Source of the DNA: Deltaproteobacteria bacterium RBG_13_43_22
GTDB lineage: Bacteria > Desulfobacterota > RBG-13-43-22
Length of the DNA: 64,000 nucleotides
Reading direction: 5' to 3'
NCBI GenBank assembly: GCA_001797675.1
Contig: MGQB01000002.1
Span: 1 to 64,000, forward strand
Under the pieces are notes generated by a model. That model had not been told where the DNA came from and ran no database searches. It saw only the letters and a program-made list of their open reading frames with translations. Shown here one piece after another: positions 1-64,000 of this stretch (within the stretch, counting starts at the first letter, position 1; each line of letters begins with the position of its first letter). A program made the position numbers and the translations under genes.

Positions 1-161
1 CATTACAATACAAAAGCCCCCTGGCCTTTGAAAATGCCACGAGTGTCCCCTAACTAAACTGTCCGTTTTTCTGGGGGAAGATCATAACTACCCTTGACCC
101 TTATTGTAAAATTTAAGCTCTCTTTTGAAGAACGGGCTGGCTCTTCGTGGGAGTGTTTTTT

Positions 162-839
162 TTACCACCCTTCGGGGGCGTCCGGATTCCAGGCAATGCC
201 CAGCAGGGAATCTCCGCGGTCACGGTTAACCGACCTGAAAGGTAACCATTCCTCTTCTTCAACCTTGATGTCTATTTTTGGATATCCTATTGGTTTGCCC
301 TTCCCTATTACCACAAATGTCTCCGGATCCAGGTGAACGCCATATAGTTCGGCTACACAAAGACCGACCTCTTTTTGCCATTCGGTGGGAGCATGACCGT
401 ATTTTGGTACGACCGTGGGGTTCCCGCGGATGATGCGGAAACTGGCCGGATGGGCCATACGGCCGCAGGATAGGGATCTTTCCTCCGGCCTCACCACACC
501 GCTCTCCCTAATGGCCAGGGATTCGAGGTAAGTAAAAAGTCCCAGGCGTCGATAGCCCGGAGCGATGCAGCATATACCGGCCAGAATGACACATTGGGGT
601 TCAGCCATTCGCGGAAGAGGTGCTATGACGGCATCTCCAACGGCGAATCCCACCGGTGTTTCCTGATCGTGGGCCAGGGCCAAAAACCGGAGTTTTGTTA
701 GTGATTGATCTAGATAACCATGGTTGGCCTGTCCATAGCCCAAATCAAAAAGGGCGTGGATGGTATGCCGTTCGGCGGCGGTCAATTTGTCGGTCTGAAC
801 AACCCGGGTCTGCAGGTTTAGCAGAATCGATGCGTTCAT
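162..839 (-). CDS. GNAT-like N-acyltransferase, hypothetical
   Basis: The 225-residue product resembles the GNAT acetyltransferase fold. Around residues 85-105 a strand is followed by a loop with the R-R-L-G pattern typical of the acetyl-CoA pyrophosphate-binding motif A (seen as APGYRRLG). The N-terminal half carries the usual sequence of a helix and hydrophobic strands. No substrate can be named. The ATG at 839 is preceded by an AAGGGG ribosome site about 7 bases upstream, which supports this start. It is transcribed divergently from the dehydrogenase gene at 951, from a 111-base gap. Family assignment is by motif only; the function is unknown. Confidence 0.6.
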   Translation of the reverse strand: MNASILLNLQTRVVQTDKLTAAERHTIHALFDLGYGQANHGYLDQSLTKLRFLALAHDQETPVGFAVGDAVIAPLPRMAEPQCVILAGICCIAPGYRRLGLFTYLESLAIRESGVVRPEERSLSCGRMAHPASFRIIRGNPTVVPKYGHAPTEWQKEVGLCVAELYGVHLDPETFVVIGKGKPIGYPKIDIKVEEEEWLPFRSVNRDRGDSLLGIAWNPDAPEGW

Positions 840-851
840 TTATTTTTCCCC

Positions 852-880
852 TTGATAGGAATATATCCATATTCTATACT
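852..880 (+). promoter_or_regulatory. Sigma-70-type promoter for the 951 gene
   Basis: TTGATA (852-857) and TATACT (875-880) are separated by exactly 17 bases. Transcription would start near 887, giving a leader of about 65 bases before the ATG at 951. Confidence 0.65.
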
Positions 881-950
881 CTTTCCAGGATAAGGCAAGG
901 GCTTAACAAATTGGAATCCTTAATGGGCTGGATGAAAAAGGATCGGGAAT

Positions 951-2018
951 ATGACCCCAAAACGAGTGGTGGTGATTGAGGGCGATGACGCCGCTCCAGA
1001 AGCGGTAAGACCAACTCTGGCACTTCTTGATCAACTGAATCTGAACATCGATTGGCTGACTCCTCCTGTCGGTGATCAAGGAAAGCAACGCTACGGCACG
1101 ACTTTTCCCGAACAGGCGCGCCGGGCCATTGATGAATCCGATGCCACTTTTTTCGGGGCGGCCAGCGGTAAAAGCACCGCCGCTTTATTCTACCTGCGTT
1201 TCGGCAAACAGACCTATGCGAATGTGCGGCCGGTAAAATGGCTGTCGGGCTTCAACAGCCCGCTGGCCGATCCGAAAGGTTTGGACCTGGTGATCGTCAG
1301 GGAAAATTTAGAAGACCTCTACCTTGGCGTAGAGGGTGAAATCAAGGACCTGGATCCTTTAGATCTGACCAGTCCCTTCACGAGGGAAAAAATTACGAAC
1401 ATGTCTCCCGGCCGCTATGCGCTCAAGGTAATCACGGAAAAAGGCACCGCACGGGTAACCCGGTTTGCCTTTGAATTGGCCCGAAACCGAAAACGTCATG
1501 GTCGTCCCGGAAAGGTCACCTGCGCAACCAAGTACAACATGCTTTTCCGGAGCGATGGTTTTTTCAAGGAGGTGGCCCAAAAAATCGCCGAATCCTATCC
1601 GGATATTGAATTTGAAACCTTGATTGTGGATGATTTCGCCCACCGGCTTGTTGCCAAGCCCCAACAATTTGATGTGGCGGTTATGCCCAACTTATATGGG
1701 GATATACTCTCGGATATGGCCGGGGGTCTGGTTGGAGGTTTAGGACTGGCCCCCAGCGGCTGTTACGGTGATAACTACGCCTACTTCGAGCCGGTGCACG
1801 GCACCGCACCGGATATTGCCGGACAGAATATCATCAATCCCACGGCAACGATTCTTTCCGCAGCGATGATGCTGGAATATCTGGGATTTAAACCGGAGGC
1901 CGAACGAATTGAGGAGGCCGTCCAAAAAGTTTATGCCGAAGGCCGCATCCTTCCCAGGGACCAGGGCGGATCAGCCACCACCACAGAGTTTGTAAAGGCC
2001 ATAAAAGAATATTTGTAA
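951..2018 (+). CDS. Isocitrate/isopropylmalate dehydrogenase family protein
   Basis: This 355-residue protein belongs to the beta-decarboxylating dehydrogenase family (isocitrate, isopropylmalate, homoisocitrate and tartrate enzymes), which oxidise a 2-hydroxyacid with NAD(P) and release CO2. Visible marks are RENLEDLY near residue 115, the metal-binding GDILSD near 250, and the cofactor segment HGTAPDIAG near 280. The substrate-recognition loop (around residues 75-90, ending in ANVRP) is not a clear match to either the LeuB or the Icd pattern, so the substrate is open. Length is normal for the family. No leuCD or other pathway partners are adjacent. The ribosome site is weak, but no better in-frame start is visible. 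Confidence 0.85.
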   Translation: MTPKRVVVIEGDDAAPEAVRPTLALLDQLNLNIDWLTPPVGDQGKQRYGTTFPEQARRAIDESDATFFGAASGKSTAALFYLRFGKQTYANVRPVKWLSGFNSPLADPKGLDLVIVRENLEDLYLGVEGEIKDLDPLDLTSPFTREKITNMSPGRYALKVITEKGTARVTRFAFELARNRKRHGRPGKVTCATKYNMLFRSDGFFKEVAQKIAESYPDIEFETLIVDDFAHRLVAKPQQFDVAVMPNLYGDILSDMAGGLVGGLGLAPSGCYGDNYAYFEPVHGTAPDIAGQNIINPTATILSAAMMLEYLGFKPEAERIEEAVQKVYAEGRILPRDQGGSATTTEFVKAIKEYL

Positions 2019-2045
2019 AGGCTATCCAAAGATATTCAGAATTTT

Positions 2046-2141
2046 AGAATCCAGGAGTCAGGAGACAGAATTCAGAATAAAACATCTAACTTTTGACGGT
2101 TGGTTCCCCTTCTGAATTCTGTCTCCTTCCTCCTGGATTCT
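2046..2141. repeat. Stuttering inverted repeat (copy 1)
   Basis: Arms 2046-2077 and 2110-2141 are 32 bases each and complementary except for two positions. The arm is built from near-repeated units (CAGGAGT, CAGGAGACAG). It lies between the convergent dehydrogenase and cobT genes and its right arm touches the cobT stop codon, so it may also act as a bidirectional transcription end. Confidence 0.75.
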
Positions 2142-3193
2142 TATTTGTCGCTCACCCCGGCTGAGGCGAAGGTGGCCATCTCGTTGTAAATCTTAACGGC
2201 CGCTTCAATAATGGTCATGGCTAGGGCTGCACCGGTCCCTTCCCCGAGGCGCATTTTCAGATCTAAAATGGGTTCCACTTTAAAGAGACGGAAAAAGGTG
2301 CTGTGCCCGGCCTCTTCTGATAGATGACTGAAGAAGAGATAATCCTTAACCGGGGAGCATAGCCTGCAAGCCGCCAAGGCCCCGGCTGAAGATATGAACC
2401 CATCCACCACCACCGGGACACGGGCCAAAGCCGCACCCAGACAAAGACCGCAGATCCCGGCAATCTCCAAGCCTCCAAGGGCCGCAAGGGTATTGAGCGG
2501 ATCGGTTAGCTTGTCCTGGTTGATTTTTAAGGCCCTTTTTATCACTTCCACCTTTTTGATCAAACCGGCGTCATCAATCCCTGTACCACGTCCGGTAATA
2601 TCTTCCACCGGGCAGGGGAGTAGAGCTGCAAACAGGGCCGAAGACGGGGTAGTATTGGCAATGCCCATCTCTCCGGTGCCGATTAAGGTCACTCCCTCTT
2701 CTGCAGCCGAACGAGCCAGGTCGATTCCGATTTCTATCGCTTGGGTGGTTTCTTCAAGGCTCATAGCCGGACCAATGGCGATGTTATCCGTGCCGGATTT
2801 TATTTTTCGACGGATGAGGCCCGGGGCATCGGGCAAAGGATCAGCCACCCCGATATCGATCACGCACAATTCCGCCCCGGCGTGCCTGGCCAGGACGTTC
2901 ACCGCTGCTCCTCCGGCCAGCATATTTCTGACCATCTGGGGGGTCACTTCTTTTGGATAAGCGGATACGCCTTCTTCAGCCACTCCGTGATCCCCGGCAA
3001 AGGTAAAAATTTTTTTCCTGCCCAACTTGGGCTTTGGAGTGCCGGTGATCAAGCAATACAGGGCCGCCAGGTCTTCCAGTCGGCCTAGACTTTTGGGCGG
3101 CTTGGTCAGTTGATCCAGGTGGGCTCTTGCGGCCGGTTCTAATGACCGGTCGATGGGTTCAATGGATTGGAGGGTTCGGTCAAGTTTGTTCAT
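2141..3193 (-). CDS. cobT: Nicotinate-nucleotide--dimethylbenzimidazole phosphoribosyltransferase
   Basis: CobT transfers phosphoribose from nicotinate mononucleotide to the lower-ligand base, giving alpha-ribazole phosphate for cobamide assembly in the cytoplasm. The 350-residue length is standard. The family signatures are present: [10 protein letters not shown] near residue 32, [17 protein letters not shown] near 65, GEMGIANTT near 175 and the catalytic glutamate in [10 protein letters not shown] near 317. A GGAG site 8 bases before ATG 3193 supports the start. The gene is separate from the metF operon by a strong terminator. In this window its likely client is the corrinoid protein AcsCD and the methyltransferase AcsE, which is an inference from context. 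Confidence 0.96.
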
Positions 3194-3231
3194 GGGCTAT
3201 CTCCGAAATTTTTCCCTTATATTGTTAGTAA

Positions 3232-3265
3232 AGAAAAAGGCCGCCTAAAGAAGCGGCCTTTTTCT
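3232..3265 (-). terminator. Rho-independent terminator after metF
   Basis: A perfect 13-bp stem (3232-3244 with 3253-3265) has an 8-base loop, with A tracts on one side and T tracts on the other. It ends the minus-strand fhs-to-metF transcript and insulates cobT. Confidence 0.85.
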
Positions 3266-3359
3266 CTTCTGATTTTCGCCAAACGCCGAATTTGCTTTTC
3301 GTAATAAACTCTCATGCTCCCTTAAACGAGCACAACGAAGCATTAAAATATTTGCTAAG

Positions 3360-3391
3360 TTCCGCAATCCGCAATCGGAAATCCGAAATCA
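3360..3391. repeat. Stuttering AATCCG-type repeat, single block
   Basis: A run of alternating CGCAATC / GAAATC units overlaps the last codons of metF. It resembles one arm of the stuttering inverted repeats found elsewhere in the window, but I see no clear long partner arm. Confidence 0.4.
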
Positions 3392-4312
3392 GACCTGCGG
3401 TCTTGGCAGGAGACCGGCCATTTCCACGATCTCGGGGACACGTTCTTCCCATTCAATAGCCATGACGTGGACCCCGGCAATACCTTTCATCTCTTTCAGC
3501 CGTTGGATGGTCTCCACGGCTATGGCGATTCCTTCTTTGGCCTGGTCTTTTTTACCCACGCCTTTCATCCGGTTGATAACCTCCTCCGGCACATCCATAC
3601 CCGGGACCAGGTTTTTCATATAGTTGGCCATACCGACCGATTTCATAGGGGTTACACCTCCCAGGATATAAACTTTTTCATCAATGCCCATATCCCGCAC
3701 TTGCTGCATGAATTTTTCAAAGCGGTCTAAATTATAGATACATTGGGTCTGGACAAAATCCACCCCGGCGGCCACTTTTTTCCCCAGTCGAACGGCCCGG
3801 AATTCTGCAGGATCGGCAAAAGGATTGGCCGCTGCGCCGATAAACATCTTGGGGGGAAATTCAATCTCCTGATCGTTAATGAATTTCCCATCGTCCCGCA
3901 TTTTTTTGACGGTTTGAATGAGTTGCATCGAATCCAGGTCAAAAACGTTTTTCGACGAGGGATGGTCCCCAAACTTCTGATGGTCCCCGGAGAGGCAAAG
4001 CATATTACGAACCCCCAGGGCATAGGCGCCTAATATATCGCTTTGAATGGCGATACGGTTCCGATCCCGGACCACCATCTGTAAATTGGGTTCCAAGCCT
4101 TCCTGCATTAAAATCAGACATCCGGCCAAACTGGACATGCGGACCACGGCCGTCTGGTTGTCGGTTACATTGACGGAATCGACCATGCCTCTCAGGTGAG
4201 CCGCTTTTTGTCGGACTATATCCGGATTAGCATTCCTTGGAGGACCGCATTCACCGGTTACAGCAAAATGACCGCCGGTTAAAACCTTTTCTAATTGGCT
4301 TCCTGATTTCAT
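3389..4312 (-). CDS. metF: Methylenetetrahydrofolate reductase, MetF subunit
   Basis: MetF is the flavin-containing catalytic subunit that reduces 5,10-methylene-THF to 5-methyl-THF, the last step of the methyl branch of the Wood-Ljungdahl pathway. The 307-residue barrel protein shows VTGECGPPRN near residue 17, SVNVTDNQ near 46, and the FVQTQCIYN / ILGGVTPMKS segments near 187 and 219. It overlaps metV by 4 bases (ATGA), so the two are translationally coupled, as expected for a MetVF pair. It is the last gene of the operon, followed by a terminator. Its C-terminal codons lie in a stuttering repeat, so the extreme C-terminus may be recently altered. Confidence 0.93.
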   Translation of the reverse strand: MKSGSQLEKVLTGGHFAVTGECGPPRNANPDIVRQKAAHLRGMVDSVNVTDNQTAVVRMSSLAGCLILMQEGLEPNLQMVVRDRNRIAIQSDILGAYALGVRNMLCLSGDHQKFGDHPSSKNVFDLDSMQLIQTVKKMRDDGKFINDQEIEFPPKMFIGAAANPFADPAEFRAVRLGKKVAAGVDFVQTQCIYNLDRFEKFMQQVRDMGIDEKVYILGGVTPMKSVGMANYMKNLVPGMDVPEEVINRMKGVGKKDQAKEGIAIAVETIQRLKEMKGIAGVHVMAIEWEERVPEIVEMAGLLPRPQV

Positions 4313-4977
4313 AGCTTCAAGTCCTCCCTTATGGTTTTCCTGGGGCCGCCGTCACGGCTGGTAGTCCAATCCTTGCAAGGGATGACCCGGGTCAATCGGT
4401 CCATCTGCCCCAGTCGGTTCAGACGATCGTAGATCAATTGCCAGACACAATCCACCTCTTTGCTGATCTCACACTTACCCTTGGATGATCCGCCGCATGG
4501 ACCGTTTAACAGGCTTTTGGAACAGCGGGCAATGGGGCACAAACCACCGAAATTATGAATGCCGCAGGCCCCGCAGGCCTGGCAGAATTCGGCAAAGACG
4601 CCATGTTCCAGAGATCCGCCGATGAAGGTGGTATTCAATCCCGGAAAAACCACTTTGTCGTCAAATCGGCCGGCAATATATTGAGGGCCCACACTACAGG
4701 CAATGGAAAGGACGGCATCCCGGTCCTTGATCACTTCCGTCAACTGGTCCATATATTCCGGATCGCATTGCCGCTCCAGGGTGATCTCTTTGACATCTGG
4801 TTCCTGTCCTTCTTTTTTCCGGGCGATGCGAAGTTCCGAGGCCAGGATTTCGACTTCTTTCTTTCCACCGGCATTACACACGGTCACACACCCTTTACAG
4901 CCGGCAACCAGGATTTTTTTATACGGCTGGACCATCTCCAACAGCTCGTTTAATGGTTTCCGTTCAGCCACAACCAT
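4309..4977 (-). CDS. metV: MetV, zinc/iron-sulfur subunit of methylene-THF reductase
   Basis: MetV pairs with MetF in acetogen-type methylene-THF reductases and links it to the electron-donating proteins. The 222-residue product is cysteine-rich: CKGCVTVC near residue 27, a C-S-V-G segment near 113, then a dense C-terminal cluster from about 153 to 185 (CQACGACG, CPIARCSK, GPCGG). These are likely ligands for an iron-sulfur cluster and a metal site. GGGAGGAAAATC precedes ATG 4977. Its neighbours are mvhD upstream and metF downstream in one minus-strand operon. Assignment rests on the cysteine pattern and on the coupling to metF. Confidence 0.9.
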   Translation of the reverse strand: MVVAERKPLNELLEMVQPYKKILVAGCKGCVTVCNAGGKKEVEILASELRIARKKEGQEPDVKEITLERQCDPEYMDQLTEVIKDRDAVLSIACSVGPQYIAGRFDDKVVFPGLNTTFIGGSLEHGVFAEFCQACGACGIHNFGGLCPIARCSKSLLNGPCGGSSKGKCEISKEVDCVWQLIYDRLNRLGQMDRLTRVIPCKDWTTSRDGGPRKTIREDLKL

Positions 4978-5012
4978 GATTTTCCTCCCAACAGTAAGAT
5001 TGTTTTATTGTT

Positions 5013-5053
5013 AGGGTTAAGCGTTGCGGGGTGAACCCGTAACGCGAAACTCG
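5013..5053. repeat. Stuttering inverted repeat (mvhD-metV gap)
   Basis: The imperfect arms GGGTTAAGCGTTGCGGGG and CCCGTAACGCGAAACTCG flank a short loop. The GCGTTGC / GTAACGCG units are related to the repeat at 14870-14924. Confidence 0.6.
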
Positions 5054-5063
5054 TAACTGGTTT

Positions 5064-5492
5064 TTATGCTGCTTTTGCCTTTTGCCCGATCGGACTCGGT
5101 CCCAGATTTTTGATCTTCTCGGTCATTTCCCGGGCAATCTCGGCAAAGCGGGGGCCTTGAGCGGCAGACAGATTGTACATTTCCACCCGTTCCGGCTCAA
5201 GTCCCAATTCGGTTAAAATCTTTTTTACCTGACCGACCCTTTTCCGGGCCTTCAGATTACCACTGATATAATGACAATCCCCTTCCAGGCAACCGGCCAC
5301 ATAGATCCCGTCGGCCCCCTCCTCGATGGCGTTGAGCAGGTGGATCACATCCACCCGGCCGGTGCAGGGGACCATGATCACACGAATATTGGTGGGATAT
5401 TGCAGCCGCATCGAACCTGCCAGGTCCGCCGCACTATAGGCTCAATACTGGCAGCAAAAGGCCACAATCCTTGGTTCAAAATGATGGGACAT
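5064..5492 (-). CDS. mvhD: MvhD/FlpD-type delta subunit, predicted selenoprotein (in-frame UGA)
   Basis: MvhD is a small [2Fe-2S] protein that passes electrons to HdrA. Read through an in-frame TGA at 5442-5444, the gene gives 142 residues, the normal family length. The first 16 residues (MSHHFEPRIVAFCCQY) are the conserved MvhD N-terminus. The TGA falls at residue 17, in C-C-x-x-U, where the family normally has cysteine, and the frame continues as AYSAADLAGS. Without read-through the downstream ORF would begin at 5411 and lose the conserved N-terminus. A SECIS-like hairpin follows the TGA. Further cysteines are in CTGR near 43 and CLEGDCHY near 67. It lies between the HdrA fusion and metV. 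A sequencing error or plain TGT/TGC-to-TGA decay is the alternative, but the intact flanks and hairpin argue for selenocysteine. Confidence 0.88.
5412..5441 (-). promoter_or_regulatory. Bacterial SECIS-like hairpin of mvhD
   Basis: On the minus strand, 13 bases after the TGA, CGGACCT (5428-5422) pairs with AGGTTCG (5418-5412) in a 7-bp stem with one G-U pair. The loop is GGC. The apical loop starts 20 bases after the UGA and has G in its first position, as described for bacterial SECIS elements. Confidence 0.75.
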
Positions 5493-5518
5493 AAAAAACT
5501 CCTTTGATAAATAATAAG

Positions 5519-5611
5519 GTTCACGGTTTAAGGTACAAGGTCTAAGGTCAAAGGAAGCTGTTTCTTTGGAGATTTTTTCCCTTATACCCTGGACCTTATA
5601 CCTTGGACCGA
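5519..5611. repeat. Stuttering inverted repeat (HdrA fusion-mvhD gap)
   Basis: The left block repeats AAGGTNN units (GGTACAAGGTCTAAGGTC) and the right block is its imperfect complement (GGACCTTATACCTTGGACC). It fills most of the 122-base gap between the two genes. Confidence 0.65.
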
Positions 5612-5614
5612 TTT

Positions 5615-8600
5615 TTAAGCCGCTATCAGCGCGTGCACCTTGGCCAGTACCTGCCGGTCTGTAAAATGCTGTAGACTGATGGCTTTGGCCGGACATTCGG
5701 AAACGCAGACGCCACAGCCCTGGCATTTGGTGACATCGATTTCCGCCGCACCCCGTTCCCCGATGACCGGAACCCTGAAGGGGCACACTCGAACACAGGT
5801 CAAACAAACCGCACAGAGGTCTTCCTGAACCACGGCCACCACCCCGCCGACCTTGATAGTATCTTTGGCCAGCAGAGTTAAGGCCCTTCCGGCCGCGGCC
5901 TGGGCCTGGGCGATGCTCTCATCGATGGGTTTGGGGTAATGGGCTAGGCCGCAAAGGTAAATCCCGTCGGTGGCAAAATCGACCGGTCGCAGTTTCATGT
6001 GGGCTTCCAATAAGAACCCTTCGTTATTCAGAGGTATCTTGAAGCTCTCGGCCAGCTCTTTTACCGGATTAGGAATGATGGCGGAGGCCAAGGTTACCAG
6101 GTCGCTTTTAATGGTAATCGGTTTCCCCAAAACATGATCAATGACCGTAACCTGAATCTGACCTCCCTCAATCGTCACTTCCGGTTTGCTTTCCAGGTCA
6201 TAGCGAATAAAAAACACCCCTTGATTACGGGCCTCCCGATATAAATCTTCCCGTACTCCGAAGGTCCGGATATCCCGGTATAAAATAAATATATCCATAT
6301 CCGGGTTTTTCTTTTTCAAGGTCAAGGCGCTTTCCACGCTATGGGTGCAACAAACCTTGCTGCAATACGGCCGGTCCGGTTCTCTTGAACCCACACATTG
6401 TATAAATACGGCGGTTTGGGCCTTGGTTATCTTCGCATCCTGCCCGATTATCGCCCGATCCAATTCCAGGGCGGTCATAATACGGGGATCCTGCCCATAA
6501 GCGTAGATATCCGGTTTCCATTCCTGCCCGCCTGTAGCCAGGATGACCAGTCCGTGTTCAAGATCCTGTAGCTGACCTCCCTTGGTTATGGTGGTGGTGA
6601 AGTTGCCCACAAAACCGGAAGAATGAGAGATTTCCGTATTGAAATGGATCTGGATTAAAGGGTTATTGGCGACTTTGTTTGTCAGATCGAGAACATATTC
6701 CCCTATGTCCTCTCCTTTCCAGGTATGTCTTAAGTTCAGGGCATTTCCACCCAGGACTTCACTTTTTTCGATAAGGTGAACCGGAAAACCCTGTTCGGCC
6801 AAATTTAATGCAGAGGTCATCCCCGCCACACCGCCGCCGATTACCAATCCAGATTTTTTCAATGGGAAGGAGATTTTTTTCAATGGTTCCAGGTAGCCCA
6901 CCCGGGCTATAGCCATGCGAACCAAATCTTTGGCCTTTTCGGTGGCCTTCACCGGTTCTTGCTGGTGGACCCAGGAATTCTGGTCGCGGATATTGGCCAT
7001 ATCAAAAAGATACTTATTGATCCCCACTTCCTGAAGAGTTTCCTGGAACATGGGTTCGTGCGTTCGAGGAGAACAAGAAGCCACGACCACCCGGTTGATA
7101 TTTTTTTCCCGGATGACCTCTTTCATTTTATCTTGGGTATCTTGAGAACAAGTAAAGAGGTTCTGATCCACATGAACCACATGGGGCAGAGTTTGGGCAT
7201 ATTCCGCTACACCGGGAACATTAACGATTCCCCCGATATTGATCCCGCAGTTGCAGACAAAGACCCCAATCCGTGGTTCTTGACCGCCGACCTCGATCTC
7301 CTCCGGATACTCCTTGACCTTGATCAGGGTATTGCGGACTGAGGCAAGATTTTGGGTGGCTGCACAGGCGGCCGCTGAGGCCTCCATAACCGCCTGGGGA
7401 ATGTCTTTAGGCCCGTCAAATGCGCCGCAGGCAAATATGCCTTCTTGTTCGGTATTAACCGGACTGAAGCTGCTCACTTTGGCAAACTGGTTCGTATCCA
7501 AAGGGACATCCAGTTTTTTGGCCATCTCGATGGCTCCGGCCGCGGTTTCCATTCCTACGGATAGGACCACCATATCAAATTCTTCCTGAAGAACTTCCCC
7601 GTGTTCACTCACATATTGAATGAGTAAATTATCGGCCTCCGGGATGGGATCAATCGAGTGAATCCTGGAGCGTATGAATCTCACTCCCCTTTCTTCCGAT
7701 GCCCGGTCGTAATATTTCTCGAAATCCTTGCCATAGGTCCGCATATCCATAAAGAAAATGGCCGTATCCAAACCTTGAGGGGAATGCTCCTTGGCAATCA
7801 CGGCTTCTTTGATGGCATACATACAGCAAACCGCTGAACAGTAGCCATGGTCGCAGTGATTGATATCCCGTGAGCCCACACATTGCAGCCAGGCGATTTT
7901 TTTAGGTTCCTGGTGATCAGAGGGCCTCACCAAATGCCCCTGAAAAGGACCGGAGGCGGAAAGGATCCGTTCAAATTCCAAACTGGTAACTACATTGGGG
8001 TGTTTGGCATATTGATAGGTTTCAAAGGAAGTTGGATCAAAGGGCTGAAACCCCGGGGCCATAACCACTGAGCCCACCTGGAGTTGAAGGGTTTCTTCTT
8101 GGTCAAAGTGATTGATCGCCTCGGCTTTACAGGCTACGACACACTGCATACATTCGGAGCAGATGCCGCAATTCAAACAGCGGTCAGCTTCTTTGGTCCC
8201 CTCCACCGGGGTATATCCTTTTTCCACTTCATCAAAACAGGTGCAACAGATTTCCGGAGGCAGCACCCGCATAGGGGTCCGAGTCTTTTTCTCTTCATCC
8301 AAAGGTAAATTGGCCCAACTGGCCTCTTGAACTTTGTCCCGGGATCGACCGGCGGCCAAATTTTCACCTTTGAGATACCGATCGATCGATAAAGCGGCCT
8401 CCTGTCCTTCGGCCACTGCACCGATAGCGATATAGGGTCCGGTATGCATATCGCCGCCGGCAAAAACTCCAGGATGGCCGGTGGCAAAAGTCACCGGATC
8501 TACTTCGATGGTTCCATAGCGGGTGAAATTCAATCCATCGATCCCCTCCAGGGCAGTCAAGTCTGTAGCCTGTCCGATGGCCGGGATGATCATGTCAACT

Positions 8601-10048
8601 TCCAGGACGAATTCCGATCCTTTAATGGGTACCGGGCTGCGGCGGCCGGAGGCATCCGCTTCACCCAGTTCCATTCTAAGGCATTCCAAGCCCACGGCCT
8701 TGCCTTCCGCGACAAGAACTTTTGTTGGGGCCGCTAAATAATGGATTTTGACCCCTTCGCAAAGAGCGGCGTCTATTTCTTCTTCCCAGGCCGGCATCTC
8801 TTCCCGGGTTCGGCGATAAACGATGGTGACCTCTTTAGCCCCCATGCGGATGGCGGATCTGGCCACATCAATGGCCACATTCCCACCGCCGATAACGGCT
8901 AATCTTTGTCCCAATCGGACTTCCCGTTTTAAGTTAATATCCCGGAGAAGGTCCGTCCCTTGAAGGACCCCTTGGATCTCTTCTCCGGAAATCCCCAGGT
9001 TTTTACCCTTATGGGCCCCGATAGCCAGATAAACCGCTTTAAATCCCTGCTTAAAAAGGTGCTCAATGGTAAAATCCTTACCCAAAGCCGAATTCGTCTT
9101 TAGAGTCACCCCAAGTTTCAGGATGGAATCAATTTCATTTTGTAAAACATTTTTGGGAAGGCGGTAATCGGGGATGCCGACTTTGAGCATTCCGCCGGGT
9201 TCGGGTAAGGCTTCAAAAATAGTTACCGGATAGCCTTTAAGAGCCAAGAAGTAGGCCGCACCCAAGCCGGCCGGTCCACTTCCGATGATCGCTATGGGTT
9301 CTTCCCGTTTTTCTATTTCAGGTACAGGCAGAGAAAGGATATCCACCTGATCGGCAGCCAGACGCTTCAAGTCTCTAATGGCCACAGGATCGTCTACCTG
9401 GGCCCGGCGGCATTCGGTCTCACAAGGATGGGGGCAGACTCGTCCTAAAACCCCGACCAACGGCAGATGTTCTCTAATTAAATCAACCGCCTCCTTGTAT
9501 TTACCTATCTTTACCAGTTGGACATACCCCTGTACATTAATATGGGCCGGGCAGGTCATGGTACACGGTGCCCGATCCAATTTCTCAATGGCAAAAGCAC
9601 TTGGGAAAGCCTGGGCATAAGGCCTGGAAGTGGCCTTTCTTTTCGAAAGCCCTTGATCAAACCGGTTTTCTATCTCAACTGGGCAGACAACGGCACAGTC
9701 GCCGCAGCCTGTGCATTTGGAGAGATCTACATACCGAGGTCTTTTCCGGACTGTAACGGTAAAATTTCCAGGATTTCCTTGGATGCTTTGTATATCGGCA
9801 AGGGTCAAGGTTTGGATATTTAAATGTCTCCCGCATTCGACCACTTTAGGGGATAAAATACACATGGAACAATCGTTGGTGGGAAAAGTTTTGTCCAATT
9901 GGGACATAACTCCACCGATTGCCGGTGTTTTTTCTACTAAATAGACATAATAGCCTGATTCGGCCAGATCGAGAGAGGCTTGAATGCCGGCTATTCCTGC
10001 CCCAATCACCATAACGGCTCCAACTTTATTTGTTTCTGCTTCTGCCAT
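5615..10048 (-). CDS. HdrA-GltD-HdrA fusion flavoprotein, electron-transfer hub of the MetVF complex
   Basis: This 1477-residue protein joins two HdrA-type halves and a GltD-like NAD(P)H unit. Residues 13-135 are an FAD fold with GAGIAG, the HdrA cluster TFPTNDCSMC and a ferredoxin motif CTGCGDC. Residues 150-565 are GltD-like, with CTMTC and CPHPCETEC cysteines and two dinucleotide folds (IIGSGPAG near 254, VIGGGN near 385). The first HdrA half resumes at about 595-900 with CLNCGICSECMQC. The second HdrA half spans 925-1400, starting with VCNCG and carrying a new FAD fold at 1069. A 2[4Fe-4S] ferredoxin ends it (1412-1452). The start at 10048 is chosen for AAGAAGGA upstream; longer reading runs into the fhs terminator. 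There is no hdrB or hdrC nearby. An electron-bifurcating or NAD(P)H-linked role with MvhD and MetVF is inferred. Confidence 0.88.
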   Translation of the reverse strand: MAEAETNKVGAVMVIGAGIAGIQASLDLAESGYYVYLVEKTPAIGGVMSQLDKTFPTNDCSMCILSPKVVECGRHLNIQTLTLADIQSIQGNPGNFTVTVRKRPRYVDLSKCTGCGDCAVVCPVEIENRFDQGLSKRKATSRPYAQAFPSAFAIEKLDRAPCTMTCPAHINVQGYVQLVKIGKYKEAVDLIREHLPLVGVLGRVCPHPCETECRRAQVDDPVAIRDLKRLAADQVDILSLPVPEIEKREEPIAIIGSGPAGLGAAYFLALKGYPVTIFEALPEPGGMLKVGIPDYRLPKNVLQNEIDSILKLGVTLKTNSALGKDFTIEHLFKQGFKAVYLAIGAHKGKNLGISGEEIQGVLQGTDLLRDINLKREVRLGQRLAVIGGGNVAIDVARSAIRMGAKEVTIVYRRTREEMPAWEEEIDAALCEGVKIHYLAAPTKVLVAEGKAVGLECLRMELGEADASGRRSPVPIKGSEFVLEVDMIIPAIGQATDLTALEGIDGLNFTRYGTIEVDPVTFATGHPGVFAGGDMHTGPYIAIGAVAEGQEAALSIDRYLKGENLAAGRSRDKVQEASWANLPLDEEKKTRTPMRVLPPEICCTCFDEVEKGYTPVEGTKEADRCLNCGICSECMQCVVACKAEAINHFDQEETLQLQVGSVVMAPGFQPFDPTSFETYQYAKHPNVVTSLEFERILSASGPFQGHLVRPSDHQEPKKIAWLQCVGSRDINHCDHGYCSAVCCMYAIKEAVIAKEHSPQGLDTAIFFMDMRTYGKDFEKYYDRASEERGVRFIRSRIHSIDPIPEADNLLIQYVSEHGEVLQEEFDMVVLSVGMETAAGAIEMAKKLDVPLDTNQFAKVSSFSPVNTEQEGIFACGAFDGPKDIPQAVMEASAAACAATQNLASVRNTLIKVKEYPEEIEVGGQEPRIGVFVCNCGINIGGIVNVPGVAEYAQTLPHVVHVDQNLFTCSQDTQDKMKEVIREKNINRVVVASCSPRTHEPMFQETLQEVGINKYLFDMANIRDQNSWVHQQEPVKATEKAKDLVRMAIARVGYLEPLKKISFPLKKSGLVIGGGVAGMTSALNLAEQGFPVHLIEKSEVLGGNALNLRHTWKGEDIGEYVLDLTNKVANNPLIQIHFNTEISHSSGFVGNFTTTITKGGQLQDLEHGLVILATGGQEWKPDIYAYGQDPRIMTALELDRAIIGQDAKITKAQTAVFIQCVGSREPDRPYCSKVCCTHSVESALTLKKKNPDMDIFILYRDIRTFGVREDLYREARNQGVFFIRYDLESKPEVTIEGGQIQVTVIDHVLGKPITIKSDLVTLASAIIPNPVKELAESFKIPLNNEGFLLEAHMKLRPVDFATDGIYLCGLAHYPKPIDESIAQAQAAAGRALTLLAKDTIKVGGVVAVVQEDLCAVCLTCVRVCPFRVPVIGERGAAEIDVTKCQGCGVCVSECPAKAISLQHFTDRQVLAKVHALIAA

Positions 10049-10137
10049 AGAATTTTGTCCTTCTTGCTCTTTTAAATAATAAAAAATGCCTTCCCTGTAG
10101 TATTTTCCCGGGGAAGGCGAGGGAAAACAAAAAAAAT

Positions 10138-10170
10138 AAAAGCCCAGGGAGGTCCTCCCTGGGCTTTTTG
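10138..10170 (-). terminator. Terminator or attenuator after fhs
   Basis: The 11-bp stem AGCCCAGGGAG / CTCCCTGGGCT is flanked by A and T runs; on the minus strand a long T tract follows. It sits between fhs and the HdrA fusion, so it may reduce read-through from fhs into the downstream redox genes. Confidence 0.8.
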
Positions 10171-10178
10171 TTGTTGGG

Positions 10179-11942
10179 TTAGAATAATCCTTTGGTCTTT
10201 CCGGTTTTGACATCCACATCGATTCGGCGGAAGGCCGGATCGGAAGACGTTCCAGGCATCAGGGTAATGGTCCCGGCTACCGGGCAAAGGAATTTAGCCC
10301 CGGAATAAATCAAGATATCCCGTACCGGAAGGGTCCATCCCTTGGGAACCCCTTTTTTGGCCGGGTCATGGCTAAGGCTCAAATGGGTCTTGACCATCAT
10401 GGTGGCATAATCGTTGTATTTGGAATCGGCCTCGAGCATCTTGGCCTTGGATTCGGCTTCTGCGGTCCAGGAAACCCCGTCGGCCCCATAGACTTCCTTG
10501 GCGACCTTGGTGACCCGGTCCCGTAGTTTCATTTCTAATGGATAGAGAAACTTGAACTTGGATTTTTCCTTGCAGGCATCGATGACTGCATCGGCCAGCT
10601 CCAGTGCTCCATCCCCCCCATCGGCCCAATGGGTCGAAAGGGCACAGCGGGCCCCGGCCTTTTCAGCCGCTTTTCTTACCGCCGCGATTTCATCCTTGGT
10701 GTCAGTGTGGAAGGCGTTGATGCAGACCACTGGATTCATGCCAGATTTGCGGATAACCTCGATGCAGTGAACCATGTTAGCCAAACCCTTTTCCACCAAA
10801 CCTACGTTCTCTTTGGTGTATTCGTCGGGCAGGGCCAGCCCGGCCACGACCTTGGGGCCACCGCCGTGCATTTTCAAGGCCCGGATGGTGGTGGTTAAAA
10901 CCGAAACATGGGGTTTTAGCCCGCTGTAGCGGCATTTGACGTTCCAGAATTTTTCAAAACCGATGTCGGCCGCAAAACCGCTTTCGGTTACATGATAATC
11001 AAAAAGTTTCAAGCCCACCCGATCGGCAATAATGGAGGACTGGCCCACGGCAATATTAGCGAAGGGACCGGCATGAACCAGACAGGGCTGATACTCGGCG
11101 GTGCACATCAGGGTCGGATTGATGGATTGGACCATAAAGGCGGTCATGGCGCCCCCCACCTGCAGGTCACCGGTGGTTACCGGATTCCCTTTCTTATCGA
11201 AAGCCACGGTGATTTCATCCAGACGCTTGCGCATATCGGCCAGGTCATTGACGATGGATAAAATGGCCATAACCTCGGAGGAAACGGCGATCCCGAACTT
11301 GGATTGCATCATAAAACCGTCCATCCGGCCGCCGATACCGATAATGATATTGCGCATGGCCTGGGCACAGAAGTCGATAATCCAGCCCATCTCCACCCGG
11401 GTGGGATCAATGTCCAAACGGCGCATCTTGGTCAACCGTTTCAACTGTTCATCATTGTAATTCCGTTCGTGCTGCATCCTGGCCGTCATGGCCACCATGG
11501 CCAGGTTGTGAGCATTCATGATATTATTGATATCCCCGGTCAGACCCATAGAGAACTCGGTCATGGGGATCAGGAGGGCGTTTCCGCCGCCGGCCGCAGT
11601 CCCTTTGATGTTCATGGTCGGGCCGCCTGAAGGCTGCCGCAAGGCGCCGCCCACATTGACCCCTCTCTTGCCCAAACCTTCCATGAGGCCGCAGGAGGTG
11701 GTACTTTTCCCTTCTCCCAGGGGGGTAGGGGTTATCGCGGTAACTTCAATGTATTTTCCATCTTCTTTATCTTTGAGACGGTTCATGATTTTCATGAAGT
11801 CCATACGGGCCAACCGGCCGTATGGGATCACTTCCTCTTTTCGGAGCCCCAACTTTTCCCGCCATTGATCGGGATTAGGCATGTTTTTTTCGGCAGCTTC
11901 GGAAATCTGCCAGTCCTTCATTTTTACTGCATTATACGCCAT
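10179..11942 (-). CDS. fhs: Formate--tetrahydrofolate ligase
   Basis: Fhs makes 10-formyl-THF from formate, THF and ATP in the cytoplasm, the entry to the methyl branch. The 587-residue protein shows the P-loop [13 protein letters not shown] near residue 72, [13 protein letters not shown] near 102, and the GGGP and FHTD segments typical of the family. A strong AAGGAGG site lies 10 bases before ATG 11942. It is the first gene of the minus-strand methyl-branch operon and starts from a promoter overlapped by an inverted repeat at 12024-12041. 10-formyl-THF is also the substrate of the AICAR transformylase encoded at 15806. Confidence 0.97.
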
Positions 11943-12023
11943 ATTAACATCCTCCTTTTAAGGTATTTTTAACCCTTTAATCCTTATCTATATTGTTAGT
12001 TCTTATTTTAACTTAAATTAAAC

Positions 12024-12041
12024 TTGTGTTATTTATCACAA
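12024..12041. promoter_or_regulatory. Rex- or HcpR/CRP-type operator over the fhs promoter
   Basis: TTGTGTTATTTATCACAA is an 18-base inverted repeat with TTGTG / CACAA half-sites in the spacing used by the NADH-sensing repressor Rex. Read on the minus strand it is TTGTGA-N6-ACACAA, also close to the CRP/FNR/HcpR pattern. It overlaps the -10 of the predicted fhs promoter. Confidence 0.55.
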
Positions 12042-12058
12042 CGAGTAATTACCGTCAA
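12030..12058 (-). promoter_or_regulatory. Promoter of the fhs-metF operon
   Basis: On the minus strand TTGACG (12058-12053) is followed after 17 bases by TAAATA (12035-12030); GATAAA at 15 bases is an alternative -10. The start point would be near 12023, about 80 bases before fhs. Confidence 0.5.
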
Positions 12059-12278
12059 GCTTTTAAAAACGTATTCTGGTTCTTTTTTTGAGGATTAATC
12101 ATAATTTGAAATAAGCCTTTTAAGTTGTTCCGGCTCCGAATTAAAGATGGGATAAACCCTAATCAGAACCAAGTTATATCAAAAGGTTTCAGCCCCCGAC
12201 TCCTTTGTTCCGAACTCCACCTAAGAGTGTACCGGGATGGCTTTGGGGGATTTTTTAGGTATTTCACTTTTTATTTTT

Positions 12279-12307
12279 TTGACAGGATGAGACAACTATG
12301 CTAACAA
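12279..12307 (+). promoter_or_regulatory. Possible promoter of nfnAB
   Basis: A perfect TTGACA (12279-12284) is followed after 17 bases by a poor -10, TAACAA. The remaining 540-base divergent gap between fhs and nfnA holds a small hairpin (CCCTTAA 12428-12434 with TTAAGGG 12440-12446) in the leader and nothing else I recognise. Confidence 0.4.
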
Positions 12308-12483
12308 TTTCAGGTTATTTTAAAAAAAGCCATAGGCATTAGTCGATAGGAAAACCATAGGAAAGCAAGGCTTAAAAGAACCCAATCACCTTAAATTTAT
12401 GTAACTGCTCATTTGATCCATTTTCTTCCCTTAAGTTTTTTAAGGGATTTGAACATTTAATCCGTAATATAAGGAGACCTGCG

Positions 12484-13329
12484 TTGTTTGAAATATTTGA
12501 AAAAGCAGAATTGGCCCAAGGCACTGTAATCAGTAATGTAATCAAGGCCCCCTCGATTGCCCGGAAGGCCAAACCCGGTCAGTTTGTCATACTTCGGGTC
12601 AACGAGACTGGCGAGCGGATCCCATTGACCATGGCCGACACGGATCCTGAAACCGGAACCATTACCCTTATCTATCAGGTGGTCGGAAAATCAACGGCCT
12701 TGATGAAATCCCTTAATGTTGGAGATGCCTTTCAGGACATCTGCGGCCCCTTGGGCCAACCGACCCATATCGAAAAAATAGGAACCGTGATTTGTGTCGG
12801 GGGCGGAACCGGCGTTGCTGTATTACATCCTATTACCAAAGGGATGAAAGAAGCCGGCAATCAGGTTGTGGCCATCATCGGGGCCAGGACACGGGACCTT
12901 CTTATTCTTGAAGACAAGATGGCCCAAGCCTCCCATGAGCTCCGGGTTTGTACGGATGATGGCTCCTACGGGCATCATGGCTTTGTCACCGAGGTCTTAA
13001 AAGAATACCTGGACAGGAAAGAACCTATTGCCATGATTGTGGCCATCGGACCGGTGCCGATGATGAAATTTACCTGCAAATTAACCGAGGGGTATGGCGT
13101 GAAGACCATGGTCAGTTTGAATCCTATTATGGTGGACGGCACCGGTATGTGCGGTTGCTGCCGGGTAACGGTGGACGAGGTGACTCGATTTGCCTGTGTG
13201 GATGGTCCTGAATTCGACGGTCACAAAGTCAATTTTGACGAATTGATCCAAAGACAGCGGGCCTATCTGGAACAGGAAAAACAGGCCATGGAACGGTTTC
13301 AGGGATTAAGATGTCAGTGTAAGGGATAA
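12484..13329 (+). CDS. nfnA: NfnA, small subunit of the ferredoxin-dependent NADPH transhydrogenase
   Basis: NfnAB couples reduction of NADP+ by NADH and reduced ferredoxin by flavin-based bifurcation. This 281-residue subunit has the ferredoxin-reductase/PyrK fold: FAD-binding region near 45-75 (RIPLTMAD), a pyridine-nucleotide motif VGGGTGVAVLHP near 105, and a [2Fe-2S] ligand set in GMCGCCRV near 220 with a later FACVDGPEFDG. The TTG start at 12484 is favoured because AAGGAG lies 7 bases upstream. nfnB follows. The order small-large subunit and the adjacency make an Nfn pair more likely than a dihydroorotate dehydrogenase electron subunit. Confidence 0.88.
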   Translation: MFEIFEKAELAQGTVISNVIKAPSIARKAKPGQFVILRVNETGERIPLTMADTDPETGTITLIYQVVGKSTALMKSLNVGDAFQDICGPLGQPTHIEKIGTVICVGGGTGVAVLHPITKGMKEAGNQVVAIIGARTRDLLILEDKMAQASHELRVCTDDGSYGHHGFVTEVLKEYLDRKEPIAMIVAIGPVPMMKFTCKLTEGYGVKTMVSLNPIMVDGTGMCGCCRVTVDEVTRFACVDGPEFDGHKVNFDELIQRQRAYLEQEKQAMERFQGLRCQCKG

Positions 13330-13342
13330 TAACAATGTTTTT

Positions 13343-13432
13343 CGTTCGGCGTTCAGCGTTCGGCGAGACAAGGATTGAAAAGATCTTCTTTTACCTTTTA
13401 TCGACGAACGACGAACAATGCACGCCGAACGG
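13343..13432. repeat. Stuttering inverted repeat (nfnA-nfnB gap)
   Basis: The left arm repeats GTTCGGC / GTTCAGC units; the right arm repeats CGACGAAC and ends CGCCGAACGG. It fills the gap between two genes that should be co-transcribed, and ends just before the nfnB ribosome site. Confidence 0.7.
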
Positions 13433-13449
13433 TTTAAGGAGATTTATTG

Positions 13450-14862
13450 ATGGCTGAAGAAGTAAAAAAGAAAGAAAAAATACCCAGGCAGAAGATGCCG
13501 GAACAGGACCCAAAGGTCCGGGCCAGGAATTTTGACGAGGTCCCATTGGGCTATTCTCCGGAGACGGCTCAGTTGGAAGCCAGCCGTTGTTTGCAATGTA
13601 AGAAACCGACTTGTGTGGATGGATGTCCGGTTCAGATAGACATCCCCGGGTTTATCAAACCTATCAAAGAAGGGGATTTCTCCGGGGCGATCATGAAGCT
13701 TTGGGAAAAGACCAGTCTGCCGGCCGTCTGCGGCCGGGTCTGTCCCCAGGAGGCCCAATGTGAAGCCTTGTGCATCCTGGGTAGAAAAGAGGAACCGGTG
13801 GCTGTCGGACGTTTGGAACGCTTCGCCGCCGACCGGCAGAGGACCATGGGGGAATTCAAGCTTCCGGAAAAGGCCGCTCCCACGGGGAAAAAGGTGGCGG
13901 TTGTGGGTTCGGGTCCCTCCGGCCTTACCGTTGCCGGGGATTTGATCCTGAAAGGACACGAGGTGACTATCTTTGAAGCCTTTCACAAAACCGGAGGGGT
14001 TTTGATTTACGGGATCCCTGAATTCCGGCTGCCCAAGGCCATTGTGCAGGCCGAGGTGGATATCCTGGAAAAGCTGGGGGCCAAGATCGTCCGTAATGCC
14101 GTCATCGGCCGGACCTCGACCATTGATGAACTTTTTGACGAGGGGTTCGATGCCGTTTACATCGGAGTAGGGGCCGGACTTCCGGTGTTTATGAATGTCC
14201 CTGGAGAGAACCTGATCGGCATCTATTCGGCCAATGAATATCTGACCCGGTCTAATTTGATGAAAGCTTATAAGTTCCCGGAGTACGACACCCCAATTGT
14301 GTTGGGAAAAAATGTGGTGGTCCTTGGCGCAGGCAATGTGGCCATGGACTCCGCCCGGACCGCTTTACGTCTTGGCGCAGACAGCGTGAAGATCGTTTAT
14401 CGCCGTTCCCGGGATGAAATGCCGGCCAGGGGTGAAGAAATCCATCATGCTGAGGAAGAAGGGGTGGAGATGCACCTGCTGACCAATCCCACCCGTTTTT
14501 TTGGAGATGACCAGGGCCGGGTTGTGGCTATGGAATGTATAAAAATGGAACTGGGCGAACCCGACGCCTCCGGGCGAAGGAGACCCATTCCGATAAAAGG
14601 GTCCGAGTTCACCATGGAGACCGACCTGGTGGTCATTTCCATTGGTGCCGGAGCCAATCCTTTGATTACGGCAACGACCCCTGGTTTGCAAACCAACCGG
14701 AGGGGCTACATCATGGCCGATCCCAAGACTGGAAAAACCTTTAAGAAGGGGGTCTGGGCCGGTGGGGACATCGTCACCGGCTCGGCTACGGTTATCCTGG
14801 CCATGGGGGCCGGCCGTATCGCCGCTAACTCCATACACGAATATTTGATGATAGGATGGTGA
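13450..14862 (+). CDS. nfnB: NfnB, large subunit of the ferredoxin-dependent NADPH transhydrogenase
   Basis: A 470-residue GltD-like flavoprotein. The N-terminal cysteines CLQCKKPTC and CGRVCPQEAQC near residues 40-100 bind two [4Fe-4S] clusters. The FAD fold starts at VVGSGPSGLT near 150 and the NADP fold at VLGAGNVAMD near 292, followed by YRRSRDEMPAR near 317. Start: AAGGAG lies 8 bases before ATG 13450; a TTG three bases earlier is also in frame. It is strikingly similar in plan to residues 150-565 of the HdrA fusion, so the two may share descent. A plain glutamate-synthase small subunit is less likely, as no gltB is present and nfnA is adjacent. Confidence 0.88.
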   Translation: MAEEVKKKEKIPRQKMPEQDPKVRARNFDEVPLGYSPETAQLEASRCLQCKKPTCVDGCPVQIDIPGFIKPIKEGDFSGAIMKLWEKTSLPAVCGRVCPQEAQCEALCILGRKEEPVAVGRLERFAADRQRTMGEFKLPEKAAPTGKKVAVVGSGPSGLTVAGDLILKGHEVTIFEAFHKTGGVLIYGIPEFRLPKAIVQAEVDILEKLGAKIVRNAVIGRTSTIDELFDEGFDAVYIGVGAGLPVFMNVPGENLIGIYSANEYLTRSNLMKAYKFPEYDTPIVLGKNVVVLGAGNVAMDSARTALRLGADSVKIVYRRSRDEMPARGEEIHHAEEEGVEMHLLTNPTRFFGDDQGRVVAMECIKMELGEPDASGRRRPIPIKGSEFTMETDLVVISIGAGANPLITATTPGLQTNRRGYIMADPKTGKTFKKGVWAGGDIVTGSATVILAMGAGRIAANSIHEYLMIGW

Positions 14863-14869
14863 TAAAAAC

Positions 14870-14924
14870 CGTTCCGGGTTACGGGTTGAAATGGATTTTA
14901 ACTCGCAACGCGCAACGCGTAACG
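14870..14924. repeat. Stuttering inverted repeat (nfnB-folE2 gap)
   Basis: CGTTCCGGGTTACGGGTT faces a run of CGCAACG / CGTAACG units. It occupies the whole gap and leaves folE2 with no clear ribosome site. Confidence 0.65.
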
Positions 14925-14934
14925 CGCAACTATT

Positions 14935-15732
14935 ATGATTGACGTTCAAAGCCTAAAAGACAATCGACAAATCCCCATCGACAAGGTGGGGGTCAAGAAC
15001 ATCCGTTACCCCATTACGGTCCGGGACAAGGAAAACGGGTTTCAACAGACCGTGGCCAGCATCAATATGTATGTGGACCTTCCCCACGACCATAAGGGGA
15101 CCCACATGAGCCGGTTTATTGAGGTGTTAAGCGAATACCGCCGACAGATCACCATGGAAAACCTAAATACGATTCTTGATGAGCTTAAAAAACGTCTGGA
15201 TGCCGAATCGGCTCATCTGGAAGTCACCTTCCCCTACTTTATCACCAAAAAGGCTCCGGTGACCCAGGCTGAAGGTCTGATGGAATATATCTGCACCTTC
15301 AAGGCATCCTCCAGAAGCACCAAAGGAAGGGACCTGATGATTGAACTCAAGGTGCCCATTACCACTGTCTGTCCCTGTTCCAAGGAAATCAGTGAATACG
15401 GAGCCCATAATCAAAGGGGGGAGGTCCGGGTAAGCCTTCGGTTCAAGAAATTTATCTGGATTGAGGATATCATCCGGCTGGTGGAGGAGTCCGGGTCGGC
15501 CGAGGTCTTTTCCATGTTAAAGCGGGATGATGAAAAATATGTGACCGAGAAGAGTTTTGAAAACCCCATGTTCGTTGAAGACGTGGTCCGTGAAGTGGCC
15601 AGAAAACTGGAGGCCGACCCCAATATCACCTGGTTTTCCGTGGATTCGGAGAATTTCGAATCCATCCACAATCACAGCGCTTATGCGTATATAGAACGAG
15701 AAAAAGGACGAGAGATGAAGGACGAGGGATGA
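14935..15732 (+). CDS. folE2: GTP cyclohydrolase FolE2 (type IB)
   Basis: FolE2 opens GTP to dihydroneopterin triphosphate, the first step of folate synthesis, so it supplies the cofactor of the methyl branch. The 265-residue length fits. The family motif VCPCSKEISEYGAHNQRG near residue 150 holds the active-site cysteine, and IHNHSAYAY near 245 supports the family. The start ATG 14935 has no convincing ribosome site because a stuttering repeat fills the upstream gap; coupling to nfnB is possible. The last residues (about GREMKDEG) are encoded inside the next stuttering repeat, so the C-terminus looks overwritten by the repeat. Confidence 0.94.
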   Translation: MIDVQSLKDNRQIPIDKVGVKNIRYPITVRDKENGFQQTVASINMYVDLPHDHKGTHMSRFIEVLSEYRRQITMENLNTILDELKKRLDAESAHLEVTFPYFITKKAPVTQAEGLMEYICTFKASSRSTKGRDLMIELKVPITTVCPCSKEISEYGAHNQRGEVRVSLRFKKFIWIEDIIRLVEESGSAEVFSMLKRDDEKYVTEKSFENPMFVEDVVREVARKLEADPNITWFSVDSENFESIHNHSAYAYIEREKGREMKDEG

Positions 15733-15791
15733 AGGACGAAAGAAATGTAATGTTCTTCTTTCGTCTCTCCTCCCGCATCCTTCGTCCTTCG
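15706..15791. repeat. Stuttering inverted repeat overlapping the folE2 end
   Basis: The left arm (15706-15744) repeats GGACGAGAGATGAA / GGACGAGGGATGAA. The right arm (15756-15791) is the complement, with TTCGTCCTTCG at its end. It includes the folE2 stop codon and ends beside the ribosome site of the next gene. Confidence 0.75.
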
Positions 15792-15805
15792 TATTGGGAG
15801 TTACT

Positions 15806-17095
15806 ATGGACGACTTAAAAAAAATGTACCGCACGGTTATGGCCGATCATTTTCCTCCAACCTTGACCATCACCCTGGGGGATCAATCTTTGATTTACCG
15901 GAAAAGGACCTGGAAACTGCCCCAGGCCGACGGGGTTCTGGAAGAAAAGGGCCTGCGTTACGGGGAAAATCCGGGACAGGAAGCTGCCTTATACGAATTG
16001 ATCAACGGGAATCTTGTTCTGGGGGAAGGTCAATTCATCCGTCCCGGCCTGGGGATGGTTTCAGCCATTACCGAAGCCGAGATGATTCAAGAGGGCAAAC
16101 ATCCCGGGAAAACCAACCTGACCGATGTGGATAATGCCTTGAACATTCTTAAATTCCTCTTGGCCAAACCCGCGGCCGTGATCGTCAAACACAATAACCC
16201 CTGCGGAGTCGCTTACGGGACCAGTTTGTCGGATGCCTACTTTCGGGCCAATCGGGCCGACCGGATTGCCGCCTTTGGTGGAGCGGCGGTTTTCAATCGC
16301 CCCTTGGATAAAACCACAGCCGAGTTGATCGCAGCAAATTATCTGGAAGTCGTGGCTGCACCCGATTTTGAAGAAGGGGCGGTTCCCGTATTGGCCAAAC
16401 GAGGGAATTTAAGGATCTTAAAGGTGCCTCGCATGGACCTTCTGGAAAGTCTTCGACAGGTCCGGTTTCTGGATTTTAAAGGCTTACAGGATGGAGGCTT
16501 GGTGTTGCAGCAATCCCCTGTCAATGCGATTCAAAAGAAAGAGGATTTTATACCGGCGGTCGCAACCTTTCAGGGCCGTGAATACCGGATGTCGAGGCAA
16601 CCAACAGAAAAAGAATTGGAGGACCTCTACTTCGGCTGGTCCGTGGAACAGGGAGTCACCTCCAATTCCGTCCTCTATGTCAAAGACGAATGCACCGTGG
16701 GAATCGGCACCGGAGAACAGGACCGGGTGGGCGTGGCCGAGATTGCCGTTTACAAGGCCTATACCAAATATGCCGATGCCCTTTGCTTTGATCGATTAGG
16801 CCTCCCGTATAAAGATTTGGAACTGGAAATCGAGCAGGGTAAACGGAACATCCAGGAAAAAGAAGAGATTGATCTCAAAGCCAAGGAAGACAAAGCCGGT
16901 CTGCCCGGATCGGCCATGATTTCCGATGCCTTTTTTCCTTTCCGGGACGGAGTGGGTGTGGGTTTGAAACAGGGAATCACCTCTGTGGTCCAACCCGGAG
17001 GGTCTTTGAGGGATTATGAGGTAATCGAAGCCTGCAACCAGGCCAACCCTCCGGCCGCTATGGTCTTCACCGGTCAACGGGCGTTTAAGCATTAG
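15806..17095 (+). CDS. Stand-alone AICAR transformylase (PurH C-terminal domain type)
   Basis: The enzyme transfers a formyl group from 10-formyl-THF to AICAR in purine synthesis. The 429-residue product matches only the transformylase part of PurH: KHNNPCG near residue 126 (catalytic Lys-His), FRANRADRIAAFGG near 147, and DAFFPFRDGV and QPGGSLRDYEV near the end. The N-terminal IMP-cyclohydrolase (MGS-like) domain of normal PurH, about 200 residues, is absent. So IMP closure must be done by another enzyme. Start ATG 15806 follows GGGAG by 5 bases; an upstream TTG at 15794 contains that site. Its substrate links it to fhs. Confidence 0.88.
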   Translation: MDDLKKMYRTVMADHFPPTLTITLGDQSLIYRKRTWKLPQADGVLEEKGLRYGENPGQEAALYELINGNLVLGEGQFIRPGLGMVSAITEAEMIQEGKHPGKTNLTDVDNALNILKFLLAKPAAVIVKHNNPCGVAYGTSLSDAYFRANRADRIAAFGGAAVFNRPLDKTTAELIAANYLEVVAAPDFEEGAVPVLAKRGNLRILKVPRMDLLESLRQVRFLDFKGLQDGGLVLQQSPVNAIQKKEDFIPAVATFQGREYRMSRQPTEKELEDLYFGWSVEQGVTSNSVLYVKDECTVGIGTGEQDRVGVAEIAVYKAYTKYADALCFDRLGLPYKDLELEIEQGKRNIQEKEEIDLKAKEDKAGLPGSAMISDAFFPFRDGVGVGLKQGITSVVQPGGSLRDYEVIEACNQANPPAAMVFTGQRAFKH

Positions 17096-17098
17096 TAA

Positions 17099-17219
17099 GG
17101 GGAATCCAGGTTTGTTTTAGGATTGCTGCGCTTGAGGAGCGTTCATCTTCGATGAACTTGAGGTTTAAGGCGGTCGCCTCTCCCCTCAAACGAAGTGCTC
17201 CTCATGCCAAGGGTTCCCC
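17099..17219. other. Structured multi-branch element, possible RNA or mobile palindrome
   Basis: The 121-base region folds as nested stems: GGGGAATCC (17099-17107) with GGGTTCCCC (17211-17219), then TGAGGAGC (17133-17140) with GCTCCTCA (17197-17204). Inside are a 7-bp hairpin GTTCATC-TTC-GATGAAC (17141-17157) and a TTGAGG / CCTCAA arm (17158-17189). This is a three-way junction. A run of A follows. It matches no riboswitch I know. Confidence 0.5.
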
Positions 17220-17286
17220 AAAAAAACAGCGGAAATTAAGAGTACTCAAATAATTTAATGAACAAACTCTCAACCTTAAGAATCAC

Positions 17287-18036
17287 ATGCGCATAGCCTC
17301 CTTTGGCGACCTCCATCTAGGCCATATCCCGGTTTTGGATAAATTCCAGGGAAAAGAAGAGGGTCTGCTCCGGTTTGACGACCATCTTTCCCGGACCCAC
17401 GACCGGATTATTATGATGGGGGATATTTACCAAACCGATTATGGGACATTCCCCGGCTCCCGGTCGGATGTCCTTGAGGCCATTTTAAAACGCTATTCCC
17501 GAGTAGTCCGTCGCTGGAAATCGGCACACTACGAAGGCATCTTTGGGAATCACGATCAGATGACCCAAAAACTTATGGGAACCTTAAAACAGATCCGGCT
17601 GAAAAAAGACGGCTGGCGGATATGGCTGATTCATGGTCATCAATTTGATCCTTTCATCGGAGAAGAAGGGCGACTGCCTTACTTTATCACCTGGATCATC
17701 GGCGGCATGCGGCGGAAGGGTTTGAGAAAACTGGCCAATTTTTTGGAAGGTCCGTTTTATGACTTCGGACAGCGGCTCTTCGAACGGCTGGATATGGCCG
17801 CCAGAAAGGCCTTAATCCATGGAGGGAATAATATAATTGTTATGGGCCATTCCCACCAGATGACCTGCCGTTCGTTCGGAAAAGGAATCTATGTCAATTC
17901 CGGGGCCTGTTATCGTGATGATATGCGTTATGTTTCGATTGATACGGAAACGCGGGTGGTCGAAGTGCGGGCCTTTAAGCCTCCCAATGAATATTGCCTC
18001 TTTTTACGATGGCGGGACGTCCCGTTTCTTAAATGA
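17287..18036 (+). CDS. Calcineurin-like metallophosphoesterase
   Basis: The 249-residue protein holds the full set of dimetal phosphoesterase motifs in order: GDLHLGH near residue 7, GDIYQTD near 46, GNHDQ near 96, HGHQFD near 118 and GHSHQ near 185. It resembles LpxH and other small calcineurin-like enzymes, but the spacing after GNHD does not let me name the substrate. There is no signal peptide, so it should be cytoplasmic or membrane-associated. No ribosome site is clear before ATG 17287. The 190-base upstream gap holds the structured element at 17099-17219. Confidence 0.85.
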   Translation: MRIASFGDLHLGHIPVLDKFQGKEEGLLRFDDHLSRTHDRIIMMGDIYQTDYGTFPGSRSDVLEAILKRYSRVVRRWKSAHYEGIFGNHDQMTQKLMGTLKQIRLKKDGWRIWLIHGHQFDPFIGEEGRLPYFITWIIGGMRRKGLRKLANFLEGPFYDFGQRLFERLDMAARKALIHGGNNIIVMGHSHQMTCRSFGKGIYVNSGACYRDDMRYVSIDTETRVVEVRAFKPPNEYCLFLRWRDVPFLK

Positions 18037-18170
18037 AGAATGGGGGAGATATGGAAAAAGGAATTTTTACTATGCCCTCTAGATCTGTGGCATTAAAAGG
18101 GGCTATTTCTTCAAAACATTCCGAATAGCCAGCGTAACCTCCCTCATGGATTCTTGTTACCCGCCCTTCA

Positions 18171-18920
18171 TTACTGCCTGAGCGGAATCCCCTTCTCCCC
18201 GAAAAGGGGAAATTTTAACCACTGCAGGGCCAATTTCAAAAGTTCCTCGTCGTCTGTTTTTATTTTATAGATCGATTCCTCCGGGACATCAAAGCGCTGC
18301 AAAAAGGTGCTTTCAAAAACAAATTGCCGGAACCGGTCCAGATTATAACTGGCCATGAAAAACATTTGCATTTTATTAGGGATCATTTCCTCATTGCCCA
18401 GTGAACCTTTGTGGGTGATGATTTCTGTCCAACGGTCATTAAAAAAGGCATAAGGTCGAAGCCCTTGATCCTGGGACCAGTTTTCAACGGTCCATTGCCT
18501 GGGTTCATTAAAACCCAGGCAGTGCCCTTCCTTGACGACAAAATGGAATTCTCTGGTCTTGTCCTGTCCCTGGGTTCTGGAAGAGGCCCGGCCGATGGGA
18601 TAAATCCGACAGGCCCCGGGACGGTCTTCATAAATCCGGCAGCCGGATGGGGTGACAAAGGGGCAGGTCCGATGTTCGTTTTCCAGCATGCTAAGCAAAA
18701 CCGCCGGGAAGCCGTTATGTTCGCCGGGTTTGATGACCGTGTATTGATCTAAAAAATCGTTTGAAGTCAAACCCAGTCGATTTTTCAGCCGGAGAACGTC
18801 ATAAGGGGTCAGGGCCAGTCTCAGATCCCGGCAGCACTCGGTAAAACAAGGCAGACCTGGATGACAGGCAAAGGAAAAGGAATTATTTTCCAGATATTCA
18901 AATGGTTCGGGATGGTCCAT
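18171..18920 (-). CDS. YkgJ-type cysteine-cluster protein (paralogue 1)
   Basis: This 249-residue protein has the CxxxCC-type cluster of the YkgJ family: C-H-P-G-L-P-C-F-T-E-C-C near residues 20-30, then CPFV, C-R-I-Y and CRIYP near 85-105. Such proteins are thought to bind a metal or Fe-S cluster; their job is unknown. I choose ATG 18920 rather than the upstream 18986, which would overlap the previous gene. It is a tandem paralogue of the next gene, with the same order of motifs and similar C-terminal halves (TPYDVLRLKNRLG in one, TPYDILRLKNRLG in the other). Confidence 0.8.
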   Translation of the reverse strand: MDHPEPFEYLENNSFSFACHPGLPCFTECCRDLRLALTPYDVLRLKNRLGLTSNDFLDQYTVIKPGEHNGFPAVLLSMLENEHRTCPFVTPSGCRIYEDRPGACRIYPIGRASSRTQGQDKTREFHFVVKEGHCLGFNEPRQWTVENWSQDQGLRPYAFFNDRWTEIITHKGSLGNEEMIPNKMQMFFMASYNLDRFRQFVFESTFLQRFDVPEESIYKIKTDDEELLKLALQWLKFPLFGEKGIPLRQ

Positions 18921-18942
18921 GGTCTTTGAAGTTCCACCCCCG

Positions 18943-19800
18943 CTACTTGGCGGGTTTGATCTCAGGATTCTTCCAAAGACCGTCATCCTTGGGCAGGGTA
19001 ACGCCCAATTCTTTTTCCTTGGCTTTAATCACTTTTTCCCGGATGGGCAGGGTCGATTTTCCGAGAAGCCCGAATTGCAACCATTTAAAGCCCAGTTTTA
19101 ACAATTCCAGATCATCGGTTTTAAGGATCTCAATCTCTTCCGGGGAAAGGTCAAACAGTTTCAGAAAATTGCTCTCAAAAATAAATTTTCGGAATCGCTC
19201 GGAATTGTAGCAGGCCAGCAAGACCATGTTTTGAACCTTGCCGTCCAGTTTATGATCCCCCCAAATACGCTGGGCCGAGGTGATTTGATTAAAAAGTTCT
19301 TCAACATCCTTATAAACATCCAGCCCTTGACCTTTCTCCCATTCTTCCACGGTCATGGGATTGTTTTCTAACAGGCCCAGGCATTGTTCGGGATCGGCCG
19401 TGACGAAATATTCCTCTTCCCCTTCATCTCCGTCCCGGGTGTCCAGGGGATACATCCGGCAGGCCCAGGGCCGCTCCGTATAGACGGAACACCCCTTATC
19501 GGAACTGACAAAGGGACAGCGTTTTTCCAGGCCTTCCCCCATTTTGAGGACAAAAACCGGCAAACCGGAATCGGTTTTGGTCAAAGGCAGAGTGTATTGG
19601 TCGATAAAGTCCTCGGAGGCGATCCCCAGGCGATTTTTCAGACGCAGGATATCATAAGGGGTCAAAACAATGGTCACATCGCCGCAGCACCGGGTATAAC
19701 ACCCGATTCCGGGACCGCATTGAAAATTAAAGGTGCCGTGGATCGGCATGATGCCCTCACCCCGGGCAGCAGGTTTTATGGCGGATTTGGTTTCTTCCAT
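18943..19800 (-). CDS. YkgJ-type cysteine-cluster protein (paralogue 2)
   Basis: A 285-residue paralogue of the gene at 18171. The cluster reads C-G-P-G-I-G-C-Y-T-R-C-C near residues 28-39, with CPFVSSDKGC, ERPWACRMYP and an E-Q-C-L-G segment following to about residue 135. The two genes are 22 bases apart and likely form an operon, perhaps with the small cysteine-rich gene at 19943. The C-terminal Lys/Glu-rich extension of about 25 residues is absent from paralogue 1. Function unknown. Confidence 0.8.
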   Translation of the reverse strand: MEETKSAIKPAARGEGIMPIHGTFNFQCGPGIGCYTRCCGDVTIVLTPYDILRLKNRLGIASEDFIDQYTLPLTKTDSGLPVFVLKMGEGLEKRCPFVSSDKGCSVYTERPWACRMYPLDTRDGDEGEEEYFVTADPEQCLGLLENNPMTVEEWEKGQGLDVYKDVEELFNQITSAQRIWGDHKLDGKVQNMVLLACYNSERFRKFIFESNFLKLFDLSPEEIEILKTDDLELLKLGFKWLQFGLLGKSTLPIREKVIKAKEKELGVTLPKDDGLWKNPEIKPAK

Positions 19801-19942
19801 AAAAAAATTCCTTTCTAATCGCTTAGGCCCGCATCAGACAGGCAAAAGAAGGTATGAGAATAAAAAGTTCGATATACGGTACCAGTTATAAGGCGTACGA
19901 TATCCGGTCTTTTCTTGAACCCCAGGCCGTAGACCTAACCGG

Positions 19943-20191
19943 TCATTTAGAGGCAAGAAAAACCCTTACTTTTTTAAATGGCGGGTGATCCTGAATAAAC
20001 CGGAAGGTGGTTTCATCGGCACAGACCACATCAGTGCACCGGCATTGGCGCCGACATTTTTCACAATAATACTCTTCCGCCAGGGGATTTCCACACTGGC
20101 AAAAGGGTTTCATAACCAGTTCTCCCTCTTCCATTTCTGCGAAAAAATAATCCCCCTTTTCAGCGGGTTGGGGGTTGTTGAGATCAGACAT
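19943..20191 (-). CDS. Small cysteine-rich (zinc-ribbon-like) protein
   Basis: This 82-residue protein has eight cysteines within residues 31-58, arranged as FCQCGNP, YYCEKCRRQCRC and VVCAD. They probably hold one or two zinc ions. I do not recognise a named family. It has its own strong promoter (20262-20290) and lies upstream of the two YkgJ-type genes, which are also cysteine-cluster proteins, so a shared role is possible but unproven. Confidence 0.65.
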   Translation of the reverse strand: MSDLNNPQPAEKGDYFFAEMEEGELVMKPFCQCGNPLAEEYYCEKCRRQCRCTDVVCADETTFRFIQDHPPFKKVRVFLASK

Positions 20192-20261
20192 AAAACAGAT
20201 TCTCCTTGAATCAAAAAATAAAAAAGCCCAAGATTAAGGATTAAACTCAATCAATAATTCT

Positions 20262-20290
20262 ATTATATAGTATTTTTAGCAATAGTTCAA
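20262..20290 (-). promoter_or_regulatory. Strong sigma-70 promoter for the 19943 gene
   Basis: On the minus strand TTGAAC (20290-20285) and a perfect TATAAT (20267-20262) are 17 bases apart. The start point is near 20255, giving a leader of about 65 bases. Confidence 0.75.
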
Positions 20291-20390
20291 CTTTGGATTA
20301 ATGTTTCCTTAACTTGTTAAATCAATTGCTTTTCGCATTAAAAAATGATAAATATACTATCTATAACCTTTTTTGAAAGGGGGAATTCTT

Positions 20391-20780
20391 TTGGACTGGA
20401 TTTGGATAGGCTGGGGATTCTTGTTTGTGTCGGTGATAGTCGCCTTTTTTCTTATCAGGACCCTGAATCAGGTTTCTCGAACGACAAGAAACCTGGACAC
20501 CTTTTTGAATTCCCTGGAAAAGGAGATCTCTCCCCTGGTTCGGAACCTGAGGGAAACCTCGGAAGGTATTAATATTATCCTGGGCCAGAGCCTGGAACGA
20601 TTAAACCAATTAGAGGGCTTATTCCAAACCCTAAAGGAATCGGCCCAGATCTTTTCCATGATTAACCGGATCTTTCGCGGCGGGATCACACCAACCTTGG
20701 TGAATCTGGCCGGTTTGGCAGTTGGTCTTAAAACCGCCGGACAATCCCTATTTAAACGAAAAGAAAAAGGAGGAAAATGA
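20391..20780 (+). CDS. DUF948-type membrane-anchored protein
   Basis: The 129-residue product begins with one membrane helix (residues about 2-23), followed by a long heptad-like helix with repeated Leu (NLDTFLNSL, ERLNQLEGLF). This is the plan of DUF948 proteins, often found beside YtxH proteins, as here. TTG 20391 is chosen because AAAGGGGG lies 7 bases upstream; a TTG at 20373 is in frame but lacks a site. It is one base from the next gene, whose ribosome site lies inside its last codons. Role unknown, perhaps envelope or stress related. Confidence 0.7.
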   Translation: MDWIWIGWGFLFVSVIVAFFLIRTLNQVSRTTRNLDTFLNSLEKEISPLVRNLRETSEGINIILGQSLERLNQLEGLFQTLKESAQIFSMINRIFRGGITPTLVNLAGLAVGLKTAGQSLFKRKEKGGK

Positions 20781-20781
20781 T

Positions 20782-21105
20782 ATGTCAGAAGGAAACAAGG
20801 GTTTTGCTGGAAGTGCCGTGGTTCTATCTTTTATTTTAGGCGGAGTAGTCGGGGCCGCCTTGGCTATCCTCTATACTCCATTGGAAGGGACACAGACCCG
20901 CGGAAAGCTTAAAGACTTGACCGACGAGATGAAAGAAAAATCAGGCCACCTGTCCGAAGAATGGAAAGAAAAAGCGGCCACCTTTATTGAAAAAGGGAAA
21001 GAATTTGTGGAACAAAAAAGGGGCATTCTTTCCTCGGCCTTTGATGCCGGGAGGGAGGCCATGAGAAAAGAGAAAGAGGAAATGAGTCAAACCGAAGGGG
21101 TATAA
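20782..21105 (+). CDS. YtxH domain protein
   Basis: The 107-residue product has an N-terminal glycine/alanine-rich membrane helix (GSAVVLSFILGGVVGAALAILYTP) ending in the small-residue motif typical of YtxH proteins, then a charged helix rich in Lys and Glu. ATG 20782 follows a strong AAAGGAGG, so the longer frame from 20722 is rejected. It is co-transcribed with the DUF948-type gene. YtxH proteins are associated with general stress in other bacteria; the function here is inferred only. Confidence 0.75.
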   Translation: MSEGNKGFAGSAVVLSFILGGVVGAALAILYTPLEGTQTRGKLKDLTDEMKEKSGHLSEEWKEKAATFIEKGKEFVEQKRGILSSAFDAGREAMRKEKEEMSQTEGV

Positions 21106-21114
21106 TTTTTTCCT

Positions 21115-21327
21115 TCATTCTTTTTCCACATCGTCCCACTGTTCGGGCAGAGGCTGAGGTCCGGGCCTGATGCCGGCGATGTCCGGGTCTTCATCGCTGG
21201 TTTTTGGTCCTGAAGCGGTATTAAGCGTTTTGGACTGAAGGCGGCGTGCTTCTTTGTCTCGTTGTTTTTGCTGCCGCGCTTTTTCCTTTTCCATTTTCCT
21301 GAAAGTGGCTTTGGATTTATTGGCCAT
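21115..21327 (-). CDS. Small basic hypothetical protein
   Basis: The 70-residue product starts MANKSKATFRKMEKEKARQQ and is a single charged helix rich in Lys, Arg and Glu, ending in an acidic tail. GAGGAA precedes ATG 21327. It converges with the YtxH gene with a 9-base gap. Small proteins of this type are widespread in Desulfobacterota in my memory, but I know no function. The upstream gap 21328-21610 holds nothing I recognise. Confidence 0.6.
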   Translation of the reverse strand: MANKSKATFRKMEKEKARQQKQRDKEARRLQSKTLNTASGPKTSDEDPDIAGIRPGPQPLPEQWDDVEKE

Positions 21328-21610
21328 TGGATAATTCCTCTTTTTTTGTTTTAACCTTGGCGTCACAAAAGTTTCGGAGGTTGCAGATCCGAAGTATCCA
21401 GGACGAAGCCGCATACGCATACTGCGAGCCCTGGACCACAAAGGAGATGCGGCCTCTCAGACTTTCCCAACGGGTAAAAATTGGTCGATATTTTTGAAGG
21501 TCCATACTCCACCCGCGGTGAATTTTGGCACCCACGCTGAAATTATCAGGACAAACTGTTTTTATCGACAAATAAATCCTTCATTGATCAATTTTTATGC
21601 AACTTCGAGG

Positions 21611-22672
21611 TTAAGGCATTTTATACACCATAGAATTAATATTCATCCCTGCTCCCACCGATGCAAAAACTGCAATGTCTCCTGAATGCAGAATATGATT
21701 GTTCAATTTTCCTCTTTGTAAAAGATCAAACAGCGTTGGCAAAGTGGCCACAGAGCTGTTACCCAGCCAGGAAATCGTCATAGGCATAATGTCTTCCGGA
21801 TTTTTTTCCGTCTGGTATAACTTAAACAGTCTTTTTAAGATGGCCTCATCCATTTTTTGATTAGCCTGGTGTATCAAAACTTTTTTCACGCCGGACAAGG
21901 AAAGTCCGGCCTTATCCAGACTCTGTTTGACGGCTTCCGCAACCGTCCTGACGGCATACTTGTATATCTCATGGCCGTCCATCTTGAGAAACAGCCTTTT
22001 TTCGTCATAGTTAGGGCCATAAGATCGTCCAAGCCGCAAAAGATAGGCCTCGTCAAAGGTGTCGGACCGGCTGACATGGGAAAGGATTCCGACTTCCCGG
22101 TCGGTTGCTTCCACCAGGACGGCACCGGCCCCGTCAGAATAGATCATACTGTCTATATCGTGGGGATCTGAAATCCTTGACAGAGTCTCCGCTCCGATAA
22201 CCAAGACCCTTTTAGCGTCACCGGACCTGATATAATAATCAGCCAGGATCATCCCTTGCAGCCAGCCGGGACAGCCGAAGAGAACGTCATAGGCAACGGT
22301 ATAGGGATTTTTTATCCTCAGTTTATGCTTGACCCTGGAAGCAATGGAAGGAACCATGTCGGACTGTGGGTTATCGGCCTGCACGTCTCCAAAATTATGG
22401 CCGACTAAGATGTAATCAAGGGTTTCCCTGTCTACCCCTTCCAACGCGCCTTCAGCGGATATAAAGGCAATATCCGAAGTGTTCATATCGTCGGTTACGT
22501 ACCTTCTTTCATTGATACAGGTAATCTCATTAAATTTGCGGATAATGTCCGTGTTCGACTTTTGATTTTTTCCCCCATCGGCCCCATAGAATTCATGACT
22601 CAGGAAATATTCATTGTCAATATTTAAGGTCGGAATATAACTGCCCGTTCCGGTAATTATCGTATTCGGCAT
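21611..22672 (-). CDS. FabH-like 3-oxoacyl-ACP synthase III
   Basis: This 353-residue thiolase-fold protein carries the KAS III triad: Cys in FGCPGWLQG near residue 120, His in IHQANQK near 270, and Asn in WLGNSSVATLP near 305. FabH-type enzymes condense acyl-CoA with malonyl-ACP; an insert near residues 25-50 (YGADGGKNQKSN) suggests a variant with a special substrate. No fatty-acid genes are adjacent. ATG 22672 is used; an AGGAGG lies 15 bases upstream, rather far, and an in-frame TTG at 22696 overlaps that site. The gene is close to the nickel region but not obviously linked. Confidence 0.82.
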   Translation of the reverse strand: MPNTIITGTGSYIPTLNIDNEYFLSHEFYGADGGKNQKSNTDIIRKFNEITCINERRYVTDDMNTSDIAFISAEGALEGVDRETLDYILVGHNFGDVQADNPQSDMVPSIASRVKHKLRIKNPYTVAYDVLFGCPGWLQGMILADYYIRSGDAKRVLVIGAETLSRISDPHDIDSMIYSDGAGAVLVEATDREVGILSHVSRSDTFDEAYLLRLGRSYGPNYDEKRLFLKMDGHEIYKYAVRTVAEAVKQSLDKAGLSLSGVKKVLIHQANQKMDEAILKRLFKLYQTEKNPEDIMPMTISWLGNSSVATLPTLFDLLQRGKLNNHILHSGDIAVFASVGAGMNINSMVYKMP

Positions 22673-22802
22673 AATGAAATCAAACCGCCTCCTCAAAAGA
22701 TAAATAAATGTAAAAGTCTATCATAAATAAGGAACAAGTGTAAAGGAGAAAAGACAATACCTGGGATTTATGTTCCAATCCTCATCGAGATCCATTATTT
22801 TC

Positions 22803-22829
22803 TTGACATCAAAGACCCCTTGATATTTT
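22803..22829 (+). promoter_or_regulatory. Orphan promoter-like sequence
   Basis: TTGACA (22803-22808) and TATTTT (22824-22829) are 15 bases apart, 14 bases before a strong terminator hairpin. No ORF lies between them. Confidence 0.35.
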
Positions 22830-22842
22830 ATTGAATTAAATG

Positions 22843-22900
22843 GGCCATGAAGACTTGATTCAGGATGAACCCTGAAAAACTTCATGGCCTTTTTTATTTT
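22843..22900 (+). terminator. Rod-like terminator hairpin in a gene-free gap
   Basis: GGCCATGAAG (22843-22852) pairs with CTTCATGGCC (22880-22889), with an inner TTCAGG / CCTGAA stem, and is followed by TTTTTTTATTTT on the plus strand. No plus-strand gene is upstream, so it may end a small RNA; it also lies downstream of nikO on the minus strand. The rest of the 319-base gap 22673-22991 holds nothing I recognise. Confidence 0.65.
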
Positions 22901-22991
22901 GTGTCCCTCAACGATAAACATAGATTTCTGAGGTGGCCGATCCGGCGGGGAGAATGGAAGTCGTTTTTATCGAATAAGCGAAATTCGTTTT

Positions 22992-23801
22992 TTAATGCTT
23001 ATGAAATAAGAAATGAGAATGCCTGTGCTTATGGATTTCCTCACCATGATAGTGGACGTGTTCATGAATGAGATTTGCACTGAGAAGCAAATCTTCATCT
23101 TTCAGTATTTCGTCAGAAGGCCCGATCTTCACCATCTTATGTTCTTCAGACAAGAGGGCAACCTGCATATGCAGCTCATCGACCAGCGAAAGGTCATGAG
23201 TCGCCATCACCAGAGTCTTGCCGGCATCGTTTAGAGCCAGCATCAGCTCTACGAGAAAAACCTGGGTCCTAGGGTCAAGGCCGTTGGTCGGCTCGTCAAG
23301 AAGCAATATTTCCGGGTTCATCGTGAGAACCGAACCGATGGTAACCCTCTTTTTTTCCCCTCCGGAAAGCATGGTGGAGGGTCTGTCTTTCAGGTTCTCA
23401 ATGTTCAGAATCTGCATTACCTCGAATGCTCTATCCAGTGCCTCTTTTTCTTCGATCCCCAACTGGAGAGGACCATAAAGAAGCTCATCCAGAACCGTCG
23501 GACAGAATAGTTGCACATCAGAATCCTGAAAAACATATCCCACCCGCTCTCTGAAGAACCGTAAAAACCCTTTATCTTTTAAAGTCTTTTCTGATACCTC
23601 ATTCCCTCTGAAAAAATATTTCCCGCTTGATTGCCCTATCAGGCCGTTCATGATCTGCAGGAGGGTTGACTTACCGCTTCCGTTTGCGCCGATAATAGCA
23701 AATCTCTCTCCCTCTCCAATTGAAAGACTGATATCACACACGGCTGGAAATTTATCGTAATAGCTGTAACTTATCCCTTTAAGGCATATAATGTCTTTCA
23801 C
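22992..23801 (-). CDS. nikO: Nickel/cobalt ECF-type transporter ATPase with His-rich tail
   Basis: NikO/CbiO powers metal uptake through the NikMNQ membrane part. The 269-residue protein has a Walker A (GANGSGKST near residue 42), Q-loop FQDSD, signature LSGGEKKR near 140 and Walker B EILLLDEPTNGLD near 160. The last 24 residues hold at least nine histidines (HEHVHYHGEE, HKHRHSH), a likely Ni-binding tail that is not part of the ATPase core. GTG 23801 follows GAGGTG closely and leaves 7 bases after nikQ, so it is preferred to the longer frame from 23867. NikR and its operators upstream identify the metal as nickel. Confidence 0.9.
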   Translation of the reverse strand: MKDIICLKGISYSYYDKFPAVCDISLSIGEGERFAIIGANGSGKSTLLQIMNGLIGQSSGKYFFRGNEVSEKTLKDKGFLRFFRERVGYVFQDSDVQLFCPTVLDELLYGPLQLGIEEKEALDRAFEVMQILNIENLKDRPSTMLSGGEKKRVTIGSVLTMNPEILLLDEPTNGLDPRTQVFLVELMLALNDAGKTLVMATHDLSLVDELHMQVALLSEEHKMVKIGPSDEILKDEDLLLSANLIHEHVHYHGEEIHKHRHSHFLFHKH

Positions 23802-23808
23802 AATCACC

Positions 23809-24735
23809 TCAAATCCATAGAAATAGAACTCCAACAATAAAAAAGACAGCGCTCGCAACCCAGTCACGGGTCTGGAGCTTCTTGACCCCGTAAAACTTTA
23901 TGTTGTTCGAAAAGCCTCTGCCGAGCATGGCCTTGAAAATCTCTTCACAGCGCTGCTGGCTCTTTTTGAACATCAAAGCAAGTCTTCCTGCGATCCATCG
24001 CCTTCCCTCGGCATTGCTCACTTTCCCGGCCAATCTGCTTTTCATGGCCAGGTGCATATCTTCAATCGTTTTTGCGAAGATGAACACATACTTATAGGAA
24101 AGGGTCACTATCATAAGAAAGCTGTCCGGGACCTTCAAAACCTTGAGGGCTTTTATTATCTCGGTGAAGGGTGTTGTGTACAAAACAAAGAATGAAAGGG
24201 CCAGAGAGTTCATAACCCTCGATGTGAGCATCAGAACGCCATACACCCCTTCCCGGGTTAGGCCGATCTCCTCCGGTATCTGATATATCCAGAACCGATA
24301 GGGTTTTGAAAGGTGCAGCAGTGGGAGAATGATTTCACCCTTGGTGATGACGTTGAGAGCAGAAGGAAGAGCGATGAGAAAACCAAAGATGAAGGCGAAG
24401 AAGAGAACGCGCTTATAAAGATTGAAAATTTCCAGGCGTGATAGAAACGTCAAAACGAAAACAAAGGCCCCGATCAAAACCTCTGATGGGATATTTTTTT
24501 TTAGGCTTACAATAATTATATAAAAGAGGAGGAAGAGGATTTTTACCCTGGCGTCGATCTTCTGAAAAAAATTATCACTCGATGCCGTTTCCCACTGGAT
24601 ATACCCGGTCTTAATGACATCCGCCAGATGATGAATGCCCTTCTCGATGAAAGATATCTTTAGGCCCCCCTTGCCTGGAATAAAGGAGTCAGAGGAGGGT
24701 CTTTCCAGGAGGAATAAAGGGACCTTATTTTTCAT
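23809..24735 (-). CDS. nikQ: Nickel ECF transporter transmembrane T-component
   Basis: The 308-residue CbiQ/NikQ-type protein has five or six membrane helices and the coupling motifs of T-components, seen as SRLAGK near 233 and MLGRGF near 270, that contact the ATPase. It overlaps nikN by 11 bases and is followed by nikO. An N-terminal region of about 60 residues is soluble. Order M-N-Q-O on one strand is standard for the family. Confidence 0.88.
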   Translation of the reverse strand: MKNKVPLFLLERPSSDSFIPGKGGLKISFIEKGIHHLADVIKTGYIQWETASSDNFFQKIDARVKILFLLFYIIIVSLKKNIPSEVLIGAFVFVLTFLSRLEIFNLYKRVLFFAFIFGFLIALPSALNVITKGEIILPLLHLSKPYRFWIYQIPEEIGLTREGVYGVLMLTSRVMNSLALSFFVLYTTPFTEIIKALKVLKVPDSFLMIVTLSYKYVFIFAKTIEDMHLAMKSRLAGKVSNAEGRRWIAGRLALMFKKSQQRCEEIFKAMLGRGFSNNIKFYGVKKLQTRDWVASAVFFIVGVLFLWI

Positions 24736-25060
24736 TCCTTACCAGGACCTTTGAAATTACGAATATAACAAGACCGACCGCCAGGATCCCGATAAGTCCT
24801 GAAACAATGTACGATAGTACCTGAACTGTCAGGGAAGCCCCTTCTCCGCCGAGGTTATAGTCGGGGACCGGTGCTTTCCAGAGATCGGCCCATCTCTTTA
24901 ATCCTTCCGGCACATAACCGAGAAGTTTCTCAAGTTCTTCCGGTCCCCACTCACCCCAGGCCGCTCCGGCTTTGAATTTTTCGGGGAGGATGACCCCTAA
25001 GGGGGTAAGTAGTGCCAAAATAAAAAGGCCTATCCAGAGTTTCTTCTGAGATTTGGTCAT
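24725..25060 (-). CDS. nikN: NikN/CbiN-like small membrane component
   Basis: The 111-residue protein has a membrane helix at each end (residues 8-26 and 80-105) and a periplasmic middle with a PEKF...YVPEGL pattern like the PDGLE domain of NikN proteins. It sits between nikM and nikQ, with one base before the former and an 11-base overlap with the latter. NikN is thought to assist the substrate-binding component. Assignment rests on topology and position. Confidence 0.8.
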   Translation of the reverse strand: MTKSQKKLWIGLFILALLTPLGVILPEKFKAGAAWGEWGPEELEKLLGYVPEGLKRWADLWKAPVPDYNLGGEGASLTVQVLSYIVSGLIGILAVGLVIFVISKVLVRNEK

Positions 25061-25061
25061 G

Positions 25062-25748
25062 CTATGCCTCCTTTACCGTCAATGAATAAACCAATCCGGG
25101 CTCATTCTTGGCAAAATAACGGAATAACAATACGGTGACTATCCCCTCGACGATGCCAAATAACAGTAAATGCTCCAAGGCCATGGCTGGAAGGGCCACA
25201 GACAGCGGGTAAGGAGCATAGAGCGGTCTGCCGTCAGGCGTGGCGGCCAGGATCGGCTGAATCCCGAATTCAATTCCGGTTACAGCCGCGGCGACAGAAA
25301 GACTGACATAACCGGAGAGAAAGGCTGCGATGGATAACCTCGCCCCGCCATCGGCATTTCCTTTAATAAGTCTGAACACCCAATACGAGACGAAGGGCAT
25401 CACCACCGCCATGTTAAAGCAGTTTGCGCCTATGGCGGTTATTCCACCGTCGCCAAAGACTATCGCTTGAATGATCAGGCTGACCGATACTGCTATAACA
25501 GCCGTCCACGGCCCAAGCAGAATCGCGATAATCCCGGCACCGACCGCATGGCCGGTGGTCCCTCCCGGGATAGGTACATTAAACATCATGATGAGAAAGG
25601 AAAAAGCCGCTGACATAGCCAGATATGGGATGTGCTTGATGGAAAGCTCTTTATTTATCTTTTTAAGGGCAACAGACCAGAACACCAAAGATACCCCGTA
25701 GAGGGGCACATACGTTTGAGGACTCAGGTAACCGTCAGGTATATGCAT
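25062..25748 (-). CDS. nikM: Nickel ECF transporter substrate-binding component
   Basis: NikM/CbiM binds the metal with its extreme N-terminus, here MHIPDGYLSP, whose His2 and free amino end are the known ligands in the family. The 228-residue protein has seven likely membrane helices, a PGGTTGHAVGAG segment near 72 and AIGANCFNMAVV near 117. Homologues take either cobalt or nickel; the adjacent nikR and operator sites favour nickel. It starts one base before the outer-membrane protein gene ends, so they are one operon. Confidence 0.93.
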   Translation of the reverse strand: MHIPDGYLSPQTYVPLYGVSLVFWSVALKKINKELSIKHIPYLAMSAAFSFLIMMFNVPIPGGTTGHAVGAGIIAILLGPWTAVIAVSVSLIIQAIVFGDGGITAIGANCFNMAVVMPFVSYWVFRLIKGNADGGARLSIAAFLSGYVSLSVAAAVTGIEFGIQPILAATPDGRPLYAPYPLSVALPAMALEHLLLFGIVEGIVTVLLFRYFAKNEPGLVYSLTVKEA

Positions 25749-26516
25749 TTAAAACCTCCATGTGATGCCCATAAGGATAGTATAATCCTCCTCGGGCTTT
25801 GTCAATCCGCCTTTAACTCCGAAATCGATATCGAAATTCTCTAATGGGGAATAGATGACTCCTCCAAGGATAAACGTGTTTGGAGTATCGAGGTCCCTAT
25901 CCGTGTTTCTCTCTACGCCGATATTACCGACTAACTTGAGGTCCTTTATTATTTCAACCGTTGAGGCAAAAGAGGCGTGCCACAGGTCCTTATTCTCATC
26001 GAGCTTGTTTTCATTCCTGATATAGCCGAGGTTGAGATGAAACGCCCATGGCTTTATCTCCTTGGTCCCGATGAAAAAAAGGTGATAGGTCGTTCTCCCT
26101 GATCCCAACCCCTTCTCTTCGTCGCCGGTTGGAAAAGTAATGCCAGGCTTGAGAGCAAAACTGAGTCCGTTTTTTTCGTAAAACCGCCACTTCATTTCAA
26201 GAGACATATCAGCAATACCCTCTTGCCTTATCACTGAGCCGGAATCCTCAACCCGGATGTGCTCATAAGGAAGACTGATCATGATGTCTATAGGGTCCGA
26301 TAGGCCATAGGTGAGCGTAGTTGAAATCTGGGTGGTTTTGGTGGTGACTACGTCATCCTCATCCTGTCCATAGCCTCCATTTACTTCCAACTGGAACTTC
26401 CCTTTTCCCTGGGTACCGGTATCGTCAGTGATAAGCGGATGGGAAGCGAAAGAAAAAGTGCAGAGGGCTAAGACCACAATTACGGACAATACGCATGATT
26501 TGATTAGTTTGTTCAT
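25749..26516 (-). CDS. Putative outer-membrane beta-barrel protein of the nickel operon
   Basis: The 255-residue product begins with a signal peptide (about residues 1-25, ending FSFAS) and continues as alternating strands rich in Tyr, Gly and Asp, ending with the aromatic C-terminal Phe (TWRF) typical of barrel assembly signals. It resembles MetA-pathway phenol-degradation type or transporter barrels. It is first in the nik operon, directly abutting nikM, and its promoter carries a NikR-like operator. A role in nickel passage across the outer membrane is an inference from this position. Confidence 0.7.
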   Translation of the reverse strand: MNKLIKSCVLSVIVVLALCTFSFASHPLITDDTGTQGKGKFQLEVNGGYGQDEDDVVTTKTTQISTTLTYGLSDPIDIMISLPYEHIRVEDSGSVIRQEGIADMSLEMKWRFYEKNGLSFALKPGITFPTGDEEKGLGSGRTTYHLFFIGTKEIKPWAFHLNLGYIRNENKLDENKDLWHASFASTVEIIKDLKLVGNIGVERNTDRDLDTPNTFILGGVIYSPLENFDIDFGVKGGLTKPEEDYTILMGITWRF

Positions 26517-26552
26517 ACAGTCTCCTTTCCCATCCTATTATCGTTTAATTTA

Positions 26553-26590
26553 ATGCTACTAATATTAATTTCGTGCTACCAGGGCGGCAA
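26553..26590 (-). promoter_or_regulatory. Promoter and NikR-like operator of the nik operon
   Basis: On the minus strand TTGCCG (26590-26585) and TAATAT (26567-26562) are 17 bases apart. Over them lies GTAGCAC-N13-GTAGCAT (26579-26553), with the same left half-site and the same 13-base spacer as the site at nikR. The right half-site is imperfect. Confidence 0.5.
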
Positions 26591-26596
26591 AAAAAT

Positions 26597-27013
26597 TTAC
26601 TTTAAATGTTTTCCGGTTGTTGTCACAGTGAGCTTTCCGTGTTTCACTCCTTTCGTCCCGATTAACCGGTCAGCGATTATCTTGATATCCTTGGCTTTCC
26701 CTTTAACAACTATGACTTCAAGACAATTTTGCTCATCAAGATGTATATGCATCGCCGAAATTATCGAGTGGTGGTAATGATGCTGCAAGTCGGTAAGGTT
26801 ATCGTTAAGTTCTCTGGTGTCGTGGGAATAAACAAGGGTAATGGTTCCGACGGTTTCGGTGCTTAAAGAATCCCATTCCTCTGTTACAAGGCTGTCCCTA
26901 ATGAGGTCCCTGATCGCCTCGCTTCGGTTGGCATAACCTTTCTTTTTTATGAGGTGATCAAACCCCTCAATCAAGGTTTTCTCAAGTGATATGCCAAATC
27001 TGAATACTCCCAT
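26597..27013 (-). CDS. nikR: Nickel-responsive regulator
   Basis: NikR is a ribbon-helix-helix repressor that binds DNA when nickel is bound. The 138-residue length is standard. The N-terminal strand-helix-helix (residues 1-45) contains [12 protein letters not shown]. The ACT-like C-terminal domain has the Ni site: upstream histidines in HHYHH, then H-I-H-L-D-E-Q-N-C, the H-x-H-x5-C pattern known from NikR proteins. It sits just upstream of the nik operon on the same strand and is preceded by its own operator and promoter. Confidence 0.95.
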
Positions 27014-27043
27014 AGTAGCACCTTTTCCAATAAAGTGTTACTA
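27013..27043 (-). promoter_or_regulatory. NikR-like operator at nikR
   Basis: TAGTAGCAC and GTGTTACTA form an inverted repeat with a 13-base spacer and one mismatch. It lies between the -10 and the nikR start codon, so autorepression is likely. Confidence 0.6.
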
Positions 27044-27069
27044 TATTTTCAATTTCTCCCTTTTGTCAA
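27040..27069 (-). promoter_or_regulatory. Promoter of nikR
   Basis: On the minus strand TTGACA (27069-27064) and TATAGT (27045-27040) are 18 bases apart. Transcription would start near 27033, only about 20 bases before the start codon, so the operator covers the start region. Confidence 0.65.
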
Positions 27070-27165
27070 GGGATTTTTAATTTTTCAGGAAATTTAGGTT
27101 ATTGATAAAGGGGTAAGGGTTTGTTATCATAAAATTAATTATAATCATTTTTTGATCCAAGCTGA

Positions 27166-27321
27166 TCTTTGGACCGCAGGCAGGTGGCTGTTTCCGACAC
27201 GCCGGGAAAGGTGTTGGCGGATGAACCCCTTCTAAGGGCCCATGGTTTGGAGATTCCGGATATTCTGCGTTTGATGCCCCCGCAAGACCGCAACCTATAT
27301 ATCACCAAACTAAAAGAATGA
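27166..27321 (+). pseudogene. C-terminal remnant of a CbiO/NikO-type ATPase
   Basis: The plus strand reads as an open frame from 27166 to the TGA at 27319-27321: about 50 residues with GKVLADEPLLRAHGLEIPD. This matches the end of cobalt/nickel ABC ATPases after the H-loop, where a G-x-x-x-x-VL-x-D-x-x-LL-x-x-x-x-L-x-x-P pattern is usual. The Walker and signature motifs are missing and an in-frame stop lies at 27163. It is a broken fragment beside the intact nik genes. Confidence 0.55.
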
Positions 27322-27360
27322 TGGACTATTTACGAGGTTATCAAAAATGATGGGTTTCCT

Positions 27361-28056
27361 TTACTTTTCCTGGGTGTAGAGTACAGCCAGTATCCTGGCA
27401 CTTTGATCTCCAAGGGCGCGGACCCGGTGAGGCAAGGTGGAATCATAATAAATCGAATCTTCCGGCGAGAGGATTTCTCTCTTCTCTCCCAAAATGACCT
27501 CGATCTCTCCTGCTAAAACGAAGATAAACTCCTCTCCATCATGGGTTGAAGGGGATTCATCCTTTGAGGTCGGTTCCAAGGTAACCAGAAAAGGCTCCAT
27601 GTTTCGTTCTTTCTTTTCCGGGGCCAGGGATTCATAAGTATATCCATAACGAAGAGTTTTTTGAGAACCGTAACGGGAGACCGTTTTACGATTTTTTTTA
27701 TAGACAATGGTATAGGGTTTGGATTCACCCTGGACTAATAAATAGCCCATTTTCATTTCCAGTGCCCTGGCCAATTTAACCATATCCCCTAAGGGGGGTA
27801 GAATCTGGCCGGTTTCAATTTGGGTGATGGTCAATTCTGAAAAGCCGGTCCGCTGGGCGACATCCTGCAAGGAAAGGGCTTTTGTTTCCCGAACGGCCTT
27901 GATTCTGGCCCCCACGGACAGTGACATGAAGGACTCTTCCTCATGACCGGAAGACCTGGAGATACCCTCCAAAAAATCCGCTTCGGCCGTATGGGCATAA
28001 TCTTTAATGGTCTCCTGTCCGTCGCTATAAATGTTTCCTTTTTTTGAAGACGCCAT
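27361..28056 (-). CDS. XRE-family regulator with cupin domain
   Basis: The 231-residue protein has a helix-turn-helix at about residues 50-105 (LSLQDVAQRTGFSELTITQIE) and a cupin barrel at about 155-228 (HDGEEFIFVLAGEIEV, then YYDSTLPHRV). Such proteins repress genes in response to a small ligand held in the cupin. The 45-residue N-terminal extension is not typical. A perfect palindrome overlaps its promoter, so it likely controls itself. No obvious target operon is adjacent. Confidence 0.85.
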   Translation of the reverse strand: MASSKKGNIYSDGQETIKDYAHTAEADFLEGISRSSGHEEESFMSLSVGARIKAVRETKALSLQDVAQRTGFSELTITQIETGQILPPLGDMVKLARALEMKMGYLLVQGESKPYTIVYKKNRKTVSRYGSQKTLRYGYTYESLAPEKKERNMEPFLVTLEPTSKDESPSTHDGEEFIFVLAGEIEVILGEKREILSPEDSIYYDSTLPHRVRALGDQSARILAVLYTQEK

Positions 28057-28082
28057 AAATCCCCCCGATTAACCTGTACGAG

Positions 28083-28118
28083 ATAGTTAACTATACCAAA
28101 GGAATAAAAATGATACAA
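28083..28118 (-). promoter_or_regulatory. Promoter with palindromic operator of the XRE-cupin gene
   Basis: TTGTAT (28118-28113) and TATAGT (28095-28090) on the minus strand are 17 bases apart. The perfect 12-base palindrome ATAGTTAACTAT (28083-28094) covers the -10. Confidence 0.5.
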
Positions 28119-28250
28119 GGATTTTGGTAAGGGATGGTTTACTTATTCAATAATTTAGAACGAAAAAAAGTGAGTGTTGTTCGGTATAAAAAAATAATTG
28201 TTTTTTTTAAAACAGCTATGATAAAATAATATATTTAATATGGCTTTGGA

Positions 28251-29009
28251 TTGCGGCAACGATTTTTAGCAACTCGGTTTTTGGACATAGCACTTCATTT
28301 AAAGGAGGGTATTTTTATTCCTCAGGATGAAGAAGTTCCCCATTATATAGGTCATCGAAAGCGATTAAAAAACCGCTTTCTGCAGACGGGGTTAGATGCA
28401 TTTCGAGATTATGAAGTAGTTGAATTTATTTTGACTTATGCCCAAGCCCGGAAGGATACCAAACCCCGGGCCAAGGATTTATTAAAGACGTTTGGTTCAT
28501 TGCGAGGGATCGTAGAGGCCCCTTTGGAAAAATTAAAAGAAGTCAAAGGAATCGGGGAACATAGCGCCGTACTCTTTAAACTAGTTAAAGCCGCCTCGGA
28601 ACGATATTTGCGTGATCGGCTCATTAATGCTCAAAATGTTATTGCCTCCCCCGGGGAGTTGATAACCTATTGCCAGTCCAAGATGGGCTGGCTGAAGGAT
28701 GAACAATTTCGATTGATCTACCTGAATACCCGAAATCAGGTTATTGAAGAAGAAGTCTTGCAGGAGGGCACGGTCGATCAAGCGGTTGTTTATCCCCGGA
28801 AGGTCATGGAGAGGGCCATACGGTTAAAGGCAACAGCCCTTATTCTGGTTCACAACCATCCCAGCGGTTCTCCCTACCCCTCTCCGGAGGACCGGGAATT
28901 GACCAGAACTTTGGCTCTAGCAGCCAAAAATTTGCAGATTAAGGTCCACGACCATTTAATTATTGGACAGGAAGGCCATTTCAGTTTTTTGGAGAACAAT
29001 CTGTTATAA
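28251..29009 (+). CDS. radC: RadC-type JAB-domain protein
   Basis: RadC proteins have two helix-hairpin-helix segments and a JAMM metalloprotease-like domain; the role is unsettled despite the DNA-repair name. The 252-residue frame shows KGIGEHSAVLFKL near residue 97 and the metal motif LVHNHPSGSPYPSPED near 200. There is no ATG near the N-terminus. TTG 28251 and TTG 28281 have no ribosome site, while AAAGGAGG at 28301-28308 points to an ATT codon at 28317, 8 bases away, which would give 230 residues. The true start is unresolved. Confidence 0.9.
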   Translation: MRQRFLATRFLDIALHLKEGIFIPQDEEVPHYIGHRKRLKNRFLQTGLDAFRDYEVVEFILTYAQARKDTKPRAKDLLKTFGSLRGIVEAPLEKLKEVKGIGEHSAVLFKLVKAASERYLRDRLINAQNVIASPGELITYCQSKMGWLKDEQFRLIYLNTRNQVIEEEVLQEGTVDQAVVYPRKVMERAIRLKATALILVHNHPSGSPYPSPEDRELTRTLALAAKNLQIKVHDHLIIGQEGHFSFLENNLL

Positions 29010-29014
29010 TAATT

Positions 29015-29200
29015 ATGGGAGACGACGGAAAAAAAATGAATCAGAGTGATATCTTGCGTAAAGAATTGGAAGAGATATTAAAACACAAATGGATAGAATC
29101 GGAAAAGGCCGGATATGACCTGGGCGACAAAGCGGTTTGGGATTGGGTACAAAAATATGCTCATGAATTCAGGGAATACTGGCAAAAGAAAAACTCTTAA
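29015..29200 (+). CDS. Small conserved hypothetical protein
   Basis: The 61-residue product is charged and largely helical (ILRKELEEILKHKWIESEKAG, then DLGDKAVWDWV). I do not recognise a named family. It starts 5 bases after radC and probably shares its transcript. An ATG at 29036 is an alternative start. Confidence 0.55.
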   Translation: MGDDGKKMNQSDILRKELEEILKHKWIESEKAGYDLGDKAVWDWVQKYAHEFREYWQKKNS

Positions 29201-29646
29201 TTCATCCTCTCCCTTTTTTCCTTTCAAACGATTCCCCGGGGTTGTTTTTTTTATCATTGCAAAACAAAAAAACTTGTGATTATTATAGATTCTTACACAC
29301 TTTGATCTTAGAATTTTTCTCTCACATTCTTTACGTAGGTCTTAGGGGTTTTTTTGGGGAGAGTTGTCCAATTATACGCCATGAGCTTCTTTGCCGGGTT
29401 AAAATTGAACCTTGGTTCGATCCCACCAAGAGCGGATTAGGCCGGGATTCTTCGCATTGGGGGCCATGCTCAGTCCCACTCCTTCGAAGCGGGTCCCGGT
29501 TTTGGCGATGAATTGCCTTTTGGGCCACTCCCAAAACAAGACTCCCTGAGACCCATTTCCCGGGTTTGAGAGTAAAATTTCAACTTTGTTGGATTTATAA
29601 AGATGCCCTTTAAAGGCACGAACGTTCGTTTCCGGAAATTGTTGGT
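29201..29646. other. 446-base gap with no recognised gene
   Basis: I see no convincing ORF or RNA gene. A short hairpin CTTGG-N10-CCAAG lies near 29411-29430 within a tRNA-like TTCGATCCC, but no tRNA body surrounds it. The left part (29220-29340) is AT-rich and may hold promoter elements. Confidence 0.4.
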
Positions 29647-30240
29647 ATGGCCCATCCTGGTCAAAAAGATCCTTTCCGGGTCAGAGCCAAGATTGAGGGA
29701 TATCCCGCCCGGTCGGTTTACAAGTTAAAAGAGATCCAAGATAAATTTAAACTGATTCGACCCGGGCAGCGCATTATCGATTTAGGTTGTCATCCCGGTT
29801 CCTGGCTCAGGTTTTGTTCTCAGACCGTGGGGCCTGAAGGTCAGGTTTTGGGGATAGATTTGAAAAATCCGACAATTCCCTTGTCCCCGAACACCTTTTT
29901 TTTACAAGCCGACCTAATATCGGTCCCGGATGAAACCGTCAAAGAATGGGCCGGGCAGGTGGACCTGGTTTTGAGCGACCTCTCCCCCAAAACAAGCGGC
30001 ATAAAATGGCTGGATCACCAACGCTCTCTGGATTTAAATCTCCGAGCCCTTGAACTCGTTTTTCTTATTCTAAAAAAAGAAGGGGCGGTGGTTTTGAAAA
30101 TTTTCGAAGGGGAAGGGGCTAAGAATTTTTTAAAAAAAATGAATGGTCGTTTTAAACAGGTGCAGGTTCATAAACCCAGAAGTTCGCGCCGGGAAAGCTC
30201 TGAGTTCTATCTGATCGGGCAAGGGTTTAAAGGAAAATAA
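29647..30240 (+). CDS. rlmE: 23S rRNA 2'-O-methyltransferase RlmE (FtsJ)
   Basis: RlmE methylates the 2'-OH of U2552 in 23S rRNA using S-adenosylmethionine. The 197-residue protein has the SAM motif IIDLGCHPGSWLRF near 40 and the K-D-K-E catalytic tetrad: SVYKLKE, LVLSDLSP, AVVLKIFEG and SSEFYL. ATG 29647 has no strong ribosome site. A histidine replaces the usual alanine in the D-L-G-x-x-P-G motif, which is tolerated in the family as far as I recall. Confidence 0.92.
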   Translation: MAHPGQKDPFRVRAKIEGYPARSVYKLKEIQDKFKLIRPGQRIIDLGCHPGSWLRFCSQTVGPEGQVLGIDLKNPTIPLSPNTFFLQADLISVPDETVKEWAGQVDLVLSDLSPKTSGIKWLDHQRSLDLNLRALELVFLILKKEGAVVLKIFEGEGAKNFLKKMNGRFKQVQVHKPRSSRRESSEFYLIGQGFKGK

Positions 30241-30371
30241 GGCAATATGCACGAGGCAATAGGCAATAAAAGATCGTGAAAATTTAATCTCCTGTTGCCC
30301 ATTGCCTTTCGCCTGTAAATGAATCCTTTGATTGGTTTTCATTTTGCCGGGACCGAGAGGCATGAGGGTTT
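30241..30371. repeat. Stuttering inverted repeat followed by a GGCATGAGG module
   Basis: GGCAATATGCACGAGGCAAT-type units (30241-30272) face TGTTGCCCATTGCCTTTCGCC (30292-30312). Downstream, TTTTCATTTTGCCGGGACC and GGCATGAGGGTTTTTA (30335-30373) resemble the modules at 46824, 55964 and 56620. Confidence 0.6.
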
Positions 30372-30408
30372 TTACGAGAGTATCCAATAAGGATATAAGG
30401 AGGAAGGC

Positions 30409-31155
30409 ATGTCCGGGCATTCCAAGTGGAGTACTATAAAACGAAAAAAAGGCGCAGCCGATGCCAAACGGGGAAAGGTTTTCTCAAAAGTCATCAAAGA
30501 GATTACCGTGGCCGCTCGAACAGGGGGAGGAGATCCGGAGGGAAATCCAAGGTTGCGGGCAGCGATTGCCCTGGCCAAAAGCGAAAATATGCCCAAGGAT
30601 AATATTGACCGAGCTATTAAAAAAGGGACCGGGGGGCTGGATGGGGCGGCTTATGAAGAGGTTATTTATGAAGGGTACGGTCCGGGCGGGGTGGCTATAT
30701 TGACCCAGGTGTTAACGGACAATAAAAATCGAACCGTTGCCGATATCCGTCACATCTTTACTAAAAACGGAGGAGGCATGGGGGAAACCGGGTGTGTTGC
30801 CTGGATGTTTGAGAAAAAAGGATATATTGTTTTTGAAAAGAACCAAATCGAGGAAGAGGCCTTGATGGAATGGGGTTTGGAGGCCGGAGTGGATGATATT
30901 CGGGAACAAGAAAGCGAATGGGAGGTGATTACCCCCCTAGAGAACTTTGAAAAGATACGATCCGCCCTGGAGGGAAAAAAATGGACCCCCCAGGTGGCGG
31001 AAATGACCATGCTTCCTAAAAATACCGTTACCCTCGAAGGGAAAAACGCCGAACAAATGCTCCGCATGATGGAAGCCCTGGAAGAAAATGACGATGTCCA
31101 GAATGTCTATGCCAACTTCGACATTCCGGACAAGGTCATGGAAGCCCTGGGTTAA
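30409..31155 (+). CDS. yebC: YebC/PmpR family protein
   Basis: YebC proteins act as transcription regulators and, more recently, as translation factors for difficult motifs. The 248-residue product starts [14 protein letters not shown], the family hallmark, and shows [19 protein letters not shown] near 90. AAGGAGG precedes ATG 30409. It sits directly upstream of ruvCAB with 3 bases to ruvC, the common bacterial arrangement. Confidence 0.96.
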
Positions 31156-31158
31156 AGA

Positions 31159-31662
31159 ATGGCATACCGGCAGCCCGGCCGCACCCTGGGTATCGATCCG
31201 GGGTCACAAATAACCGGATTTGGGGTTTTAGAGAAAGACGGGGCACGGATCAGTTATATACACAGCGGTTTTGTTCGCCTGACCCCTTCCCCTTCCCTTT
31301 CTTTGCGGCTCAAACATTTGCATCAAATTCTGCAAAAAGTCATTGAAGAATATCACCCTGCCGATCTGGCGGTTGAAAAAGTCTTTTTTGCCAAAAACGT
31401 TCAAAGTGCCCTGACCTTGGGCCATGTTCGCGGTGTGATCCTGTTAACCGCCGTGGAGTCGGGGCTGGAAGTCTTTGAATACAGCGCCTTGGAGATAAAA
31501 AAGGCTGTTACCGGATACGGGCACGCAGACAAAAAGCAAATCCAGGATATGGTTAAGATCCTGCTGGGGATCCCCTCCATTCAAAATCAAGATGTTTCCG
31601 ATGCCTTGGCTGCGGGGATTTGTCATTTAAACTGGTTTTATCCGGTAAAGGAGAAGGGATGA
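31159..31662 (+). CDS. ruvC: Holliday junction resolvase RuvC
   Basis: RuvC cuts Holliday junctions bound by RuvAB. The 167-residue nuclease has its acidic residues in LGIDPGS near 11, AVEKVFF near 70 and the C-terminal DVSDALAAGICH near 145. It lies 3 bases after yebC and overlaps ruvA by 4 bases (ATGA), so translation is coupled. Confidence 0.97.
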   Translation: MAYRQPGRTLGIDPGSQITGFGVLEKDGARISYIHSGFVRLTPSPSLSLRLKHLHQILQKVIEEYHPADLAVEKVFFAKNVQSALTLGHVRGVILLTAVESGLEVFEYSALEIKKAVTGYGHADKKQIQDMVKILLGIPSIQNQDVSDALAAGICHLNWFYPVKEKG

Positions 31663-32261
31663 TCGCTTTTTTGGAAGGCCGCTTATTATCCAAATCACCT
31701 GAAGGGATCATCGTCTTAGCCCAGGGGATCGGTTATCAGGTGGCGGTTCCTCTCTCTTCTTTTTATGACCTGCCTTCCGTAGAGCAAGCGGTTCAGCTTC
31801 ATATTTACACCCATGTGCGCCAGGATACCATTCAACTCTTTGGTTTTATGACCCCCCAAGAAAAGGAGATTTTCCTGCTTCTGATCGGGGTCTCCGGCAT
31901 CGGCCCCAAAGTGGCCTTGAACATCCTTTCCGGTATTTCCGTCCAGGAATTCGGCCAGGCCCTGCTGACGGAAGACAGCGCCCGGATTCAACGAATTCCA
32001 GGGGTGGGCAAGAAAACCGCTGAACGGATCGTTCTGGAATTAAAAGACAAGATCAAGAAAATGAGTTCCGGTCCCTTGCCGTCTTTGGTCCGGTCTGTTG
32101 AAGAAGGAATACCATTCGAGGATGCGGTTTCGGCTTTGGTAAACCTGGGGTATCCCAGGGCTGTTGCCGAGAAGACCTTGGGGCGAATAAAAAATGAAGC
32201 CGATGAACCGATTTCTCTTGAAGATCTCCTTCGAAAGGCTTTAAAGTCATTGTCGAGATGA
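31659..32261 (+). CDS. ruvA: Holliday junction DNA-binding protein RuvA
   Basis: RuvA binds the junction and loads RuvB. The 200-residue protein starts MIAFLEGRL, has helix-hairpin-helix segments ([14 protein letters not shown] and [14 protein letters not shown]) and a C-terminal domain of about 50 residues that contacts RuvB. ATG 31659 within the ruvC stop is preferred over the upstream frame at 31620. It overlaps ruvB by 4 bases. Confidence 0.97.
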
Positions 32262-33289
32262 AGACCGAACGAATTATCAATCCCGAACTTACCGAAGAAG
32301 AAAGACGTTTGGAAGCCGGCCTTCGGCCAAAAGGTCTTTCTGAATTTGTTGGCCAGGAAGAGGTTAAGAATAATTTAAGGGTCTTTATTCAAGCGGCCCT
32401 GGATCGGGGAGAGGCATTGGACCATGTCCTTCTCTATGGATTTCCCGGACTGGGTAAAACCACCCTGGCCAATATTATTGCCCAGGAATTGAATGTCAGT
32501 CTGAAAGGCACTTCAGGTCCGGTGATCGAGCGTCCGGGGGATCTGGCCGCCCTGTTGACCAATTTGCATCATAAAGACTGCCTGTTTATCGACGAAATCC
32601 ATCGGCTGAATCATGTAGTGGAAGAGATCCTTTACCCGGCCATGGAAGATTTTCAATTGGATATCATGATCGGACAGGGGCCCAGTGCCCGCTCCATCAA
32701 GCTGGATCTGCCCAAATTCACGCTGGTCGGGGCTACGACTCGAGCCGGCCTGCTCACCCCGCCGTTACGGGATCGGTTTGGGGTGATCCTGAGAGTGGAT
32801 TTCTACTCGGCAGAAGAATTGAAGATCATCCTCTTCCGATCGGCGGAGATTTTGAATATCCCGGTTGAAGAAGCCGGAATTTTCGAGATTGCCAGACGCT
32901 CCCGGGGAACTCCGCGGGTGGCTAATCGGATCCTGAAGCGGGTCAGGGATTTCGCCCAGGTCAAGGCCGACGGCTGTATAACCCTGAAAGTGGCTCAGGA
33001 TGCCTTGAAGATGCTGGAAGTGGACCGGCTGGGGCTGGACAAGATGGATCGTAAAATTTTACTAACCATCATCGAAAAGTTCAATGGAGGCCCGGTTGGA
33101 GTCGAGGCCCTATCGGTAGCCCTGGGCGAGGAACGGGATACCCTGGAGGATGTCTATGAGCCCTTTCTGATTCAATGCGGGTTTTTGAATCGTACTCCAA
33201 GGGGGAGGGTAGCCACCCTCCTGGCTTATGGGCATTTTGGGAAAAAAGTTCCTCAAGAATTCCAAGGGCGTCTGTTTGAGGAGTCCTGA
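32258..33289 (+). CDS. ruvB: Holliday junction branch-migration helicase RuvB
   Basis: RuvB is the hexameric motor of branch migration. The 343-residue AAA+ protein has Walker [10 protein letters not shown] near 65, Walker B FIDEIHRL near 110, the sensor segment [19 protein letters not shown] near 160, and a winged-helix C-terminus. It is the last of the yebC-ruvCAB chain, and a ParA-like gene follows after 14 bases. Confidence 0.97.
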
Positions 33290-33303
33290 AGGATGGAAAA
33301 TTC

Positions 33304-34086
33304 ATGAATGCGATCACCTTTTTCAGCTTAAAAGGAGGAACCGGTAAAACAACTCTGAGCAGTTCTCTGGGCTGTCTTCTGGCCGAAGAAGGGTATTCGA
33401 TATTGATGATCGACTTGGATCCACAAGGTCATTTGACCCAAATGCTTAAAGGCAAACCCGCTAAAAACCAAACTTCTTTGTATTTTTCCTTGATCCATGA
33501 ACGCTCCCTAACAGGGGCGACAGTACCTACTTACCACCCAAGGCTTTCGTTAATTCCGGCCACGGAGGATCATCTTTATTTAAATAATGCCTTGATTTCC
33601 AAGCCCTGGAGGGAATGGAAGTTAAAAGACGCCTTGTCGGCCATGGTTCCCTTTCCTTATGATTTGGTTATTATGGATGTCGGGGCCAGTTTGAATCTGA
33701 TCACCTATAATGCCCTATTTGCTGCTCAGACCCTTATCATCCCGGTATTACCCGATGTCTTTTCGTATCTCAGCCTGAAAAACCTTTTTACTTTTTTGGA
33801 AAAAACTTGCAAAGATTTTCGGTATAATTTAAAGATGATTTGGATCTTGATGAATAAGCTTAATAACCACCGTCCCTTGGATCGGGAAAACCGGGATGCT
33901 TTAAAAAAGTATTATCAGAAATTTTTAATGCCGGTCATGGTGCGGGAAGATCCGAAATTTTCTCAAGCCATCAAACACCAAATCCCTATAACAACCTTTG
34001 CCCCGCAATCAACCGCTGCCCGGGATCTGAGTAAGGTGGCCCGTTTTTTAGAAAGTGTTTTATCGCAATACAAATCCCGTGAGTGA
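33304..34086 (+). CDS. ParA/MinD-type ATPase
   Basis: The 260-residue protein has the deviant Walker A KGGTGKTT near residue 10, a DLDPQGH switch near 40 and a VIMDVGASLN Walker B near 122. ParA-type proteins position cargo on the nucleoid or pole. No parB is present. Instead, the next gene encodes a short coiled-coil protein, so the pair may form a small positioning system. The 14-base gap to ruvB suggests shared transcription. Cargo unknown. Confidence 0.8.
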   Translation: MNAITFFSLKGGTGKTTLSSSLGCLLAEEGYSILMIDLDPQGHLTQMLKGKPAKNQTSLYFSLIHERSLTGATVPTYHPRLSLIPATEDHLYLNNALISKPWREWKLKDALSAMVPFPYDLVIMDVGASLNLITYNALFAAQTLIIPVLPDVFSYLSLKNLFTFLEKTCKDFRYNLKMIWILMNKLNNHRPLDRENRDALKKYYQKFLMPVMVREDPKFSQAIKHQIPITTFAPQSTAARDLSKVARFLESVLSQYKSRE

Positions 34087-34107
34087 AAATAATCAAGGAG
34101 ACAGATC

Positions 34108-34452
34108 ATGAGCGATATCTATGAGACAAACGCCCCGGTGAGATTTCCTTCTCCCAAGGAACAACCAGAGGTTGAGGAGGATTCTTTGACGGACAGGGTT
34201 CTGAAGAGCCGGCCGGTAAAAGAAACCGTGGATCGCTGGAAAAAAGAGATCATCGATAAGATTCAATATTTAAGAGAAAATTTAGAGCTGGCTGACCAGG
34301 AAAAGGAGGCCCTCTCCCAGGAAGTGGACCGGATACAGTCCGAGTTAACCGCCTCCAAAGGGAGGATTAAAGATCTGGAGGTTCAGTTGTCAGAAGTATT
34401 GGAGACCTTCAATACCTTACTGGATGAGGTCTCTCAGGCTTTGGAGACGTGA
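34108..34452 (+). CDS. Coiled-coil protein paired with the ParA-like ATPase
   Basis: The 114-residue protein has a flexible Pro/Glu N-terminus (to about 30) and then one long coiled coil from about 50 to 110 (heptads in LRENLELADQEKEALSQEVD). GGAGA lies before ATG 34108. I know no named family. It may be the partner or adaptor of the upstream ATPase. Confidence 0.6.
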   Translation: MSDIYETNAPVRFPSPKEQPEVEEDSLTDRVLKSRPVKETVDRWKKEIIDKIQYLRENLELADQEKEALSQEVDRIQSELTASKGRIKDLEVQLSEVLETFNTLLDEVSQALET

Positions 34453-34478
34453 AAGTATTATGAACACCAAATGGAGGT

Positions 34479-34511
34479 ATGGTTCCCCCGTATCCGGTAC
34501 GGGGGAACCAT
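34479..34511 (+). terminator. Perfect 14-bp hairpin after the coiled-coil gene
   Basis: ATGGTTCCCCCGTA (34479-34492) pairs perfectly with TACGGGGGAACCAT (34498-34511) around a TCCGG loop. No T tract follows, so it is not a standard intrinsic terminator; it may stabilise the transcript end. Confidence 0.5.
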
Positions 34512-34603
34512 GAAACCGGCCCCGACGAGAACTTCATCAGCCTAAAGGGATAAATCTTTATGAATTAAATATGACAAAAGGGCCGTGTGAGCCTGTCGGC
34601 CTG

Positions 34604-35083
34604 TTAGACCTTAAATATCTTCGGCATCCATTTGCCCGTTTTATTTTTATACGACCGGTAAACTTCCCCGAACCTTTGTTCCAGCAGGAGTTCTTCGTAG
34701 TGAGCGATGTAATTGTAAAATAGGAAGCTGCCTGCCATGACCAGAAGAGAAAAGAGGGAGGTTGTTGAGATGGTCAGTCCAAGATAGAACAACAGGCTTG
34801 CTAGATACAGGGGATGTCGTACATAACGAAATGCGCCCCTAGACACGACTTCATTCGGTCGATGGGGGAGGGTTACTACGAAGTGGGCCGATCGTAATAA
34901 CAGAAGGGATGTAACAAGGGTTATGCCCAGTATGGCCAGGCGTAAGGTGATCGGCACATAAGAAGCAACCAAGGTTGATGTGTGCAGGAAAAAGGAATCG
35001 GCCACCCAAACGGACAAAAAAACGGCTGCGCATATCAACTGACCTGCGTCGCCAAAGGGATGCTCTCCTTTTTTTTCTTTCAT
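34604..35083 (-). CDS. Isoprenylcysteine methyltransferase-like membrane protein
   Basis: The 159-residue protein has four or five membrane helices and the family signature RGAFRYVRHPLYLA near 90, with a late EELLLEQRFGEVYRSYK segment that completes the SAM-binding site. Such ICMT/PEMT-like proteins methylate small membrane-associated targets; the substrate here is unknown. ATG 35083 follows AGGAGG and overlaps the end of tetR, so the two form an operon. Confidence 0.8.
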   Translation of the reverse strand: MKEKKGEHPFGDAGQLICAAVFLSVWVADSFFLHTSTLVASYVPITLRLAILGITLVTSLLLLRSAHFVVTLPHRPNEVVSRGAFRYVRHPLYLASLLFYLGLTISTTSLFSLLVMAGSFLFYNYIAHYEELLLEQRFGEVYRSYKNKTGKWMPKIFKV

Positions 35084-35673
35084 GCCTCCTCCTTGCATTC
35101 AATATGGCTGTTAATATGGGATGCCTTGAAAGATTTCACAAAAAAAGACAATGCCTCCTCCTTATCACACTGGTAGTAATCGCAAAACTTTTCTCGCAAG
35201 GCCACAAAGGCAATCAAAGGGATGAAGCCGGTGAAAAATTCATGGAACAGCACAGGTTTTGTTTTCGGTCTTTCATGTTCGCGAGCCATTACCATCTCCG
35301 CGCACTTAAAGATTGGGGTGTCCTGATCATGGGTTTTGAGGGATTCCATTAACATCACGGAGATGATATTTTTCTTTCTTTCAAGAAATGAAATTTCTTC
35401 TTTAAGGGCTTCCCGGATGTCGGTTCCGCCTCTGCCGGATTCTTGGCCGGAAGGGTCAGGTTTAGGACCGGATAGTTCTTCAAGGATGTTCTGAAAAAGC
35501 GAAACAACGATGTCGTTCTTATCCTTGAAGTAATAGTAGATGAGGGCCTTATTGACCTTGGCTTGCCTGGTGATTTGATTGACGCTTGTGGCATGGAAAC
35601 CGTTTTTAGAAAAAAGCTCTTCAGCCACCTCCAAAATGCGCTTTCTTGTTTTGTCTCCACCTGTTCTGGTCAT
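35080..35673 (-). CDS. TetR-family regulator
   Basis: The 197-residue protein has an N-terminal helix-turn-helix (TRKRILEVAEELF, then VNKALIYYYFKDK) and a variable ligand-binding part. ATG 35673 is chosen because GAGGGAGG precedes it; the TTG at 35694 overlaps that site. It is co-transcribed with the methyltransferase-like gene. A palindrome over its promoter suggests self-repression. It is divergent from the acs operon, about 480 bases away, and control of acs cannot be ruled out. Confidence 0.88.
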   Translation of the reverse strand: MTRTGGDKTRKRILEVAEELFSKNGFHATSVNQITRQAKVNKALIYYYFKDKNDIVVSLFQNILEELSGPKPDPSGQESGRGGTDIREALKEEISFLERKKNIISVMLMESLKTHDQDTPIFKCAEMVMAREHERPKTKPVLFHEFFTGFIPLIAFVALREKFCDYYQCDKEEALSFFVKSFKASHINSHIECKEEA

Positions 35674-35700
35674 GGCTTGAGCCCCCTCCCTCAATATTAG

Positions 35701-35716
35701 CTAACCGGTAGGTTAA
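35701..35716. promoter_or_regulatory. Candidate TetR operator
   Basis: CTAACC-GGTA-GGTTAA is an imperfect inverted repeat just downstream of the tetR -10 region. Confidence 0.45.
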
Positions 35717-35744
35717 TTATGTGATCGAGAAATGGTACTGTCAA
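35716..35744 (-). promoter_or_regulatory. Promoter of tetR
   Basis: On the minus strand TTGACA (35744-35739) and CATAAT (35721-35716) are 17 bases apart, a near-consensus promoter. Confidence 0.7.
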
Positions 35745-35932
35745 GGTCTTTTTTAAATTAGCTTTAACCTTTTTATAATTTTTAAGTTGAAAGTAGAAGG
35801 CTGGACAAAAAAAAGGGAAATTGTCCAGGCGAAACTTTAGACCTAAAATAAGTTTTTCGGGCACAAAGAAACTCCATTTCCAGCAACTACTCCGAAAAAG
35901 GTTGGGTCAGGCCGAAAATTGGTTATTTTTTC

Positions 35933-36047
35933 TTGACAACAACAATATATTTTATTAAGTAATAAATTTCACATTATAAGGATTGGCTTGTTTATTCCCT
36001 ACCGAGCGACAGGTCTTCTCTCCCTTAAGATTAAGAAAGCAAGACCT
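35933..36047 (+). promoter_or_regulatory. Possible promoter and leader hairpin of the acs operon
   Basis: A perfect TTGACA (35933-35938) is followed by an AT-rich stretch with only a poor -10 at the right distance. Further on, AGGTCTT (36011-36017) pairs with AAGACCT (36041-36047) around an inner CTTAA / TTAAG stem. The rest of the 400-base gap shows nothing I recognise. Confidence 0.35.
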
Positions 36048-36150
36048 TACTTTAGAGAACTCCTGTTGCCTGCTTTGGGGTATCTAATCCAACCAAAACC
36101 ACTCAGTATTATACTTCAGCATTATATTTTACCAAAAGGAGGGAATACCA

Positions 36151-37710
36151 TTGGCCTTTGAAATACCTAAAATTAAATATTCAGGAAAAATAAACGAGGT
36201 TGCCATCGGGAAAGCTACTCCCGTCACTGTCGGGGGAGAGAGTTCCTATCCCTTTCATTTGTTTGAAGGGCAGATGCCTCATCCTCCAAAAATTGCTATG
36301 GAAATCTGGGACATGAAACCGGACGACTGGCCGGAAACCGCCATGGCCCCCTTTGCCGATGTTCTGGCTGATCCGGCGGCCTGGGCCAAAAAATGCGTGA
36401 AGGAATTTGGGGCGGAAGCTATTGTTGTTCAACTTAAAAGTACGGACCCCAACGGGCTGGACAAAGGCCCGGACGAAGCCTCGGCCGTAGTTAAGAAGGT
36501 TTTGAAAGCGGTCAAGGTCCCGGTTATCGTCTGGGGCTCCGGGAATGAAAAGAAAGACACGGATGTCCTTCGAAAGATCAGTGAAGATTGCCAGGGGGAA
36601 AACCTGACCCTTGGGCCGGTGGCCGAAGGAAATCATAAGCAGATCGGGGCCTCAGCCCTGGGTTATAATCACACCCTTATTGCCTCCACCCCGATAGATG
36701 TCAACCTGGCAAAACAGTTAAACATCCTATTGGAGAATCTGGGGGTCCCCAAAGAAAAAATCGTTATCGATCCGACAACCGGTGGCCTTGGATACGGTTT
36801 GGAATACTCTTATTCGGTGATGGAACGGATCCGTATGGCCGCCCTGGCCCAGGAAGACGAAAAACTCCAATATCCAATGATTAACAATGTCGGTAATGAA
36901 GTCTGGAAGGCCAAGGAAGCCAAACTGACCACCGAAGAGGCCCCGACCCTGGGTGATGCCGCTAAGCGGGGATTCCTTATGGAAGCAGTCGGAGCCGTAT
37001 CTTATCTTTTGGCCGGATCGGACATTTTGATTTTAAGACATCCCGAAACCGTTAAACTGGTTAAGAGGTTAAAGGACCAGATGATAACCGGGGATCTGGA
37101 TCTGAGCCCGGCCGATCTGGCTGCCAAACTGGCCTCTTTGAATGTAAAACCCCAAGGGGATTATCCTGAAATCATCAAGACAGCCGTTGCCGTTGCCGAA
37201 CAGGCCAAAGAAGAAAAGAAAGCCGCTCCGGCCAAGGCCAAGGAAGCCGCACCAAAAGCGGCTCCGGCAAAACCGGCCCCGGCCCCGAAGGCCGAACCGG
37301 CGGCTCCAAAGGCCCCAGAACCCAAGGTAGAAGAACCGGCCAAGATTTCGGCTGAAGAAGAGGCCAAAATAAAGGCTGAGGCGGAAGCTAAGGCTAAGGC
37401 CGAAGCCGAGGTCAAGGCCAAAGCCGCGGTTGAGGCTAAAGTTAAGGCCGAGGCGGAAGCAAAGGCCAAAGCGGAAGCAGAGGCCAAAGCCAAGATAGAG
37501 GCCGAGCAAAAGGCCAAGGACGAAGCCAAGGCGAAAGCCAAGGCTGAAGAGGAAGCCTTACAAGCGGCCCGGGCTGCCGAAAGGGCCAAGAAGGAAACCG
37601 GGAAAACAGCCGTTGCTGAAGGCCCCAAAGAGATGAAGGCGGCCGAAGTTCAAATGTCAGCGGTCGATAAACTCCTGGCCCAGATCAATCGAGTTAATAA
37701 AAGAAATTAG
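36151..37710 (+). CDS. acsD: CFeSP small subunit AcsD with long Ala/Lys/Glu tail
   Basis: AcsD (CdhD) is the small subunit of the corrinoid iron-sulfur protein that carries the methyl group between AcsE and AcsB. Residues 1-350 match the family: the barrel holds PHPPKIAMEIWD near 43, WGSGNEKKDTDVL near 128 and IDPTTGGLGYGLEYS near 206. Residues 351-519 are not part of the known core: an Ala/Pro/Lys linker (357-398), an AEAKAKAE-type repeat helix (399-480), and a short end piece. The core in acetogens is about 320 residues. TTG 36151 follows AAAAGGAGG by 7 bases. First gene of the acs operon. Confidence 0.95.
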   Translation: MAFEIPKIKYSGKINEVAIGKATPVTVGGESSYPFHLFEGQMPHPPKIAMEIWDMKPDDWPETAMAPFADVLADPAAWAKKCVKEFGAEAIVVQLKSTDPNGLDKGPDEASAVVKKVLKAVKVPVIVWGSGNEKKDTDVLRKISEDCQGENLTLGPVAEGNHKQIGASALGYNHTLIASTPIDVNLAKQLNILLENLGVPKEKIVIDPTTGGLGYGLEYSYSVMERIRMAALAQEDEKLQYPMINNVGNEVWKAKEAKLTTEEAPTLGDAAKRGFLMEAVGAVSYLLAGSDILILRHPETVKLVKRLKDQMITGDLDLSPADLAAKLASLNVKPQGDYPEIIKTAVAVAEQAKEEKKAAPAKAKEAAPKAAPAKPAPAPKAEPAAPKAPEPKVEEPAKISAEEEAKIKAEAEAKAKAEAEVKAKAAVEAKVKAEAEAKAKAEAEAKAKIEAEQKAKDEAKAKAKAEEEALQAARAAERAKKETGKTAVAEGPKEMKAAEVQMSAVDKLLAQINRVNKRN

Positions 37711-37753
37711 AATATCAGGCAAGGATTTCGTATTCAAGAAAAAGGCGAATCCA

Positions 37754-37810
37754 GTTTAGAGTTCGGAGCGGGGAGATATTACACCGAACGAATAACCCCG
37801 AACTCAAAAC
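37754..37810. repeat. Stuttering-type inverted repeat (acsD-acsA gap)
   Basis: GTTTAGAGTTCGGAGCGGGG faces CCCCGAACTCAAAAC in the gap, with GTTCGG units as in the nfnA-nfnB repeat. Confidence 0.5.
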
Positions 37811-37899
37811 AACCCATCGCCTAAACGGCCCCTTAAAGGGCATTTAACCAGTGACCTTAATGCAGCCTGAAAAGGCTGGTAGACCAAGGAGGAATAACA

Positions 37900-39942
37900 A
37901 TGGCATCAGAAGAAGCCAAAGAAACTTTGAAAGTTGTGGAAAAAGAAAAGAAAAAGATCAAACCCGAAGACAAGAGCGTCGACCCGGCCACCATCCAGAT
38001 GCTTTATAAAGCCCAGCAGGATGGTGTGGAAACGATCTTTGACCGGGCCGAAACCATGAAACCCTGTAATATCGGGATCCAGGGGACCTGCTGTAAAATG
38101 TGTGCTCAGGGACCTTGCCGCCTTCCTCTGACCAAGAAGGATCTGGAAGGAAAGGACACCCGCATGGGCCTGTGCGGGGCCACACCGGAGACCATTGCCG
38201 CCCGAAATTTTGCCCGAATGATCGCCGCCGGGGCAGCCGCCCACTCCGACCATGGACGGGGAGTGGCCGAAGTCTTTCTGGCCGCCGCCCGAAAGGAGTC
38301 AGAGGACTATAAGATAAAAGATGAAGTCAAATTAAAAGAGATCGCCGGGGACTTTGAGGTGGCCACTACCGTAACGATAGATGGCGAAGAAAAGGACCGG
38401 GATATTTATGATATAGCCCTTGAAGTGGGCGAGAAGATTTTAGGAGAATGGGGCAAACAGGAGGGCGAGATTTATTATGCCAAGCGCGCACCCAAACCCC
38501 GCTACGATCTTTGGAAAAAATTGGATGTCATTCCCCGCGGGATTGACCGGGAAATCGTCGAGATTATGCACCGCACCCATATGGGAGTGGATCAGGATTA
38601 TGAAAACCTCATGAAACAGGGCACCCGGGCAGCCCTGGCCGACGGCTGGGCCGGCTCCATGATGGCCACGGATATGCAGGATGTCCTTTTCGGGACCCCC
38701 TATCCGATTCATGGGGAAATCAACCTGGGCGTCTTAAAAAGAGATCATGTCAATATCATCGTCCATGGTCATGAGCCCCTGCTTTCCGAGATGATCGTGG
38801 TGGCCTCTCAAGATCCGGAAATGCTCCAGTATGCCGCTTCCAAAGGGGCCAAGGGGATCGTTCTGGCCGGTATGTGCTGTACGGCCAACGAGATCCTGGT
38901 CCGCCACGGCATGCCCATTGCCGGCAATTATCTGCAACAGGAACTGGCCATTATCACCGGGGCCGTGGACGCCATGGTGGTTGATGTCCAGTGCATCATG
39001 GAAAACTTGGCTAACGTCGCCTCCTGTTATCACACCAAACTGATCACCACCAATACTCGAGCCAAAATTAAGTCCGGGGATACCGTCCATATACAATTTG
39101 ACGAGCACCATGCCCTGGAAGACGCCAAACGGATCGTAAAAACCGCTATCGACAACTTCACCAATCGAGGGGCCGAGGTCCTGATCCCCAAGCAAAAGGA
39201 AAAGATGGTCGTCGGGTTCAGTTACGAAGCCATCAACTATCACCTGGGCGGGACTTTCCGGGGCTCCTATGTGCCCTTAAATGATAATATCATCAACGGC
39301 CGGATTCGCGGGATCGGCGGTGTGGTGGGCTGCAACAATGCCCGGACCATGCACGACAGTGCCCACCTGATTGTGGTTAAGGAGTTGTTGAAAAACGATG
39401 TCATCGTCCTGACCACAGGCTGTAACGCCATGGCCTGCGGCAAAGCCGGGTTGCTCTCCCCTGAATCCGCCAAGGTCTATTGCGGACCCGGTCTGGCCGA
39501 GGTCTGTGAGACCGTGGGCATCCCGCCGGTCCTGCATATGGGCTCCTGCGTGGACAACAGCCGGATCCTGATGGCCGCTACCGAAGTGGTCAAGGCCGGA
39601 GGCCTGGGAAACGATATCAGCGATCTACCAGCCGCCGGTTGTGCCCCGGAATGGATGAGTGAAAAAGCTATCTCCATCGGGCAGTACTTCGTGGCCTCCG
39701 GGGTTTATACCCTTTTTGGAGTCAATCTCCAGGTCGAAGGATCACCGATCTTTAAGGATTATCTGTTTAATGGAATGGAAAACGTGTTTGGTGGAAAATG
39801 GGATCTGGTTGAGGACCCCTATGAAATGGCCCGCAAGATGATCGCCCACATCGATGCCAAACGCAAGGCCCTGGGTATCGACAAGGCCCGGGAGCGTGTG
39901 CTTATGGATATGGCCGACCGGCAGAAGCTGGAAGCGGTTTAA
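37900..39942 (+). CDS. acsA: Carbon monoxide dehydrogenase catalytic subunit
   Basis: AcsA (CooS type) reduces CO2 to CO at a Ni-Fe-S C-cluster and channels CO to AcsB. The 680-residue protein has B/D-cluster cysteines in CNIGIQGTCCKMCAQGPCR near 56-74 and the C-cluster ligands His289 or His291 (VHGHEP), Cys326 (GMCC), Cys365 (VQC), Cys478 (GVVGC), Cys508 (TTGC) and Cys550 (GSC), by spacing with the Moorella enzyme. A strong AAGGAGG site precedes ATG 37900. It lies between acsD and acsB, consistent with a CODH/ACS complex. Confidence 0.97.
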   Translation: MASEEAKETLKVVEKEKKKIKPEDKSVDPATIQMLYKAQQDGVETIFDRAETMKPCNIGIQGTCCKMCAQGPCRLPLTKKDLEGKDTRMGLCGATPETIAARNFARMIAAGAAAHSDHGRGVAEVFLAAARKESEDYKIKDEVKLKEIAGDFEVATTVTIDGEEKDRDIYDIALEVGEKILGEWGKQEGEIYYAKRAPKPRYDLWKKLDVIPRGIDREIVEIMHRTHMGVDQDYENLMKQGTRAALADGWAGSMMATDMQDVLFGTPYPIHGEINLGVLKRDHVNIIVHGHEPLLSEMIVVASQDPEMLQYAASKGAKGIVLAGMCCTANEILVRHGMPIAGNYLQQELAIITGAVDAMVVDVQCIMENLANVASCYHTKLITTNTRAKIKSGDTVHIQFDEHHALEDAKRIVKTAIDNFTNRGAEVLIPKQKEKMVVGFSYEAINYHLGGTFRGSYVPLNDNIINGRIRGIGGVVGCNNARTMHDSAHLIVVKELLKNDVIVLTTGCNAMACGKAGLLSPESAKVYCGPGLAEVCETVGIPPVLHMGSCVDNSRILMAATEVVKAGGLGNDISDLPAAGCAPEWMSEKAISIGQYFVASGVYTLFGVNLQVEGSPIFKDYLFNGMENVFGGKWDLVEDPYEMARKMIAHIDAKRKALGIDKARERVLMDMADRQKLEAV

Positions 39943-39984
39943 TTTATATCTAAATGACCTCTTAAGAAAGGAGGAACTTGTTTC

Positions 39985-42198
39985 ATGTCAAAATTAGTTG
40001 CCTTTGCCGCCATTCAGGGCGCATACAATATCGTTTCCAAAGCGGAGGGGACCTTGAAAAAGGCCCTGGAAAAACACGGTCCGGATCAAAAGATCGAGTT
40101 TCCCAATACCGCTTATTATCTGCCGATCATTTATTCCATCCTGGGGATTCCGGTAAAGACCCTGGGCGATGCCAAGAAACCCATGGACGTGGCCAGAAAA
40201 CTACTTCCGGCCCACGTTAAGAATATGTACCATCTGCCCTATCTCGGGCCTTTGCTCGATGCCGGTATGGCTTCCCTTTTTGCCGAAGAAGTGGCTGAAG
40301 CCATCCGCTATCTGGAAGACCCCAATTTCTATTTGGTGAGTGAGGATATCGACGAGGCTTCCGGCAAGATTTGGCTCGGTGCCGCAGAAGATACGGTCTT
40401 CCGCAAACGGGGTGTAGAGTTTGTGGACGGCACGGCCCCCGGGTTTGCCGCCATTGTCGGAGCAGCCCCGGATCCGGAAACGGCCAAGTGGATCGCCGAG
40501 GAATATCAGAAAAAGAACCTCTATGTATTTATGGTTGCCAACCAGAACGGCACCACCTTTTCCGAACAGCTTTTGGAAGCCGGGGTGCAGATCGGCTGGA
40601 ATACCCGTCTGGTCCCCTTTGGTCCGGACATTTCTGCCGCGGTCTTTGCCCTGGGTTTTGCCAACCGGGCGGCCATGGCCTTCGGCGGGATCAAACCCGG
40701 CGATTTTAAAAAAATGCTTTTGTATAACAAGGACCGTATCTTTGCCTTTGTCAATGCCCTGGGTGAAGTCAATGCGGAATGGGCGGCTAATGCCGCCGGT
40801 TGTGTGAACTGGGGATTTCCGACCATCGCCGATACGGACATTCCTGAAATACTGCCCACCGGGGTTTGCACCTATGAACATGTGGTGGCCAATGTGGGTC
40901 ATAGAGAAATGCCGCAAAGATCCATCGAAATCCGGGGCCTCAAGGTCACAGTAGCCAATATCGACATCCCTCTGGCCTATGGACCGGCCTTCGAAGGGGA
41001 GCGGGTCCGGAAAGAAGACCTTTATCTGGAAATGGGGGGCGGTAAGACTCAGGCCTCCGAACTGGTTCAGATGGCCGATATGAATGCCATCGAGGACGGC
41101 AAGGTGGAGGTGGTCGGCCCGGATGTCAAGGATATTAAAAAAGGAAGTACACTTCCTTTGGGAATCTTTGTCCAGGTGGCCGGCCGTCAGATGCAGGAGG
41201 ATTTCGAACCCATCCTGGAACGGCAGATCCATCACCTGATCAACTATGCCCAGGGTGTTATGCACATCGGGCAGAGAGACATCGCCTGGATCCGCGTAGG
41301 CGAACCGGCGGTCCAGAAGGGGTTCACCTTGAAGGATATCGGGGTTATTCTTCATGCCAAATTCCACCAGGATTTCGGGGCCATCCTCGACAAGGTCCAG
41401 GTTACCCTTTATACCAAAAAGGAGGATGTGGATAAATTGACCAAGAAGGCCCGGGCGATTTACCGGACCCGGGATGAACGGGTGGAGAAGATGACCGACG
41501 AGAGCGTGGAAACCTATTATTCCTGCACCTTGTGCCAGTCCTTCGCCCCCAACCATGTTTGCATGGTCAGCCCGGAGCGCACCGGCCTCTGCGGGGCCTA
41601 CAACTGGATGGATTGCAAGGCCTCTTTTGAGATCAACCCCACCGGTCCTAACCAGCCGGTTCAAAAAGGGGAGTGTCTGGATCCCAAGCTGGGCCAATGG
41701 AAAGGGGTTAATGATTTCGTTTATAAAGCCTCTCGCCAGAAGGTGGAAGGCTATAACTTCTACAGCCTGGTCTATGATCCCATGACCACCTGCGGCTGCT
41801 GCGAATGTATCGCCGCCGTTTTGCCCTCCTGTAACGGGGTCATGACCGTCAACCGGGATTATACCGGTATGACACCCTCGGGGATGAAGTTCACCACCCT
41901 GGCCGGGGTCATGGGCGGCGGGGCCTCTTCCCCCGGTTTTGTGGGTCACAGCAAGTTTAATATCACTCAGAGAAAATTTATCTTAGGGGACGGGGGTCTT
42001 CTCCGCATGGTCTGGATGCCCAAACAGCTTAAAGAAGAGCTTCGTGATCGATTGATCAAACGGGGTGAAGAGATGGGCTATCCCAACCTGATCGATATGA
42101 TTGCCGATGAGACCGTGGGGATGACCGAAGATGAGATCCTGCCCTGGCTCCAGGAAAAAGGCCACCCGGCCGTGTCCATGGAATCGATTGTAGGATAA
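39985..42198 (+). CDS. acsB: Acetyl-CoA synthase
   Basis: AcsB joins CO, the methyl group and CoA at the A-cluster. The 737-residue protein has the A-cluster cysteines at the spacing of Moorella AcsB, shifted by 8: Cys514, Cys517, Cys526, Cys536 and the Cys603-Gly-Cys605 motif that holds the distal nickel. The N-terminal domain needed to bind CODH is present, as in bacterial enzymes. GAAAGGAGGAAC precedes ATG 39985, 42 bases after acsA. Confidence 0.98.
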   Translation: MSKLVAFAAIQGAYNIVSKAEGTLKKALEKHGPDQKIEFPNTAYYLPIIYSILGIPVKTLGDAKKPMDVARKLLPAHVKNMYHLPYLGPLLDAGMASLFAEEVAEAIRYLEDPNFYLVSEDIDEASGKIWLGAAEDTVFRKRGVEFVDGTAPGFAAIVGAAPDPETAKWIAEEYQKKNLYVFMVANQNGTTFSEQLLEAGVQIGWNTRLVPFGPDISAAVFALGFANRAAMAFGGIKPGDFKKMLLYNKDRIFAFVNALGEVNAEWAANAAGCVNWGFPTIADTDIPEILPTGVCTYEHVVANVGHREMPQRSIEIRGLKVTVANIDIPLAYGPAFEGERVRKEDLYLEMGGGKTQASELVQMADMNAIEDGKVEVVGPDVKDIKKGSTLPLGIFVQVAGRQMQEDFEPILERQIHHLINYAQGVMHIGQRDIAWIRVGEPAVQKGFTLKDIGVILHAKFHQDFGAILDKVQVTLYTKKEDVDKLTKKARAIYRTRDERVEKMTDESVETYYSCTLCQSFAPNHVCMVSPERTGLCGAYNWMDCKASFEINPTGPNQPVQKGECLDPKLGQWKGVNDFVYKASRQKVEGYNFYSLVYDPMTTCGCCECIAAVLPSCNGVMTVNRDYTGMTPSGMKFTTLAGVMGGGASSPGFVGHSKFNITQRKFILGDGGLLRMVWMPKQLKEELRDRLIKRGEEMGYPNLIDMIADETVGMTEDEILPWLQEKGHPAVSMESIVG

Positions 42199-42213
42199 AT
42201 TATTTTAGTTAAT

Positions 42214-42280
42214 AGCGGTCAGCTATCAGCACTCAGCCACAAAGATATTTTTTCAGGCTGAATCCTGATAGCTGGCCCCT
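42214..42280. repeat. Stuttering inverted repeat (acsB-acsC gap)
   Basis: GTCAGCTATCAGCACTCAGC (42218-42237) faces GGCTGAATCCTGATAGCTGG (42256-42275). Confidence 0.7.
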
Positions 42281-42310
42281 TAAATTCTATATAATATTAA
42301 GGAGATAAGC

Positions 42311-43654
42311 ATGGCATTAACAGGAATTCAAATCTTTAAGTTGTTGCCCAAAACCAACTGCGGGGAATGCGGGGTCCCAACCTGTCTGGCCTTTGCTATG
42401 AATCTGGCCTCCGGCAAGGCGGAACTGGCTTCCTGCCCCTATGTTTCCGAAGAAGCTAAGGCCCAACTGGCCGAGGCCTCGGCCCCCCCTATCCGGCCGT
42501 TAACCATCGGGGCCGGAGATCATGCGATCAAGACAGGAGGGGAGACGGTCCTATTCCGGCATGAAAAGACCTTCTTCAATCCGACCGGTTTTGGCGCCCT
42601 GGTGACTTCCGATATGGGGGAGGATGTTGTTTCAGCCAAACTTAAGAAGTGGGACACCTATCAGTATGAGCGTGTCGGACTGAACCTTAGACCCGAACTG
42701 GTGGCGGTAAAAGACATGGCCGGAGATGGGGCCAAATTTAAAAAGGTGGTTAAACAGGTTTTTGATACCAGCAATTTTAGTTTAATATTAATGAGCGAAA
42801 AGCCCGAAGTCCTGAAGGAAGGCCTTTCGGCCTGTCCCGGAGGCAAGCCCCTGCTCTATGCCGCAACCAAGGATAACTGGCAAGCCATGGCTGATTTGGC
42901 CAAAGAGGCCAATTGCCCTCTGGCGGTCAAGGGGGACGGTTTGGCCGGGTTGATTGCCCTGACCGATAACCTGACCAAGGCCGGATTAAAGGATCTGGTC
43001 CTGGATTCCGGGGCCAGGGGGATCAAGCAGGTTTTTGAGGACCAGATCGCCATTCGCCGGGCCGCCCTTTCGGGAAAGGAAAAAGGCCTGGGTTTTCCTA
43101 CCATCTGCCTGCCTTTTGAAATGGCCAAGGACCTGGAAATGGAGACCCTGATGGGTGCCGTGATGGTGGCTAAATACGGCGGGTTGGTGGTCTTTTCCGA
43201 TTTCGAAGGCGAGTCTATCTTCCCCCTTCTCTTGGAACGGTTGAATATTTATACCGATCCACAGCGACCGATGACTGTGACCCAGGGTATTTATGAAATC
43301 AACGGCCCGGATGAAAACTCCCCGGTTTGTGTTACCTCGAATTTTTCTTTAACTTATTTTATCGTTTCCGGGGAAATCGAGAGCAGCCGGGTGCCTACCT
43401 GGCTGTGTATCATGGATACGGAGGGCCTGTCGGTCATGACCGCCTGGGCGGCCGGTAAATTCGTCGGCGACGCCGTAGGTATTTTTATCAAAAAAAGCGG
43501 GATCGCCGATAAAGTGAAGCATCGCAACCTGATTATTCCAGGGTATGCGGCGTCTATCGCCGGGGATCTGGAAGAGGAATTGCCGGGCTGGTCGATTAAG
43601 GTCGGTCCCAGAGAAGCGGCCCATATTCCCAAGTTTCTTAGAGAGCTTAAGTAG
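42311..43654 (+). CDS. acsC: CFeSP large subunit AcsC
   Basis: AcsC binds the corrinoid with AcsD and holds the [4Fe-4S] cluster that reactivates cobalt. The 447-residue protein begins with the cluster motif Cys18, Cys21, Cys26 and Cys43 (CGECGVPTC, then SCPY). The rest is a TIM-like barrel and a corrinoid-binding C-terminus. AAGGAG lies before ATG 42311. acsE follows within the same operon. Confidence 0.96.
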   Translation: MALTGIQIFKLLPKTNCGECGVPTCLAFAMNLASGKAELASCPYVSEEAKAQLAEASAPPIRPLTIGAGDHAIKTGGETVLFRHEKTFFNPTGFGALVTSDMGEDVVSAKLKKWDTYQYERVGLNLRPELVAVKDMAGDGAKFKKVVKQVFDTSNFSLILMSEKPEVLKEGLSACPGGKPLLYAATKDNWQAMADLAKEANCPLAVKGDGLAGLIALTDNLTKAGLKDLVLDSGARGIKQVFEDQIAIRRAALSGKEKGLGFPTICLPFEMAKDLEMETLMGAVMVAKYGGLVVFSDFEGESIFPLLLERLNIYTDPQRPMTVTQGIYEINGPDENSPVCVTSNFSLTYFIVSGEIESSRVPTWLCIMDTEGLSVMTAWAAGKFVGDAVGIFIKKSGIADKVKHRNLIIPGYAASIAGDLEEELPGWSIKVGPREAAHIPKFLRELK

Positions 43655-43707
43655 TAACGAGAAACAAGGAACCACAGAGAAGTATTTTTCTCGTCACTCG
43701 TCACTAT
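43650..43707. repeat. Stuttering inverted repeat at the acsC end
   Basis: AGTAGTAACGAGAAA (43650-43664, including the acsC stop) faces TTTCTCGTCACTCGTCACTA (43687-43706). Confidence 0.55.
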
Positions 43708-43726
43708 CTTTTAAAAGGAGAACACT

Positions 43727-44605
43727 ATGTTTACCATTGGAGAAAATCTGAATGTCATCAACAAGGGGATCGGCCGCGCTTTCAAAGAAAGAGATCCCAA
43801 GCCTATTCGCGAGATGGCCGAGAAGCTGGCTGCCGCCAAGGTGGATTTTATCGATATCAACCTGGGGCCGGCCAGAAAAGACGGCGAAGAGCTGATGCCC
43901 TGGGTAGTTAAGATCGTTCAGGAAGTCACCGATATCCCCCTGGCCCTGGATACTTCCAATATCGGGGCCATCGAGGCCGGGCTCAAGGTCCACAAGGGCA
44001 AGGCCATTATCAATTCCATTATGGCCCGGCCGGAACGCTACACGGCCATGATCCCCATCTGTAAACAATACGAGGCCTGTATGATCGCCCTGTTATGGGG
44101 ACCCGAAGGATTACCCCGGGATGAAAACGAGCGGGGGGCTCTGGCTGCCGAGCTCCTGTACGCCGCTAATGAAGGCGGGATTCCCAATGAAGATATCTTT
44201 GTGGATCCCATTATCACGCCGGTCAATATTCAACAGCAGCAATTGATGAGCACCCTGACCTTTATGAGTATGCTTCAGGACATCGCCCCAGGGGCCAAAT
44301 CCACCTGTGGGTTATCTAATGTCTCCAACGGGCCTCCAGATCATCTTCGGCCCATTTTGAATCAAACCTATATGATCATGCTGGAACGAAACGGCATGTA
44401 TTCCTGCATCGTGGATGGGTTTGATGACAAGATACTCGACATCGCCAGGGGCAATCGTCCGGACGTTGTCGAGATCGTTCATAAGGTCATGGACGGGGAA
44501 AACATGGATATGGGCAGTCTGTCCAAAGAGATGCAGGACTATGCCAAAACAGCCAAGGTCATTCTGGGTCATACCCTCTATTCCGATTCCTGGCTGGAAA
44601 TTTAG
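43727..44605 (+). CDS. acsE: Methyl-THF:CFeSP methyltransferase AcsE
   Basis: AcsE moves the methyl group from methyl-THF to the corrinoid of AcsCD. The 292-residue barrel has the pterin-binding marks FIDINLGPAR near 44, LALDTSNIGAIEAGL near 72 and NSIMA near 97, close to MetH and dihydropteroate synthase. AAAAGGAG precedes ATG 43727. It is the last gene of the acs operon, ended by the terminator at 44633. Confidence 0.96.
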   Translation: MFTIGENLNVINKGIGRAFKERDPKPIREMAEKLAAAKVDFIDINLGPARKDGEELMPWVVKIVQEVTDIPLALDTSNIGAIEAGLKVHKGKAIINSIMARPERYTAMIPICKQYEACMIALLWGPEGLPRDENERGALAAELLYAANEGGIPNEDIFVDPIITPVNIQQQQLMSTLTFMSMLQDIAPGAKSTCGLSNVSNGPPDHLRPILNQTYMIMLERNGMYSCIVDGFDDKILDIARGNRPDVVEIVHKVMDGENMDMGSLSKEMQDYAKTAKVILGHTLYSDSWLEI

Positions 44606-44632
44606 TTAGCTGATAGCGGGGCGCAAAGAACC

Positions 44633-44668
44633 AAGGCCATTTCCCTCAATGGGGGATGGCCTTTTTTT
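44633..44668 (+). terminator. Terminator of the acs operon
   Basis: AAGGCCAT (44633-44640) pairs with ATGGCCTT (44656-44663), with an inner CCC / GGG stem, and a T tract of seven follows. Confidence 0.8.
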
Positions 44669-45051
44669 CTGTTCAACCGTTACACCAAGGGCCTGACGGG
44701 AATTCGCATAGGGTTCATGTTCACATCATTTGATGTCTTCTTATAAAGTCCAATTATTGTATTGCGCTGCACCCTTCCCCGGTTTTCACCGGGGCAGGCT
44801 TATTGCGGCGTAATCCTATCTACGTCCTATTCCTCAGGATATCTTTGCTGAGGGCAGTCCATAGTTCCAACCTTTCATGGGGGTGCAGGTTTGTGCGCCT
44901 TTTAATGATTTTTTACAACCCGGTTATCTCCTCAGACCCTTTAAGAAGTGTCCTTTTTTGGTCCTATGCTCAGCTTTTTTCCTTTGAGTGCTTGAGGAAT
45001 TGCAAAACAACCCTACCCAATTTCAGGAATGTTGGTTCTCCAGGGTAAAAG
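44669..45051. other. 383-base gap with a possible structured element
   Basis: CTGCACCC (44767-44774) is complementary to GGGTGCAG (44881-44888). Inside are the hairpins CCCCGG-TTTTCA-CCGGGG (44777-44793) and CCTCAG / CTGAGG (44832-44853). A weak ORF (44803-45048) has no homology that I see. No known riboswitch motif is visible on either strand. Confidence 0.35.
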
Positions 45052-45079
45052 TTGACAAGAGGGTAATTCATGATAAAAT
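45052..45079 (+). promoter_or_regulatory. Promoter of the siroheme/heme genes
   Basis: TTGACA (45052-45057) and TAAAAT (45074-45079) are 16 bases apart. Confidence 0.7.
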
Positions 45080-45102
45080 ATTAAAATTAAAATTGGAGTC
45101 AA

Positions 45103-45167
45103 GGAGTCAAGGGTTCGAGAGATTGTTCTTTTTAATATATTAATATTTCACCTCAACCCTTGAATCC
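45103..45167. repeat. Stuttering inverted repeat (leader of the 45194 gene)
   Basis: GGAGTCAAGGAGTCAAGGGT-type units (about 45095-45118) face CCTCAACCCTTGAATCC (45151-45167). It lies in the predicted 5' leader and is related to the repeat at 53909. Confidence 0.6.
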
Positions 45168-45193
45168 TATTTTTATATTTAAGTGGGAGATTA

Positions 45194-45880
45194 ATGCGCT
45201 ATTATCCTGTTTTTCTCAATTTGCAAAACGTTCCCTGTTTGGTAATCGGGGGCGGCCAGGTGGGGGAACGAAAGGTAAGAACCCTGCAATCCTGCTCGGC
45301 CCGAGTTAATCTGGTCAGCCGGGAATTAACCCCATATCTCGAAAAGGAGGTGGAACAGGGCCGGATTACGCTTCTTGCTTCGACTTATCAAACCGAATAT
45401 TTGCAAGAGATGTTCCTGGTTATTGGGGCTACCGATGATCCGGAACTCAATAAAAAAATCGGCCATGAGGCCCTAGCACGCGGAATACTATGCAACATTG
45501 TTGACAAACCCAAGGAATGTAACTTCATCCTCCCTTCTCTGGTCTGCCGGGGGGATTTGACCATCGCCGTCTCCACTGCCGGGAAAAGCCCGGCCTTGGC
45601 CAAAAGAATCCGCCAGGAATTAGAACAGGAGTTCCCCGAAATCTACACCCCATATCTGGAATTGTTAGGCCAAATACGTGACGAGGTCCTGGCCCGCAAT
45701 AGGTCTCAGGAAGAGAACCAAAAAATCTTCGAATCCTTGGTCAACGCTCCTATCTTGACTTGGTTAGAGAACGGAAATTTTGAATCTTTGTTTGGTTTAT
45801 TAGATCATCTTTTGGATCCGCCTTATCCCCGATCCAAGTTAAATGAAATATTAAACCAACTGTTCCCTTTCCCCCTGTGA
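45194..45880 (+). CDS. Precorrin-2 dehydrogenase/sirohydrochlorin ferrochelatase-type protein
   Basis: The 228-residue protein matches the N-terminal part of CysG (Met8 type): an NAD fold with VIGGGQVGERKV near 17, GATDDPELNKKI near 78, and the VSTAGKSPALAKRIR segment near 125. It oxidises precorrin-2 to sirohydrochlorin and may insert iron. The product feeds siroheme or, in Desulfobacterota, the alternative heme route. hemA follows two genes later. The C-terminal 60 residues are less conserved. Confidence 0.9.
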   Translation: MRYYPVFLNLQNVPCLVIGGGQVGERKVRTLQSCSARVNLVSRELTPYLEKEVEQGRITLLASTYQTEYLQEMFLVIGATDDPELNKKIGHEALARGILCNIVDKPKECNFILPSLVCRGDLTIAVSTAGKSPALAKRIRQELEQEFPEIYTPYLELLGQIRDEVLARNRSQEENQKIFESLVNAPILTWLENGNFESLFGLLDHLLDPPYPRSKLNEILNQLFPFPL

Positions 45881-45886
45881 GGACCT

Positions 45887-46759
45887 ATGGCCTTTTTCTT
45901 TTTTAAGTGCGCATTAAGTCTCTATCTGTCAGGCACCCTGGGATATATTTTATTTATGGTCTTTCAAATCAAACCGATGGCCAGGATTTCTTATGGCCTT
46001 CTCCTGGCGGGATTTTTGTCCCACTCGCTGACCATTGCCCTCTGGTATGCCCAAATCGGTCATTTCCCGGTTCAAACCTTTGGAGAATCCCTCTCGTTTT
46101 TTGCTTGGGCGATTATCGGGGTTTACCTTTTAATTCAGGTTCGATTCAATATATTAGTCCTGGGGTCTTTTCTTTCTCCCCTGGCTGCGGTGATGATGAT
46201 TAGTTCTTCCTTTCTTCCCCCTCTAACCGGACCAGCCAACCCCTTGCTGCAAAATATTTGGCTGATGGTTCATGTGGGTACCATCTTTATCGGTAACGGG
46301 GGTTTTGCCATTGCCTTTCTGGCCGGCGTTATGTATCTCATCCAGGAACGGCAGATCAAATCCAAGCACTTAGGCCTTCTTTATCATCGGCTGCCCTCCC
46401 TGGAGGTCTTGGACGCCTTGAACTACAACTGTTTGATCCTCGGATTTCCTTTTTTGACCTTGGGTATGCTCAGCGGATCGGTCTTTGCCCATTACACCCT
46501 CGGCATATTCTGGAGGTGGGATCCCAAAGAGGTCTGGTCCCTAATCACCTGGTTGCTTTATGCCGCCCTGTTGCACGGCCGTCTGGTGGCCGGCTGGCGG
46601 GGCCGCCGCTCGGCAATGATCTCTATTGTCGGATTTCTCATTTTGGCTTTTTCTTTCTTGGGAGTCAATTTTTTGGTTAAAGGATATCACAGTTTCTCCG
46701 CTTTTAAGGTCCCGGCTATCGAGGTTCAGGAATTGTTAAAGAGAAAAAATATCCGATGA
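45887..46759 (+). CDS. CcsA/HemX-type cytochrome c assembly membrane protein
   Basis: The 290-residue protein has about eight membrane helices and a WWD-like motif, FWRWDPKEVWSLITW, near 205, found in heme-handling CcsA/CcmC proteins. Its place between a precorrin-2 dehydrogenase gene and hemA matches the HemX type, thought to affect GluTR levels or heme export. GAGGA precedes ATG 45887. I cannot separate the two roles from sequence. Confidence 0.85.
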   Translation: MAFFFFKCALSLYLSGTLGYILFMVFQIKPMARISYGLLLAGFLSHSLTIALWYAQIGHFPVQTFGESLSFFAWAIIGVYLLIQVRFNILVLGSFLSPLAAVMMISSSFLPPLTGPANPLLQNIWLMVHVGTIFIGNGGFAIAFLAGVMYLIQERQIKSKHLGLLYHRLPSLEVLDALNYNCLILGFPFLTLGMLSGSVFAHYTLGIFWRWDPKEVWSLITWLLYAALLHGRLVAGWRGRRSAMISIVGFLILAFSFLGVNFLVKGYHSFSAFKVPAIEVQELLKRKNIR

Positions 46760-46793
46760 CGGTTAAAACAAAAACAGATTTTAAATCTTCCTC

Positions 46794-46869
46794 AATCCTC
46801 CGTTTAACAAAGGGGGGGGAGGATTTTCATGTTTCGTGGCACCCCGCTGCAAAAAGGCGTGAGGATTTA
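46794..46869. repeat. GAGG-hairpin plus CATGTTTCGTGGCACCC module
   Basis: AATCCTC (46794-46800) pairs with GAGGATT (46819-46825). The module CATGTTTCGTGGCACCC follows (46828-46844), then GGCGTGAGGATTTAA (46856-46870). The same module order is seen at 52384, 55964 and 56620. Confidence 0.6.
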
Positions 46870-46970
46870 ACCCGAAAATAGAAATCAGGGGCCGGAAGTC
46901 AAAAGTTGTAAATGAACGGTTTTCGACTGACTCCCGGATTCTGGATTTATTTAATAAAAGGATTTTTAAT

Positions 46971-48251
46971 TTGGAAATTGTTGTTATTGGCCTCAATCAT
47001 AAAACCGCTCCGGTGGATTTGCGGGAAAGACTGACCGGGTTTTTGAATCAAAAAGGACCGGCTCTTTCCTCCTTCAAAGGAATAACCGGGCTTAAAGAAA
47101 CTCTTTTTCTGACAACCTGCAACCGGGTTGAAACCCTGTTTGCTTCTGAAGAGCCGGATCAGGCGATCCAGAATGTGGTGAAATATTGGGCCGGCGGACT
47201 TCTGATATCTCCTTCCGACCTTCAACCGACGATTTATATTTATCGGGCTGATGAAGCCGTTCGACACCTGTTTCGGGTAGCAGCCAGTTTGGACTCTTTG
47301 GTTATTGGGGAGCCTCAAATCCTGGGTCAGATCAAAGAGGCCTATCGAGAAGCGGTCAGTCATCACACTACCGGCGTTGTCCTTAATCGCCTGCTTCACA
47401 AAACCTTTTCAGTGGCCAAACGAATTCGCAGCGAAACCGGGATTGCCAGCCATGCGGTGTCCATCAGTTTTGCCGCCGTCGAATTGGCAAAAAAAATTTT
47501 TCAAGATCTGTCCGGGAAAAAAGTCTTGTTGATCGGGGCCGGTGAGATGGCCGAACTGGCTGCCGAACACCTCTTAAATAACCGGGTCCGGAAAATTATC
47601 GTGGCTAATCGGACACTGGAGCGCGCCATAGAACTGGCCAGACGATGGCAGGGGCAGGCCGTCTCCCTGGAAGAAATCCCATCCGCTTTATTAGAAGCCG
47701 ATATCGTCATCAGTTCTACCGGAGCCCCGGAGATGATTATCCTTTACCCGCAAGTGAAGTTCATCATGAAACAAAGAAAACAGAGGCCCTTATTCTTTAT
47801 CGATATTGCCGTCCCCAGAGATATCGAGCCCAAGATCAATGAAATAGATAACGTCTATCTTTATGATATGGATGATCTCCAGGGGATCGTAGCTCAAAAT
47901 ATGGCTGAAAGAAAACAAGAGGCCTTGCAAGCCGAAAGAATTGTTCAGGAAGAAGGGATCAAGTTTCGCTCCTGGCTTAATAGATTGGAGGTAGTCCCGA
48001 CCATCATTGCCCTGAGGAAAAAGATGGAAGACATTAAGCAAGGGGAATGGAAAAAGAACGGGGCCGTATTGGAAGGTTTAACATCCGAGCAGCAGAAAGC
48101 GGTCGATCAAATGGCCGGATCCATTATCAACAAGGTCCTCCATGACCCCATCTCTTTTCTAAAAGATCCCGGACACGAAGAGCATAAAGATGAAAAAATT
48201 GATCGGATTCAAAAAATATTTAATTTAAATAAAGGAATGGAGGAGGATTGA
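46971..48251 (+). CDS. hemA: Glutamyl-tRNA reductase
   Basis: HemA reduces glutamyl-tRNA to glutamate semialdehyde, the first step of tetrapyrrole synthesis. The 426-residue protein has GLNHKTAPVDLRE near 7, the catalytic Cys in TTCNRVE near 49, SLVIGEPQILGQ near 108 and an NADPH fold with IGAGEMAEL near 186. TTG 46971 follows AAAAGGA. The product serves siroheme, heme and the corrinoid of CFeSP. Confidence 0.96.
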   Translation: MEIVVIGLNHKTAPVDLRERLTGFLNQKGPALSSFKGITGLKETLFLTTCNRVETLFASEEPDQAIQNVVKYWAGGLLISPSDLQPTIYIYRADEAVRHLFRVAASLDSLVIGEPQILGQIKEAYREAVSHHTTGVVLNRLLHKTFSVAKRIRSETGIASHAVSISFAAVELAKKIFQDLSGKKVLLIGAGEMAELAAEHLLNNRVRKIIVANRTLERAIELARRWQGQAVSLEEIPSALLEADIVISSTGAPEMIILYPQVKFIMKQRKQRPLFFIDIAVPRDIEPKINEIDNVYLYDMDDLQGIVAQNMAERKQEALQAERIVQEEGIKFRSWLNRLEVVPTIIALRKKMEDIKQGEWKKNGAVLEGLTSEQQKAVDQMAGSIINKVLHDPISFLKDPGHEEHKDEKIDRIQKIFNLNKGMEED

Positions 48252-48252
48252 A

Positions 48253-48648
48253 ATGGCCGATGTCATTCCTTTCGAGGAACGTTTGCGCAAACAAAAAGAA
48301 GGAGCCCTTTCCAAAGAAAAACAGGAAAGATTGGATTCCTTCCGAATGGTCATGCAATGCACGGCCTGTCCACACAAGTGTGCCAAGTGCGGCTCTCAAC
48401 TGGAAACCCCAGAGCAGCAGATCATCTCGGAAATTTTACCTTTAAAACTCTGCCGGGGATGCGGAGAGGAATACCGTCTATATCAACGATTGATCACCGG
48501 CCAGTCACAAGCAGAAGGCCGGGAATATTATCATAACCAGGACTGGGTGGGGGTATGGAAATCCTGGTTGGAATATCAGAGATGTCTTCAGCAATACCGC
48601 AGTTCCGAGGAATTTTTGAAGTTGGTGGAGGAGTTGTCTCAAAAATAG
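48253..48648 (+). CDS. Zinc-ribbon hypothetical protein
   Basis: The 131-residue protein has a CTACPHKCAKCG cluster near 37-48 and CRGCGEEY near 68, a likely zinc ribbon, then a helical C-terminus rich in Tyr and Glu. Its ribosome site (GGAGGA) lies in the last codons of hemA, so the two are coupled. I know no family name. Confidence 0.6.
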   Translation: MADVIPFEERLRKQKEGALSKEKQERLDSFRMVMQCTACPHKCAKCGSQLETPEQQIISEILPLKLCRGCGEEYRLYQRLITGQSQAEGREYYHNQDWVGVWKSWLEYQRCLQQYRSSEEFLKLVEELSQK

Positions 48649-48717
48649 AACTTATTAATCTCCCCTGCCCGTTTGGTGCAGGTACAACAACCTATGAAAA
48701 TTACTCAAAGGATTAAA

Positions 48718-48811
48718 GGGGAGCTATGGGCTATAGGCAATGGGTTACAGGTTGCAAGATGTTCCCAATACTTCATTGCCTGTTGCCTCGTGCCTATCGC
48801 CTTTTTTTTCT
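48718..48811. repeat. Stuttering inverted repeat with T tract
   Basis: GGGCTATAGGCAATGGG-type units face CATTGCCTGTTGCCTCGTGC and CTATCGCC, and eight T residues follow on the plus strand. It may end the hemA transcript before the convergent ssb. Confidence 0.65.
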
Positions 48812-48838
48812 TTCGAATCCTTGGACCTTATTTTCGTG

Positions 48839-49270
48839 TTAAAAGGGGATATCCTCTTCCGGGAAGGGCCCCCCACCCTGGGGTTCGCCGCCGCCGAATT
48901 CTTTACCCCCCATCTCCCTTTCGGAAGGAACCCGTTCCCCGGCGGGCCCCAGCATTTGCATGGTCTGGGCCAGGACTTCCGTAGTGTATCTTTTATTCCC
49001 GTCCCGGTCCTCCCAACTCCGCGTGCGCAGCTTGCCTTCGACATAAACCTGTTTGCCTTTGACCAGATACTCGCCGCAGATTTCCCCTAAACGACCCCAG
49101 GCCACAATCCGATGCCACTCGGTACGTTCTTCCTTGTTTCCTTCTTTACTGGTCCAGGCATCCCGGGTGGCCAGGTTAAAATTAGCGACAGCCGTTCCTG
49201 TGGCCGTATAACGCAGTTCAGGATCAGCCCCGAGATTTCCGATCAAAATAACCTTATTGACTGAAGCCAT
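48839..49270 (-). CDS. ssb: Single-stranded DNA-binding protein
   Basis: SSB coats single-stranded DNA in replication and repair. The 143-residue protein starts [20 protein letters not shown], has the OB-fold marks [15 protein letters not shown] near 57 and the acidic partner-binding tip EEDIPF at the end. ATG 49270 follows GGGGGAC; the longer frame is not supported. Its own promoter lies upstream. Confidence 0.96.
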
Positions 49271-49313
49271 GATGTCCCCCTTTTGCTTTCTGCCTAAAAA
49301 ACAATTACAGGGA

Positions 49314-49342
49314 ATAGTAACATATCTCCAAAACCGGGGCAA
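49314..49342 (-). promoter_or_regulatory. Promoter of ssb
   Basis: TTGCCC (49342-49337) and TACTAT (49319-49314) on the minus strand are 17 bases apart. The rest of the 391-base divergent gap 49271-49661 shows nothing I recognise. Confidence 0.5.
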
Positions 49343-49661
49343 GTCTTTAGAAAAGATAGCTAATGAAAAATTTATTGTGTAGAAAGGGAGAAGGGGTGAT
49401 AACTTCCCGGAGAGATTTATTTGGGCAGAATCTCGAGTGAGTATGGGGTCAAACTTTGAACAGTGAACCAGAAAGAGGTGGGGATGGGTATGGATATATG
49501 GAAATGGTGTCACAATTTGGTTTTTGGAAGGCTTGATAACTTTTAACCATAATCAGGTTAGAGGTTAACGAAGGAAAAACGTTAAACAAAGGCTGGTTCA
49601 AGGACGGCGTTTATGGTATTATCCGGTAAAACTATCAAAAAAAGAGGCGGATGGCAAATCC

Positions 49662-51053
49662 ATGATCAGCTCGAATTATTTTAAATCCTTGGTTCAAGAT
49701 GTGGTTTATGACTTGGAGAAAGATTTCCCTTATGCTTCGCTTCTGGCCTCGGAAACCCTTGGTGAGCGCCTGACGGTTCAAACCCGGCAGCAACAGGCCG
49801 AACTTCTCGATCCGGTTCGAGGGATGGTGCTGACGGTCTTTAACGGCCGTTATTTTCTGGAGACCGCCACTTCGAATGTGTCCGAAGAAGGTCTTAAAGA
49901 AATTACCCAACGACTTAGAGAAATGGGAAAAAATCAGGGGATTTTCTATGATGGCCTTCCCATCGATCCCGGGCCGAAAATGGAAAAAGATTTTTTCGTT
50001 CCCGTTGAGACCGATCCCGAATCCATCCCCTTGAAGGAAAAAATAGAGTTTTGCAAGATCCAAAAAGATCGGCTCCATGAAAAGGACAACCGGATCGTCC
50101 AAGCCACCTGCCAATATGCCCATGTCCATACCCGGGAACTTTTTGTAAACCGTCATAAGATCCTTTTCCAGGATCTGCGCCGAACCCAGATGGCGGCCAT
50201 GGTGGTGATGAGAGGAGGAGACCGTTCGGTCAATCTGCATACCGGTCAGGCCCTTCAGGGCGGATATGAAAAGGCCTTTATCCCTGAGGCCAAATTGGAA
50301 AAACTGGTGGAGGATTGCGGAAAGCTCTTGGCCGCCCCCCGTTTGAAACCGGGGACCTATAATTGTATCTTTTCCCCGGAATTTGCCGGTATCTTCGCCC
50401 ACGAGGCCTTCGGCCATGGTATGGAAACGGACATGTTTCTAAAAAAGAGGGCCAAGGGTGAGGATTATCTGGATCTACCGGTAGCCTCGCCGTTGGTGGA
50501 TATGTTCGATTCGCCGGCCCTTCCCGGCCAGGCCGCCTCGTTTTTCTTCGATCACGAAGGTGAACCGGCCAAAGAGACTCCGATCATCGAAAAAGGGATT
50601 TTGAGGAGGGGGTTGACCGATCTGAATTCAGCCTTGCGATTGGGGCTGGTCCGGTCGGCCAATGGACGCCGGGAGTCTTTTGAGAGAAAGGTTTATGCCC
50701 GGATGACCAACACCTACTTCGGACCGGGAGAGCAGACCCTTGAACAGATGATCCATTCTGTGGAGAACGGTTTTTTTCTGGATTACCCTTCCAATGGTAT
50801 GGAAGACCCCAAAGGCTGGGGGATTCAGTTGGAAGGGTATTACGTCGAAGAAATCAAAAATGGAAAGCTGACCGGAAAGGTCTTTACACCGGTTATCATC
50901 ACCGGGTATGTCCCGGACCTGCTTCAGTCCATCACCATGGTCGGTAATACCGTTGAGATCAGCGGCCTGGGTATGTGCGGAAAAGGCCACAAGGAATGGA
51001 TCAAGGTGACCGATGGCGGACCTTATCTCAAACTAAAGGCCCGACTGGCGTAA
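49662..51053 (+). CDS. TldD/PmbA family metalloprotease-like protein
   Basis: The 463-residue protein has the TldD zinc motif HEAFGHGMETD near 247 (HExxxH), a DHEGEPAKETPIIEKG segment near 287 and late EISGLGMCGKG. TldD works with TldE on peptide maturation; no TldE partner is adjacent. There is no clear ribosome site at ATG 49662. It is divergent from ssb. Confidence 0.9.
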   Translation: MISSNYFKSLVQDVVYDLEKDFPYASLLASETLGERLTVQTRQQQAELLDPVRGMVLTVFNGRYFLETATSNVSEEGLKEITQRLREMGKNQGIFYDGLPIDPGPKMEKDFFVPVETDPESIPLKEKIEFCKIQKDRLHEKDNRIVQATCQYAHVHTRELFVNRHKILFQDLRRTQMAAMVVMRGGDRSVNLHTGQALQGGYEKAFIPEAKLEKLVEDCGKLLAAPRLKPGTYNCIFSPEFAGIFAHEAFGHGMETDMFLKKRAKGEDYLDLPVASPLVDMFDSPALPGQAASFFFDHEGEPAKETPIIEKGILRRGLTDLNSALRLGLVRSANGRRESFERKVYARMTNTYFGPGEQTLEQMIHSVENGFFLDYPSNGMEDPKGWGIQLEGYYVEEIKNGKLTGKVFTPVIITGYVPDLLQSITMVGNTVEISGLGMCGKGHKEWIKVTDGGPYLKLKARLA

Positions 51054-51287
51054 AGCGGTATTAGTGGGATGCGCAGGACCAAACGGTTTGGTTCGCCCCC
51101 TTTTGCCCAATCTCTGTGTCAGGCTCAAATTTTAATCCTCGAAATATTCTAAATATTCCTGTGGCTGAAATTTTCGCCTCCCTTGACCTTGACCAAAATT
51201 GAAAATTTTTCAAGGGTCTCAATCGGGATAGAGCAAGTTAATCCCGCCTTAGAGCGCACACTGTAAACTTGAACTTGGCGGAATATT

Positions 51288-51656
51288 CTATTTCTTTTCC
51301 CCGGTAAAAGAGCCCTTACCGTAAGATCCGAAGTCGGCGTTACCGCTTATCTTACTACCCTCGATCTTGCCTGAATAGGTGATGTCAATTCCGCTGGAAT
51401 TGAAGGAGATTTCGAAGTCGCTGCCTTTGATACTACCCTTGACTGGTGATTCACCGAAGGCCCCTTTATAGGTTCCGGTTAATTGACCGTCCTTCTGCTC
51501 CAAAACAAAGGTTGGAGTCCCTTTGCCGCTGGGGGAATCAACCGACACATTCCAAGTTCCGGTCATATCAACGTCGGCGGCTTGGACGAAAGCTGCCCCT
51601 ATGATCATAAGGGCTACTGCCAATAAGGCCAAAACGAGTTTAGATAATTGTTTCAT
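51288..51656 (-). CDS. Secreted beta-rich hypothetical protein
   Basis: The 122-residue product has a signal peptide (about residues 1-26, ending FVQAA) and short repeated strands (GTYKGAFGESPVKGSIKG, SGKIEGSKISGNAD), lipocalin-like or SH3-like in feel. ATG 51656 follows GGAGGAA, so the longer frame at 51710 is rejected. Likely periplasmic. I know no named family. Confidence 0.65.
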   Translation of the reverse strand: MKQLSKLVLALLAVALMIIGAAFVQAADVDMTGTWNVSVDSPSGKGTPTFVLEQKDGQLTGTYKGAFGESPVKGSIKGSDFEISFNSSGIDITYSGKIEGSKISGNADFGSYGKGSFTGEKK

Positions 51657-51762
51657 ACGTTCCTCCGTTTCTTTGCCTATTTTTTTAATAGTGATTCTTC
51701 CTTTTATCATATTGTGAGTTTCTCTTCAATCTTTTTCTGTCAGATTATTTCCTTGATTTTCC

Positions 51763-51836
51763 TTGACTCGTCTCCGGGGCTTGCTTTATACCTATTACCC
51801 GAAAGAGTTATTCCTTGTCCCTAAAGAGACAAGGAA
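51763..51836 (+). promoter_or_regulatory. Promoter and leader hairpin of the universal stress gene
   Basis: TTGACT (51763-51768) and TATACC (51787-51792) are 18 bases apart. In the leader, TTCCTTGTC (51811-51819) pairs with GACAAGGAA (51828-51836). Confidence 0.5.
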
Positions 51837-51854
51837 TTAAAAAAATCTTTTTCA

Positions 51855-52319
51855 ATGGACAGGGAGAAAAAAGTGTTTGAAAAAATATTATTCCCTACCG
51901 ATTTTTCCGATGTGGCCGCCAGGGCACTGGAATTTGTAAAACAATTGAAAGATTCGGGGGCTGAAGAGGTCGTCGTTTTAAATGTAATTGAAGAAAAATA
52001 TTTCTATCTTTCGGAAGAGTACCCCACCGTTGATCTGGAGGCATTAGATAAGAATCTGAAAAAGGATATGATGAAAAAGTTGGCTCCCGTGGCTAATGCC
52101 CTTTATGAAAAGGGATATAAAGTAAAGGTGATAACCGCCAAGGGGATTCCTGCCAGTGAAATCCTTAGGGTAGAGCGGGAAGAGCGTGTGTCCATTATTG
52201 TCCTCGGATCTCATGGGGTGAGTAACCTCAAGGAAATGCTTCTGGGATCGGTTTCCGAAGCGGTCATCAGAAAATCATGTCAACCTGTACTCGTGGTCAA
52301 AAGGGATTCGGAAATATAG
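51855..52319 (+). CDS. Universal stress protein (UspA family)
   Basis: The 154-residue protein has FPTDFSDVAARALEF near 13 and the ATP-binding type motif G-S-H-G-V-S-N-L-K-E-M-L-L-G-S near 115-129, then PVLVVKR at the end. Likely an ATP-binding cytoplasmic stress protein. The start ATG 51855 is not strongly supported by a ribosome site; its promoter and leader hairpin are close upstream. Confidence 0.88.
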   Translation: MDREKKVFEKILFPTDFSDVAARALEFVKQLKDSGAEEVVVLNVIEEKYFYLSEEYPTVDLEALDKNLKKDMMKKLAPVANALYEKGYKVKVITAKGIPASEILRVEREERVSIIVLGSHGVSNLKEMLLGSVSEAVIRKSCQPVLVVKRDSEI

Positions 52320-52344
52320 CTTTAACAGGAAAATAGATTTTATA

Positions 52345-52406
52345 TCCCCCTCAATCCCTCTTGTTCAAAGGGGGGCAGGGGGGATTTTCATGTTTTGATA
52401 ACGCCC
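52345..52406. repeat. C-rich/G-rich hairpin plus CATGTTT module
   Basis: TCCCCCTCAATCCCTCTTG faces AAGGGGGGCAGGGGGGA. Then CATGTTTTGATAACGCCC (52389-52406) is a diverged copy of the module at 46828. Confidence 0.5.
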
Positions 52407-52475
52407 ACCGCAATCGAGCCTGCGGGTTTAGTGCAGCCCCAAATCATTTTTTTGAAAAGGTAATCATAAGCCACA

Positions 52476-53837
52476 ATGAATAAAAAAATAAGATTTCCAA
52501 AAATATATTTCGGCTGGTGGACCGTCCTGGCCAGCGGGTTTCTGGCCCTCTGGGGACACGGTTTCAATGCCTATGGCATATCGGCCTTGTTCAAACCCAT
52601 TGCTTCCGAATTGGGCTTTTCCCGAACATTGACCTCCGTGGCCGCCAGTATCGGAAGATTGGAGGGAGGATTTGAAGCACCGCTGTCAGGCTGGATAACC
52701 GACCGGTTCGGTCCGAAATGGATTGTTTTTTTTGGGACCTTTCTGATTAGTTTAAGTCTGGTCATGATGTATTTCATTAATTCGCTTTGGAGTTTTTATG
52801 TCGTCTGGGGAATACTACTGGGGACAGGGGTCAACACCGCCCTGGCCGTCCCTTTGGACACGGCCATATCCAAATGGTTTGTTAAGAAAAGAGGGGTGGC
52901 CCTGAGTATCAAATGGGTATTCTCAGGGGCTTCAGGGGCGGTGGTTTTGCCTTTGATTGCCTGGCTTATTACGGTATTAGGGTGGCGGTCGGCCTGTCTG
53001 ATTGGCGGACTGGTCATGGGATTCGTCGGATTGCCTCTGGTCCTTCTATGTTTTAAAACGTATCCGCCGGAGCATTATGGGTTTTTACCCGATGGGGCAA
53101 AAATAAACGATGAAAAGACAGCGGATTATGATATCTCACCCAAGAGAGATACGAAGGTTTCGCAAGAGGAAGATGTCATGATCCGCAAAGGCATAGAGTA
53201 TGCCGCCGAGGTCAGCGAAGTAGAATTTACCTTCTGGCAGGCCTTTTTAACACCGGCTTTCTGGCTGCTTATCTTCGTTCAGGCCATTAATGCTTTGGTG
53301 TCACCAGCCATTAATATCCACTGTGTAGCTTTCCTGACAGACCGGGGGATCAGTCCCATTGTCGCCGCGGGCATGCAGGCCGTCATGATCGGCTGCAGCA
53401 TTCCGGCAAGATATCTCGGCGGCTTTATTGCCGATCGTCTCAAATCGAAAGATTCTTTCAGATATTATATTGCGGGAGCCACTTTTCTCCAGGCGGTCGG
53501 TATCGGAATTTTTATAATATACCAGACCGTCATCACTATTTATGTCTGGTTTATCCTTTACGGAATCGGTATGGGGGCCTCCTTGACTCTGAAACCCACC
53601 ATGCGGGCACGCTACTTCGGGAGGAAGGCCTTCGGCACGATCCAGGGAACTTCCATCATGTTCCTGACACCGGTCGGAATAGTCGCTCCCATTTATGCGG
53701 GTTGGGTTTATGATACCACCGGCAGTTATATGACGGCCTTCGGCTTGTTTACATTATTGCTTGCAGCGGCATCGGTGATCATTATTTTTGCCAGGCCTCC
53801 CAACCCCCCTGCGACACCGGCAATAACGATATCATAG
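52476..53837 (+). CDS. MFS carrier, OFA (oxalate/formate antiporter)-like
   Basis: The 453-residue protein has 12 likely membrane helices and starts FGWWTVLASGF, a pattern common in OFA-type carriers. DRFGPKWIVFFG near 76 is the MFS loop 2-3 motif. A charged cytoplasmic loop of about 50 residues (near 200-250) splits the halves. Substrate is probably a small organic acid. A terminator follows. No ribosome site is clear at ATG 52476. Confidence 0.82.
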   Translation: MNKKIRFPKIYFGWWTVLASGFLALWGHGFNAYGISALFKPIASELGFSRTLTSVAASIGRLEGGFEAPLSGWITDRFGPKWIVFFGTFLISLSLVMMYFINSLWSFYVVWGILLGTGVNTALAVPLDTAISKWFVKKRGVALSIKWVFSGASGAVVLPLIAWLITVLGWRSACLIGGLVMGFVGLPLVLLCFKTYPPEHYGFLPDGAKINDEKTADYDISPKRDTKVSQEEDVMIRKGIEYAAEVSEVEFTFWQAFLTPAFWLLIFVQAINALVSPAINIHCVAFLTDRGISPIVAAGMQAVMIGCSIPARYLGGFIADRLKSKDSFRYYIAGATFLQAVGIGIFIIYQTVITIYVWFILYGIGMGASLTLKPTMRARYFGRKAFGTIQGTSIMFLTPVGIVAPIYAGWVYDTTGSYMTAFGLFTLLLAAASVIIIFARPPNPPATPAITIS

Positions 53838-53908
53838 GATGCCAGAACAGCGGGGAGGGTGAACAAAAAATCTTTTTGGATTATTTCCAAAAACGTTGGC
53901 AATGATAT

Positions 53909-53997
53909 AAGGATTCGAGGATTCCAGGGGTCAAGGATTGAAGTGAAAGCCATTGAAATTAAAAAAGCCACTTCTTTAAGCCCTTGAATCCCTATCC
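53909..53997. repeat. Stuttering inverted repeat after the MFS gene
   Basis: GGATTCGAGGATTCCAGGGG-type units (from 53911) face AAGCCCTTGAATCCCTATCC (53978-53997), with AAGTG / CACTT at the loop side. Confidence 0.6.
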
Positions 53998-54008
53998 CTC
54001 ATTTTTGC

Positions 54009-54044
54009 CAGAAAAAAAGAGGCCCGAAGGCCTCTCTTTTTCTG
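54009..54044. terminator. Bidirectional terminator
   Basis: AGAGGCC-CGAA-GGCCTCT (54018-54035) is flanked by an A run on the left and a T run on the right, between convergent genes. Confidence 0.8.
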
Positions 54045-54082
54045 ATCTGTAAATCTATCCTTTTTGCTTTTCTGTCTCTCAA

Positions 54083-55810
54083 TCAACCGGTCATTTTTTT
54101 GGCCTTTTGCAGGAATTCATCAAGCCGTTTCCGGATGGCGATCTTGTCATATTTACCCACACTCGTTTTGGGTATGTCATCATAAAAGCCGATAAAATCC
54201 GGCATCATCCAACGGGTTATTTTTCCCTTGGCAATACCTTCCTCTTCCAGAAACTTCCAGATATCCTCTTCTTTGGCATCGGCGCCGGGCACCAACTTAA
54301 TAAGAGCCATCGGCCTTTCTCCCCATTTCTCGTCGGGGATCCCCACAAAGGTGGCTTCCAGAACAGAATCGTGATTGGCGGTCAGGTTCTCCAAAAGTAC
54401 GGTGGGGACCATCTCGGCACCGCTTCGGATGACATCGGTTATTCGATCGGCGATGATGGTGTAGCCGTCCGTGTCCACCTTGGCGGCATCCCCGGTATGG
54501 AACCAGCCGTCCCGCCAGGCGGCAGCGGTCTTCTCCGGATCGTTAAAGTATTGTTCCATAATCCAGTGGCCCCTGAGTACGATTTCACCCATGGTCTGGT
54601 TGTCATGAGGTACGGGTTTTCCATCCTCCCCGATCACTTGGGCTTCAATACCCATAGACGGCAAACCGGTTTTCACCCTGACCTGGTCCAAGGCTTCTTT
54701 GGACCAGTCGACCATATAGCGTTTGATGGTTGAACTTAAGACCCCGGCGGCCGTCTCGCTCATCCCATATCCCGAGCCGGCGGTCAACCCCGGAAAGGCC
54801 TTCTCCGCCTTGGCTTTCAAGCCGAAAGGCAGGGCGGCCCCACCGGCCACAATGTTCGTCAGGCTGCTCAGATCATATTTTTTAAAATCCGGATACTCAA
54901 GGAGCATAGCCAGCATGGTCGGCACCACCGCGGTGCTGGTCACCTTCTCCCTTTCCACCAACTCACAAAAACTCTCCGGAGAGAACCGGCTGGGAAAGAC
55001 GATCTTGCAGCAGGTAAAAACATAGTACCAGGGTGCTCCCCAGGCATGAATATGAAAAAGAGGGATATTCACCAGAGGTATATTAATGACCGGGTCTTTC
55101 GGATCGTCGGGCAGTCTTGGGGTCATTTGGAGACCGGCGATCAGATGGACACTCTGCAAATAGAGTTGACGGTGGTTAAAGGTGATTCCTTTTGGCAGCC
55201 CGGTGGTGCCGGTGGTGTAATAGAGCACCGCAGGAGTATCTTCGGACAGATAGGGCCAATCAAATTCCTTGGGTTGATTCTTGATTAACTCTTCATATTC
55301 ATAGAGGGGTTCAATCTTGGTTTGAGGTTTCCCGGGTCGGTCGGACATAAAGACAAACATCTTGACGGTGGATTTTATTTTATCGTAAATCATCTCTACC
55401 AGGGGAAGGATCAGGTCGTCAACGAAGATGACTTTATCCCCGGAGTGGGTTATCGTGTGGACCATGTGATCGAGGGACAAGCGCATATTAATCGGGTGGG
55501 CAACGGCGCCGATACAGGTGGGAGCATAGCAAAGTTCCAGATGCCGATGATGATTGAGGGCCATAGTGGCCACCCGGTCGCCCGGCTCCCCCGGTTTCCC
55601 CGGTTTGATACCCAGTTCTTTAAGGGCATGAGCGAGCTGACAAGTGCGTTCGTACCACTGACGCCAGGTAAATCTGAAATATTCACCGCCGTCATTCCGA
55701 TAGACAATGCCGATATCATCCGGATACAGGCCCAACGGCCTTTTCATAAAGGTGGTTAACAGCAACGGATAACGTGAGCTAAATTCTGGGTAAGTCTTAG
55801 CTTCCATCAT
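54083..55810 (-). CDS. AMP-forming acyl-CoA ligase
   Basis: The 575-residue protein activates a carboxylic acid with ATP and CoA. Marks: P-loop YYTTGTTGLPKGITF near 191, YGMSETAAG near 347, HTGDAAKVDTDGY near 437 and the catalytic Lys in KTSVGKYDK near 553. It looks like a fatty or medium-chain acyl-CoA synthetase; the substrate is not decidable. AGGGAG lies upstream of ATG 55810. It converges with the MFS gene and is divergent from the HpaB-family block. Confidence 0.92.
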   Translation of the reverse strand: MMEAKTYPEFSSRYPLLLTTFMKRPLGLYPDDIGIVYRNDGGEYFRFTWRQWYERTCQLAHALKELGIKPGKPGEPGDRVATMALNHHRHLELCYAPTCIGAVAHPINMRLSLDHMVHTITHSGDKVIFVDDLILPLVEMIYDKIKSTVKMFVFMSDRPGKPQTKIEPLYEYEELIKNQPKEFDWPYLSEDTPAVLYYTTGTTGLPKGITFNHRQLYLQSVHLIAGLQMTPRLPDDPKDPVINIPLVNIPLFHIHAWGAPWYYVFTCCKIVFPSRFSPESFCELVEREKVTSTAVVPTMLAMLLEYPDFKKYDLSSLTNIVAGGAALPFGLKAKAEKAFPGLTAGSGYGMSETAAGVLSSTIKRYMVDWSKEALDQVRVKTGLPSMGIEAQVIGEDGKPVPHDNQTMGEIVLRGHWIMEQYFNDPEKTAAAWRDGWFHTGDAAKVDTDGYTIIADRITDVIRSGAEMVPTVLLENLTANHDSVLEATFVGIPDEKWGERPMALIKLVPGADAKEEDIWKFLEEEGIAKGKITRWMMPDFIGFYDDIPKTSVGKYDKIAIRKRLDEFLQKAKKMTG

Positions 55811-55865
55811 AAGTTAATTGCTCCCTTCTAAAGTATTTAGTAGGAAAATAGAATTTAACGAAAAA

Positions 55866-56010
55866 GGGCCATGGGCAATTGGCAAAAGGCTATGGGCAAA
55901 AAAATCAGGAAAACCTTTTTACCTATTGCCTCGCGCCCATAGCCCATAGCCCCCGTCCAATTAATTTTCATGTTTCGTGGCACCCGAAGGCGACAGGCAA
56001 GAGGGTTTTA
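55866..56010. repeat. Stuttering inverted repeat plus CATGTTTCGTGGCACCC module
   Basis: GGGCCATGGGCAATTGGC-type units (55866-55898) face TATTGCCTCGCGCCCATAGC and CCCATAGCCC (to 55953). The module CATGTTTCGTGGCACCC (55969-55985) and GGCAAGAGGGTTTTA (55996-56010) follow. Confidence 0.65.
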
Positions 56011-56138
56011 TGGGAAGTTGCTCAATTTTCCTTAGGTTACAGCTCTATTTAATTTGCTGAAACGGCGATTGTCAAGTTAAATTTGAACGCCCATACCTGT
56101 CGATGGAGATAGGGCTTTCAGGGCTCAAATATAACTTC

Positions 56139-56167
56139 TTGACACCCCAAATGGACCTTTCTATACT
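56139..56167 (+). promoter_or_regulatory. Strong promoter of the 56256-58184 unit
   Basis: TTGACA (56139-56144) and TATACT (56162-56167) are exactly 17 bases apart. Confidence 0.75.
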
Positions 56168-56255
56168 TTCACGGAGCATCAAGGTGAATGGCCGGATTAC
56201 CGAAGGCAAGGGCAAAGGAAAGAAAAGAATAAAAGAAGGGAGGTAAATACCCAAC

Positions 56256-56483
56256 GTGGAACATATAAAACTTTTTGAGTACATCGAAACCCAAGTCGCT
56301 CAAATGGGCGGGGGGGTAAAAAAAGGAGTGATCACCAAGAAGGAACTTGAGGCGGCTCAAGAAATCAGGGTGTCCATACGACCGACTAATCACATAGGCA
56401 GCACGGAGCTGTTTACCCTGCGCAAGCTGGAACCCGAAGAATATCATCTGATGCTTGTAGCGGTTCCAAGAAAAAAGAAATAA
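56256..56483 (+). CDS. Small hypothetical protein upstream of the HpaB-family gene
   Basis: The 75-residue product starts at GTG 56256 after GGGAGG (12 bases, rather far). It mixes a helix (IKLFEYIETQVAQMGGG) and a strand-rich end (LMLVAVPRKKK). I know no family. The strong promoter upstream and the HpaB-family gene 210 bases downstream suggest one transcript. Confidence 0.55.
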   Translation: MEHIKLFEYIETQVAQMGGGVKKGVITKKELEAAQEIRVSIRPTNHIGSTELFTLRKLEPEEYHLMLVAVPRKKK

Positions 56484-56525
56484 TGAAACCTTTAACCGTT
56501 TGTACGAAAATATCATTTAACGAAA

Positions 56526-56660
56526 AACAGGCAATAGGCGTGAGGCAATAGACCAGGAAGGATCAGGAAAATTTTTGTAACGAAACCTGACCCATTGCCT
56601 TTAGCCCCTGAAGTAATAATTTCCATGTTATGTGGCGCCCGTGACCAACGGGCATGAGGA
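56526..56660. repeat. Stuttering inverted repeat plus CATGTTATGTGGCGCCC module
   Basis: CAGGCAATAGGCGTGAGGCA-type units face CCATTGCCTTTAGCCCCTG. The module CATGTTATGTGGCGCCC (56624-56640) and GGGCATGAGGAGA (56650-56662) follow. Confidence 0.65.
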
Positions 56661-56693
56661 GATAATCGGCAAACACAAGCAAAGGAGGTTGCT

Positions 56694-58184
56694 ATGATTA
56701 GGACAGCAAAACAGTACGTGGAAAGCTTGAATGATGGAAGGCAGATTTATATCGAGGGAAAAAAAATACCCGATATAACCAAAGATCCGCTTTTTAGGGG
56801 AGGAATCAATGCCCGGGCCTACTCCTATGAATTATGTAATCACCCTGCATTCAAAGACCTGCTGACTATAGAGCAGGGTGGGGATAGATTCCTCTTCCTG
56901 TGGAATCAACCTAAAACAAAGGAAGACCTCATCAGACGGAGGGATGTCTATATCACCTGCATGCGCTGGGGTGCCGCTATGAGTGGTATGGGACCGGATG
57001 CCCTGGCCGCCTCCGGGGTTACCGCCGCCAGATGCGATAAGGCCATGGGCACTCATTATACGGATGCAGTTGAGGATTATCGTAAACATCTTAAAGCAAC
57101 GGACCCGGCCATTACCGGGGCCATTACCGACGTCAAGGGGAACCGGAGCCTTCGGCCTTCGGCCCAGGAGCAGCACAAGGATTTCTATGTCCGGGTCGTG
57201 GACAAGCAGAAGGACGGCATCTATGTCCAGGGGGCCAAGATCCATATCAGCGCCACCCCCTCTTGTAATGAATTGATCGTTTCTCCCTCCCGGGCCCACC
57301 GTGAGGAGGATAAGGACTATGCCCTGGTTTTCGCCACCCCGGTAAATGCTCCGGGCATTAAACTCATCACCACCCCTCCCCACGTCCATGATCTCGACGA
57401 TGAAGAAGCGGTCTGGAATTGGCCGTTACATGGACGGGGTAAGGGTGTCAGCGAATGCCTGATCGTTTTTGATAATGTTTTCGTTCCCTGGAATCGGGTA
57501 TTTTTGTGCGGGGAGTACCAGTTTTCCAGAGACCAGGCCTGGATGTTCGGTGTTTTTCATCGTCTTTTCGGCACCTGTCACAAGGTTATCTCCACGGAAG
57601 AGGCGGCCGGCGCCGCGGCACTGATGGCCGAATATAACGGTCTGGATCGGTATCCCCATATCCAGGAAAAACTGGCCTGGCTGGCTATGCATGCCCAGTT
57701 GGTCGATGCCATGTCCAGGGCCGGCGTCGAACATCCGGATATTTTCCCGGATATCGGGCTGGCCACTCCCGGTCAGATGTACACCAATATCGCCAAGTAT
57801 CTTTTTGCCAATGATCAACATGAACAATCCAAGGTCCTGGCCGATATCGCCGGCGGGTTGGCCACCACGGTATTTTCGTATAAAGACTGGATGAACCCGG
57901 AAGAAAGACCCTATATTGAGAAATACCTGGCCGGCAAAGACGGCATTCCGACCGAATACCGGCTCAAGGCCTTTCGTCTGGTCAAAGATTTAGTCGGACA
58001 TGGGCTGGATGGGGCCTATATTCACACCGAAGGTTCCCTGGCCGCGCAGAAAATGGCTATATTTGCCAATGCCCCCTGGGATAAATACAAGGCCATTGCC
58101 AAACGATGCGCCCAAATCCCGGGATGGGAAAAGAATCCCGATTTAAAAGATCTCCCCCCGCTCCCGACTAAGTGGGTCATTTAA
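56694..58184 (+). CDS. HpaB/4-hydroxybutyryl-CoA dehydratase family flavoprotein
   Basis: The 496-residue protein matches the family of 4-hydroxyphenylacetate 3-monooxygenase and 4-hydroxybutyryl-CoA dehydratase (AbfD): SLNDGRQIYIEG near 11, GDRFLFLW near 63, VFDNVFVPWNRVFLCGEY near 258. In AbfD, two Cys in a C-x3-C pair, one His and one Cys hold a [4Fe-4S] cluster. Here the aligned pair is missing (Ser/Gly in SGMGPDAL near 97; the only near Cys is Cys89), while His289 and Cys295 are close to the His-Cys pair. So it is probably not a standard dehydratase, and a monooxygenase would be odd in an anaerobe. AAAGGAGG precedes ATG 56694. Confidence 0.85.
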   Translation: MIRTAKQYVESLNDGRQIYIEGKKIPDITKDPLFRGGINARAYSYELCNHPAFKDLLTIEQGGDRFLFLWNQPKTKEDLIRRRDVYITCMRWGAAMSGMGPDALAASGVTAARCDKAMGTHYTDAVEDYRKHLKATDPAITGAITDVKGNRSLRPSAQEQHKDFYVRVVDKQKDGIYVQGAKIHISATPSCNELIVSPSRAHREEDKDYALVFATPVNAPGIKLITTPPHVHDLDDEEAVWNWPLHGRGKGVSECLIVFDNVFVPWNRVFLCGEYQFSRDQAWMFGVFHRLFGTCHKVISTEEAAGAAALMAEYNGLDRYPHIQEKLAWLAMHAQLVDAMSRAGVEHPDIFPDIGLATPGQMYTNIAKYLFANDQHEQSKVLADIAGGLATTVFSYKDWMNPEERPYIEKYLAGKDGIPTEYRLKAFRLVKDLVGHGLDGAYIHTEGSLAAQKMAIFANAPWDKYKAIAKRCAQIPGWEKNPDLKDLPPLPTKWVI

Positions 58185-58206
58185 AGTTTTAAATGAAGTG
58201 TCGATC

Positions 58207-58243
58207 AAGGAAGCCCCGGCCTGAAAGGCGGGGCTTCCTTTTG
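58207..58243 (+). terminator. Terminator after the HpaB-family gene
   Basis: AAGGAAGCCCCG (58207-58218) pairs perfectly with CGGGGCTTCCTT (58229-58240), then TTG and further T. Confidence 0.85.
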
Positions 58244-58439
58244 TTATCGATGTTTAATGGCGGGTGATTCCCTGTTTTTATCCTTGACCCATTTTTTTTA
58301 AATACTATATGCTCCTGCAATCAAAAGGCAACTCTGTCAAATAATTAAATTTATGACCAGCGGATGTCCGGGGGAGGGATAAAATTGAAGGGGAAAATAT
58401 TTCTCTGGTAAAGCAAAAAATCGATGGCGTTTTTTTTTC

Positions 58440-58469
58440 TTGACAACGCTGGGGGGGCCATACTAATAA
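58440..58469 (+). promoter_or_regulatory. Promoter of the liv operon
   Basis: TTGACA (58440-58445) is followed at 16-18 bases by ACTAAT/TAATAA (58462-58469). The 410-base gap 58185-58594 also holds the terminator at 58207 and nothing else I recognise. Confidence 0.5.
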
Positions 58470-58594
58470 TTCACAGTTAATTCCAAATGCCGCTTGATTG
58501 AATTAAAAAATAATAAAGATATAATGGTGAGTAAGTTCGGAAAAGAACATTTTGCTTTTAACATAACATCAAAATTTTAAAGAGGAGGTTTAAC

Positions 58595-60007
58595 ATGAAA
58601 ACGGGTAAAGGAATTTTAATGTTTTTCTATGTTTTTTCTTTTTTCTTCCTTTTAACAGCCATGAGCCCGATCCAGGCCACGGCAGCGGTGAAAGCCAAAT
58701 TTGATGTCAACAAAATGGCTGACATGTCCGGCTTCGATCCCAACAACTTCCCCAACCCTACCGGGGACACCATCAAGATCGCCATTGTGGCTACCTTTTC
58801 CGGTCCGGCCGCCGCGGTAGGTGAAGGGTTCTGGCTCTATGCCACCTGGGCCGCCTATGATATCAACAAGAGGGGCGGCCTCATGGTGGACGGGAAAAAG
58901 AAACTGATCCAACTGTTCAAGGCCGATACCATGTCCAGGCCCGACCAGGCCAAGAAGATCTGTGAGCAGATGGTCCTGCAGGAAGGGGTCAAGTTCCTCT
59001 GGGGCGCCGACGGCAGCCACATCGTGAAAATCATGAACCAAACAGCCAATAAGTATAAGGTCATTGCCGTGAATATGATTTCATTATCCGAAGACCTACA
59101 GGATGCCAAGAATTTCTCCCCCTATGCCTTTATGTCCTGGTGGCAGACTTCACAGGTCGGCCGTTCTTTCGCCTATTATTTCGGCCAGAGGAAAAAAGAA
59201 AAAAAGTTTTACATTATGTGTCAGGACTACGTGTTCGGTCATGAAATGGCCGAAAACTTCAAAAAAGGGTTAAAGGAATATTATCCCGAGGCCCAGATCG
59301 TCGGCGAGGATTTTCATAAGCTGTTCGCCACCGATTATGCCCCTTATATTACCAAGATAAAGGCCTCCGGGGCCGAGGTCATCTACACCGGGGATTGGGA
59401 TCCGGATGCTACCAACCTGCTCAAGCAGTCCCGGGCCATGGGGCTCAAGCTTCCTTTTGCCCATATTTACATGGGTAACCCGGCTACCCTGGCCTCCCTG
59501 GGGGTTGAGGCTACCACTGGCTTGCTAATAGGCAGCCCTTATTCGAACGGCAACCCGGCCTTCAAAACACCGGAGCAGATAAAATACCATAAAACAATGA
59601 TGGATGCTTATAAGAGATTCAAGCCCCCTTATAATAAAATGGATTATATGCTGGGGTGGGATCCCTTAGCGATGGAGTTTAGCTGGCTTTTAAGCGTCAT
59701 CGAAAGGGCCGGGAGTGTGGACGCCGAAAAGATCATCAAGACTTGGGAGGGGGATACCTACGAATACGTAAACGGCCATGTAAAGACCATGCGGGCCTGT
59801 GATCACAATACGATTCAGGAGACTTATATCCTCGAATATGTCCCACCCGATCAACAAAGGCAATCTTTCAATATTCCGCCTTATCACTGGTCGGATAAAA
59901 GTGCCCTTTATGGCCCCGCCTTTAGGGTGCCGGCGGAAAAAGTCCTGCCCTGGATGGATCCAAACCTGGAACGATGTAAAGGGAAGAAACCATCGGATAT
60001 TAATTAA
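58595..60007 (+). CDS. ABC transporter substrate-binding protein (LivK type)
   Basis: The 470-residue protein has a signal peptide (about residues 1-29, ending QATAA) and a type I periplasmic binding fold with IKIAIVATFSGPAAAVGEGF near 55 and GVKFLWGADG near 130. GAGGAGG lies before ATG 58595. It starts the liv operon. The ligand could be a branched-chain amino acid, an aromatic acid or a similar small anion; the long length and a C-terminal part with MRACDHN suggest the aromatic/short-chain group. Confidence 0.88.
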   Translation: MKTGKGILMFFYVFSFFFLLTAMSPIQATAAVKAKFDVNKMADMSGFDPNNFPNPTGDTIKIAIVATFSGPAAAVGEGFWLYATWAAYDINKRGGLMVDGKKKLIQLFKADTMSRPDQAKKICEQMVLQEGVKFLWGADGSHIVKIMNQTANKYKVIAVNMISLSEDLQDAKNFSPYAFMSWWQTSQVGRSFAYYFGQRKKEKKFYIMCQDYVFGHEMAENFKKGLKEYYPEAQIVGEDFHKLFATDYAPYITKIKASGAEVIYTGDWDPDATNLLKQSRAMGLKLPFAHIYMGNPATLASLGVEATTGLLIGSPYSNGNPAFKTPEQIKYHKTMMDAYKRFKPPYNKMDYMLGWDPLAMEFSWLLSVIERAGSVDAEKIIKTWEGDTYEYVNGHVKTMRACDHNTIQETYILEYVPPDQQRQSFNIPPYHWSDKSALYGPAFRVPAEKVLPWMDPNLERCKGKKPSDIN

Positions 60008-60025
60008 TTATAATTAAAAGACCAC

Positions 60026-60105
60026 AAGGCGCAGAGTGCCTAAGGGGCGGGGGGTAACAGCCGAAGTTGCTCATTCCCCCAGCCCCTAAGCACTCTGTGC
60101 TTTGC
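60026..60105. repeat. Stuttering-type inverted repeat (livK-livH gap)
   Basis: AAGGCGCAGAGTGCCTAAGG faces CCCCTAAGCACTCTGTGCTT, with a GGGGG / CCCCC centre. It lies within an operon. Confidence 0.7.
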
Positions 60106-60170
60106 AGGAACCCCTAAGTACGTTTTAAAGTACGTACCCACGAAGCAATTTTTTTTGAAAGGTCAGCTAA

Positions 60171-61049
60171 ATGGATCCAACTACTGCCATGTATGTGTCC
60201 CAAGGAATACATGGACTCGCCTATGGGATGATTCTTTTCTTGGTTGCATCCGGCGTCTCTCTGATCATCGGCATGATGCACATTTTTAACCTGGCCCATG
60301 CCGGTTTCTTTATGCTTTCCGCTTATTTTACCTACCAGTTTGTGGCTTGGACCGGCAATTTCTGGCTGGCCTTGCTCCTGGCCCCGATCGCCACCGGTTT
60401 TTGCGGAATGCTCATGGAAAGATTTTTGCTGAGACCGTTAAGAGGTTCCGGGGTCATAGGCGATCTCATCTTAACCGTGGGCGTCGCTTTATGCATCGAT
60501 GCCTTAGTAAAGGTCATCTGGGGCACTGCCAATAAGCCACTAAGCAAACCTCCCCTGTTACAAGGGATGGTGCACTTTGCCGGTCTGGACTATCCTTACT
60601 ATCGGCTTTTTGTCATCGGCCTGGCTGTGGTGGTTCTGTTGATTATGGCCCTGCTTTTGTATAAAACCCGGATAGGTAAAATCGTTCGGGCGGCTGTTTC
60701 CGACAATGATATGGTCAATGCTCTGGGGATCAATATCCCCCTGCTCTTCACCTTTGTCTTTGGAGTGGGTATCTGGCTGGCCGGGGTGGCCGGGGCGGCC
60801 ATAGCCCCCATCTTGTCGGTATTTCCAGGATTAGCGCTTCAGATGGGCATGGACGCCTTTATTGTGGTCGCGGTGGCGGGATTTGGGAGCCTTAGGGGGG
60901 CCTTTATGGTGTCCATTCTATTCGGCCTTATGAATTCCTACGGCGTGCAGTTTATTTCCCAGTTGGCGCCGCTGTCGATGTTTATCTTTATGGCCATCGT
61001 CATGATATTTTTTCCCCATGGTTTTTTTGGAGAGAGTGAAGAAGAATGA
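60171..61049 (+). CDS. livH: Branched-chain amino acid-type ABC permease LivH
   Basis: The 292-residue permease has about eight membrane helices and the EAA-like loop. ISQGIHGLAYG and ASGVSLIIGMMHIFNLAHAGF near 30-45 are typical of LivH. It overlaps livM by 4 bases (ATGA). AAGG lies before ATG 60171. Confidence 0.9.
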   Translation: MDPTTAMYVSQGIHGLAYGMILFLVASGVSLIIGMMHIFNLAHAGFFMLSAYFTYQFVAWTGNFWLALLLAPIATGFCGMLMERFLLRPLRGSGVIGDLILTVGVALCIDALVKVIWGTANKPLSKPPLLQGMVHFAGLDYPYYRLFVIGLAVVVLLIMALLLYKTRIGKIVRAAVSDNDMVNALGINIPLLFTFVFGVGIWLAGVAGAAIAPILSVFPGLALQMGMDAFIVVAVAGFGSLRGAFMVSILFGLMNSYGVQFISQLAPLSMFIFMAIVMIFFPHGFFGESEEE

Positions 61050-62023
61050 AAAAGGCTATAAAATGGATTTTGTGGATCATCCTGGGCATTGGCTTGATCC
61101 TCATTCCCAAAATTTTTGGTATCTACTATACCAACTTCTTTGTGTCGTTGGCCATTATGGCCGTTTTTTCGCAGTCGATCAATATAGAGCTGGGGTACAC
61201 CCGGATTCTTAATTTCGGTCATGCCATGTTTTTTGGCATGGGGGGCTATGGTGCGGCCCAGGCCCTGGCGCTGATTCCCGGGATGCCTATTTTAGGGGCC
61301 GTCCTCTGCGGCATGCTGGGGGGGGGCTTATTGGCCCTGGTTTTATCCCCCTTGGTCGTCCGGGTCAGCGGCATGGCCTGTGCCATGCTGCACGTCGCCT
61401 TTAACGCGCTCTTCTTTATGCTGGCCATGAAATTAAGGCCGCTCACCGGCGGGGAAGACGGGATTTCAGGGTTTCCCATACCGCCGTTCAACATCCCCGG
61501 GATCATATCCATAGACATGACGAATCCCCTTAATTTTTATTACTTCGCCGTAGCCGTCCTGGGCATCAGTATGTGGCTCATGTGGTATTTTACCAAGACC
61601 CCCTTTGGTCAGATCATGATTGGCATACGGGATAATCCCAAGCGCGTCAATTACCTGGGTTTCAAGGTGCCGGAAAGCAGGGCCTTGGTTTATATTGTGG
61701 GAGGGTCCTTTGCCGGGGTGAGCGGATCCATGTATGCCCTGTTTCAGAACCTGTTTTCATCGGATGCCACCTCGGGCTTGAACTCCTTTCAACCGGTTTT
61801 AATGACCATGGTCGGCGGGATCGGGACGTTTATAGGACCGATCATTGGTTCAGCGTTTTTTAGCGTGGTTGAGGAATTGGCCCGCCGTTATACGGAACGG
61901 GTTGAGTTGGTGATGGGCTTGACGCTTATCATAGTCATCCTGTTCGCCCCCATGGGGTTTATGGGCCTATACCGAGATCTAAAAGCCAGGTGGGGGAAAG
62001 CCCCATCACTCCCAAAGATTTAA
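61046..62023 (+). CDS. livM: Branched-chain amino acid-type ABC permease LivM
   Basis: The 325-residue permease has about nine membrane helices and the LivM marks ELGYTRILNFGHAMFFGMGGYG near 50 and GVSGSMYALF near 230. It overlaps livH by 4 bases and is 15 bases before livG. Confidence 0.9.
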   Translation: MKKAIKWILWIILGIGLILIPKIFGIYYTNFFVSLAIMAVFSQSINIELGYTRILNFGHAMFFGMGGYGAAQALALIPGMPILGAVLCGMLGGGLLALVLSPLVVRVSGMACAMLHVAFNALFFMLAMKLRPLTGGEDGISGFPIPPFNIPGIISIDMTNPLNFYYFAVAVLGISMWLMWYFTKTPFGQIMIGIRDNPKRVNYLGFKVPESRALVYIVGGSFAGVSGSMYALFQNLFSSDATSGLNSFQPVLMTMVGGIGTFIGPIIGSAFFSVVEELARRYTERVELVMGLTLIIVILFAPMGFMGLYRDLKARWGKAPSLPKI

Positions 62024-62038
62024 ACTGGAGAAGGGTTA

Positions 62039-62812
62039 ATGAATATTCTGGAAACCAAAGGTCTATTTCACGACTACAGCGGTCTGGAGGTGTTGTTTGA
62101 TGTCAACCTGCAGATCGAAGAAGGGGAGCGGCATGCCATTATCGGTCCCAATGGGGCCGGGAAAACGACGCTATTTAACACCATAACCGGAACTTGCTGT
62201 CCCAGCCGGGGGAAGGTATTTTTCAAGGGCAAAGAGATAACCGGATATCCTCCCTATAAATTAACTCGCTTGGGTATGGGGCGGTCATTCCAGCTTACCA
62301 GCACTTTTGATCGGCTGGTTACCTTTCAAAACGTACGCCTGGCCGTCCTTTCCAAAAGAGGCATCCGTTTTAATTTATTCAAGAAGGTGGATAAAATGAC
62401 GGATGTCAACCTGGAGACCCTGGAGATCATCAAACGGATCAATCTGGATCAGGAAATTCTGGTACCGGCCTCCTTGTTGTCCTATGGGAAGCATCGTTCC
62501 CTGGAGATCAGTATGGCCCTGGCCACCAATCCGGATCTGATCCTCCTGGACGAGCCCACGGCCGGTATGTCCAGGGATGAAACCCATACTGCCGTGGAAA
62601 TGATCAAACGTCTGACCGCGGGCAAAACCGTGGTGGTTATCGAGCATGACATGGATGTCGTCTTCTCCCTGGCGGATCGCATTACGGTCCTCCATTATGG
62701 AAAAATACTGGCCACCGGGGCCCCGGATGAGATTCGAAATAATCAAGCCGTCAAGGATGCCTACCTGGGAGAATCGGAAAACGGCGGCATAACAACCAGG
62801 CATAGCGCATAA
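62039..62812 (+). CDS. livG: Liv ABC transporter ATPase LivG
   Basis: The 257-residue ATPase has Walker A GPNGAGKTT near 38, Walker B LILLDEPTAGMS near 168 and the H-loop IEHDMDVV near 201. Where the ABC signature should be it reads LLSYGKHRSLEIS, the LSYG variant common in LivG. GAAGG lies before ATG 62039. Confidence 0.93.
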   Translation: MNILETKGLFHDYSGLEVLFDVNLQIEEGERHAIIGPNGAGKTTLFNTITGTCCPSRGKVFFKGKEITGYPPYKLTRLGMGRSFQLTSTFDRLVTFQNVRLAVLSKRGIRFNLFKKVDKMTDVNLETLEIIKRINLDQEILVPASLLSYGKHRSLEISMALATNPDLILLDEPTAGMSRDETHTAVEMIKRLTAGKTVVVIEHDMDVVFSLADRITVLHYGKILATGAPDEIRNNQAVKDAYLGESENGGITTRHSA

Positions 62813-62881
62813 TTAAGAGGCTGCAATAACCGATTTAATAAGCGGAAATAAGAGTTTGTGCGCTCTGCACGAGGAGCAAGA

Positions 62882-63595
62882 ATGTTACTGGAAGTCCAAA
62901 ACCTGAATACGTATTATGTGACGAGCCATGTTTTGCAGAACGTTTCTTTAAACGTCAACGAAGGTGAGGTCGTTGCCCTTCTGGGACGAAACGGGATGGG
63001 GAAAAGTACCACCCTGAAAAGTATCATGGGCCTGGTTAAACCAAAATCAGGAACCGTGACCTTTCAAGGGAAAAATGTTACCGGTCTTCCGCCATTCAGG
63101 GTGGCCAAGGCGGGTATCGCTTATGTCCCGGAAGAGAGAAGGATATTCCCACAGCTTTCCGTGATGGATAACCTGGAGATGGGCATTAAGGGGGGAAAGC
63201 AGTCCACTAAGGAGGGCATCTGGACGGTGGAGAGGATTTTTAACCATTTCCCAATATTAAAAGAGCGAGCCAAGCAGCAAGGTAGGTATTTATCCGGCGG
63301 CGAACAGCAGATGCTCACCATCGGACGGGCCCTGATGGGGAATCCCAGTCTTCTGCTGGTGGATGAACCCACCGAAGGGCTGGCCCCCCTTATGGTTAGA
63401 GAGGTCAGGGATATTCTGGAAAATATCAATAAAGACACCGGCGTTTCCATTCTCTTGGTGGAGCATAACGTTAAGGTGGCCATGTCGCTGGCCAATCGCA
63501 TTTATCTGATGGGCAAGGCCCACATAGGATTTTCCGGCAGTAAAGATGAGTTAGAAGCCAACCCGGAAGTCCGCGCCAAATATCTGGAAGTGTAA
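62882..63595 (+). CDS. livF: Liv ABC transporter ATPase LivF
   Basis: The 237-residue ATPase has Walker A GRNGMGKST near 36, VPEERRIFPQLSV near 82, signature LSGGEQQM near 138 and Walker B LLLVDEPTEGL near 157. ATG 62882 follows GAGGAGC, so it is preferred to the frame from 62858. It is the last gene of the operon. 63596-63803 shows no gene. Confidence 0.93.
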   Translation: MLLEVQNLNTYYVTSHVLQNVSLNVNEGEVVALLGRNGMGKSTTLKSIMGLVKPKSGTVTFQGKNVTGLPPFRVAKAGIAYVPEERRIFPQLSVMDNLEMGIKGGKQSTKEGIWTVERIFNHFPILKERAKQQGRYLSGGEQQMLTIGRALMGNPSLLLVDEPTEGLAPLMVREVRDILENINKDTGVSILLVEHNVKVAMSLANRIYLMGKAHIGFSGSKDELEANPEVRAKYLEV

Positions 63596-63803
63596 ACTGA
63601 AAAAATCCTGAGCCTTTCTTTATCATCTCTCCTATTGAGGTTTGCTGCCTCCCGCCTTTAACTTACCTATTTCTGATCATTTTTTCCGAATGGTTTCCTA
63701 AATTGACAAAACAGGTCGATATCTGTTAAAATCAATACAAATAAATTTAGAACTCAAGATCATTTTTCCTTAACCGAAACAGCCGCTCTTTACGGAAAAA
63801 CCG

Positions 63804-64000
63804 ATGGAAAATCAATTTAAAACAGAAAACGAAGGCTCCCAAACACCAAGAATCTCCTCTCCTATCACACAACGATTTAAATTGTCTTCTTTGGAGATCT
63901 TATTTGGCAGCCTGATCATAATTGGTCTGATTTATATGGGCTATATCATTTTATTCCAGGATAATTCGGGCTCGGTTTCCAAACTGGAAAAGAAAATAAA
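63804..64000 (+). CDS. Membrane protein, 5' end only
   Basis: From ATG 63804 the frame stays open to the window edge: 65 codons. Residues about 32-52 are a membrane helix (LFGSLIIIGLIYMGY). Then a charged stretch (SKLEKK) begins. It is cut by the window, so its family is unknown. No clear ribosome site is seen. Confidence 0.55.
   Translation, partial: MENQFKTENEGSQTPRISSPITQRFKLSSLEILFGSLIIIGLIYMGYIILFQDNSGSVSKLEKKI

Follow-up and report, generated by a model that had tools for sequence, protein, structure and literature searches.

The mvhD gene in the window (the whole 64,000-nucleotide stretch of DNA analysed) is very probably a genuine bacterial selenoprotein gene, in which an in-frame TGA at codon 17 would be decoded by SelB-driven insertion of selenocysteine (Sec) and the resulting MvhD would connect HdrA and MetVF. 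During translation of mvhD, SelB and Sec-tRNA-Sec would bind a hairpin just 3' of the UGA, and selenocysteine would be inserted at residue 17. MvhD, presumably with a [2Fe-2S] cluster, would then connect electrons between HdrA and MetVF, i.e. the methylene-tetrahydrofolate (methylene-THF) reductase of the Wood-Ljungdahl pathway. MvhD homologues carry a [2Fe-2S] cluster and pass electrons to HdrA (PMC12350162).

An in-frame TGA at codon 17 of mvhD

The gene occupies 5064-5492 on the minus strand and, when read through the TGA, encodes 142 amino acids including Sec17. Read from 5492, the minus strand runs MSHHFEPRIVAFCCQY-TGA-AYSAADLAGSMRLQY..., which places the TGA at exactly 5442-5444 (minus strand), and the frame beyond it is open down to a stop at 5064-5066. 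The start codon is an ATG at 5490-5492; a ribosome-binding site, AAAGGAG (5499-5505, minus strand), can be read directly 6 bases upstream of it, and close relatives have similar upstream sites. The read-through protein matches the FlpD/MvhD family PF02662 along the whole model (positions 1-123 of 123) with a score of 178 bits, the cut-off being 22.3, and E 8.9e-53; it also matches solved MvhD/VhuD subunits. Within this protein the TGA replaces the second cysteine of C14-x-x-C17, giving the local motif C14-Q-Y-U17.

An earlier note on this DNA had claimed that a TGA interrupts mvhD at this position, that a conserved N-terminus precedes it, and that gene callers would miss the first 27 residues. 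All three claims held: the TGA and the open frame are there in the minus-strand letters, the residues ahead of the TGA are kept across genomes with Cys14 invariant, and, because the next in-frame ATG is Met28, an ordinary gene caller drops 27 residues, the open reading frame list giving a 115-residue frame alone. If the TGA were instead a true stop, the gene would either be decaying or produce a shorter protein from Met28. This reading draws on the 115-residue product of ORF calling and on an assembly without selB (see below), but it leaves the conservation of the residues before the TGA unexplained. We judge it very improbable, given also the exchange with cysteine and the downstream constraint described below.

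Cysteine and selenocysteine exchange at residue 17

Homologues were compared in two sets that have few genomes in common. The first covered the window's genome and relatives, 39 genomes in all, 35 of which contained mvhD homologues, and gave 99 aligned homologues; the second comprised 80 named-genome hits obtained with this MvhD as the query, and therefore samples close relatives instead of surveying all of them. Cultured relatives that have the gene include Dethiosulfatarculus sandiegensis (L186) and Desulfamplus magnetovallimortis (L174). Codon 17 was TGA in 26 of the 99 homologues, TGC or TGT in 67 and another codon in 6, i.e. the residue is Cys or Sec in 93/99; among the 80 named genomes it was TGA in 41 and TGC or TGT in 39. 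The Cys/Sec exchange that the earlier note had proposed looking for is thus seen, with Cys or Sec in 93/99 and 80/80 sequences, and an in-frame TGA aligned with cysteine, the mark of a bacterial selenoprotein gene, occurs in both sets (26 TGA to 67 Cys codons, and 41 to 39). TGA was the sole stop at this codon, with neither TAA nor TAG among the 99 homologues. It is this placement, exactly in a cysteine column and shared by independent genomes whose frames have no other stop, that speaks against a true stop. The window comes from one draft assembly, so a sequencing or assembly error hiding a TGC, TGT or TGG codon might be suspected; however, TGA also stands there in the two congeners (93% and 91% protein identity) and in the 41 of 80 independently assembled named genomes, and we consider such an error barely credible.

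The same alignment bears on what the selenol might do. All 99 homologues have Cys at positions 14, 43, 68 and 73 (with Sec as the alternative at 68), whereas six of them have Ser, Asp, Trp, Leu or Gly at residue 17 and so neither Cys nor Sec. Four unvarying positions are enough to hold a [2Fe-2S] cluster. We therefore think, with moderate confidence, that the Sec17 selenol is less likely to be an obligatory ligand than a redox-active or tuning residue lying by the cluster.

A conserved hairpin downstream of the TGA

The 7-bp hairpin with a GGC loop that had been noted 13 bases after the TGA was confirmed: it has the sequence CGGACCU-GGC-AGGUUCG (5412-5428, minus strand), runs from 5428 down to 5412, includes one G-U among its 7 pairs, and has its loop 20 nt past the TGA. 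Published rules for bacterial SECIS elements (bSECIS) specify a loop of 3-9 nt, a stem of 4-16 bp, a G at one of the first two loop positions, a distance of 16-37 nt from the UGA and a minimum free energy (MFE) of at most -7.5 kcal/mol (PMC13188914). The hairpin lies within these rules, with its GGC loop, 7 bp, 20 nt spacing and an MFE of -12.7 over 40 nt counted from the TGA; the 17-nt hairpin alone has an MFE of -6.9. Folding the downstream bases, a check advised at the outset, therefore gave an energy that satisfies the rule but a stability that is ordinary relative to shuffled sequences (z -0.4 to -0.7, with about one quarter to one third of shuffles equalling it). We did not use hairpin energy as evidence, since shuffles fold nearly as well. 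A genome search with Rfam RF00031 found no match anywhere, including at all 14 controls, and so carries no information; an Rfam scan of the TGA site produced one chance match alone.

Conservation, by comparison, indicates that the hairpin is more than a chance structure, as the TGA and a 12-base block are kept together in 41 of the 80 named genomes. The block, GAC CTG GCA GGT, is identical in 41/41 Sec genes and is found in 1/39 Cys genes; among the 16 Cys genes with the same four amino acids it likewise occurs once. The outermost pair of the hairpin varies in the 41 Sec genes (G-C in 18, C-G in 16 and an unpaired C-C in 7), and a G on the left was accompanied by a C on the right in 18/18 cases. 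Through this switch between G-C and C-G closing pairs, a Gly/Ala difference at the protein level is accompanied by a synonymous change of Ser codon. Common descent inflates p-values in comparisons of this kind, but it would not easily explain a constraint that tracks the TGA and not the protein. A block frozen at synonymous positions in TGA genes only is also difficult to reconcile with a true stop.

Selenocysteine machinery and other TGA-containing genes

The genome contains the tRNA-Sec gene (selC), selA and selD, and selD is itself interrupted by a TGA, in its UxxK motif. Of the four genes that the earlier note had listed for a search, these three were therefore found but selB was not: it is absent from the 85%-complete assembly, in which all that matched were segments of other frames scoring far under the cut-off, presumably from other translation GTPases. 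Because both congeners have selB and the assembly is 85% complete, selB is likely missing through an assembly gap. The idea that it lies in a contig gap at the location seen in a congener was not supported, the flanking genes matching two separate contigs without selB. Three further genomes with a TGA-containing mvhD (G003, G015 and G036), all incomplete and fragmented assemblies, likewise gave no selB match above the cut-off.

The missing selB could also be taken to mean that the TGA is decoded as some other amino acid, whether through a reassigned code or through readthrough with Trp or Cys. Set against this, TGA serves as an ordinary stop elsewhere in the window, e.g. between the genes at 45194-45880 and 45887-46759, homologues have Cys at this site, the genome has tRNA-Sec, selA and selD, and the hairpin block is kept only together with the TGA; this reading is accordingly most unlikely, and we favour selenocysteine. 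Other TGA-interrupted frames occur in the window at 45878, 11628 and 43694, that at 11628 lying opposite the formate-THF ligase gene. The TGA at 45878 was rejected as a Sec candidate because it simply ends the first of two neighbouring genes that share a frame; by eye, the genes at 45194-46759 resemble a siroheme-type dehydrogenase and a cytochrome c assembly protein.

Further TGA-containing genes in the same genome comprise three mvhD copies, two hdrA-like frames and three formate dehydrogenase (fdhA) matches. At two loci (G000:C19:42076-45509 and G000:C13:90608-94204) an hdrA-like frame and the adjoining mvhD both carry an in-frame TGA. One genome of the first set, G008, has no selB above the cut-off and no TGA in any MvhD match. 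Its best mvhD (L036, on G008:C221) encodes Cys (TGT) yet retains the exact GAC CTG GCA GGT block, which looks like a fossil SECIS left behind when Sec was exchanged for Cys and would fit a recent loss of Sec use in G008.

Gene neighbourhood

On the minus strand the cluster reads formate-THF ligase (10179-11942; PF01268, E 1.6e-212), hdrA (5615-10219), mvhD, metV (4309-4977; PF12225, E 8.3e-36) and metF, the methylene-THF reductase gene (3389-4312; PF02219, E 3.6e-41), with the ligase gene upstream in the same orientation. The earlier note's assignment of mvhD to the side of MetVF was correct, metV-metF flanking it on one side and hdrA on the other, so that the four genes of an Hdr-type MetVF reductase, hdrA, mvhD, metV and metF, are adjacent. 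The hdrA gene is a long form with an inserted GltD-like domain (Pyr_redox_2, Fer4_20 and Fer4 domains) and, in the search of its own genome, no stop or TGA within its frame; its listed start, which overlaps the upstream gene, may be too early. No hdrB or hdrC was apparent among the listed ORFs of the window and the proteins searched against Pfam, and these genes may be encoded elsewhere.

The arrangement is widely kept. The formate-THF ligase gene has the same placement in G001 and G004, metV lies directly 3' of mvhD in 73 of the 80 named-genome hits, and the hdrA-mvhD-metV-metF cluster is kept across families, with nearly all of the 80 named-genome genes in such a cluster. The gap between hdrA and mvhD (5516-5611) contains five copies of a AAGGTCCAAGGTATAAGG-like motif, on both strands and forming an inverted repeat, where 0.04 would be expected by chance. 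Short repeats in the intergenic DNA of a congener match many contigs of the window's genome.

Relation to known systems

Sec in hydrogenase- or HdrA-associated proteins had been described at the outset as known in methanogens, which is correct; it is not confined to them, having been predicted in MvhD/FrhD/VhuD of methanogens, Deltaproteobacteria and clostridia by 2005-2006 (PMC1242214, PMC1794560). A 2026 review lists PF02662 as a selenoprotein family with the motif CxxU and records more than one Sec residue in certain archaeal members (PMC13188914). The window's MvhD shares with this FrhD/MvhD/VhuD family its PF02662 domain, the CxxU position and the linkage to hdrA (PMC13188914, PMC1794560, PMC1242214), and is a well-supported added member of a family already known for Sec, although its neighbours are metV-metF and not hydrogenase genes. 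In Desulfobacterium autotrophicum HRM2, Sec has been described in MvhD1, 2, 3 and 5 (PMC2702500). There too a sulfate reducer has a Sec-containing MvhD beside hdrA or hdrL, hdrL being a fusion of HdrA with glutamate synthase like the window's long HdrA, but the loci described lie with genes for Dsr, hydrogenase or formate dehydrogenase (PMC2702500).

The gene order is that of the MetVF clusters of Moorella thermoacetica and Sporomusa ovata, which is hdrA-mvhD-metV-metF as in the window (PMC9430772, PMC5736913). The Moorella HdrA, as described, resembles the window's long HdrA with its inserted GltD-like domain, MvhD of Sporomusa ovata binds HdrA, HdrB and MetF in pull-downs, and membranes in which these proteins are present use hydrogen to reduce methylene-THF (PMC9430772); the clusters of these two species include hdrB and hdrC, whereas neither was seen in the window's cluster.

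In our search of openly licensed texts, no publication described Sec in an MvhD linked to MetVF. Of the relatives retrieved here, about half are predicted to make the MetVF-linked MvhD as a selenoprotein, and this protein belongs to a carbon-fixation enzyme complex over whose electron path debate continues. The result mends a gene model that automated annotation would cut short, and the existence of matched Sec and Cys versions within a single conserved cluster offers natural pairs with which to test the role of selenium in an iron-sulfur electron carrier.

Homologues with a TGA at residue 68

Other MvhD homologues have a TGA at residue 68 and not at 17 (L022, L045, L047, L048, L054, L056 and others), often followed by the frozen codons CTG GAA GGA AAT. 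One of these, L022 (C4:30744), is a Sec68 paralogue within the window's own genome. None of the 99 homologues carried both Sec17 and Sec68 in one MvhD; this exclusion gave p 0.0006 across the 99 sequences but lost significance (p 0.56) after thinning to 31 below 60% identity, and we give it as no more than an observation.

In the dereplicated sets, synonymous identity at codons 20-24 was 0.62 for Sec17 genes, 0.40 for Cys genes and 0.33 for Sec68 genes, and at codons 75-79 it was 0.42, 0.40 and 0.64, respectively. The codon constraints are therefore separate, a double dissociation which indicates that each TGA has its own downstream element. It is possible, though we lean against it, that MvhD has Sec at cysteine 17 or, as an alternative, at cysteine 68, with a separate in-frame SECIS for each site, and never at both in the bacterial sequences examined; the search of openly licensed texts found no description of two such sites in bacterial MvhD. 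If true, there would be two placements of a selenol at one iron-sulfur site, as a non-ligand at 17 and as a cluster ligand at 68, and the choice between them would differ from lineage to lineage and even between paralogues in one genome. In 2000 permutations of the labels, neither the Sec17 value over codons 18-27 nor the Sec68 value over codons 69-80 was ever reached.
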